From the IMG/VR virus record IMGVR_UViG_3300003937_000102, positions 1 to 30,215 of that record: a DNA stretch of 30,215 nucleotides; one strand, given 5' to 3'. A model generated the notes under the pieces. It was not told where the DNA came from. It did not search any database and saw only the letters and a program-made list of their open reading frames with translations. Below, in pieces: positions 1 to 30,215 of this stretch. The DNA comes from a virus. Every line of letters starts with the position of its first letter. The stretch's first letter is position 1. The position numbers and the translations under genes are program-made.

Positions 1-1
1 G

Positions 2-916
2 TTTAGAGGTGGTAAAGGAGACAGAATCACTTCACCAGAAAATAAGAAAGATTTTGAAACTGCAAAGAAGATGATTGATACATATTGCAGAACAAACAAA
101 ATCAAACAGAAACCAGTTTACTCAACACCTGAAGAGGGTTCAAGTGCATACAAAGTCGGTCTTATGATTGACAGTACTTACAGTAAAACATCTGATTATA
201 AAGACGGCAAAGACTTGCAACCTTTATATGTATCATTAAGTAAACTAAAGACCGCAGAAGACCACGGTGGTGGTTGGAGTCAAGCAGTAATTAAAGAAGA
301 AACAGATTTAACAGAGAACTATAGAAAACTCGCACAACATGGTATGGGTGCAGAGGGTAAGAAAGATATCAAAACTGGTACAGGTGTAGATTTCTATGAA
401 CCTAAACAAGGTAATAAGAGACAAGGTAAAGTCACTAAGATGACTGCTACTGGTTACTCAGTTAAAGATGAGAAAGATGGTAAAACATATACATTTATGT
501 ACCACGACAGAATGAAGGCAAAGAAACTTCTTCAGAAGAAAGATAAACTATCTAACATCATTAAGAAGAACACCATCCAGAAAGGTAAGTTCGCTGGATA
601 CATGACTGATTCAGTAGAAGAGGCACAACAAGGTGCAAGACAGTCTATTATGGACACATATAGAAATATATGGGAAGAAGACTTACAAGAAGAGATGATT
701 ACTTACAGAGTTAAGAAGATGCATCCTGCTGAAAAGAAAAAGTTCGAACAGTCAGGAAAGATGATGGGTCTAAAAGTCACCATGAATACTAACAAACAAG
801 ATACATTAGTTGTTATGAGTGGCACTAAGAAGAAACTCAGAGACTTTGACTCAGTTGCAAGAGGTAAATCATCATATGGTGATCCTTCAACAGTATCACA
901 CTTTGACGAGAAGTAA
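2..916 (+). CDS. Conserved phage protein, 5' end outside the window
   Basis: The reading frame is open from base 2, so the gene probably begins upstream; the first internal ATG is at 71, but codons before it read as sensible protein (FRGGKGDRIT...). At least 304 residues are present, lysine-rich and hydrophilic, with no membrane segment or signal peptide. The C-terminal part (from about base 660) looks like a separate small domain ending in LRDFDSVARG, a type of ending I associate with virion-region proteins of marine T4-like phages. I do not recognise a catalytic motif. The gene is followed 1 base later by the next start, so it is the front of a compact operon reaching at least to 3024. Function unknown; a structural or head-associated role is inferred only from neighbours. 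Confidence 0.75.
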   Translation, partial: FRGGKGDRITSPENKKDFETAKKMIDTYCRTNKIKQKPVYSTPEEGSSAYKVGLMIDSTYSKTSDYKDGKDLQPLYVSLSKLKTAEDHGGGWSQAVIKEETDLTENYRKLAQHGMGAEGKKDIKTGTGVDFYEPKQGNKRQGKVTKMTATGYSVKDEKDGKTYTFMYHDRMKAKKLLQKKDKLSNIIKKNTIQKGKFAGYMTDSVEEAQQGARQSIMDTYRNIWEEDLQEEMITYRVKKMHPAEKKKFEQSGKMMGLKVTMNTNKQDTLVVMSGTKKKLRDFDSVARGKSSYGDPSTVSHFDEK

Positions 917-917
917 T

Positions 918-1244
918 ATGACATATAAAAGTCTAGTACAAGTAATTAAAGAACACAATGATGGCAAAGAAGAAATCATTGAAAGAATAAACTTTCATGG
1001 GAAAAGTCCTGCTGAGAAAAAGGGTTCAGAGTTCAATAGAAAACAAGAAATCAATGGTTATAAAAAGATTTTAAAGACTATTGAAAAGATTAACAAAGAC
1101 CACGAGAAGTTTCAATATAACAATCGTGCAGACGGACCATCTAATATATTTAAAGGTCTACAACAAGTTGAAAGAACATGCTATGACTTGATACGAGAAA
1201 TTGAACAAGGCAAATGGGATGGTAAAGTGGACTTAGAAGAATAA
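918..1244 (+). CDS. Small hypothetical phage protein, charged and helical
   Basis: The 108-aa product starts at ATG 918, one base after the upstream stop (914-916). A longer in-frame opening at 819 lies inside the previous gene and is not needed. The protein is rich in Lys/Glu/Asn and predicted helical (NRKQEINGYKKILKTIEKIN), with one Cys and no membrane segment. A weak purine stretch (GACGAGAAG) precedes the start. It overlaps the next gene by one base (TAATG), which indicates translational coupling. No family is recognised; it is placed with virion-region genes. Confidence 0.7.
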   Translation: MTYKSLVQVIKEHNDGKEEIIERINFHGKSPAEKKGSEFNRKQEINGYKKILKTIEKINKDHEKFQYNNRADGPSNIFKGLQQVERTCYDLIREIEQGKWDGKVDLEE

Positions 1245-1804
1245 TGGAAAAAGTAGACGCCAGAACAAGAATGTTTAAAGAAAAGTTGAAGAGACTCAAC
1301 TATAAAAAACATATTACAGATGCAATTGAGGCATCATCAAATGTCAAACAAGTAATGGAAAAGATTGCTGACTTTGGTATGATGTCAGATGCAGGTAATA
1401 AAAAAATTGCTCGTGCTGTTGCACAATCTAAGAACGAGAAAGATTTAAGAGCAAAATTAGATAAAATATCTAAAATGGCAAAGGGTAAGTATGCAGAGGC
1501 AGAAGAGGATGAAGTCTTCAATCGTGCCATGGATGCAATGCAATCGAAGGCAACTGGTGTACAGAATAGACCAGATGCAACGATGTTAATACAACTTCGT
1601 AAATTCAAAGATGGAACCAAAGATGGTGAAGTTAGAACAGATGATATGAAGAAGATTAAAGTAAAAAATGCAGATGCAGTCAAAGTTCATGACACTTTAA
1701 TGAAGGTTCGAGCACCAATTCGAACTAAATACTTACAACTATTACAAAAAGACAAAAACACTTTTAGTAAAACATTTAATGCAATCTTAAAGGTTGCGAA
1801 ATAG
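1244..1804 (+). CDS. Hypothetical phage protein, lysine-rich helical
   Basis: The 186-aa product starts at the ATG that shares its A with the previous stop codon. It is strongly basic and helical, with alternating Lys/Asp/Ala-rich segments, and there is no membrane segment and no Cys. The composition (short charged helices, many Met and Lys) is compatible with a head-internal or core component, but no motif fixes a function. It is followed by a clear GGAG (1803-1806) serving the next gene. The 127-aa opposite-strand reading frame inside it is a shadow. Confidence 0.7.
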   Translation: MEKVDARTRMFKEKLKRLNYKKHITDAIEASSNVKQVMEKIADFGMMSDAGNKKIARAVAQSKNEKDLRAKLDKISKMAKGKYAEAEEDEVFNRAMDAMQSKATGVQNRPDATMLIQLRKFKDGTKDGEVRTDDMKKIKVKNADAVKVHDTLMKVRAPIRTKYLQLLQKDKNTFSKTFNAILKVAK

Positions 1805-1813
1805 GAGAATAAA

Positions 1814-2359
1814 ATGGCATTATGGGGAATTTCAGATGCAGACGAATCGAAACCTAAGTGGTTAAACGATGCAGATAAGAAGAAAGTTTACGCTGACGCT
1901 AGTGGTTGGAGATTTGAAAACCCTAAAAGTGGCGCAACAGATGAAGTCTTATGTGCAGTAAGTGGACTTGCAGTTTCAATTGGTTCTGCTGATATTACAG
2001 AAATAGAATTTATTTCAACAGCATTTGATAAATCAGCGGGTGGAACATTATCCGTACGAGTTAGATTTAACGAGGCAGTTGCAGTCACAGGCACACCACA
2101 ACTTACAGTTGTAAATGACCAAAGAGCAAATCATGTATTATCATACGCAAGTGGTACAGGTTCTAACGAACTAGTATTCAGTCTTGTAATTGGTGCAGCT
2201 AACGCTGCTACAAATGCAGGTGATGTTCTAAGTATTGGTGCAAATGCAATGGCATTAAACAGTGGTACTGTAAAAGATAACGGTACTTCTACAAACGCAA
2301 CTATTACCAATATCGCAGGAATTGGTACTGCTGCTGGTACAATTACAGTAGTTGCATAG
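1814..2359 (+). CDS. Virion surface protein with bacterial Ig-like domain
   Basis: The 181-aa product has ATG 1814 preceded by TAGGAGAATAAA, a good ribosome binding site. Residues 1-45 (MALWGISDADESKPKWLND...) resemble the N-terminal module of small virion proteins common in marine T4-like phages. From about residue 50 onward the chain is a Thr/Ala/Asn/Gly-rich beta-sandwich with the pattern TEIEFISTAFDKSAGGTLSV...FNEAVAVTGTPQLTV, typical of SwmB/Ig-like surface repeats, which bind or decorate through exposed loops. It is probably a decoration or tail-associated adhesin-like protein. Seen: the composition and repeat pattern. Known: these domains occur on phage virions. Inferred: exact location on the particle. 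Confidence 0.75.
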   Translation: MALWGISDADESKPKWLNDADKKKVYADASGWRFENPKSGATDEVLCAVSGLAVSIGSADITEIEFISTAFDKSAGGTLSVRVRFNEAVAVTGTPQLTVVNDQRANHVLSYASGTGSNELVFSLVIGAANAATNAGDVLSIGANAMALNSGTVKDNGTSTNATITNIAGIGTAAGTITVVA

Positions 2360-2368
2360 TAGAAGACT

Positions 2369-2596
2369 ATGGCATATGTAGTCGTTCCAGGTTCGAATAA
2401 TTTATGGCAGTATGATAATGCTGCCGTAAAATCTGATTCAGATACTTACAACGAATCAAATGGTACGGTTGCAAACGGCATTAGAACATTCACTACACCA
2501 GGTGGTAATGTCGAAAGGGTCTACATTAAGTGTAGAAAAGTTGGTGAAACAATAGTTCGTGGTGAGTTGAATAAAAACTACTACGATGCACAATAG
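2369..2596 (+). CDS. Small virion-type protein
   Basis: The 75-aa product starts 9 bases after the Ig-like gene, with AGAAG 5 bases upstream of the ATG. The sequence (MAYVVVPGSNNLWQYDN, then TFTTPGGNVERVYIKCRKVG) suggests a small all-beta fold and resembles short proteins found next to Ig-like virion proteins in marine T4-like phages. One Cys, no membrane segment. It is likely made together with the neighbouring virion protein. Precise role unknown. Confidence 0.65.
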   Translation: MAYVVVPGSNNLWQYDNAAVKSDSDTYNESNGTVANGIRTFTTPGGNVERVYIKCRKVGETIVRGELNKNYYDAQ

Positions 2597-2604
2597 GAAA
2601 AATT

Positions 2605-3024
2605 ATGAAATCATTTAACGAATATTTAATTGAAAATTTAGGTGGGGACTTTGGTTTAGACTCAACAGTACCTTACGACATAGATTCCCAGGCAGTTAAG
2701 AACAAACTTAATGCAGTTTTGGGTCATGTTGCAGTGTCAGAGTTTATGAATCCTCTCGCCGCTATTCAACAAATGGAATCAAAACTCTCTCAAATGGGTC
2801 TACATAAGAAAGTTCAAGTAGAAGGACATGGTGTAGTACAAGATGAAGAGTTCTCAGGTTCAGGTGAATTAAACTTAGAGTTTACTCAATTTGGTGGGGT
2901 GTTTGGTAAATCAGTAGATACACCTATCGATGAGATTGAGAAAGAAGAAAGAAACATTTCTCTCAAAGTTAAATATGAACAGTTAGAAACTGGTTCATTC
3001 AAAGTTTACGGTTCAATCGTTTAA
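2605..3024 (+). CDS. Candidate head-internal protein with capsid-targeting leader
   Basis: The 139-aa product has ATG 2605 preceded by AATAGGAAAAATT (AGGA Shine-Dalgarno). Its first ten residues, MKSFNEYLIE, match the pattern of the T4 internal-protein capsid-targeting sequence (MKTYQEFIAE in IPII/IPIII, recalled from memory), including the LIE cleavage motif for the gp21-type prohead protease (cut after (L/I)xE). Cleavage after E10 would leave a 129-aa acidic/polar mature protein beginning NLGGDFGLDS. The rest has beta-rich segments (KKVQVEGHGVVQDEEFSGSG) and no catalytic motif. It is probably packaged into the head and delivered with DNA. The leader match is seen in the sequence; the delivery role is inferred. 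A strong hairpin follows the gene. Confidence 0.7.
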   Translation: MKSFNEYLIENLGGDFGLDSTVPYDIDSQAVKNKLNAVLGHVAVSEFMNPLAAIQQMESKLSQMGLHKKVQVEGHGVVQDEEFSGSGELNLEFTQFGGVFGKSVDTPIDEIEKEERNISLKVKYEQLETGSFKVYGSIV

Positions 3025-3029
3025 ACTTC

Positions 3030-3071
3030 TTTAGTTGAGTCTACTAAATACTAGTAGACACAACAACTAAA
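3030..3071 (+). repeat. Long intercistronic stem-loop
   Basis: TTTAGTTG (3030-3037) pairs perfectly with CAACTAAA (3064-3071), and inside it GTCTACTA (3039-3046) pairs perfectly with TAGTAGAC (3052-3059) around a 5-nt loop AATAC. The two helices are separated by an asymmetric internal loop (A / ACAA), giving 16 bp in total. No T-run follows, so this is not a textbook intrinsic terminator. It could be an mRNA end-protecting structure, a processing site or a factor-dependent terminator between the virion operon and the next gene. Confidence 0.75.
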
Positions 3072-3081
3072 CAATTATATT

Positions 3082-3453
3082 ATGGGTCTATTTGACAAAA
3101 TCACAGCAAAAAACTTTAACGCATACGCACATAAGCATTATGATGACCCCCAATGTGAAGACATTGAGGACTTTAATGAAGACTTGCGTAGGTTTAGATA
3201 TCTAAAACGACTACTTCATCGTTACCATGAGAATGGTGAATTAAGAGAACGCCTCATGTTGAATCATATTATATGTTTATTCAATGTGTTTGGATTTGAG
3301 GCATGTATGAGAATGTTGCAGTTTAAGATTAAAGAAGAAGAACATTGGTCATCTATAAAGACTATGTTGTTATATCTTGAACTCATACAAGAAGGTTGGT
3401 TGATAAACTACCCTATAGATGATAAACTTGCACAACGATTGAGAGAACTGTAG
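3082..3453 (+). CDS. Conserved hypothetical protein of marine T4-like phages
   Basis: The 123-aa product starts MGLFDKITAKNFNAYAHKHYDDPQC and contains an alpha-helical core (DLRRFRYLKRLLHRYHENGELRERLMLNHIICLFNVFG). From memory, proteins of this size and pattern (an FxDKITxKNF start, then RRFxYLKRL) recur in cyanophages and pelagiphages, with no known function. No Shine-Dalgarno is visible before the ATG (CAATTATATT). The gene stands alone between the 3030-3071 hairpin and a late-type promoter octamer at 3466. Soluble, no catalytic motif seen. Confidence 0.75.
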   Translation: MGLFDKITAKNFNAYAHKHYDDPQCEDIEDFNEDLRRFRYLKRLLHRYHENGELRERLMLNHIICLFNVFGFEACMRMLQFKIKEEEHWSSIKTMLLYLELIQEGWLINYPIDDKLAQRLREL

Positions 3454-3465
3454 TCATTCAGATTG

Positions 3466-3473
3466 CATAAATA
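3466..3473 (+). promoter_or_regulatory. T4-late-like promoter octamer CATAAATA
   Basis: CATAAATA matches the late promoter consensus of T4-like phages (TATAAATA in T4, NATAAATA in cyanophages). It is followed by exactly 5 nt (GATAT) and the ATG at 3479, so the predicted start of transcription coincides with the start codon. No Shine-Dalgarno sequence is present. Confidence 0.6.
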
Positions 3474-3478
3474 GATAT

Positions 3479-4108
3479 ATGGTCGGAAGAGTAATAGACA
3501 GTTTAATCGTATTCAGGATTCTTAAGATGTTGACAACACCTTTTGAGAAGACACCTGCCTACAAGTTTGGGTTCATTGACCAGAATGGTGTAAGAGTCAA
3601 GTTCATAACAGACCCAGAAAATAAGAATCAAAAACTTGCAAACAACCCCAAGACAAAAGAAGAGAAGAACTCTCTCACACCTTTACATAGATTAGTATTC
3701 AATCTAAAGAAACTAATTAGAAAAGTGCCTGGTGGTAAGTCACAATTGGCATCATATGCAGTTGCACTTGGTTTACTCAAAGAACATACTAACTTAGATT
3801 CAGAACAGGCAGACCAGTTGTATGAAGACTTTTATAGATTACTGAAAGACGAAGATGCATTTCAACCAGAGATGATTGAAGAGGCACAAGACATTGGTAA
3901 ACTATGTTCTCTAAAAATGCATGGTTCTGATTATCATCTAAGAACTCAAATCAAACAGAACTTTGATGAGAATGAAGAAATCAAAATATATCCAGAAAAA
4001 TCAACAGTCACCAATGTTGCAGAACATAGTATAGGTTATGGTGTACTAATATATGAGGGGTACATAGGGGAAGATAGAGTCCTGTTTACCGCAGAAGATG
4101 TATATTAA
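3479..4108 (+). CDS. Conserved marine-phage protein of unknown function
   Basis: The 209-aa product has an N-terminal hydrophobic stretch (VIDSLIVFRILKMLTTPFEKTPAYKFGFID), then a helical segment HRLVFNLKKLIRKVPGGKSQLASYAVALGLLKE, then an acidic C-terminus. I associate the signature ...LxTPFxxxxAYKxGxID... / ...KVPGGxSxLxSxAxALxLLKE with a protein found beside virion genes in many marine T4-like phages, without a known role. Its C-terminus overlaps the start of the next gene by 11 bases. The start lies 5 nt after a late-type octamer and has no Shine-Dalgarno sequence, so its transcript may be leaderless. Confidence 0.75.
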   Translation: MVGRVIDSLIVFRILKMLTTPFEKTPAYKFGFIDQNGVRVKFITDPENKNQKLANNPKTKEEKNSLTPLHRLVFNLKKLIRKVPGGKSQLASYAVALGLLKEHTNLDSEQADQLYEDFYRLLKDEDAFQPEMIEEAQDIGKLCSLKMHGSDYHLRTQIKQNFDENEEIKIYPEKSTVTNVAEHSIGYGVLIYEGYIGEDRVLFTAEDVY

Positions 4109-5903
4109 CGAAGTACTATATCATATTGATGAAGACTACAAACAATATTGTGATGCAATAGACTCCATATGTGAAGAACTTCTAGTTGAAGAAGACAAGA
4201 AGAAAGATGCATGGTTCTTCGACATGTCTACAGATAAACAACAAGACTATCTCAAGTCACATCCAGATTCAGACAAGGCAAAAGAACTCAAAAGAAAACT
4301 ACAATCAATGCCCAAAAAGGGCGACCAAGGTGATACGAGACCGGCACCGGATAAAAAATCTCCGAAGGGGAATGTAGCGAAGACAAATCCCGACAAGGAC
4401 GCCACACCTTCTGAGAAACCTAAGAACGATGTTGGTGGTTCATTACCAACTCAAGTTGCAGACTTAAAACAACACATTGGTGAATTAAAAGATGCAATAG
4501 GTTTAGATATCGCAACGATTGGTAAGGCATTTAAAGAACCTTCAGTATACAATACAGTCAAGGCGATTGGTGGTTCAATAACTGCAACATCTAAGACCAT
4601 AATGGGTTCACTTAGAACTGTGGGTAAGACTCTTACAGTAGGGGGTGCCGCTATACATGACACTAAGGCATTCCAACAGTTAGAAAAGGGTCTAATTAAA
4701 ACAGATGAGTTCATGCAGAAAAACAAAGTACTCGCAACTATGAGTGCTGTTGGTGTATCTAGTCTCGCAATTGCACAATGGTTAAGAATGTCATTCTCGG
4801 GTGATATAGAATCTGATTTTGACTTGACTATTATACCTGCCGCCTTTGCAGGTAACGCTGGGTTCGCAGACTTGATTGCAACGCCAGATGGTATCAAAGG
4901 TATTGGTTTATTGAGTGCTGGTATGGCAACAGGTGGTCTACCTATATGGATGGGTGGTCCTGTTGGTCTTGCAATGGCATTAACATATTCAGGTTTAGTC
5001 AGTGCAGGTGATACAAAGAAAGGCGCTGAGATTAAAAAGAAAATGGTCGATTGGGCAGATAGTATGAGGTCATCAACTGGTGATGTACTGAGAAAAGTTG
5101 ACAAGAAACTTGGTCTAACAACAGAGTCATTGATGAATCCATCGAACATAGATAAACTTCAATTCAATGTATTTGAGAAACTAAAGAAACCCAAATATCA
5201 CAAAGTAGAGATATTTGAAGATGGTTGGTCAGAAATAGAAATGATGCCCCCACCTACAAATAGTTCTAAAACAACTAAGTCAGAATTAGAAACAGTCATC
5301 AAAGAGTCAAACAACGCAACAGATGACATCAAAAAGAAATACATCAATTGTGCCGATGACCCATGTTATTATATCAAAGAATACATGGAAGACTCAGACT
5401 TAGAGTTTGATGAAGAGTATATGGATTACATCGTAGACCAATGTACACCAGTAATCAGACACTTTAAAAATTCATTCAACAGACCTAGACCATATCAAGT
5501 TGCAGAAGCACTTAATATGAAACTTAACAAATGGAAAACAGGAACTGCAAACTCTCCTTCATATCCATCAGGTCATTCAATGCAACCATATCTGGTTGCA
5601 AACTTCTATGCAGAGAAATATCCAGAACATGAGGGTAATCTTAGAGATGCCGCTGATATATGTGCATATGGAAGAGTTCAAGCTGGGTTGCATTACCCAA
5701 CAGATTATAACGCAGGTATACAACTTGCAGATGAAATGGCAAAGTATCTTAAAGATGACTTAAAAGAAGATGCGCCAGTGAACGCTACAGGTAGTGCTGT
5801 ATCAACAGACACACCTTTAGTAAGAAGTAGAAACAAGTATCTCAAAAAGAACAAAGAAGATTCTAAGAAGATTTTCGGTCTTTTAAAAAGATACTCTAAG
5901 TAA
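4098..5903 (+). CDS. Large phage protein with C-terminal PAP2 phosphatase domain
   Basis: The 601-aa product has three regions. Residues 1-75 are acidic and helical and contain a DKQQDYLKSHPDSDKA motif. Residues about 75-115 are a Lys/Pro/Asp low-complexity linker. Residues about 115-340 include hydrophobic, Gly/Ala-rich segments (around 240-250 and 270-310). The C-terminal third is a PAP2/class A acid phosphatase domain with all three signature motifs: K457-x6-R464-P465, P490-S-G-H493-S, and R526-x5-H532-x3-D536 (the two His and the Arg form the phosphohistidine chemistry in this family). Such enzymes hydrolyse lipid or small-molecule phosphate esters. A virion-carried enzyme acting on host envelope lipids is an inference from the fusion to membrane-active-looking segments and the late neighbourhood; an ordinary intracellular phosphatase is the alternative. 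The 232-aa minus-strand frame inside is a shadow. Confidence 0.8.
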   Translation: MYINEVLYHIDEDYKQYCDAIDSICEELLVEEDKKKDAWFFDMSTDKQQDYLKSHPDSDKAKELKRKLQSMPKKGDQGDTRPAPDKKSPKGNVAKTNPDKDATPSEKPKNDVGGSLPTQVADLKQHIGELKDAIGLDIATIGKAFKEPSVYNTVKAIGGSITATSKTIMGSLRTVGKTLTVGGAAIHDTKAFQQLEKGLIKTDEFMQKNKVLATMSAVGVSSLAIAQWLRMSFSGDIESDFDLTIIPAAFAGNAGFADLIATPDGIKGIGLLSAGMATGGLPIWMGGPVGLAMALTYSGLVSAGDTKKGAEIKKKMVDWADSMRSSTGDVLRKVDKKLGLTTESLMNPSNIDKLQFNVFEKLKKPKYHKVEIFEDGWSEIEMMPPPTNSSKTTKSELETVIKESNNATDDIKKKYINCADDPCYYIKEYMEDSDLEFDEEYMDYIVDQCTPVIRHFKNSFNRPRPYQVAEALNMKLNKWKTGTANSPSYPSGHSMQPYLVANFYAEKYPEHEGNLRDAADICAYGRVQAGLHYPTDYNAGIQLADEMAKYLKDDLKEDAPVNATGSAVSTDTPLVRSRNKYLKKNKEDSKKIFGLLKRYSK

Positions 5904-5906
5904 ATT

Positions 5907-6725
5907 ATGGAAAAATTCTTAAACTATTTGGCTCTAGGTACCTCTCTTGTAATTGCAGGTATCGCCGCCTATTTCTCAGTTCTTGGTCTTGCAACTATAT
6001 TTGCAGGTGCATGGTTATCAGTTGTCATTATGACTGGTGTATTAGAGTTTGGTAAAATAGTCACTGCCGCCTATCTACATCTATTTTGGGAAAGACTCAA
6101 TTACATGAAGTATTATCTAACCCTATCAGTTTTCATATTGATGTTAATTACATCATTGGGTATCTTTGGGTTCTTATCAAAGGCGAACATAGACCAGACA
6201 CTTAAGGGTGATTCGTTTTCACTTGAGATGTCAATCATAGAGAAGAGAATAGAGGGTGAAGAGGGTAAACTAGAGAGACTAGAAACACGACTAGAGGGAT
6301 TAGATTTAGTTATTAGTACTGCAAGACCCCAAGATAGAAACTACATTGACCGTAGACAAAAAGAAGAAAGGGACTTGATTGCACAAGATATGGATGTTAT
6401 AATTGAACAAGTAGTCAAGTACAATGAAGAATTGATGCCTCTCAAAAGAGAACAACTCATGCAAGAGGGTGAGATTGGTCCGATTAAGTATGTTGCAGAA
6501 GTGATATATGGTCAGGAAGAGAGTGTCAAGTACCTTGACAACGCTGTTAGGTGGGTGATTTTTGCACTCATCTTTGTGTTTGACCCACTTGCGATTTTAC
6601 TATTGATAACATCAACAAGTCTTATTGCAAGAAAGATTGAGAAAGATAAACCAAAGGTAGTTGAGAACAGATATGTCATTCAAGTACCCAAAAAGAAAGT
6701 TCCCAAAATCAATAAAACCGACTAG
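5907..6725 (+). CDS. Membrane protein: TM segments, coiled coil, TM
   Basis: The 272-aa product has three hydrophobic helices in the first 95 residues (about 10-33, 36-55 and 72-92). A long charged coiled coil (about 105-195: EKRIEGEEGKLERLETRLEG...) follows, then a fourth membrane helix (about 215-240, WVIFALIFVFDPLAILLL), and a basic C-terminal tail ending VPKKKVPKINKTD. From memory, a protein with this architecture is frequent in marine T4-like phages, with no assigned function. It lies 3 bases after the PAP2 gene with no clear Shine-Dalgarno, so it is probably co-translated. A role in the host inner membrane (assembly platform, superinfection or lysis timing) is only a guess. Confidence 0.75.
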   Translation: MEKFLNYLALGTSLVIAGIAAYFSVLGLATIFAGAWLSVVIMTGVLEFGKIVTAAYLHLFWERLNYMKYYLTLSVFILMLITSLGIFGFLSKANIDQTLKGDSFSLEMSIIEKRIEGEEGKLERLETRLEGLDLVISTARPQDRNYIDRRQKEERDLIAQDMDVIIEQVVKYNEELMPLKREQLMQEGEIGPIKYVAEVIYGQEESVKYLDNAVRWVIFALIFVFDPLAILLLITSTSLIARKIEKDKPKVVENRYVIQVPKKKVPKINKTD

Positions 6726-6759
6726 TATTTTGACCATAATTACTGTATAATAAGTAGTA

Positions 6760-7794
6760 ATGTTATGGTTAGAGCGAAAATACTTGTCGATGGTCATGGT
6801 CTACTTAGACCGTGCCAAATGGACAAACGAGAATACGATGAATCACAGGTGCAATTACTGTGGTGATTCGCAAAAGAATGTATATAAGGCACGAGGGTTT
6901 CACTTCGTCAAAGAACAATCATTCATCTTCAAATGCCATAACTGTGGTAAGTCAACATCTTCGATAAACTTTATCAAAGACCATTGGCCATCAGTTCACA
7001 AAGAATATCTGAAAGAATTTCTATCAGAAAAAGGTATGAAACCTAAAAGAAAAATGCCATCGGCGAACGCTTTTAAGTTCACCCCACGAACAGATAATCT
7101 AAATAAAACTGTGGTTGAAAAAGAAAACAGTCTCAAGGCAATCGCCTTTCCTGTTCTCGAAAAGGCAATCGCAAAGAACTATCTCTTAGATAGAAAAATA
7201 CCAGAATCTTCAATGACTGATTTATGGTTCGTATCATCGGCACAAACTCTTAGTATGTTGTCAGATAAGTATAGAGATAGAGTATTGGGTAAAGACCCAA
7301 GAATAATATTGCCATTCTATGACGAGAGTGGTGAATTGATTGGTGTATCAGGTCGTGCTATTAACGACTCACCATTGAGATACATGACCATGAGATTCAG
7401 AGATGATGTGCCGCTCATCTTCAATCTTAATAAAGTGGACAAGACTAAGACAATCTATGTCACAGAGGGACCCATAGATAGTCTATTCCTACCGAATAGT
7501 ATCGCAGTAGCGGGTAGTGATTTTAAAAAGATACAAGATGATATAAAAGATAACGCAATACTAATATATGATAACGAACCAAGAAACGCCGAGATAATCA
7601 AAAAGATAGAAGAGGTCATTGACCTCGGGTACAAGGTGTGTATCTGGAACGATAGAAGAATAGAAGATTGCAAAGACATAAATGATATGATTATTAAAGG
7701 TTTGAGTGAAAGTGAGATTATCGAAATCATCAATCGTAATACAGTTTACGGTCTCTCAGCAAAATTACAATTGATGGAGTATAAGAAAATATGA
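6760..7794 (+). CDS. 61: DNA primase, T4 gp61-like
   Basis: The 344-aa product has an N-terminal zinc-binding module with C31-x2-C34 and C59-x2-C62. The text CNYCGDS...KARGFHF...CHNCGKS closely follows the T4 gp61 pattern. The TOPRIM core shows the YVTEGPIDSLFLP motif (catalytic Glu near residue 236), LIYDNEP (about 268) and a final Asp-rich helix (EDCKDINDMI). It makes RNA primers for lagging-strand replication with the T4-type helicase. Length equals that of gp61 (342 aa). Start choice is ambiguous: ATG 6760 is used here; ATG 6790 is a plausible alternative and would still keep the zinc module. TATAAT (6746-6751) lies just upstream. The 3' end overlaps nrdA by 4 bases. Confidence 0.92.
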   Translation: MLWLERKYLSMVMVYLDRAKWTNENTMNHRCNYCGDSQKNVYKARGFHFVKEQSFIFKCHNCGKSTSSINFIKDHWPSVHKEYLKEFLSEKGMKPKRKMPSANAFKFTPRTDNLNKTVVEKENSLKAIAFPVLEKAIAKNYLLDRKIPESSMTDLWFVSSAQTLSMLSDKYRDRVLGKDPRIILPFYDESGELIGVSGRAINDSPLRYMTMRFRDDVPLIFNLNKVDKTKTIYVTEGPIDSLFLPNSIAVAGSDFKKIQDDIKDNAILIYDNEPRNAEIIKKIEEVIDLGYKVCIWNDRRIEDCKDINDMIIKGLSESEIIEIINRNTVYGLSAKLQLMEYKKI

Positions 7795-10082
7795 ACGCAG
7801 AAATAAATGTTATAAAGAGTGACGGCACAAAATCAATTATCGATTTAGATAAGATACATGTAATGGTAGAGAAGTCTTGCAGAGGCATCAATGGTGTTTC
7901 TGAATCTTCAGTAGAGATGAATAGTGGTCTACAATTCTTTGATGGTATCACCACAAAAGAGATTCAAAAGATTCTAGTGAAGAGTGCAAGTGATTTGATA
8001 TCACTAGAGAATCCTAACTACCAATTCGTTGCTGCCAGACTGTTATTGTTTGGTATTCAGAAACAAGTATTCAATACTAAGTGGAAAGACTCAGAGATTT
8101 ATCCACCCCTACAAGACTTGATTGAGAGAAACATAGACAAAGGTCTATACACGAAAGACCTAGTAGAGAAATACTCAGACAAAGAACTAAAGAAACTCAA
8201 TTCATATCTAAGACATAGTAGAGACTTTGACTTTACATATGCAGGTCTACAACAAGTCGTAGATAAGTATTTGGTTCAAGATAGGTCAACAGGTACACTA
8301 TTTGAAACGCCTCAGTTCATGTACATGTTGATTGCAATGACATTGTTTCAAGACTATGAATCAGACGATAGATTACTATATGTTCGTAGATACTATGATG
8401 CAGTGAGTATGTTTAAGATTAATATACCAACGCCAGTCATGGCAGGTGTTAGAACACCATTGAAACAGTTTGCATCATGTGTTCTGGTCGATACAGATGA
8501 TTCACTAGACTCATTATTTGCATCTGATATGGCGATTGGTCGATATGTTGCACAAAGGGCAGGTATTGGTATCAATGCAGGTCGTATCAGAGGTTTAGGT
8601 GCAAAGATAAGAGGGGGTGAAGTACAACATACTGGTGTCATTCCATTCTTAAAGAAATTCGAATCAACAGTAAGATGTTGTACTCAGAATGGTGTAAGAG
8701 GGGGTTCTGCTACAGTTCATTTCCCTATCTGGCACCAAGAGATAGAAGACATTATAGTCTTAAAGAACAACAAGGGTACAGAAGACAATAGAGTTAGAAA
8801 ACTAGATTACAGTATTCAGTTATCAGAATTGTTCTATCAGAGATTCTTAAAGAACGAAGACATTACTCTATTCTCACCACATGAAGTACCTGGTTTATAT
8901 GATGCATTTGGTACGCCAGAGTTTGATGAACTCTATGAGAAGTATGAGAGAGCGACTTCAGTACCTAAAAGAAAAGTTAGTGCAAGAGAATTGATTACAG
9001 ATTTATTAAAAGAAAGAGCGGAGACTGGCAGAATCTATATTATGAACATTGACCATTGTAATACTCATAGTTCATTTACTGATAAAGTAAACATGAGTAA
9101 TCTATGTCAAGAGATAACATTGCCAACAGACCCAATAGACCACATTGATGACCATGGGGGTGAGATTGCACTTTGTATATTGAGTGCTGTCAATGTGGGT
9201 GTAGTTAAAGATGATGAACTACAAGACATATGTGAACTTGCAGTGAGGGGTTTAGAAGAACTGATTGATTATCAAGAGTATCCTGTAAAGGCGGCAGAGA
9301 TGTCGACACTCGCAAGAAGAAGTCTTGGTATAGGGTATATTGGTCTTGCACATTATCTTGCAAAACATAGAGTCAAGTATTCGGATCCAGAGGCATGGCA
9401 ACTAGTTCATGACTTGACTGAGAGATTTCAATACTACTTACTAAGGGCATCAAATCAACTTGCAAAAGAAAAGGGTAAATGTGACTACTTCGACAGAACT
9501 AAGTATGCACAAGGTTTATTACCAATTGACACATACAAAAAAGATGTTGACTCAATTGTGAAACCAGTATATACTAGAGATTGGGAATATTTAAGGGCAG
9601 AGATATTGACTCATGGTTTAAGACACTCAACACTTACAGCACAAATGCCAAGTGAATCGTCTTCAGTTGTATGTAATGCAACTAATGGTATTGAACCACC
9701 TAGAGACCATCTCTCAGTTAAGAAGAGTAAGAAAGGTACATTGAAACAGATAGTGCCTCAGTATTCTACTCTTAAGAGTGCATACACATTGCTATGGGAT
9801 ATGCCAGACAACACTGGTTATATCAATGTAGTTGCAGTGATGCAGAAGTTCTTTGACCAAGGTATTAGTGGTAACTGGTCATATAATCCAGAACAATACC
9901 CTAACAATGAAGTACCTGTGTCAGTAATGGCGAAAGACTTATTGAACACCTATAAATATGGATGGAAGACTTCTTACTACCAGAATACTATGGATGGTAA
10001 AGTCGAAGATGTTGTACAAGATGAACTTGCACCATCACAAATTGAAGAAGGAGATGAAGACTGCGATGCCTGTGCCATTTGA
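7791..10082 (+). CDS. nrdA: Ribonucleoside-diphosphate reductase alpha subunit, class Ia
   Basis: The 763-aa product matches E. coli NrdA in length (761). The N-terminal ATP-cone-like region starts INVIKSDGTKSIIDLDKI. Active-site residues are all present: C230 (QFASCVLVD), N437-L-C439-Q-E441 (same numbering as E. coli), the radical-transfer pair Y729-Y730 (TSYYQNTMDG), and the C-terminal redox pair C758-x2-C761 that is re-reduced by glutaredoxin. PSESSSVVCNATNGIEPPR is the conserved substrate-site segment. It converts NDPs to dNDPs for phage DNA synthesis with the NrdB encoded at 11001. It overlaps primase upstream and the dioxygenase gene downstream, so replication and precursor supply are co-expressed. 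Confidence 0.97.
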   Translation: MNAEINVIKSDGTKSIIDLDKIHVMVEKSCRGINGVSESSVEMNSGLQFFDGITTKEIQKILVKSASDLISLENPNYQFVAARLLLFGIQKQVFNTKWKDSEIYPPLQDLIERNIDKGLYTKDLVEKYSDKELKKLNSYLRHSRDFDFTYAGLQQVVDKYLVQDRSTGTLFETPQFMYMLIAMTLFQDYESDDRLLYVRRYYDAVSMFKINIPTPVMAGVRTPLKQFASCVLVDTDDSLDSLFASDMAIGRYVAQRAGIGINAGRIRGLGAKIRGGEVQHTGVIPFLKKFESTVRCCTQNGVRGGSATVHFPIWHQEIEDIIVLKNNKGTEDNRVRKLDYSIQLSELFYQRFLKNEDITLFSPHEVPGLYDAFGTPEFDELYEKYERATSVPKRKVSARELITDLLKERAETGRIYIMNIDHCNTHSSFTDKVNMSNLCQEITLPTDPIDHIDDHGGEIALCILSAVNVGVVKDDELQDICELAVRGLEELIDYQEYPVKAAEMSTLARRSLGIGYIGLAHYLAKHRVKYSDPEAWQLVHDLTERFQYYLLRASNQLAKEKGKCDYFDRTKYAQGLLPIDTYKKDVDSIVKPVYTRDWEYLRAEILTHGLRHSTLTAQMPSESSSVVCNATNGIEPPRDHLSVKKSKKGTLKQIVPQYSTLKSAYTLLWDMPDNTGYINVVAVMQKFFDQGISGNWSYNPEQYPNNEVPVSVMAKDLLNTYKYGWKTSYYQNTMDGKVEDVVQDELAPSQIEEGDEDCDACAI

Positions 10083-11001
10083 TGAAAAAACTATAGAATA
10101 TAAGTGTGTAGACGAGAATATCGCTAAGTGGAAAGACCAACAATCTGCTACACTTAGGGGTAAAACAAACCCAATGACATGGCAGTTTATGAAGAACAAA
10201 TATGTTGTTGTCAGAGACTTCTTACCACAACACATGATTACCTTTGCGATGGATGTGTGGAAATCAGCAGAATACACCGATACTGCAACCACATTAGAAA
10301 CACATGACATTACATATAAGAACCCCCAATCATCTAGGGGAACGAGTTCTGGAAAGTATTGTTCGCCATGGGGTAATGCATTGTCTCATTACATACATGA
10401 GAAACTAAAAGACTGTTTTGACATGACTTTAGAAGAGACATATTCATTCACCAGAAAGTATGTTAGAGGTGCCTATCTTGGTTCACATACTGATAGACCT
10501 TCATGTGAGGTCAGTGCAACATTGTGTTTAGATTACAAAACAGACGACAACACACCATGGACAATATGGTTGAGAAATGATAAGAACTATGCAGGTGTAG
10601 ATGCAGAACAAGTTAAGAATGAATCACAAGATTTTAATCATAGAGACAGACTAAAGAATAATTGTATTGCAGTTGACTTAGAACCTGGTGATATATTATT
10701 GTATCAAGGTCCTAACATACCACATTGGAGAGATGAATTCTTAGGTGATTACAGTTATCATATATTTTCGCATTTTGTGAATTCAAATTCTATGATGCAA
10801 CATATACCAGACTTTCATCATGGCGATGAAAGACGCCCTAAGACATCATTAAACCTAGATGGTAGAGAACATAGATGGTCAAATGACAATGACACATATG
10901 GTGAACAATCAAAAATCTTTAATGATAAATACTATGCCACAGATTATGGGCAATTCGTAAATTACTATGATGATTTAGAAGAAATAGAGAGTAAGAGATA
11001 A
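10066..11001 (+). CDS. 2OG-Fe(II) dioxygenase-like protein between nrdA and nrdB
   Basis: The 311-aa product starts best at ATG 10066, with GAAGGAG at 10047-10053. A longer frame opening at 9958 lies inside nrdA and reads as junk. The metal triad is visible as H141-x-D143 (YLGSHTDRPS) and H220 (PNIPHWRD) within a jelly-roll pattern (DLEPGDILLYQG). The usual Arg that binds 2-oxoglutarate is not obvious: the segment after H220 reads GDYSYHIFSHF. The substrate is unknown. Known: marine T4-like phages often carry such enzymes near RNR genes. Inferred: protein or nucleotide hydroxylation. It overlaps nrdA by 17 bases and nrdB by 1. Confidence 0.82.
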   Translation: MPVPFDEKTIEYKCVDENIAKWKDQQSATLRGKTNPMTWQFMKNKYVVVRDFLPQHMITFAMDVWKSAEYTDTATTLETHDITYKNPQSSRGTSSGKYCSPWGNALSHYIHEKLKDCFDMTLEETYSFTRKYVRGAYLGSHTDRPSCEVSATLCLDYKTDDNTPWTIWLRNDKNYAGVDAEQVKNESQDFNHRDRLKNNCIAVDLEPGDILLYQGPNIPHWRDEFLGDYSYHIFSHFVNSNSMMQHIPDFHHGDERRPKTSLNLDGREHRWSNDNDTYGEQSKIFNDKYYATDYGQFVNYYDDLEEIESKR

Positions 11002-12098
11002 TGACAGTTTTTAATAAGAAAAATATTGACTTCACAAAGAACAAGATATTCTTTGGCGAAGAATTAAACACACAAAGATTCGATGAGTTCAAGTATCCGA
11101 TATTTGATAAACTCACTCAGACACAATTAGGATTCTTCTGGAGACCAGAAGAAGTATCACTACAGAAAGATAGAAGTGATTACCAACAACTAACAGATGC
11201 ACAAAAACATATATTCACATCTAACTTAAGATATCAAACTTTACTTGACTCAGTTCAAGGCAGAGCGCCATCCATAGCATTTTTACCGTTTGTCACTCTA
11301 CCTGAACTTGAGTCGTGTATTATCACATGGGACTTCATGGAGACTATTCATAGTAGAAGTTATACTCACATTATAAAGAACATCTATAGTGACCCTAGTG
11401 ATATATTCGATACGATTATAGATGAACCTGCAATCGTTAAGAGGGCAGAGATGGTGACAGAGAAGTATGACCACTTCATTGAACTTGGTCGTAGAAGATT
11501 GTTAGGTCTAAAAGTAGATGACTATGACCTGTATAAGGCATTGTATCTTGCATTGATATCAGTCAACATACTAGAGGGTGTAAGATTCTTTGTATCATTC
11601 GCCTGTAGTTTTGCATTTGGTGAACTCAAACTCATGGAAGGCAGTGCGAAGATTATCTCATTCATTTCCAGAGATGAAGCACAACACCTTGCAATCACTC
11701 AACACATACTTAAATGTTATAAGAATCAAGAAAACGACTCACTCATGCATAAAGTTATGAAAGATTGTGAATCAGAAGTGTACTCAATGTATGAAGATGC
11801 AGTCGCCCAAGAGAAAGAATGGGCAGAGTTCTTGTTCAGAGAGGGTTCTATGATTGGTTTATCAATACCATTACTTGGTAATTACATAGAATACATTTGT
11901 AATAAGAGACTTAGGGCGATTGGTTTAGACCCAATATTCAATGTCTCTTCAACTAACAACCCTTTACCATGGACACAACATTGGTTTAACAGTAGAGGAT
12001 TACAAAACGCACCCCAAGAGACGGAGATTGAATCTTATGTCATTGGTGGTATTAAACAAGATGTCGATGATAACACATTTGACAATTTTACATTATGA
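11001..12098 (+). CDS. nrdB: Ribonucleoside-diphosphate reductase beta subunit, class Ia
   Basis: The 365-aa product follows E. coli NrdB closely along its length. Di-iron ligands D83, E114, H117, E192, E226 and H229 are present, as is the radical tyrosine Y121 (SRSYTHI). The C-terminal tail ends DDNTFDNFTL, the type of tail that docks on the alpha subunit. It generates the tyrosyl radical needed by NrdA. Because all iron ligands and the tyrosine are intact, this is a true class Ia R2, not the tyrosine-less class Ic type. It shares one base with the preceding dioxygenase gene and 4 bases with the following cytochrome gene. Confidence 0.97.
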   Translation: MTVFNKKNIDFTKNKIFFGEELNTQRFDEFKYPIFDKLTQTQLGFFWRPEEVSLQKDRSDYQQLTDAQKHIFTSNLRYQTLLDSVQGRAPSIAFLPFVTLPELESCIITWDFMETIHSRSYTHIIKNIYSDPSDIFDTIIDEPAIVKRAEMVTEKYDHFIELGRRRLLGLKVDDYDLYKALYLALISVNILEGVRFFVSFACSFAFGELKLMEGSAKIISFISRDEAQHLAITQHILKCYKNQENDSLMHKVMKDCESEVYSMYEDAVAQEKEWAEFLFREGSMIGLSIPLLGNYIEYICNKRLRAIGLDPIFNVSSTNNPLPWTQHWFNSRGLQNAPQETEIESYVIGGIKQDVDDNTFDNFTL

Positions 12099-12538
12099 GA
12101 GAATTAGGAATGACATTAATCGGTTGTTTAGTAATAGCAACCTTCTTTACACTTAAAGTATACCCAAACTTAGAATATACAGGATACTCATCAAACACTT
12201 CATGCACTGGTCAGTGTTATGTTGACTATGTTGCATTGAACGGTACAAGTGTAGACATATTAAGGGCGAAACAAGAACTTGCAAATGCAGATGAGTTTAG
12301 TTCAATCAGAAGTTTATGGTCAGGTTGTGCCGCCTGTCATGGTGCAGAAGGTCAAGGTATGGCAGTCTTCCCAGCACTTGCAGGTCAAAGTAGTGATTAC
12401 ATTACTCAAAGACTATATGCATATAAGAATAGAGAAACAGTAGGTGCAATGTCATCTACCATGTGGGCACAGGCAGGTATGTTATCTGATGCAGATATAC
12501 AAACTATAGGTAAATTTATACAACAGGAGTTGAAATGA
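12095..12538 (+). CDS. Membrane-anchored or secreted cytochrome c
   Basis: The 147-aa product begins with a hydrophobic helix (residues about 5-22) that acts as an uncleaved anchor or signal sequence. The heme-binding motif is C78-A-A-C81-H82, within SGCAACHGAEGQGMAVFPALAGQ, which is the class I cytochrome c (c4/c5-like) pattern. Candidate axial Met ligands are M119 or M123 in GAMSSTMWAQ. The C-terminal helix (LSDADIQTIGKFIQQ) is typical. An additional Cys pair (C37, C41) lies between anchor and heme domain. The heme would be attached by the host in the periplasm. Encoded between nrdB and glutaredoxin with 4-base overlaps, so expressed with them. A role in supporting host electron transfer during infection is inferred. 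Confidence 0.88.
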   Translation: MRELGMTLIGCLVIATFFTLKVYPNLEYTGYSSNTSCTGQCYVDYVALNGTSVDILRAKQELANADEFSSIRSLWSGCAACHGAEGQGMAVFPALAGQSSDYITQRLYAYKNRETVGAMSSTMWAQAGMLSDADIQTIGKFIQQELK

Positions 12539-12759
12539 TAGAAATATATGGAAAAACACAATGCCCATATTGTGATATGGCGAAAAAATTATGTGAACAA
12601 CAAGGGTATGACTTTGTATACAAATCACTAGGTACAGATTTTGACAGAGAAGAGATGATGAATACATTTCCAACTGCAAGAACATTTCCTCAGATTAAAG
12701 TGAACGAAGAATCTATTGGTGGGTATACAGAACTACTTGAGTGGCATAACAACAAATGA
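12535..12759 (+). CDS. Glutaredoxin
   Basis: The 74-aa product carries the dithiol active site C10-P-Y-C13, the cis-proline segment T50-F-P52-QI and the glutathione-binding GGY (62-64), in the order and spacing of classical small glutaredoxins. An AGGAG at 12525-12530 precedes the start. It reduces the C-terminal cysteines of NrdA and is therefore the electron donor for the reductase encoded just upstream; T4 NrdC plays the same role. It overlaps both neighbours by 4 bases. Confidence 0.95.
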   Translation: MIEIYGKTQCPYCDMAKKLCEQQGYDFVYKSLGTDFDREEMMNTFPTARTFPQIKVNEESIGGYTELLEWHNNK

Positions 12760-13010
12760 GAATTGTACACCTTTATCTACAGAGAGAACGAGATTGGGAT
12801 GCAATGGATTTGAGATTGAAACATATCTGTAATTCATTGAACCGAGAAGAGTTCGAGGTGAGGGTGTATGTATTGGGGTTAGACTTCTATAAGACTGATA
12901 AGACTTTACCCCATATAGAACTAGATGGTAAGAAAAAGTCAATAGACAACTTTTGGAATGAAACAATAGGCGAAAGAAAACTAGATAATGGAGATTTACT
13001 GCAAGAATAA
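12756..13010 (+). CDS. Small hypothetical protein
   Basis: The 84-aa product starts at an ATGA overlap with the glutaredoxin stop. The second half (EVRVYVLGLDFYKTDKTLPHIELDGKK) has a beta-strand / TLPxIxxDGK pattern faintly like the cis-Pro region of thioredoxin-fold proteins, but there is no CxxC, so this is not called. Its position inside the nucleotide-metabolism operon is the only functional hint. It overlaps the following metallopeptidase gene by 23 bases. Confidence 0.65.
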   Translation: MRIVHLYLQRERDWDAMDLRLKHICNSLNREEFEVRVYVLGLDFYKTDKTLPHIELDGKKKSIDNFWNETIGERKLDNGDLLQE

Positions 13011-13311
13011 TCTATTGTTAGACAAGGCAGTAGAGTATGCGAACACGCTGGGTATCAGTGAGATGCCTGCGATTATCAATATAAAACGATTACCACCATC
13101 ATTCACGCAACAAGGGTTAATCGAACACCCACGAGAACTAGACAATCACATCTACATAAACATATTTGTTAAACTCAACAAAGAGAGATACATCACACTC
13201 GCACACGAAATGGTGCATGTCCGACAGGTACTAAAGGGTGAAGAAATAGACGAAAACGAGGCGTATTTACTTGAGAAAACCCTTGACAATGACCATCGAA
13301 AACGGTTATAA
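12988..13311 (+). CDS. Small zinc metallopeptidase-like protein (HExxH)
   Basis: The 107-aa product has the zinc motif H73-E74-M-V-H77 in ITLAHEMVHVRQ, followed 14 residues later by NEAYLLE, where E91 could be the third ligand. The fold outline (short N-terminal helix, strand NHIYINIFV, metal helix) suits minimal gluzincin or SprT/ImmA-type domains. Such small HExxH proteins are common, uncharacterised genes in marine T4-like phages. The substrate is unknown. The start at 12988 lies inside the previous gene with no good Shine-Dalgarno, so translation is probably coupled. Its 3' end contains the promoter of the next gene. Confidence 0.75.
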   Translation: MEIYCKNNLLLDKAVEYANTLGISEMPAIINIKRLPPSFTQQGLIEHPRELDNHIYINIFVKLNKERYITLAHEMVHVRQVLKGEEIDENEAYLLEKTLDNDHRKRL

Positions 13312-13312
13312 T
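13283..13312 (+). promoter_or_regulatory. Consensus sigma70-type promoter with ATG at the predicted start
   Basis: TTGACA (13283-13288), an 18-bp spacer and TATAAT (13307-13312) match the bacterial consensus perfectly in both boxes. The next gene's ATG is at 13319, only 6 nt after the -10 box, so the mRNA would begin at or next to the start codon. The first bases TTGACAATGACC are shared with the promoter at 21576. Confidence 0.85.
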
Positions 13313-13318
13313 CCTACC

Positions 13319-13828
13319 ATGATGAAAGGAAAAGTAAAAAGAATATTTATCGATATGGACGGTGTACTTGCCGACTTCTTAAGAGGGGTCGAAGGTCCAC
13401 AGTATTTGGGTGAACCACTTACTAATGATGCAGAAGGTCATTCTACATATGACGATAGAAAAGAAGAACTAACAAACAAAAGACTGTTTGCAAACTTACC
13501 CCCAATGGTCGATATGTACGACCTACTCGCATATGTCAGACATTGTGAAGTACCATGGGAAATATTGACTGCCGCTGGTGAAGTCAACAGACACTTAGTA
13601 GTACATGACAAGAACGAATGGATTAAGAGATATGTAGACCCAACAGTTCCAGTGACATGTACATTTACTGGTACTCAAAAGGCGGCATATGCCTTTGAGG
13701 GTTCTGTATTGATTGACGATAGACAAAAGAATATCGATGCATGGATTGATGCAGGTGGTATTGGTATTGTCCATGTAAGTGCAAGAGATACTATAGAACA
13801 ATTAAAGTTGTTAAGAAATAACGACTAA
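13319..13828 (+). CDS. HAD-family 5'(3')-deoxyribonucleotidase-like phosphatase
   Basis: The 169-aa product starts at ATG 13319 (ATGATG), chosen because a perfect promoter ends 6 nt upstream; an in-frame TTG at 13271 would include the promoter. HAD motif I is D12-M-D14-G-V (IFIDMDGVLADF), motif II is ILTAAG (82-87), K121 fits motif III, and motif IV is LIDDRQKNID (131-140). The DMDGVLADF start and size resemble NT5C-type deoxyribonucleotidases, which dephosphorylate dNMPs. A role in nucleotide-pool balance fits its place behind the RNR operon. A different HAD phosphatase specificity is possible. Confidence 0.85.
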   Translation: MMKGKVKRIFIDMDGVLADFLRGVEGPQYLGEPLTNDAEGHSTYDDRKEELTNKRLFANLPPMVDMYDLLAYVRHCEVPWEILTAAGEVNRHLVVHDKNEWIKRYVDPTVPVTCTFTGTQKAAYAFEGSVLIDDRQKNIDAWIDAGGIGIVHVSARDTIEQLKLLRNND

Positions 13829-13831
13829 ATA
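13824..13831 (+). promoter_or_regulatory. Late-like octamer ACTAAATA overlapping a stop codon
   Basis: ACTAAATA contains the TAA stop (13826-13828) of the HAD gene and is followed by 5 nt (CAAGT) and the ATG at 13837. It differs from the T4-like NATAAATA consensus at the second base, but its spacing to the ATG is the same as at 3466, 20430 (-), 24082 and 26327. No Shine-Dalgarno is present. Confidence 0.45.
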
Positions 13832-13836
13832 CAAGT

Positions 13837-14124
13837 ATGGAAAGATTAAAGAGATTGTGGAGTTGGATTCGCAAGACAACTAGATACATATATGAAAGCA
13901 TCAAGTCGATGTTTGTTAAGAGATATCTGGTTACAGTTTCATTCAACAGTGTATATGGTGATTCAGACGATAGACAATTTATCGCCAAGAAAATTTTAGT
14001 ACAAAAAGAGAAACATCTCAAATTTAGAGATGAAGACAACAAAGTAATCGAATACAGAAGTTCAGGTGGGCTGAACTTTATCATAGAAGATTACGAGTAT
14101 GAGTATGGACAAGAAACCGAGTAG
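13837..14124 (+). CDS. Small conserved phage protein of unknown function
   Basis: The 95-aa product has an amphipathic basic N-terminus (MERLKRLWSWIRKTTRYIYES), then a beta-rich region (KRYLVTVSFNSVYGDSDDRQFIAKKI...) ending SSGGLNFIIEDYEYEYG. I recall similar short proteins with a C-terminal SGGLNYxIE motif in marine T4-like phages, function unknown. The amphipathic start could associate with membranes. The 3' end overlaps a 25-codon membrane-peptide ORF. Confidence 0.65.
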   Translation: MERLKRLWSWIRKTTRYIYESIKSMFVKRYLVTVSFNSVYGDSDDRQFIAKKILVQKEKHLKFRDEDNKVIEYRSSGGLNFIIEDYEYEYGQETE

Positions 14125-14182
14125 TGAAGACATATTGTTTTTGTTCTTGTTGTTCGGTGCATTACTCATAGTTATATTATAG
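14105..14182 (+). CDS. Possible 25-aa single-pass membrane peptide
   Basis: The frame reads MDKKPSSEDILFLFLLFGAL and ends LIVIL. It is charged at the start, then has one hydrophobic helix of about 16 residues reaching the C-terminus. It fills the gap between the previous gene and the spanin gene and overlaps the former by 20 bases. No good Shine-Dalgarno. Position next to the spanins makes a lysis-related peptide conceivable, but chance is possible for so short a frame. Confidence 0.4.
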   Translation: MDKKPSSEDILFLFLLFGALLIVIL

Positions 14183-14191
14183 GGAGTAAAT

Positions 14192-14575
14192 ATGAATCAG
14201 TTATTTATTGGTATTATACTCGTACTTGGTCTTGGTGGTTATTACCTCTACAATGAGAATATCACACTGAAAGACAATAACGCCAAGTTAGAGTATGCAG
14301 TAGAAGAACAGAAGGCGGCAATGACCGCAATGAAAGAGTCTTACGAGAAACAAGGTAAGGCATTGTTAAACATGTCAAGACAAAATGCAGAGATAGAGAA
14401 AGAGAAGGCAGAGTATCTATCAATATTTGCACGACATAACCTAGATGTACTCGCACTAAAGAAACCTGGCATGATTGAACTAAGATTCAACAATGCAAGT
14501 GAACAAGTTATGGAGGGACTAGAAGATGATACAGAGAAACTTTACAATATCGGCGCTGATAATACTCCTGAGTAG
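14192..14575 (+). CDS. Inner-membrane spanin (Rz-like)
   Basis: The 127-aa product has an N-terminal membrane anchor (residues about 3-20, LFIGIILVLGLGGYYLY) followed by a long alpha-helical coiled coil (NENITLKDNNAKLEYAVEEQ...AEIEKEKAEYLSIF) and a short C-terminal region. The start follows AGGGAG (14181-14186). The overlap of its last 50 bases with a lipoprotein gene in another frame is the classic Rz/Rz1 arrangement. The two proteins are expected to span the periplasm and fuse inner and outer membranes at lysis. Confidence 0.82.
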   Translation: MNQLFIGIILVLGLGGYYLYNENITLKDNNAKLEYAVEEQKAAMTAMKESYEKQGKALLNMSRQNAEIEKEKAEYLSIFARHNLDVLALKKPGMIELRFNNASEQVMEGLEDDTEKLYNIGADNTPE

Positions 14576-15047
14576 TTGTTCACTACTACCTGAACGAAAG
14601 GTAGAGATAGTCAGTAAACCCCTAGAGATAGAAATCATGCAACCTGATTTACCACGACCAGTAGAATTGACTGCACCCAAATGGTTTGTAGTATCTGAGG
14701 CACGAATAGTAAATCCATGTAAGAGAACATTATCATTTGAACCTAAGAGGTTTGATGATAAAGGTGTAGAACAACTTAAACGACCAAAAACATGTGAGTT
14801 GTCGCAAAGAGACAATCCAGACTGGCCAGAGGGATATACATATCTCGACAGATTCTTAGATGAGATGAAAGACCAGAACAATGGTGAGGTGTTATTTGTC
14901 GCAACATCAGTTGGCGATTACAAAGTCATGGCAGAAGACATGCAAGAACTAAAACGATACATCAAACAAATTGGTGAAGTCGTAATATATTATAGAGAAG
15001 TCACTACAAAGACTGAAGCGAAAGTTAATGAGACCAATAAAGACTAA
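14526..15047 (+). CDS. Outer-membrane lipoprotein spanin (Rz1-like)
   Basis: The 173-aa product has a signal peptide with lipobox L-S-S-C18 (ALIILLSSCSLLPE), so it should be lipidated at C18 and sorted to the outer membrane. A proline-rich stretch follows (EIMQPDLPRPVELTAPK), a usual o-spanin feature. It is longer than lambda Rz1, with extra C-terminal helical sequence and two further Cys (about 63 and 90) that may form a disulfide. It overlaps the i-spanin gene by 50 bases and the next dioxygenase gene by 20. No endolysin or holin was seen in this window. Confidence 0.8.
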   Translation: MIQRNFTISALIILLSSCSLLPERKVEIVSKPLEIEIMQPDLPRPVELTAPKWFVVSEARIVNPCKRTLSFEPKRFDDKGVEQLKRPKTCELSQRDNPDWPEGYTYLDRFLDEMKDQNNGEVLFVATSVGDYKVMAEDMQELKRYIKQIGEVVIYYREVTTKTEAKVNETNKD

Positions 15048-15795
15048 CAAATTACAGAATACATATGGACCATGTAGGGGAGACTATAAACAGACTTTCT
15101 CTACACCCATGTTTCAAGGTAAGGCAAACCTCAATCATGAAATTGTCGCAGAACACTGTAGAGATGTAGTAGGTAGAATACCAAAGGGTAATACAGAAAC
15201 AGAATACACAACCTACTTCGAGCACGATTTGAGAGAAGAGACACATAACCAACCATGGTACAACGACTTCGCAAATCAGATGAAAGATACTTACATCGAA
15301 TTCATCCGTAAAATGTGGCATTTCGATGTGACTGGAATATCTCGACATGACATACACCTATTTGCATGGGTGAATGTATATAATGAACCACACTCCCATT
15401 CAGTTCATAATCATGTCAAGTCCAGACTATCTGGTACCTACTATGTCTCTACAGATTCTAATTCAGAACCAATTACCTTTTATCATCCTAACATGAGTTC
15501 TCTTTTTGGTCATGGCGCCAGTGATGGTCAACACGAAGATGGTCAATATACATTTCAAGGTACGCCAGGTGGTCAGACAGAAATGGCATTTTATGCCGAA
15601 ACTGGTGACTTCTTACTATGGCCCTCGTACATGACCCATGCAGTACCACAGGGTAGGTCACGAGGAAAAGGAATGATTGGTGAGATTAAAGAATACGAGA
15701 GAATATCAATCTCTTTCAATTTACAACATGCAGAGAATTTAGGGTCATATCATCATGGTGACCCATTTGATTATGGAGTTTTAAGTAATGAGTAA
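15028..15795 (+). CDS. Putative 2OG-Fe(II) oxygenase (PF13759-like)
   Basis: The 255-aa product has the signature of the putative 2OG-Fe(II) oxygenase family. It shows a His-rich block HSHSVHNH (122-129) followed by SRLSGTYYV, then FYHP, then GDFLLWPSYMTHAVPQG with H204, and ERISISFNL with R225 as the likely 2-oxoglutarate-binding Arg. The family is cytoplasmic and widespread in marine T4-like phages; substrates are unknown. It is the first of four dioxygenases in a row, overlapping the spanin gene by 20 bases and the next oxygenase by 8. Confidence 0.88.
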   Translation: MRPIKTNKLQNTYGPCRGDYKQTFSTPMFQGKANLNHEIVAEHCRDVVGRIPKGNTETEYTTYFEHDLREETHNQPWYNDFANQMKDTYIEFIRKMWHFDVTGISRHDIHLFAWVNVYNEPHSHSVHNHVKSRLSGTYYVSTDSNSEPITFYHPNMSSLFGHGASDGQHEDGQYTFQGTPGGQTEMAFYAETGDFLLWPSYMTHAVPQGRSRGKGMIGEIKEYERISISFNLQHAENLGSYHHGDPFDYGVLSNE

Positions 15796-16468
15796 ACCAA
15801 TTATACTAGATGAACTATACAAAATGAAAGGTTCATTTGCAGATGCAAAGTTTGATGGTTTCTGTTTGACCATAGACGACTTCTATGAGAACGCCGAAGA
15901 TTTGTATCAACACTTGACTAACAGAGATTACCCAATGTGGAAATATAATCCTGAATCACCAACACGAAATGGTATAGACTATTACGACTGTAGAATAGTT
16001 GACAAGGTTGGTCACCCTACAAGAATCTATGAAACAGAACATCAAAGAATATTAGATGTATGTCGTAGATACTGGCATAAAGGTGAATACAACTGGTCAC
16101 GACTATATGAGTTCAACTGTTTTAAAACTGGTGAGATTACCAATTCAAGATTTCAACACTATCCACATATCGATAGTAAATTAGATATGCCAGACAATTG
16201 TGCTACACTCAACATGCTAGTCTATCTTGACAAAGAAGAAGATGGTGGTACAGCAGTTTATGATGGTGAATGGATTACTAATGACGAGAACATGAATGTG
16301 TTATATCCTGTAGAAGAGAGATTCAACATTCGAACTATGATTAAGGCGAAGTTTAATAGATGTGTTATATTTCCAGGTAATTATATGCATGGTGCTTGGA
16401 TTGACAATTATAATAAATACATCGACAACTGGAGATTCACACAAGTGACTTTCTTCCACCCAAATTAG
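15788..16468 (+). CDS. 2OG-Fe(II) dioxygenase-like protein
   Basis: The 226-aa product contains H127-x-D129 (YPHIDSKLD), a jelly-roll strand pattern TLNMLVYLDKEEDGGTAVYDG, H201 (FPGNYMHGAW) and R216 (NWRFTQVTFF), giving a complete metal and 2-oxoglutarate site. The pattern is closest to the DUF6445-like branch as I remember it. Substrate unknown. It is distinct in sequence from the oxygenases on either side, so this is not a recent tandem duplication. Start overlaps the previous gene by 8 bases. Confidence 0.85.
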   Translation: MSKPIILDELYKMKGSFADAKFDGFCLTIDDFYENAEDLYQHLTNRDYPMWKYNPESPTRNGIDYYDCRIVDKVGHPTRIYETEHQRILDVCRRYWHKGEYNWSRLYEFNCFKTGEITNSRFQHYPHIDSKLDMPDNCATLNMLVYLDKEEDGGTAVYDGEWITNDENMNVLYPVEERFNIRTMIKAKFNRCVIFPGNYMHGAWIDNYNKYIDNWRFTQVTFFHPN

Positions 16469-16477
16469 GAGATAACA

Positions 16478-17266
16478 ATGGCAATTAACATGGGTTCATA
16501 CACCGACACCAACTTAGGTGGTTCAGATGAACAAGACAACAAAGAAATAGTAGAAGACAAGTACACTGGTGAACAGTTCGAAATAGAACGCAATACAGAC
16601 TTTATTACAATTCTACCAAACATAATCAATCCATTAGGATGCGAACACATACTAAATGTGTTTCATGGTTGTCCTATTGATGAAGATGCAGAATACAATC
16701 CAGATTCTAGTGAGATAATTCCTAGTCAGAAAGTACAAGACCACAATCTATCTTACAAGTATATTGCAGACATGAACAAGACACACTTGACATGTTCACC
16801 AGGTACAAGAGAGTTTGATGCATGTTTAGAAGTGTTCGAACATTTGATACCTGACCATCCAGACTTTGATACAATAACATATATGCAAGTTGTACACTAT
16901 GCTCAAGATGCGATGTTCCCATTTCACAAAGATATTGCAGAAGACACCGATTTTGGTACTATGATACTACAATTGAATGAAGGATATAAGGGCGGTAGAT
17001 TAATCGTAGATGGAAACTATATTGCAAAGAACGAGGGTACTGCTACATTCTTTAACAACTCAACACAAATGTGGCATGGTGTAGAACCAGTCTATGAGGG
17101 CGACAGATATGTTCTACTTGTATGGTTTGGAAGAGATGAAGACTCTATGAGAGGAGAGGAAGAGAACAATGAATCAGAGAACAACGACAGTACCGACAGC
17201 GAAATGCAGTCAGTGTCAGAAACTACTGAAACTACAGGAAGTGAAGTACCACTCACCGATGAATAA
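16478..17266 (+). CDS. Prolyl-4-hydroxylase-like 2OG-Fe(II) dioxygenase with acidic tail
   Basis: The 262-aa product has ATG 16478 with TAGGAG upstream (16467-16472). The catalytic domain ends with H150-x-D152 (FHKDIAEDTDFGTMILQL), then GGRLIVDG, GTATFFNNSTQMWHGV with H200 and GDRYVLLVWF with R210, the order seen in P4H-type enzymes. Residues about 222-262 form an acidic Ser/Thr/Glu tail (EENNESENNDSTDSE...) without structure, whose DNA is also open in another frame (17169-17351). Substrate unknown; a protein side chain or nucleotide is possible. Confidence 0.85.
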   Translation: MAINMGSYTDTNLGGSDEQDNKEIVEDKYTGEQFEIERNTDFITILPNIINPLGCEHILNVFHGCPIDEDAEYNPDSSEIIPSQKVQDHNLSYKYIADMNKTHLTCSPGTREFDACLEVFEHLIPDHPDFDTITYMQVVHYAQDAMFPFHKDIAEDTDFGTMILQLNEGYKGGRLIVDGNYIAKNEGTATFFNNSTQMWHGVEPVYEGDRYVLLVWFGRDEDSMRGEEENNESENNDSTDSEMQSVSETTETTGSEVPLTDE

Positions 17267-17351
17267 CGGTCATGTTGAACATGTCTGGTGTGATGCATAT
17301 TGCAGTCATGACTGGCATTGTGAGAATAGACCAAGAAGTGAAGGATTTTAA
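17169..17351 (+). CDS. Possible small Cys/His-rich protein overlapping in another frame
   Basis: This 60-codon frame contains C13-x2-C16 and then a His/Cys-rich part HVEHVWCDAYCSHDWHCEN, a metal-binding appearance. It starts with ATG 17169 behind an AGGAGAGGAAG purine run, overlaps the acidic tail of the preceding oxygenase by 98 bases, and ends one base before the next ATG. A shorter version from ATG 17259 (30 aa) would fill the gap without a long overlap. Either may be real; the acidic tail frame also reads plausibly, so confidence is low. Confidence 0.4.
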   Translation: MNQRTTTVPTAKCSQCQKLLKLQEVKYHSPMNNGHVEHVWCDAYCSHDWHCENRPRSEGF

Positions 17352-17990
17352 ATGAGTAATCATCATAAAGAACAAAGAGAATTATATAATGAAAATGGTT
17401 GGAAAGACCATGGTGACCATATCAAAACAATTGATGATTGTTTCGACCCAGGTTTGATAGATGACCTAATTGGGGTGTTCGACAATGCAGAAGACCATGG
17501 TCTAACAAAGACTAGAGTTTCAGACGGACATAGAAACGCAGGTAAATGGACAGGTGAAGACACTTCAGTATATTGGAGTGCAATGGACACGATGATTAAT
17601 GCACCCCTTAGAGAGTTGGGTGATGTGGTGCAATATGAAATCATACCCAAATGGGGTGAAGAGTACCCACTTGTTGGTTCAACCATGGTTAAAGATTTAT
17701 ATGTCAGTCAGTTGAAGATGCAGAAGACAAGACCAACAGAAGGTTATCATTCATGGCATTGTGAGTATAACAATCAACTAGCGAATGTAAGAACAGCACT
17801 TGCATTTATGGTGTATCTCAATGATGTAGATGAGGGTGGTGAGACAGAGTTTCTATATCAGTCAAAGAGAATCGCCCCAAAGTTTAATAGATTTGTGTGT
17901 TGGCCCGCTGGGTGGACACATATACATAGAGGTAATCCACCTCTATCGAATGAGAAGTATGTAGTCACAGGTTGGGTAAGTATTATATAA
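17352..17990 (+). CDS. 2OG-Fe(II) dioxygenase-like protein with HxE metal motif
   Basis: The 212-aa product has a P4H-type C-terminal domain: YHSWHCEYNN gives H136-x-E138 instead of the usual HxD, then TALAFMVYLNDVDEGGETEF, H190 (PAGWTHIHRG) and K202 (EKYVVTGW) in place of the usual Arg. HxE and Lys variants are known in active dioxygenases, but activity cannot be assumed. It ends the four-gene oxygenase run. The start directly follows the stop of the small Cys/His ORF. Confidence 0.83.
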   Translation: MSNHHKEQRELYNENGWKDHGDHIKTIDDCFDPGLIDDLIGVFDNAEDHGLTKTRVSDGHRNAGKWTGEDTSVYWSAMDTMINAPLRELGDVVQYEIIPKWGEEYPLVGSTMVKDLYVSQLKMQKTRPTEGYHSWHCEYNNQLANVRTALAFMVYLNDVDEGGETEFLYQSKRIAPKFNRFVCWPAGWTHIHRGNPPLSNEKYVVTGWVSII

Positions 17991-17996
17991 AACCAC

Positions 17997-18025
17997 TTGT
18001 GCAATCATGCATAATATATTATAAT
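17997..18025 (+). promoter_or_regulatory. Candidate promoter for 18033 with ATG near +1
   Basis: TATAAT (18020-18025) is preceded at 17 bp by a weak -35, TTGTGC (17997-18002). The ATG at 18033 follows after 7 nt. There is no Shine-Dalgarno sequence, so this fits the leaderless pattern seen at 13319 and 27705. Confidence 0.55.
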
Positions 18026-18032
18026 AGATTAT

Positions 18033-18377
18033 ATGGGTTATTTGAATTTAGGTACAAGTATTAAATATGGTCCACACGGTAAACGCCGTAAGACTAAGGC
18101 ATTTAGTACCAAAAGTAAAATGACTAAATATAATGAGTTAATCGCAAGACAGCAAGTTCAATATGACCAAGTGATGTCTGAGATAACAACAGAACAATAT
18201 CCTTCGTATGTAAGTGATAATCTATGTGTCGGTAATCCAACACCACGCAGAGAGAGTCCTATATACTCAGGTGAGAGAAAACTAATCGGTATCGGTGTTA
18301 TGCATAAGTCTAACCTAGTACCGGTATTTGAAGAAGATAAACAATACGCCAAAGATTTGGCACGAATGAGGAGATAG
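18033..18377 (+). CDS. Conserved marine-phage hypothetical protein
   Basis: The 114-aa basic protein begins MGYLNLGTSIKYGPHGKRRK and contains EQYPSYVSDNLCVGNPTPRRES and a late IGIGVMHKSNLVPVF block. The MHKSNxVPVF ending is one I recall from many marine T4-like phages, without assigned function. One Cys, no membrane segment. It has its own candidate promoter immediately upstream and is followed 4 bases later by the next gene. Confidence 0.75.
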   Translation: MGYLNLGTSIKYGPHGKRRKTKAFSTKSKMTKYNELIARQQVQYDQVMSEITTEQYPSYVSDNLCVGNPTPRRESPIYSGERKLIGIGVMHKSNLVPVFEEDKQYAKDLARMRR

Positions 18378-18381
18378 AAAA

Positions 18382-19284
18382 ATGGCATTTAATGTTGCTA
18401 CAGTATGTTTGAAAGACGACCCTACTACCACACCAGAGGATGTTATCAAACTTAAATTATCAATGGACGCTAACCGTCTACTAGTACATGAGGGTATGCA
18501 GATTAGTGTACTGAATGTGTTCACCGACTATGAGAAATCAGACTTTCTTGCAGTTCAACCAAGGTGGGCGAGTGAAGAAACTGACCCAAATGTACCATCA
18601 AGCATGAGACTCACTACTATTGAGAGTACAGATAATCCAAGTCATGCAATTAAAAATCTGTTTAAAAACGATAGATTTGGTGAACATGACAAAATCATGT
18701 ATATGCATCCAAGAGTGAAGTGGAGAAATTTAGGTCATAGTATCATCTTCTCTACATTACCAGACAAGGGTAATCCTAACCACTCATCATACACAATCAA
18801 TGAAGAAGACAGAAAGTCAATCATTGAGAACAATTGGGCAACACTCAACCTTGCAGTAGATTGGACAGAATCAGAAGATACTCAATTCATGCCTCAGTTC
18901 TTTCAGTTCAACTATGCAGAACATCCAGACTTAACTGATAAGATGTTCGATGGTACACTAGACAAGTATGATTCATTCATGCACTTCGTAGAGGGTGAGT
19001 ACACTGAGTTTGTATTACCTATGATGCCTGCAACTCTTGGTAAGTACTATTCATGCAATCATGACAAGAACAAAGAACTCAATGAGATGTATGAGAAGAA
19101 TGTTAGACCACTATTTCCAGAACACTGGCGTGGTACAGGCGGTGACGAAGAGGCGAAGTTCTTATCATTCAATCATGATTGGAGAGATATGACTAAACAA
19201 TGTTCATTGTTATTCTTTGATGAGACAGATGGTCCTATCAGTGACGATTACTTTGCACAAATGTACCTAGTGTCTAATCCGTAA
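18382..19284 (+). CDS. Hypothetical protein, 300 aa
   Basis: The start ATG 18382 follows ATGAGGAGATAGAAAA (GAGGAG Shine-Dalgarno). The chain is a mixed alpha/beta soluble protein with aromatic-rich segments (SVLNVFTDYEKSDFLAVQPRW, YMHPRVKWRNLGHSIIF, SFNHDWRDMTKQCSLLFFDE). No signal peptide or membrane helix. I do not recognise the family; the N-terminal strand-helix pattern could suit many folds. It is the last gene of the + strand oxygenase block and is followed by a strong terminator. Confidence 0.7.
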   Translation: MAFNVATVCLKDDPTTTPEDVIKLKLSMDANRLLVHEGMQISVLNVFTDYEKSDFLAVQPRWASEETDPNVPSSMRLTTIESTDNPSHAIKNLFKNDRFGEHDKIMYMHPRVKWRNLGHSIIFSTLPDKGNPNHSSYTINEEDRKSIIENNWATLNLAVDWTESEDTQFMPQFFQFNYAEHPDLTDKMFDGTLDKYDSFMHFVEGEYTEFVLPMMPATLGKYYSCNHDKNKELNEMYEKNVRPLFPEHWRGTGGDEEAKFLSFNHDWRDMTKQCSLLFFDETDGPISDDYFAQMYLVSNP

Positions 19285-19302
19285 GTCATTGATTTGATTG
19301 AG

Positions 19303-19329
19303 AAAAGGGACGATATGTCCCTTTTTTTT
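19303..19329. terminator. Strong intrinsic terminator between convergent genes
   Basis: AAAAGGGAC (19303-19311), loop GATAT, GTCCCTTTT (19317-19325), with the T-run continuing to 19329. The 9-bp stem is perfect and the A-run on the left makes it usable on both strands. It separates the + strand gene ending at 19284 from the - strand gene ending at 19333. Confidence 0.93.
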
Positions 19330-19332
19330 GGT

Positions 19333-20424
19333 TTACTTATATTTGAAGTCGCACATCATACGAGTAGGTTTACCATCTTTACCTTGCGTATCACGAATAT
19401 TTAAACTGAACTTGTAAGTGGGTGATTCACATTCCATATTGATTCTTCTACCATCACCAGTCTTACCACCATAGAACAACTTCATTCTTCCTGTTCTTGC
19501 TGCCTTTTGCATTGACACTTTGTCCATTTTCTTTGATAAGACTCTACCATTAGTGAACTTATGTATGATATGATACCCATGACCAATGCCTGATTCAAGT
19601 AGTTTGTTGAGAGCGCTCTTGTCATATGATACTACCTCTTTCTTACTATAACCTGGTGCGGTGTTCTTATCGCCTTGGAAGACTAAACAAAACTTATCTT
19701 GTTTAATACCGAACATCTTTAAGAGTTTGAGTCCATTCTTGTCGTTGATACCACCTGACTCTATTTCGTCTGGTGTGAGTACCTTTCTTACACCCACATT
19801 GAAGAAGGTTGTAGTAGGACCGAACTTCAACGATAAGTATATCTCTTTACCGTCATCTTTCGTCAGAGTAATATCAGTGACATTTTTGCCGACATCTGTA
19901 CCAGTACCCTTTTTGTTTTCAAGGATAATACTAGAACCATACTTGATAGGTCTAGGTGTATTCTCACCACCGACTACTTCTATCTTTAATGTAGACGAAC
20001 TCTTTAAATCGTATGTCTTGTTCAAGTCTTCTATCGCAAGGAGATGGTTCTTATCACCGACCTTCTCACCTGCCCACCATGACTCTAAGTCCTTTGCGAA
20101 CTCTTCTTCAAACGCATTACCTTGATTCTTAGCACCCCTATTACCACTACTCCCATTACCGAACTTCAACTTAAGATTGTCAATACCACCTAGACTAAGT
20201 ATCTGTTTGATACTGATAGCGCCTTCTAATGCACGAGTGACATTGACCTCTGTTTTACTTTGATTCTTTTTACCCAAGTCGATGTTGATAGGTGCATCAA
20301 CCTTAGGGTACTTCTTAGTGAGTGCCTCATGGAGTTTAATCATATCTGCTACATTACCAGGTGGAAACTTGTCGCACTTAGTAAGTATCTCTTTGGATTG
20401 TTTTGGGAAGAAGTCGTATGCCAT
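19333..20424 (-). CDS. Putative PD-(D/E)XK-fold nuclease-like protein
   Basis: The 363-aa product has an ordering of motifs like a PD-(D/E)XK nuclease core. GNAFEEEFAKDLE (E106-E108) fits the first helix, TDITLTKDDGKEIYLSLKFG supplies D184 and the S198-x-K200 variant of ExK, and a further beta/alpha region follows. N- and C-terminal extensions are basic. The fold call is from motif spacing only, and the third acidic position is replaced by Ser, so activity is uncertain. It could be a phage structural or DNA-processing protein. The start is 5 nt after a late-like octamer (- strand), with no Shine-Dalgarno. Confidence 0.65.
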   Translation of the reverse strand: MAYDFFPKQSKEILTKCDKFPPGNVADMIKLHEALTKKYPKVDAPINIDLGKKNQSKTEVNVTRALEGAISIKQILSLGGIDNLKLKFGNGSSGNRGAKNQGNAFEEEFAKDLESWWAGEKVGDKNHLLAIEDLNKTYDLKSSSTLKIEVVGGENTPRPIKYGSSIILENKKGTGTDVGKNVTDITLTKDDGKEIYLSLKFGPTTTFFNVGVRKVLTPDEIESGGINDKNGLKLLKMFGIKQDKFCLVFQGDKNTAPGYSKKEVVSYDKSALNKLLESGIGHGYHIIHKFTNGRVLSKKMDKVSMQKAARTGRMKLFYGGKTGDGRRINMECESPTYKFSLNIRDTQGKDGKPTRMMCDFKYK

Positions 20425-20428
20425 GGTA

Positions 20429-21118
20429 CTATTTAGGTGGATCGATGACTTTATACCAATTATTAAAGAAATTTATATTCATAATAAACCTATCTGTATC
20501 ACCTCCGACATATGAATGATAACTATAATCACTTGCACGAAAGAGGTATGCCGTATTAATATCCCATGATATCATAGTACCACCAGAATCATCAACCTTT
20601 TTGTTACCATGAAAGATGGTACTATTATTCACATCAGGATAGATAGGCACAAGTATCGTCATAAGTTTACCACCATCATTGTGTATAGGGTAATGAGGCA
20701 TATTCTTAGGACTACCTTGCATATGATGATTACAATACGCAGGGACATTGTTCGCTCTCTTCTCTAAGTCTAAAGTATCAAAGACATACTTAGTATTGGG
20801 CATCTCCAAAGACACTGAAAACGCTTCCCAATTTGACCATAACCAATCAATCTTATCAGTCACCACACCGGTCATCATCTCAACAGAAGAATCTTCCGAA
20901 GACACTAAGGCGCTAGGAGGGTATTCGTCAAACTTACTAATCCGTCTATTAGGGTAGACTTCCGAAGATACTTCACCGACCTCCACCGCCATAGTCCGTA
21001 GAAACTCAAGCTCGCTATCCGAATAGAAGTTAGGTATCATCATCAGACGACCCATTACAGACTCATCCCAGTCCATATAGTAGTTATCCCAAGGGAATAA
21101 AGTATTAGTGTTTTTCAT
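20429..21118 (-). CDS. 2OG-Fe(II) dioxygenase-like protein
   Basis: The 229-aa product has a clear Shine-Dalgarno (GAGGAGAG, about 5 nt before the ATG). The iron site is H146-x-D148 (YPIHNDGGKLMTILVPIYP) and H201 (SDYSYHSYVGG), with R210 (DTDRFIMNINFF) as the 2-oxoglutarate-binding residue. The N-terminal half has helices (YSDSELEFLRTMAVEVGEV) that commonly precede P4H-like domains. Its substrate is unknown. It overlaps the upstream membrane-protein gene by 14 bases, so the two are co-translated. Confidence 0.83.
   Translation of the reverse strand: MKNTNTLFPWDNYYMDWDESVMGRLMMIPNFYSDSELEFLRTMAVEVGEVSSEVYPNRRISKFDEYPPSALVSSEDSSVEMMTGVVTDKIDWLWSNWEAFSVSLEMPNTKYVFDTLDLEKRANNVPAYCNHHMQGSPKNMPHYPIHNDGGKLMTILVPIYPDVNNSTIFHGNKKVDDSGGTMISWDINTAYLFRASDYSYHSYVGGDTDRFIMNINFFNNWYKVIDPPK
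20430..20437 (-). promoter_or_regulatory. Late-like octamer CCTAAATA on the minus strand
   Basis: On the minus strand the sequence reads CCTAAATA, then GTACC, then the ATG at 20424. The octamer overlaps the TAG stop of the upstream minus-strand gene (20431-20429). Same 5-nt spacing as the other late-like sites. Confidence 0.45.
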
Positions 21119-21392
21119 GTCTCTCCTCTATGTCATCGTACCTACCACTGAAGTACATACGAGTGTAGTATAAACGAATGTATGATATCACCGTCATAGA
21201 TGATATGTTAACCATACTGAGTACCCACCAATCGGTTACATTGAATACCTCACGCATACAATACATGATGAATACGATGATAGGTGCTTGTGTAATGAGT
21301 CCACTGAGTATAGTAAACGATGTTTCTCTATGCGCCAGAGCCTGTTTCTTAGTGGGTTTGAATATTTTATTGAGTAGTGTCAGTAGGTTCAT
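21105..21392 (-). CDS. Small membrane protein, two TM segments
   Basis: The 95-aa product has a basic N-terminus (NKIFKPTKKQALAHRET), two hydrophobic helices (about 27-47 and 55-75), and a charged tail (SGRYDDIEERHEKH). From memory it resembles small membrane proteins of marine T4-like phages with an AHRxTS...YxRxY pattern, function unknown. First gene of the minus-strand block. No strong promoter is apparent directly upstream on this strand. Confidence 0.7.
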   Translation of the reverse strand: MNLLTLLNKIFKPTKKQALAHRETSFTILSGLITQAPIIVFIMYCMREVFNVTDWWVLSMVNISSMTVISYIRLYYTRMYFSGRYDDIEERHEKH

Positions 21393-21571
21393 AATATAAT
21401 GTGTGCAGTAGTGTGTTAAAGTGTGTAATTATATTGTTATTTATGTGTCTCAGAGAAGTAGCGAATAAAACCGGAAGGCGTGAGTGTGTCGAGAGAAGCA
21501 GGACTATGTATAACCTGAGAGAACCTAAGAGAGGACACGAGAGAGACCGTCCCTCCTATAGGGGTTTCAGA
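21393..21571. other. Gene-free purine-rich spacer between divergent blocks
   Basis: No convincing gene is seen on either strand. An open + frame from a GTG at 21401 runs to 21745, but it reads straight through the promoter and hairpins downstream and has unlikely composition. The + strand from about 21490 is rich in GAGAGA-type purine runs (GAGAGAAG, GAGAGAAC, GAGAGAGACC). This separates the minus-strand genes from the promoter at 21576 and could hold control sites. Confidence 0.5.
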
Positions 21572-21617
21572 GGGGTTGACAATGACCCTCACTTTTTGAT
21601 AGGATGTATCCATGATG
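21572..21617 (+). repeat. Promoter repeat, copy 1
   Basis: A 46-bp unit repeated at 21745-21790 (173 bp downstream); by direct comparison 35 of 46 positions are identical with no gaps. Fully shared blocks are GGGGTTGACAATG, CTCACTTTTTG and the terminal ATGATG. In this copy ATGATG continues as ATGATGAATTGA, a three-codon start-stop. Confidence 0.85.
21576..21605 (+). promoter_or_regulatory. Promoter P1 (TTGACA-18-TAGGAT)
   Basis: TTGACA (21576-21581), an 18-bp spacer and TAGGAT (21600-21605). An ATGATG begins at 21612, 6 nt later. The predicted transcript would start near 21612 and run through two hairpins (21671-21739). No sizeable ORF follows, so P1 may make a short RNA. Confidence 0.7.
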
Positions 21618-21670
21618 AATTGACGAAGGTAACAGGCGAAAGACCCCATGTCTGTAAGGTCTATGTGTTA

Positions 21671-21701
21671 ATGGTACTCCTGATATATAGTAGAGTACCA
21701 T
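21671..21701 (+). repeat. Perfect inverted repeat / hairpin 1
   Basis: ATGGTACTC (21671-21679) and GAGTACCAT (21693-21701) form a perfect 9-bp stem around a 13-nt loop. It lies between promoters P1 and P2. Its TACTC/GAGTA arms resemble those of hairpin 2. Confidence 0.85.
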
Positions 21702-21713
21702 GCATATCATATG

Positions 21714-21739
21714 TATACTCCAATGTATACTGGAGTATA
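21714..21739 (+). repeat. Perfect inverted repeat / hairpin 2
   Basis: TATACTCCA (21714-21722) and TGGAGTATA (21731-21739) form a perfect 9-bp stem around the 8-nt loop ATGTATAC. It ends 9 bp before the -35 box of P2, a position suited to an operator or to attenuation of the P1 transcript. Confidence 0.85.
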
Positions 21740-21744
21740 TACTA

Positions 21745-21790
21745 GGGGTTGACAATGGGTCTCACTTTTTGTTATGGTATCCATATGATG
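21745..21790 (+). repeat. Promoter repeat, copy 2
   Basis: Second copy of the 46-bp unit at 21572-21617. The copies differ mainly in the spacer (three bases), the -10 box (TATGGT versus TAGGAT) and the 6 nt before ATGATG. Here the ATGATG opens a 43-codon frame. Confidence 0.85.
21749..21778 (+). promoter_or_regulatory. Promoter P2 (TTGACA-18-TATGGT)
   Basis: TTGACA (21749-21754), an 18-bp spacer and TATGGT (21773-21778), followed after 6 nt by ATGATG at 21785. It drives the 43-aa membrane peptide and the following genes. The predicted +1 coincides with the start codon, and no Shine-Dalgarno is present. Confidence 0.75.
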
Positions 21791-21916
21791 ACAAACAACC
21801 AAAGAAGATTAAGAAGACTTGACATATGGTTTTGCAACAGTTCGTTCTGTTGTTTCCTCTGTATGTTCGGCGTACCGTTCAGTTTAATAGGAGTAGTATC
21901 ATGGTTAATGGGTTAA
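21785..21916 (+). CDS. 43-aa Cys-rich membrane peptide
   Basis: The frame starts ATGATG directly behind promoter P2. The N-terminus is very basic (MMTNNQRRLRRLDIW), followed by a hydrophobic segment with four Cys (FCNSSFCCFLCMFGVPFSLIGV) and a short end SWLMG. This is the profile of a small inner-membrane peptide with a cytoplasmic basic head. It overlaps the next gene (ATG 21901) by 16 bases, and its 3' end carries that gene's Shine-Dalgarno. Function unknown; an early host-directed peptide is a reasonable guess. Confidence 0.6.
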   Translation: MMTNNQRRLRRLDIWFCNSSFCCFLCMFGVPFSLIGVVSWLMG

Positions 21917-22119
21917 AAGGTATACACATCGCATCAGGTATACCAGTGGAGATACCACTGAATAGTAAAGAGATGCAACTGGCCATGTCCAAGGTTCATG
22001 AGAATGACTGTTGGGACATGATGTGTGCCAGTGTCCTATCTAGGGGTGGTGAAGACATCATCGGCCAGGTAGAGATAGATTTCATAGTAATTAACGGAGT
22101 AGATAAGGTATTCCACTAG
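21901..22119 (+). CDS. Small hypothetical phage protein
   Basis: The 72-aa product starts at ATG 21901 behind AGGAG (21889-21893). The frame is open back to 21826, but the upstream part conflicts with the 43-aa ORF and lacks a ribosome site. The sequence (MVNGLKGIHIASGIPVEIPL...CWDMMCASVLSRGG...) is a soluble, mixed fold with two Cys and no recognised motif. Its stop codon overlaps the -35 box of the next promoter. Confidence 0.65.
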   Translation: MVNGLKGIHIASGIPVEIPLNSKEMQLAMSKVHENDCWDMMCASVLSRGGEDIIGQVEIDFIVINGVDKVFH

Positions 22120-22145
22120 ACATAGACTGCATGCTGTAGTATAAT
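22117..22145 (+). promoter_or_regulatory. Promoter for the candidate RNA at 22152
   Basis: TAGACA (22117-22122, one mismatch from TTGACA), a 17-bp spacer and a perfect TATAAT (22140-22145). Predicted start near 22152. There is no ORF for nearly 290 bases after it, so the product should be a noncoding RNA or a long leader. Confidence 0.75.
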
Positions 22146-22151
22146 GGCTAT

Positions 22152-22410
22152 ATATTAAAGGGTTCATCTGAGAGTTACCTATAATATATCATGCATATGT
22201 GAAAGTCTCAGAGGGTAATGTCCGAACATTCGTGGAGGGGATGAGAACGCCCCTCCCACTTACTGCACTAGATAGGGTGTAGGGGTAGCATAGAGCGTCT
22301 TAGAATGTCTCTGAGTGAGCGTGGCAAACAGTCCATGTGAAATCCTCTGCGTTGGTCCACTAGTGTTAAGGCATCGGGATGACCTTGACGCCGTACTAAA
22401 AAATTTTTTT
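22152..22410 (+). ncRNA. Candidate structured noncoding RNA, about 250 nt
   Basis: The gene-free stretch 22120-22436 lies behind a good promoter, is visibly more GC-rich and G-rich than its surroundings, and contains several helices. TCTGAGA (22167-22173) pairs with TCTCAGA (22206-22212). TTACC (22175-22179) pairs with GGTAA (22214-22218). AATGT-CCGA-ACATT is at 22217-22230. GTGG/AGGGG (22232-22240) pairs with CCCCT/CCAC (22250-22259) with one bulge. A 10-bp hairpin at 22365-22389 precedes a T-run. The first two helices compete in space with each other or with the third, which suggests alternative folds. I do not recognise it as tmRNA, RNase P, 6S or a known riboswitch. Confidence 0.6.
22365..22410 (+). 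terminator. Hairpin followed by T-run at the end of the candidate RNA
   Basis: GTTAAGG+CAT (22365-22374), loop CGGG, ATG (22379-22381), bulged A, CCTTGAC (22383-22389) makes a 10-bp stem. AAAAAATTTTTTT follows, with the T-run at 22404-22410. The 14-nt gap between stem and T-run is longer than in classical terminators, so partial termination or an RNA 3' domain are both possible. Confidence 0.5.
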
Positions 22411-22436
22411 GGATATTTTAAAGAAGGAAAACCAAA

Positions 22437-22697
22437 ATGTTATATATGGGATATAAAATGGAAGTAAGTGGTGACATGATTCTCTTTGACGATGAGATTC
22501 GTGCCGAAGATTTCTTTGCACGGCATCCTGATATAGAAGAAGACACTCTTATGTGTATTCGTAATATCAATGGTCGCATTGAGTTGCATGTCGAATACGA
22601 AGACGAACCTAACCCAGGTGATATAGATGATTCTGTCTACACACCTGAAGAGAATATACTTGACTTTGTTAAGTTTAGAAAGTGGAATATTGCATAG
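22437..22697 (+). CDS. Small acidic hypothetical protein
   Basis: The 86-aa product starts at ATG 22437 behind AAGAAGGAAAACC (AAGGA, 7-8 nt); ATG 22458 is an alternative. It is acidic (many Asp/Glu: EDFFARHPDIEEDTLMCIRNINGRIELHVEYEDEPNPGD shown by composition), with no membrane segment and one Cys. Early-region location and acidity would suit a host-directed inhibitor or DNA mimic, but there is no direct evidence. It is followed by an AGGAG serving the next small gene. Confidence 0.65.
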   Translation: MLYMGYKMEVSGDMILFDDEIRAEDFFARHPDIEEDTLMCIRNINGRIELHVEYEDEPNPGDIDDSVYTPEENILDFVKFRKWNIA

Positions 22698-22708
22698 GAG
22701 CAATGATT

Positions 22709-22843
22709 ATGGAAACAGAAGTAGCACAAATTAGTAGTATCGCAGGTTTTGTCCTGTGTGTGATAATGGCAACACTCATGTATGTAGGGTTGCATATCAA
22801 TAAACCATTCCCTTGGGAGAAGAGAGATGAGGATAACTTATAA
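22709..22843 (+). CDS. 44-aa single-pass membrane protein
   Basis: The frame begins at ATG 22709 (an upstream in-frame ATG at 22703 is too close to the AGGAG at 22696-22700). It reads METEVAQISSIAGFVLCVIM, continuing with a hydrophobic helix to about residue 27, and a charged tail KPFPWEKRDEDNL. Single membrane helix with acidic outside start and charged end. It overlaps the next ORF by 17 bases. Function unknown. Confidence 0.6.
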   Translation: METEVAQISSIAGFVLCVIMATLMYVGLHINKPFPWEKRDEDNL

Positions 22844-23003
22844 AGTAATTAAACATGCACTTGGTTCATTTGGTGAACAGGATGGGTATGATAAGCGTAG
22901 AGAGGATGATATCGCACTGGTTCGTATGTTCATAGTGGGTACTAATCTATTCTGTGGTTGGATTATTATCATTAATATCATCATGGGGTGGTTTAGTGGA
23001 TAG
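22827..23003 (+). CDS. 58-aa protein with C-terminal membrane helix
   Basis: Starts at ATG 22827 behind GGGAGAAGAGAG, inside the end of the previous gene. The first 33 residues are soluble and charged (MRITYKVIKHALGSFGEQDG...KRREDDIALV). The rest is a strong membrane helix (FIVGTNLFCGWIIIINIIMGWF). It is tail-anchored in appearance. It overlaps the next membrane-protein start (GTG 22996) by 8 bases. Function unknown. Confidence 0.6.
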   Translation: MRITYKVIKHALGSFGEQDGYDKRREDDIALVRMFIVGTNLFCGWIIIINIIMGWFSG

Positions 23004-23244
23004 TATTACACGAGATATTGTTGCATGGTACATCAAGTGGTGTTCTTCGTTTATACTGATTACCTCTATGGCAATGCGTGCTACAGGTTCGGAAGCGTAT
23101 AGTCTCTTCGACTTGTATCTTAGCACCTTAGGGGTCTTCGGATGGTTATTAGTGGGTGTTCTTTGGAAAGATAGGGCACTCATTATGCTTAACGCTGTGG
23201 GGTTTGTGATACTCCTCATAGGAGTCTTTAAATCTTTCGTTTAA
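22996..23244 (+). CDS. Small polytopic membrane protein
   Basis: The start is placed at GTG 22996 (MDSITRDIVAWYIKWCSSF), whose stop-start overlap with the previous gene suggests coupling; the frame is open from another GTG at 22954. The 82-aa product has three hydrophobic helices (about 14-28, 38-58 and 62-80) with the pattern GWLLVGVLWKDRALIMLNAVGFVILLIGV. From memory, very similar three-helix proteins with a WKDRALIxxNAV motif are widespread in marine T4-like phages. Role unknown. Confidence 0.72.
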   Translation: MDSITRDIVAWYIKWCSSFILITSMAMRATGSEAYSLFDLYLSTLGVFGWLLVGVLWKDRALIMLNAVGFVILLIGVFKSFV

Positions 23245-23256
23245 TATATACAGTTT

Positions 23257-23700
23257 ATGAATAAAATACAAATAGCAATGCAGAAGAAAGTCAATGGCGC
23301 TCTAGGTGAGATAGAGTATCAGATTGATTGCTTCATGGATAACGGTTATAAGACTAAGTTTGATATGGTTAAGTATCTTACAAGTCTTGAGTATAAGCGT
23401 AAACTGGTCGAACTCATGCGAAACGAGTGGGATGGTTTGATTGCTGAACTAGAATCTACTGAGGAAGACTTCGTTGAGGCCTACAGTCATATGACCAAGG
23501 CAGAAAAGAAGCGCTTTGTTAAGTTTCTTCGTGGTCTAGGTCAAGGGTGTGATGATTATATCGCATTGAATCAGGCAGAGTGGGATAATATCACTGCAAT
23601 GAAACGAATTCGCAACAAATCTAAGAAAAAACATGCAAAAAGAGTTGCAGAAATCGGTAAAGGCACTGGTTACGCAAAAAGAAAGGCGAAAAGGGCCTAG
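23257..23700 (+). CDS. Hypothetical protein with very basic C-terminus
   Basis: The 147-aa product is helical (NGALGEIEYQIDCFMDNGYK..., EYKRKLVELMRNEWDGLIAEL..., SHMTKAEKKRFVKFLRGLG) and ends in a strongly basic tail from about residue 115 (KRIRNKSKKKHAKRVAEIGK...KRKAKRA). A nucleic-acid-binding role fits the tail. No Shine-Dalgarno; TATATA lies 6 nt before the ATG, a weak version of the leaderless pattern. Its stop overlaps the -35 of the next promoter. Confidence 0.7.
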   Translation: MNKIQIAMQKKVNGALGEIEYQIDCFMDNGYKTKFDMVKYLTSLEYKRKLVELMRNEWDGLIAELESTEEDFVEAYSHMTKAEKKRFVKFLRGLGQGCDDYIALNQAEWDNITAMKRIRNKSKKKHAKRVAEIGKGTGYAKRKAKRA

Positions 23701-23726
23701 AAATATTTCACAAACACCTGTATAAT
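23698..23726 (+). promoter_or_regulatory. Promoter for the leader or RNA before 23874
   Basis: TAGAAA (23698-23703, 4 of 6 to consensus), a 17-bp spacer and a perfect TATAAT (23721-23726). Predicted start near 23733, leaving a leader of about 140 nt before the ATG at 23874. As at 22117, the -35 box overlaps the stop codon of the gene upstream. Confidence 0.65.
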
Positions 23727-23732
23727 AGTTTT

Positions 23733-23850
23733 AATAGGGGCATAAACCAATTTGATGGTAAACTGCTCGGGTAAGGGGCAGGGAAACGAACATCACCAAG
23801 TCCACAATTTAATTCACGACATGCGTGAGAGAGTTTTCCCACCCCTCCAG
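23733..23850 (+). ncRNA. Candidate structured leader or small RNA
   Basis: Complementary segments enclose the whole element. AGGGG (23736-23740) pairs with CCCCT (23842-23846), and GGGAAA (23781-23786) pairs with TTTCCC (23835-23840). Local hairpins are CTGCTC/GGGCAG (23763-23768/23776-23781, loop GGGTAAG) and TCACG/CGTGA (23814-23818/23824-23828, loop ACATG). TGATG (23753-23757) could pair with CATCA (23791-23795), crossing another helix. A short T-run (23855-23859) follows. The gene at 23874 has its own AAAGGA. This could be a regulatory 5' leader or a separate RNA; no known riboswitch is recognised. Confidence 0.5.
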
Positions 23851-23873
23851 ATTAATTTTTAAAGGAAAAAGTT

Positions 23874-24086
23874 ATGTTAGACCTTATTTTATTACCATGG
23901 ATACTTTTTAAGTATGTATTTTCACTTGGATTATGGTTTGCTTTGTTTATGACACTACATTATCAGTGTAAAAAACACAATGTTTGGGCTAAAATTCGTA
24001 AAATTAGATTTCGTAGACCAGATTTCTTCAAAAGGAATCAGAAAAAATACAACGATGGTCAAGACGACTACTATAATAGTCTATAA
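23874..24086 (+). CDS. Small membrane protein with basic tail
   Basis: The 70-aa product has ATG 23874 behind AAAGGAAAAAG. There is one long hydrophobic region (residues about 3-30, DLILLPWILFKYVFSLGLWFALFMTL) followed by a very basic stretch (KKHNVWAKIRKIRFRRPDFFKRNQKKY) and an acidic end. N-terminal anchor with cytoplasmic basic domain, positioned to sit at the inner membrane and bind nucleic acid or lipid. Its stop codon lies within a late promoter octamer. Function unknown. Confidence 0.7.
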   Translation: MLDLILLPWILFKYVFSLGLWFALFMTLHYQCKKHNVWAKIRKIRFRRPDFFKRNQKKYNDGQDDYYNSL

Positions 24087-24089
24087 ATA
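24082..24089 (+). promoter_or_regulatory. T4 late promoter consensus TATAAATA
   Basis: A perfect TATAAATA, overlapping the TAA stop (24084-24086) of the upstream gene and followed by exactly 5 nt (AACAT) and the ATG at 24095. No Shine-Dalgarno. This is the best late match in the window. Confidence 0.65.
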
Positions 24090-24094
24090 AACAT

Positions 24095-24268
24095 ATGGAT
24101 TTATTAATAACCCATTTTATCTTTATTACTCTTTGTGCAACCGGTTCTTATCTCTACGGAGAGCATCAAGGACGCAAGATTGGCCATCAGGAGATGGTAA
24201 TAGACATGCTTGACCGCAAGCTTGTCACACAAGACAGTTTAAATAAAGAATATAACATAACAAAATAA
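24095..24268 (+). CDS. 57-aa small membrane protein
   Basis: The frame has a hydrophobic N-terminus (MDLLITHFIFITLCATGSYLYG, one membrane helix) and a soluble charged tail (EHQGRKIGHQEMVIDMLDRK...TQDSLNKEYNITK). The helix-then-HQxGxxxG pattern suggests an N-terminally anchored peptide. The start coincides with the predicted +1 of the TATAAATA promoter. It lies upstream of the carbamoyltransferase genes. Function unknown. Confidence 0.62.
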   Translation: MDLLITHFIFITLCATGSYLYGEHQGRKIGHQEMVIDMLDRKLVTQDSLNKEYNITK

Positions 24269-24289
24269 TCTCATAACAGGAAATATATT

Positions 24290-25489
24290 ATGACGAAAGA
24301 AAAAGAAGTGATTCTTGGTGTGAACACCAGTCACGATACTGCTGTTGCAGTCATTGAAGACGGCAAAGTCAAGCATGTATACGAAGAGGAACGCTCTCGT
24401 AGAAGTAAATATTGGTCACCAAGTGAAGACAATGGTGGCAATGAAGCATATGAAGAACTCGGACTTGTATGCGTAGAACATAAACAACTACACGAACCTG
24501 ACCATGTGGCGTTCGCCTCCTTCGATAGGAGACAGTTTAATGTAAACTTTACAGATAAGGCAATACAAGACAGAGAATTGCAACAGGCAATCATCCGTGA
24601 CTTCACAGCACAACAATTATCTCGTAAAAGACTCTCAGAGATTCAACAAGAACATGGCACCTCAGTATTTAATAAGTCTCAAGTCCAAGACGGCGAAGAT
24701 AATTTAATTAACACATCACTTCTTGACCAAATTAATCCTAAAGATAAAGTAGACTTCAAACATGAACATCATTATTTTCATGCAGTATGTGGCGCTCACT
24801 TATCTCCTTATGACGAAGCATTATGCATCACCTGGGATGGTGGGGGTTGGATGACTCACTTTGATGAGTGGCCAGGTTACCAAGAGATTGAATGTATCTG
24901 GCATTACAAAGACGGTAAAGTAAAACCTTTATATAAAAGATATTCTAATCATCGTATGTTAAGTGACATTCGTAATAGTATGAACGCTGGTGGTTGGGGT
25001 GAAGACCCTCTCATGTGTTTAACAGATGAGACATATGACTATGATGGTGTCGAGTCTGTATTTACTTCTTATCCGAGTATGGGTATGAACTTTAGTAATA
25101 TGTCTTATGCATTAGGTTGCGATGAACAAGGTCGTGCCGCTGGTAAAGTTATGGGTATGGCATCTTATGGTGCATTACAAGAAGATGGTGGTATGGGTAA
25201 TATTTGGAATAAACATACGGCTGCAAATAAATTAGAACATGATTCACTTGTTCATGCAACTGGTGTTATTCAAAAGGCACTAGATATGGTAGATGGATGT
25301 AAAAATATTGTTCTCTCAGGTGGGTTTAGTTTAAACTGCACCAACAATGCAAAATATTTAAAACTATTTCCAGATGTACAGTTCTTTGTAGACCCTATCC
25401 CTCATGATGGTGGTACTGCTGTTGGGGCTGCAATTGATATGTATAATGATTTAAACGGAGAAGAGAATGTTATTGACACAAATTCATAG
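24290..25489 (+). CDS. Carbamoyltransferase, N-terminal (Kae1-like) part
   Basis: The 399-aa product matches the N-terminal domain of NodU/CmcH/TobZ O-carbamoyltransferases: ILGVNTSHDTAVAVIEDGKV at the start, the metal/ATP-site block HEHHYFHAVCGAHLSPYDEA (158-177) with TWDGGG, then LSGGFSLNCTNNAKY and PIPHDGGTAVGAA near the end. These enzymes move a carbamoyl group from carbamoyl-phosphate, through a carbamoyl-AMP intermediate, to a hydroxyl. The C-terminal domain is a separate overlapping ORF at 25467. AGG precedes the ATG by 9 nt. The acceptor could be a glycan, nucleoside or other phage product; not determinable here. Confidence 0.87.
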   Translation: MTKEKEVILGVNTSHDTAVAVIEDGKVKHVYEEERSRRSKYWSPSEDNGGNEAYEELGLVCVEHKQLHEPDHVAFASFDRRQFNVNFTDKAIQDRELQQAIIRDFTAQQLSRKRLSEIQQEHGTSVFNKSQVQDGEDNLINTSLLDQINPKDKVDFKHEHHYFHAVCGAHLSPYDEALCITWDGGGWMTHFDEWPGYQEIECIWHYKDGKVKPLYKRYSNHRMLSDIRNSMNAGGWGEDPLMCLTDETYDYDGVESVFTSYPSMGMNFSNMSYALGCDEQGRAAGKVMGMASYGALQEDGGMGNIWNKHTAANKLEHDSLVHATGVIQKALDMVDGCKNIVLSGGFSLNCTNNAKYLKLFPDVQFFVDPIPHDGGTAVGAAIDMYNDLNGEENVIDTNS

Positions 25490-26081
25490 AGAACTCGATG
25501 TAGTACTAGACGAACTTATTGACAACCAACAGATTGTTGGTATGTTTCAGAATGAGTCTGAATGGGGTCCTCGTGCTCTAGGCAATCGTTCTATTATCTT
25601 TGACCCTAGACATAGAAACGCTAAATCAATAATGAATACAGTAAAGAAGAGAGAGTCCTATAGACCTTTTGCTTGTACAGTTATGTTAGAACATGCAGAA
25701 GAATATTTTGACATGTTGCAATTACCAGAATCACCGTGGATGTCTTTTGCACTACAATGTAAACCTCGTGCATTAAGAGATATACCTACACTGGTTCACT
25801 CAGATAATACTTGTCGTATTCAAACAGTGACCGAAGAACAGAACCCAAACTATTATAATTTAATTAAAGGGTTCTATGAAAGAACAGGTGTACCGATTAT
25901 ATTCAACACATCATTTAATTTAGGTGGTGAGTCAATCGTTGAAACAGTATACGATGCAATCGATACATGTAATCGTTCAATGATTAATCATTTATATATT
26001 CCAGAAGACCAAGAAGTACATATACCTTGGGACTCAGTAAAAGATAAGACTGAGTTTTTACCACAGGATGATGATGAGTAG
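25467..26081 (+). CDS. Carbamoyltransferase, C-terminal domain as a separate ORF
   Basis: The 204-aa product carries the Carbamoyltransferase C-terminal signature IVGMFQNESEWGPRALGNRSIIFDPR, ESYRPFACTVM, and VPIIFNTSFNLGGESIVETVYDAI, which in single-chain NodU proteins completes the carbamoyl-phosphate site. It starts at ATG 25467, inside the end of the N-terminal gene (23-base overlap, +1 frame), with GGAGAAGAGA directly before it. Both halves look intact, so they probably form a two-chain enzyme with coupled translation; an indel or programmed frameshift is the alternative. Confidence 0.85.
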   Translation: MLLTQIHRELDVVLDELIDNQQIVGMFQNESEWGPRALGNRSIIFDPRHRNAKSIMNTVKKRESYRPFACTVMLEHAEEYFDMLQLPESPWMSFALQCKPRALRDIPTLVHSDNTCRIQTVTEEQNPNYYNLIKGFYERTGVPIIFNTSFNLGGESIVETVYDAIDTCNRSMINHLYIPEDQEVHIPWDSVKDKTEFLPQDDDE

Positions 26082-26331
26082 GCAGAGTTATCATATGTAC
26101 CGTCACGAGAATAGAAGTGCTGAAGTCTGGAAATCAGAAAATGGTTTTGAAGTAGACTTAATGGAAGATGGCAAACTGATAGAGTGTAGACAATTACATA
26201 CTCATTCAGAATCATATGCAGAGGACTGTGCCGACAATTGGTGTCAAGGTATGTTTAATGTAGAGAAAGACGGAAGTTTCTATGGATATAAAGAACGAAA
26301 TGACAACTTTTATCCTGGTCTGGATGACTAA
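26068..26331 (+). CDS. Small conserved hypothetical protein
   Basis: The 87-aa product starts at ATG 26068 (ATGATGATGAG; the exact Met is uncertain) within the end of the carbamoyltransferase gene. It is acidic and polar with Trp/Tyr/His (SAEVWKSENGFEVDLMEDGK, YAEDCADNWCQGM). The SxxYAEDxADNW pattern recurs in short marine-phage proteins as I recall, function unknown. Its TAA stop is part of the ACTAAATA octamer for the next gene. Confidence 0.68.
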   Translation: MMMSRQSYHMYRHENRSAEVWKSENGFEVDLMEDGKLIECRQLHTHSESYAEDCADNWCQGMFNVEKDGSFYGYKERNDNFYPGLDD

Positions 26332-26334
26332 ATA
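26327..26334 (+). promoter_or_regulatory. Late-like octamer ACTAAATA overlapping a stop codon
   Basis: ACTAAATA includes the TAA stop at 26329-26331 and is followed by 5 nt (ATTAT) and the ATG at 26340. No Shine-Dalgarno before that ATG. Same octamer and spacing as at 13824. Confidence 0.45.
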
Positions 26335-26339
26335 ATTAT

Positions 26340-26666
26340 ATGATAGAAGTCACTGATATCGCAATTCAGAAACTAGTAGAACGCAATGTACCTAAAGTCA
26401 GACTTGGTGTGACAGGTGGTGGGTGTGCAGGATATGAATATGTATTTGCAGAAGATATTCTAAGAGAAGGAGACGAAGTATTAGATTACGGTAAGTTCTC
26501 GTTTCTTATAGATGCAAACAGTCAACCATTTCTAAATGGTATGACTTTAGATTATGTTAAAGAAGGATTAAATGAATTTTTTAAATTCTTAAATCCAAAT
26601 GAACAGTCCGCATGTGGCTGTGGAGTGAGTGTGCAATTTAATGAAAACATCATCAGCGAAAGCTAA
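26340..26666 (+). CDS. A-type iron-sulfur carrier (IscA/HesB-like)
   Basis: The 108-aa product has the family layout: MIEVTDIAIQKL at the start, LGVTGGGCAGYEY with C29, and SACGCGVSVQF with C92 and C94, the three cluster-binding cysteines of IscA/ErpA/SufA. Length matches the family (about 107-120). It would accept and deliver Fe-S or iron to client proteins during infection; clients in the host or phage are unknown. Such genes are known in marine T4-like phages. It overlaps the next nuclease gene by 26 bases. Confidence 0.92.
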   Translation: MIEVTDIAIQKLVERNVPKVRLGVTGGGCAGYEYVFAEDILREGDEVLDYGKFSFLIDANSQPFLNGMTLDYVKEGLNEFFKFLNPNEQSACGCGVSVQFNENIISES

Positions 26667-26979
26667 AGGTAGAAATCTACAGAAGTGGGTTGTCACTAAA
26701 CTAGTTGAACACCTAAAATTAAATCCAGAAGATATGGAATCAAGACCTATGGGTTCATCTGGCGAAGATGTTATCATGGGTGTGCAATCAAGGGAGTTCT
26801 TCCCATACTCAGTAGAGTGTAAGAATCAAGAGAAGGTTAATATATGGTCTGCCTATGAACAGTCAGAGGCAAACTGTGGTAAGTATGAACCTATTGTAGT
26901 ATTTAAAAAGAATAGAAAGAAACCTTTAATATGTGTTGATGCAGAATACTTTATTAAATTACATGAGGGAAAAGAATGA
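26641..26979 (+). CDS. PD-(D/E)XK nuclease, Holliday-junction-resolvase-like
   Basis: The 112-aa product is started at ATG 26641 (a GTG at 26629 is also in frame). Motifs: a basic N-terminal helix KAKGRNLQKWVVTKL, D43 in GSSGEDVIM, and E59-x-K61 in YSVECKNQEK, followed by a helix with W69 and E73 (NIWSAYEQSE). This order fits archaeal-Hjc-like and phage resolvase-type nucleases, which cut branched DNA during recombination and before packaging. T4 itself uses the unrelated gp49, so this could be a substitute or another DNA-processing nuclease. Confidence 0.75.
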   Translation: MKTSSAKAKGRNLQKWVVTKLVEHLKLNPEDMESRPMGSSGEDVIMGVQSREFFPYSVECKNQEKVNIWSAYEQSEANCGKYEPIVVFKKNRKKPLICVDAEYFIKLHEGKE

Positions 26980-27671
26980 AAGTTGTAAAAACAAATCCAC
27001 CAGAACAAGAATATGAATTTAAAAATGAACAACCGGTATTCATGCCGTTTGGTCCTTCTGTATACATAGACCAAGTATCAGACAAAGCAGTAGATGAACT
27101 AGATAAACTCATAGAAGAACTCGGTGGTAATATTGAGTTCGATGCATCTGGTAGACTCGCAGGTCGAATTAAAAAACAAACAGACTTAACTTCATCAATA
27201 TCATCTGAATTAGCTGATGAACTTATGATGCATTGTGATAGATACTCATATTACGCAACAGGTAGAAGCGGAGACTCACTAAGTTTAGATGGTATATGGT
27301 CAAACATACAAGAGGCAAGAGAATATAATCCACCTCACTCACATACAGGTAATTATTCTTTTGTAGTATATTGTAGAAATGATTTAGAGAAGTTTAAACT
27401 AGAAGAACTACAAGACAATGAATATGATGCAGTACATGGAGATGCCGACTATTTTGCTTTGCAGAATCGTAAACTTGCAGGTCTGATAGAACTTCAATAC
27501 GGTGAACCCAATTATTTGAATCACGATAGATATTGTCATGTGCCTAGTCGTAAAGATATTATTATATTTCCCTCATGGTTGAGACATACAGTCTATGCAC
27601 ATTACGAAGAGAACGCTGTTAGAATTAGTGTCGCTGGTAATGTTTCAATTATGCAACCAGAACCTGCTTGA
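26976..27671 (+). CDS. 2OG-Fe(II) oxygenase (PF13759-like)
   Basis: The 231-aa product has EYNPPHSHTGNYSFVVYC (H121, H123), LAGLIELQYGE, then DIIIFPSWLRHTVYAHY with H204 and NAVRISVAGNV with R216. That is the same motif order as the oxygenase at 15028, and it belongs to the same broad family, but the two are not close copies. It overlaps the nuclease gene by 4 bases (ATGA), and the following promoter sits directly behind its stop. The substrate is unknown. Confidence 0.87.
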   Translation: MKVVKTNPPEQEYEFKNEQPVFMPFGPSVYIDQVSDKAVDELDKLIEELGGNIEFDASGRLAGRIKKQTDLTSSISSELADELMMHCDRYSYYATGRSGDSLSLDGIWSNIQEAREYNPPHSHTGNYSFVVYCRNDLEKFKLEELQDNEYDAVHGDADYFALQNRKLAGLIELQYGEPNYLNHDRYCHVPSRKDIIIFPSWLRHTVYAHYEENAVRISVAGNVSIMQPEPA

Positions 27672-27697
27672 CAATACGCCCCCTATTAGAGTATACT
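27668..27697 (+). promoter_or_regulatory. Sigma70-type promoter for the RNase H gene
   Basis: TTGACA (27668-27673), an 18-bp spacer and TATACT (27692-27697), then 7 nt (AGTACCT) and the ATG at 27705. The TTGACAAT start and 18-bp spacer are shared with 13283, 21576 and 21749. The -35 box overlaps the TGA stop of the oxygenase gene. No Shine-Dalgarno. Confidence 0.82.
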
Positions 27698-27704
27698 AGT
27701 ACCT

Positions 27705-28547
27705 ATGATATTAATTGATTTTACACAAACTATTATCGCAGGCCTTATGGCCCAACTGAAAAGTAATGATAATGAAATAAACGAATCTATGCTTAGACAT
27801 ATGATACTCAATTCACTTAGAACTTATCAGAGAAGATATGGTCCTGATTATGGGCAGATAGTACTTTGTACAGATGCAGGTAATACATGGCGTAAAGATT
27901 ACTTCCCTTTATACAAGGCGAATCGTAAGAAGTCTCGTGAGGCAGATGATAGAGATTGGACATTAATCTTTGATACACTACAACAAGTCAAAGAAGAAAT
28001 TAGAGATAACTTTCCATACAAATATATGTATGTTGAGAAGTGTGAGGCAGACGATATCATCGCTGTCATTGTTAAGAAGTTTCACATGGATGAAAATATT
28101 ATGATTGTATCTGGTGATAAAGACTTCCAACAGTTGCACAAATATTGGGGTGTAAGACAATGGTCTCCTAATTTAAACAAAGAGATTGATTGTCAAGATG
28201 CAGATATGTTTTTAAAAGAACATATATTAAAGGGAGACAAGTCAGACGGCATACCAAATATATTATCTAACGATGATTGTTTAGATGCAGGCATTAGACA
28301 AACGCCTTTAAGAAAACCAATACTTGAGAAATACCTCAGGATTAGTATTGAAAATGATGATAAATACTACCGTAATTATTTAAGAAATCAAACATTAATT
28401 GATTTCGATATGATACCAGAAAAAATAGAAGATGCAATTCTTAGTGAATATTCTAAAGTAGAACCAGTCAAAGGCAAAGTCTTTGATTATTTACGAACAC
28501 AAAGATTGAATCAATTAATAGATAATATTGGAGATTTTTCGTTATGA
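27705..28547 (+). CDS. rnh: RNase H / 5'-3' exonuclease, T4 Rnh-like (FEN1 family)
   Basis: The 280-aa product (T4 Rnh is 305) has the FEN1-type acidic residues: D5 (MILIDF), D57 in IVLCTDAGNTWRKDYFPLYK, E114-A-D-D117 in KCEADDIIA, and SGDKDFQQL (136-144) followed by a helix-hairpin region with KGDKSDGIPN. The ...DAGNTWRKDYFPLYKANRK segment follows T4 Rnh closely. It removes RNA primers and a little DNA from lagging-strand fragments. Transcription from the adjacent promoter would give a leaderless or near-leaderless mRNA. It overlaps the next gene by 4 bases. Confidence 0.93.
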   Translation: MILIDFTQTIIAGLMAQLKSNDNEINESMLRHMILNSLRTYQRRYGPDYGQIVLCTDAGNTWRKDYFPLYKANRKKSREADDRDWTLIFDTLQQVKEEIRDNFPYKYMYVEKCEADDIIAVIVKKFHMDENIMIVSGDKDFQQLHKYWGVRQWSPNLNKEIDCQDADMFLKEHILKGDKSDGIPNILSNDDCLDAGIRQTPLRKPILEKYLRISIENDDKYYRNYLRNQTLIDFDMIPEKIEDAILSEYSKVEPVKGKVFDYLRTQRLNQLIDNIGDFSL

Positions 28548-29059
28548 CCGAGAAGAAAAGAGGAAGAGGGAGACCTAAGGGTGCCCCAAACAAACCAAAG
28601 TTAGAACTTATTTCAAAAAGGGAAACTTTACAAAAGAATGCTGATGTATATGAAATACTATGTCAAGCAGAGTTAGTCGCAAAGGACAATGAAGACAATG
28701 CAATAAATGGTCTTCGAGTCTTTGGTGAAAACAATGGTGCAGTACAACCTGTATTACAGTGGGCATTTAATGACAACATTGTAAGTCAATTGCCAGAAGG
28801 CAAAACACCGTACAAACCAAACGATGCACCAGATAGTGATTTAACTGAAACATCATTAAGATTTGAGTTTAGAAAATTCAAATACTTTTGCACCAATGAA
28901 GTCAAAGGACTTAGAAGAGAGTCTATGTGGATTGAATTGATGGAAAGTATACCTCCCAAAGAGGCAGAACTAATGGAACTAGTCAAAGATAAGATTTGGC
29001 CGTTCAAAAACATAACAAAAGAAATTGCTGAAAAAGCATTTCCTAACGCTAATTTTTAA
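28544..29059 (+). CDS. Conserved T4-like phage protein (probable DUF6433 family)
   Basis: The 171-aa product starts with an AT-hook-like basic motif KKRGRGRPKGAPNKPK, then a central block LQWAFNDNIVSQLPEGKTPYKPNDAPDS and EVKGLRRESMWIELMESIPPKEAELM, ending KDKIWPFKNITKEIAEKAFPN. The PEGxxPYxPNxxP...RRExxxxxLxESIxPxEAELM pattern is the one I remember for DUF6433, present in most marine T4-like phages and in several groups next to replication or late-transcription genes. The GRPKG motif suggests DNA binding. Biochemical function not known to me. Confidence 0.82.
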   Translation: MTEKKRGRGRPKGAPNKPKLELISKRETLQKNADVYEILCQAELVAKDNEDNAINGLRVFGENNGAVQPVLQWAFNDNIVSQLPEGKTPYKPNDAPDSDLTETSLRFEFRKFKYFCTNEVKGLRRESMWIELMESIPPKEAELMELVKDKIWPFKNITKEIAEKAFPNANF

Positions 29060-29066
29060 ATAAATA
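29059..29066 (+). promoter_or_regulatory. Late-like promoter AATAAATA before the structural gene at 29169
   Basis: AATAAATA fits NATAAATA and overlaps the start of the upstream gene's final TAA (29057-29059). Unlike the other sites, the nearest ATG (29070) is only 3 nt away, and the large gene starts at 29169, giving a leader of about 95 nt with two inverted repeats. This resembles an ordinary late promoter with a structured leader. Confidence 0.5.
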
Positions 29067-29069
29067 TTA

Positions 29070-29129
29070 ATGTCCGCAGAGACTATACATAGAATTCTAG
29101 GGAAAGTTATAACACTTTCCGATGTATAA
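29070..29129 (+). CDS. Possible 19-codon leader peptide
   Basis: The frame MSAETIHRILGKVITLSDV begins just behind the late-like octamer and ends before the next hairpin. The inverted repeat 29101-29120 lies within it, so ribosome movement could affect folding of the leader. It may equally be chance, given its length and lack of a ribosome site. Confidence 0.3.
   Translation: MSAETIHRILGKVITLSDV
29101..29120 (+). repeat. Inverted repeat in the leader of the 29169 gene
   Basis: GGAAAGT (29101-29107) and ACTTTCC (29114-29120) form a perfect 7-bp stem around TATAAC. No T-run follows, so this is not a standard terminator. Confidence 0.75.
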
Positions 29130-29147
29130 ACTTTCTAGTCGAGTCGG

Positions 29148-29159
29148 ACTCCATGGAGT
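29148..29159. repeat. Perfect 12-bp palindrome ACTCCATGGAGT
   Basis: ACTCCATGGAGT lies 9 bp before the ATG at 29169, and its GGAG half can act as the Shine-Dalgarno sequence. The same ACTCCA/TGGAGT arms occur in hairpin 2 at 21714-21739. Position suggests operator-like or translational control. Confidence 0.65.
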
Positions 29160-29168
29160 TAAATTATA

Positions 29169-30215
29169 ATGGTAGAACAAACATTCGCACAACAACAGGT
29201 GACAGAGGAACTTACAGAGTCCGATAGAATTCGTAAAAGAATTACCGAATTCAAATCATCCCTTAACCCAAATGTCTTGGGTGTAATCTCATTAATGATT
29301 GACAATCAGTTAAAGTCTGGTATGCTTAAGCCTGCTGACTTAGATGCTATTGTTGTTCTTAGAGATGAAATCAACGCTGCTCAAATTGAGTACAATACAC
29401 AAATTCAAAATGCTCAGAAGAGATTAGCAGACTTGGCAGAAATGGACCAGGCAGAACAAATCGCAAAACAAGAAGCTGCTATTCAGGCAATCAAAAATGG
29501 TGAAACTGCTGAGAGACAAAGAAGAAAAGAAGCAGAACTAAAACTTGCAAATATGGAAGCAGTTCTATTGTCTCATGGCATTTCAATGGACTTAAATGCA
29601 GATGGTAAGATTGGTCTTCAATCAGGACAAACTGCAACACAACTTACTGCTGAAGAACAGGCACAAGTTGATGCAATGGTACAAGTAGAGAAAGACAACA
29701 TTGCTACTGCACCAGTTCAACCTTCAGAACCTAAAGAACCTTCTCGTGCATTTCAAATGGCAAGAATGGTAAATCCTGTAGTAGAAGAAACACCAATCTC
29801 AAACGATGGAGACTTCGTAGAGAAAGTAGAAGAAACTAAGAAGGCATTTAAAGACTTTGTTGCAGAAGAACCAACAACTGATTTCACGCCAAGTGGAACT
29901 ACAACAGAATCTTTCTTAGATGAAGTAGACAGAGTTAATGAAGTTGCAGAGGCAGACGAAGAAATCTCAGACGAAGACTATGCACCAGTAAGACAAGAAC
30001 TTGCTGATGGTGTTTACATCGAAGAGAGAGAAACACCAGAACCTGCACCATCACCGTCAGCACCAGTTATCAGTAATTCACAAAGACCAGATGAACCTAG
30101 TTTAGATATTGGTTATGAAGAACCTAAAGAAAGTATTCCTACTTACGACACCGAAGAAGATATGCTTGCAGCTGCTCAAGAAAAACTTGACAATGCGAAA
30201 GTCGAAGAAGAAGAA
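29169..30215 (+). CDS. Large acidic protein, virion-region type, 3' end outside the window
   Basis: The frame starts at ATG 29169 with GGAG 10 nt upstream and is open to the last base (349 codons seen). Residues 1-70 are helical (ESDRIRKRITEFKSSLNPNVLGVISLMIDNQLKSG). Residues 70-150 form a long coiled coil (IEYNTQIQNAQKRLADLAEMD...ERQRRKEAELKLANME). After residue 180 the chain is acidic and Pro/Glu/Thr-rich, with repeated AEEP/SEPKEP/ETPEPAPSPS stretches, probably disordered. The coiled coil plus acidic tail suits a scaffold, core or virion-associated protein. No specific family recognised. Confidence 0.75.
   Translation, partial: MVEQTFAQQQVTEELTESDRIRKRITEFKSSLNPNVLGVISLMIDNQLKSGMLKPADLDAIVVLRDEINAAQIEYNTQIQNAQKRLADLAEMDQAEQIAKQEAAIQAIKNGETAERQRRKEAELKLANMEAVLLSHGISMDLNADGKIGLQSGQTATQLTAEEQAQVDAMVQVEKDNIATAPVQPSEPKEPSRAFQMARMVNPVVEETPISNDGDFVEKVEETKKAFKDFVAEEPTTDFTPSGTTTESFLDEVDRVNEVAEADEEISDEDYAPVRQELADGVYIEERETPEPAPSPSAPVISNSQRPDEPSLDIGYEEPKESIPTYDTEEDMLAAAQEKLDNAKVEEEE

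Follow-up and report, generated by a model that had tools for sequence, protein, structure and literature searches.

The window analyzed here is a fragmentary virus record of 30,215 bases (IMGVR_UViG_3300003937_000102) that encodes primase, RNase H, and ferrochelatase-like genes together with a ribonucleotide reductase approximately 71 to 74% identical to cyanophage homologues. Its NrdA is 98.8% identical to that of a 140-kb contig (G001), and the cultured phages nearest to it by some genes are HTVC008M, a phage of Pelagibacter, and Melnitz, a phage of Methylophilales. Five genes of the window share one arrangement at their 5' ends, in which a NNTAAATA octamer is followed by exactly five nucleotides and then by ATG (here called spacing 5). 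An earlier note had listed these sites, and all five positions are exact (Table 1). None of the five genes is a recognized virion gene. The same note had four of the octamers overlapping the stop codon of the upstream gene; the count is right, with three stops formed by the TAA of the octamer and one, on the minus strand, being a TAG that uses the first base of the spacer. It had also contrasted these starts with genes led by a Shine-Dalgarno (SD) sequence, and indeed AGGAG precedes the starts at 1814, 12535, 16478, and 21901. None of the five ATGs has an SD, an absence that is partly forced, as the octamer fills the SD position.

Other genes of the window include a carbamoyltransferase-like gene in two overlapping frames (24290-25489 and 25467-26081, together spanning 24290-26081), reflecting either a frameshift or a sequencing error. 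Several 2-oxoglutarate Fe(II) oxygenase-like genes lie at 15028-17990 and 26976-27671; three matched a family model, and the others are similar by eye. A 601-residue protein encoded at 4098-5903 has no PHROG match, and its C-terminal part resembles PAP2-type phosphatases by eye.

Table 1. Promoters and associated genes in the window
Feature	Position	Strand	Remarks
Late-type CTAAATA, promoter with leader	3044..3081	+	~31 nt before ATG 3082; shown for contrast
Late promoter octamer CATAAATA	3466..3473	+	N5, then ATG 3479
phrog_18642 gene, 209 aa	3479..4108	+	Predicted leaderless
Sigma-70 type promoter TTGACA-N18-TATAAT-N6	13283..13318	+	Runs up to ATG 13319 of the deoxyribonucleotidase gene; leaderless mRNA predicted
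Late promoter octamer ACTAAATA	13824..13831	+	N5, then ATG 13837; octamer TAA (13826) is the stop of gene 13271-13828
Gene, 95 aa	13837..14124	+	Predicted leaderless; no match in family search
-10-like TATAAT-N7	18020..18032	+	Before ATG 18033; read from sequence
phrog_8438 gene, 363 aa	19333..20424	-	Predicted leaderless
Late promoter octamer CCTAAATA	20430..20437	-	N5, then ATG 20424; overlaps TAG stop (20431-20429) of minus-strand gene 20429-21118
Late promoter octamer TATAAATA	24082..24089	+	N5, then ATG 24095; octamer TAA (24084) is the stop of gene 23874-24086
Short gene, 57 aa	24095..24268	+	Predicted leaderless; has orthologues
Late promoter octamer ACTAAATA	26327..26334	+	N5, then ATG 26340; octamer TAA (26329) is the stop of gene 26068-26331
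IscA-like Fe-S assembly gene (PF01521), 108 aa	26340..26666	+	Predicted leaderless
Sigma-70 type promoter TTGACA-N18-TATACT-N7	27668..27704	+	Runs up to ATG 27705 of the RNase H gene; leaderless or nearly leaderless mRNA predicted

The hexamer TAAATA alone is not enriched in the window (34 observed, 36 expected). TAAATA-N5-ATG occurs five times against 0.78 expected, and none of 100 shuffles reaches five, bearing out the view of the earlier note that AT-richness is insufficient to explain the constant spacing. Counting TAAATA-N(k)-ATG only where the ATG opens a reading frame of 40 codons or more yields five sites at k = 5 and none at any other k between 0 and 30, so an after-the-fact choice of spacing is no explanation.

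The genome-wide count that had been proposed as a check gives 9 to 17 gene-like starts at spacing 5 per related contig or genome, versus 0 to 3 at most other spacings. Among the six related contigs (80 to 154 kb), the counts are 15 in G001, 9 in G003, 9 in G010, 17 in G004, 14 in G005, and 13 in G006 (Poisson P of 1e-5 to 4e-16), and HTVC008M has 12 (P of 1e-9). Summed over the six contigs, [ACT]TAAATA precedes 76 starts at spacing 5, 5 at spacing 4, and 4 at spacing 6. A pool of 207 IMG/VR loci and the contigs yields 158 sites at spacing 5 versus a mean of 13.8 elsewhere; these pooled counts are inflated by orthologues, since three of the five window genes served to retrieve the loci, and the whole-contig counts are less affected. 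The pelagimyophage Mosig (EXVC030M) has seven spacing-5 starts and Melnitz three. Some individual sites are probably chance occurrences (G006 19136, G006 12582, and HTVC008M 97647, which lies within the DNA polymerase gene), but chance combined with AT-richness is rejected as the origin of the class by the shuffles, the scan of all spacings from 0 to 30, and the Poisson tests.

The peak is also specific to the late motif. It requires A or C before the hexamer ([A/C]TAAATA only), and most of the single-base changes tested abolish it, for example TAACTA, TAAACA, and TACATA. A purely architectural origin, in which TAA stops, short AT-rich gaps, and ATG codons happen to be packed together, would draw on the AT-rich genome, on a hexamer that begins with TAA, and on the stop overlap at four of the five window sites. 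Variants built on the other stop codons nevertheless give no peak at spacing 5 (TAGATA 16, TGAATA 17, near background), the shuffles do not reproduce the peak, and the equally AT-rich T4 and P-SSM4 genomes lack it. Of the 87 spacing-5 sites counted in the window plus seven related contigs or genomes, 32 share bases with an upstream stop and the other 55 lie clear of one, so the fusion of stop, promoter, and start is not essential. We therefore give packing almost no credence as an explanation; given the TAG and TGA versions and the stop offsets, it is rejected as the cause, though the overlap itself is common.

Outside this group, no spacing-5 peak is present in T4, Syn9, P-SSM4, S-PM2, BUCT-ZZ01, C48C1, or AG-345-L05. 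The late promoters of these phages (T4, cyanophages, and freshwater Kyanoviridae) lie mostly ~19 to 29 nt upstream of the start, often with an SD. By ribonucleotide reductase, the cyanophages Syn9, P-SSM4, and S-PM2 are near the closest cultured relatives of the window virus and share its late motif, but their promoters lie at ~19 to 29 nt and the spacing-5 class is absent.

Within the group, the layout is retained by orthologues. Spacing 5 is kept in 36 of 49 distinct contexts for the gene at 3479, 6 of 7 for 13837, 8 of 10 for 24095, and 27 of 42 for 26340, the last with 15 different spacers. The spacing is thus constant across orthologues while flanks and spacers diverge. For phrog_8438, 12 of 39 contexts have spacing 5; in most others the octamer lies farther upstream, between -25 and -32, and an SD is usually present. 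The portal gene gp20 follows the octamer at spacing 5 in five of six contigs, whereas HTVC008M, Mosig, and Melnitz have the octamer at -31 to -36 together with an SD. The DNA end protector gene gp2 has the layout in four contigs and in HTVC008M, Mosig, and Melnitz, and the baseplate wedge gene gp25 has it in four contigs and in HTVC008M. In relatives, the late-type genes downstream of such octamers encode portal, baseplate wedge, a tail tube family, DNA end protector, and tail completion proteins; accessory genes are also found. A peptide deformylase gene and a NifU-like gene have the layout too. The capsid (gp23), sheath (gp18), and tube (gp19) genes have SD leaders in both the contigs and the pelagimyophages. 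The classification of leaders for these virion genes favors a spacing-5 ATG among nearby in-frame ATGs, and single cases need a check by eye.

These comparisons also bear on whether the ATGs are true start codons. A few contig sites have odd spacers or possibly lie inside other genes (G006 19136 and 12582), as would be the case if the starts were misassigned. In HTVC008M, however, 12 of 14 spacing-5 sites match annotated coding sequence starts, and the spacing-5 start codons of gp20 and phrog_8438 are homologous to SD-led starts, with orthologues aligning from residue 1. The chance that the ATGs as a class are wrong is negligible.

The octamers have the conserved TAAATA core of T4-type late promoters within a TATAAATA-like sequence. 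Late transcription in T4 involves gp55, gp33, and gp45. Among the relatives searched, gp55 homologues occur in 19 of 21 records, and the two exceptions are fragments. Together with the late-type genes downstream, these features liken the octamers to T4 late promoters, which suggests that they would be read by RNA polymerase carrying the phage late sigma factor gp55. They differ from those of T4 and the cyanophages, where the octamer is mostly ~20 to 30 nt before ATG, in that the octamer abuts the start codon and the leader is removed. We conclude that the placement of late promoters directly against start codons is genuine, conserved, and specific to certain lineages.

An alternative is that the octamer at -13 to -6 acts in RNA, as an AT-rich translation signal on longer SD-less mRNAs, and is no promoter. 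It does sit at the usual SD distance, and many of the genes concerned lie within co-directional arrays. Against this, the octamer agrees with the known T4 late element, tolerates few base changes, depends on an A or C ahead of TAAATA, and is not over-represented in the SAR11 contigs sampled. Orthologues carry the same octamer 20 to 35 nt upstream, often before an SD, where it can be no ribosome site. It also occurs between divergent genes: in HTVC008M (18914-18945), gp2 and gp4 are separated by a 26-bp gap that forms two back-to-back late promoters. An RNA-level signal is accordingly very improbable.

For the late promoters themselves, the position of the transcription start can be predicted from T4, whose late element TATAAATA occupies -13 to -6 (PMC1524935), so that spacing 5 sets +1 on the A of the ATG. 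The placement of +1 in the earlier note thus agrees with T4 geometry, which is assumed to hold for the diverged gp55 of the window clade (~50% identical to that of HTVC008M). The start codons point the same way: pooled spacing-5 sites have 151 ATG, 5 GTG, and 2 TTG, and leaderless initiation favors ATG in several bacteria (PMC9031893). At position -1, 175 distinct sites have T in 81% and C in 15%, or 96% pyrimidine, compared with ~40 to 50% pyrimidine for SD-led starts. This is as would be expected of a pyrimidine-purine transcription start, and its strength suggests selection on the exact start. The leadered late promoters of the clade show just a mild preference for T at -1 and A or G at +1, a weak independent mark of the start; the composition mark is thus clear only where the ATG is present.

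If these are real late promoters, transcription could still start one or a few bases away or variably, with translation mainly from read-through polycistronic mRNA. Some sites with a 6-nt spacer exist, and 32 of the 87 sites overlap an upstream stop, as read-through would allow. In whole contigs, counts drop close to background at spacings 4 and 6 (5 and 4 sites, against 76 at spacing 5), the pyrimidine preference at -1 is strong, and for 19 of the 87 sites no gene in the same direction ends within 60 nt, all of which make this reading quite unlikely as the main one. Many of the genes do sit in co-directional arrays, and translation from read-through mRNA may occur as well.

We favor the reading that transcription would begin on the A of the ATG, yielding late mRNAs that lack both leader and SD and are translated from the AUG at their 5' end. 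The leaderless late reading proposed in the earlier note is thereby supported by the spacing excess, the pyrimidine at -1, the use of ATG, the lack of a TAG or TGA peak, the SD-led orthologues, and the conserved spacing; that proposal omitted lineage specificity and the leaderless sigma-70 promoters described below. Each gene would have its own promoter and start signal in ~16 bases, a format that suits dense arrays, starts fused to the preceding stop codon, and divergent gene pairs with their promoters back to back. Abundant virion proteins (gp23, gp18, and gp19) would remain SD-led, with gp20, gp2, gp25, and several accessory genes leaderless.

The same lineage appears to apply this layout to host-type sigma-70 promoters. 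TATAAT-N(k)-ATG peaks at k = 6 (28 versus ~6), and for TTGACA-N16-18-TATAAT, the clade has 22 sites at spacing 6, 8 at spacing 7, and 1 to 2 at most others. TATAAT-N6-ATG precedes the late sigma gene gp55 in several contigs. The excess is clade-wide, and these promoters are predicted to be leaderless too, with a start that may fall at spacing 6 or 7. In the window, such promoters stand before 13319 (N6) and 27705 (N7), reaching right to the predicted start position on the ATG or stopping one base short of it. Only the window clade has clear early leaderless promoters, in contrast to HTVC008M and Mosig; HTVC008M has the full TTGACA..TATAAT form only once. Separately, two near-identical promoter-like TTGACAATG...CTCACTTTTTG stretches occur in the window at 21576-21618 and 21755-21790; both finish with ATG ATG, followed by a very short frame.

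Taken together, leaderless late mRNAs are the most parsimonious account of the layout and highly probable in our assessment; with the early ones, they make up our preferred reading of this marine T4-like phage lineage. In the open-access papers searched on leaderless mRNAs and late promoters, T4-like phages, cyanophages, and SAR11, we found no description of this layout. Leaderless mRNAs are known from lambda cI, are abundant in mycobacteria, and are present in alphaproteobacteria. The transcripts predicted here resemble them in the 5'-terminal AUG, the strong AUG preference, and a promoter roughly one helical turn upstream of the start codon, and differ in that a set of virion and accessory genes would be served by a phage-sigma late promoter, as judged from sequence.

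HTVC008M and Mosig share spacing-5 late promoters, gp55, and phage-encoded bS21 with the window clade; their portal gene has an SD leader, compared with its predicted leaderless state in the clade. Portal and NrdA trees do not firmly group HTVC008M with the window clade, and so one origin of the layout, two origins, or its loss in cyanophages are all compatible with the data. The ribosomal protein bS21 (PF01165) is encoded by G001, G003-G006, G009, G011, HTVC008M, Mosig, and Melnitz (the last with few spacing-5 sites), a set that takes in the near-complete contigs rich in spacing-5 sites, and is absent, among those tested, from T4, KVP40, phiM12, the cyanophages, and the freshwater relatives. 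Because the lineages are few and related, the association between bS21 and the layout is no more than a lead. According to one proposal, phage bS21 favors phage transcripts late in infection (PMC9723584). A more ambitious reading, in which leaderless expression is a phage program that spans sigma-70 and late promoters, including that of the late sigma gene, with bS21 adapting host ribosomes, is tentative and on balance doubtful. Two SAR11 contigs (800 kb) show no clear excess of the late or sigma-70 layout and serve as a partial control; as they give no clear sign of leaderless genes, the ability of the host to translate such messages well is a supposition.

Late promoters escaped a survey of pelagimyophages that relied on the cyanophage methods (PMC7029224). 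The layout described here offers one possible reason, in that a search of leader regions may overlook promoters placed directly against the start codon, and the outcome of the survey fits it. We infer that transcription starts at the ATG, that translation is leaderless, and that the layout serves to lower expression or to make it independent. The contrast between capsid, sheath, and tube genes with SD leaders and portal, gp2, and gp25 genes predicted to be leaderless suggests a means of setting protein amounts. Since the same genes are SD-led in relatives, matched pairs can be tested, and HTVC008M with Pelagibacter HTCC1062 forms a cultured pair in which the layout is directly testable. Should the reading hold, a T4-like phage would have a set of virion genes whose mRNAs lack leaders.
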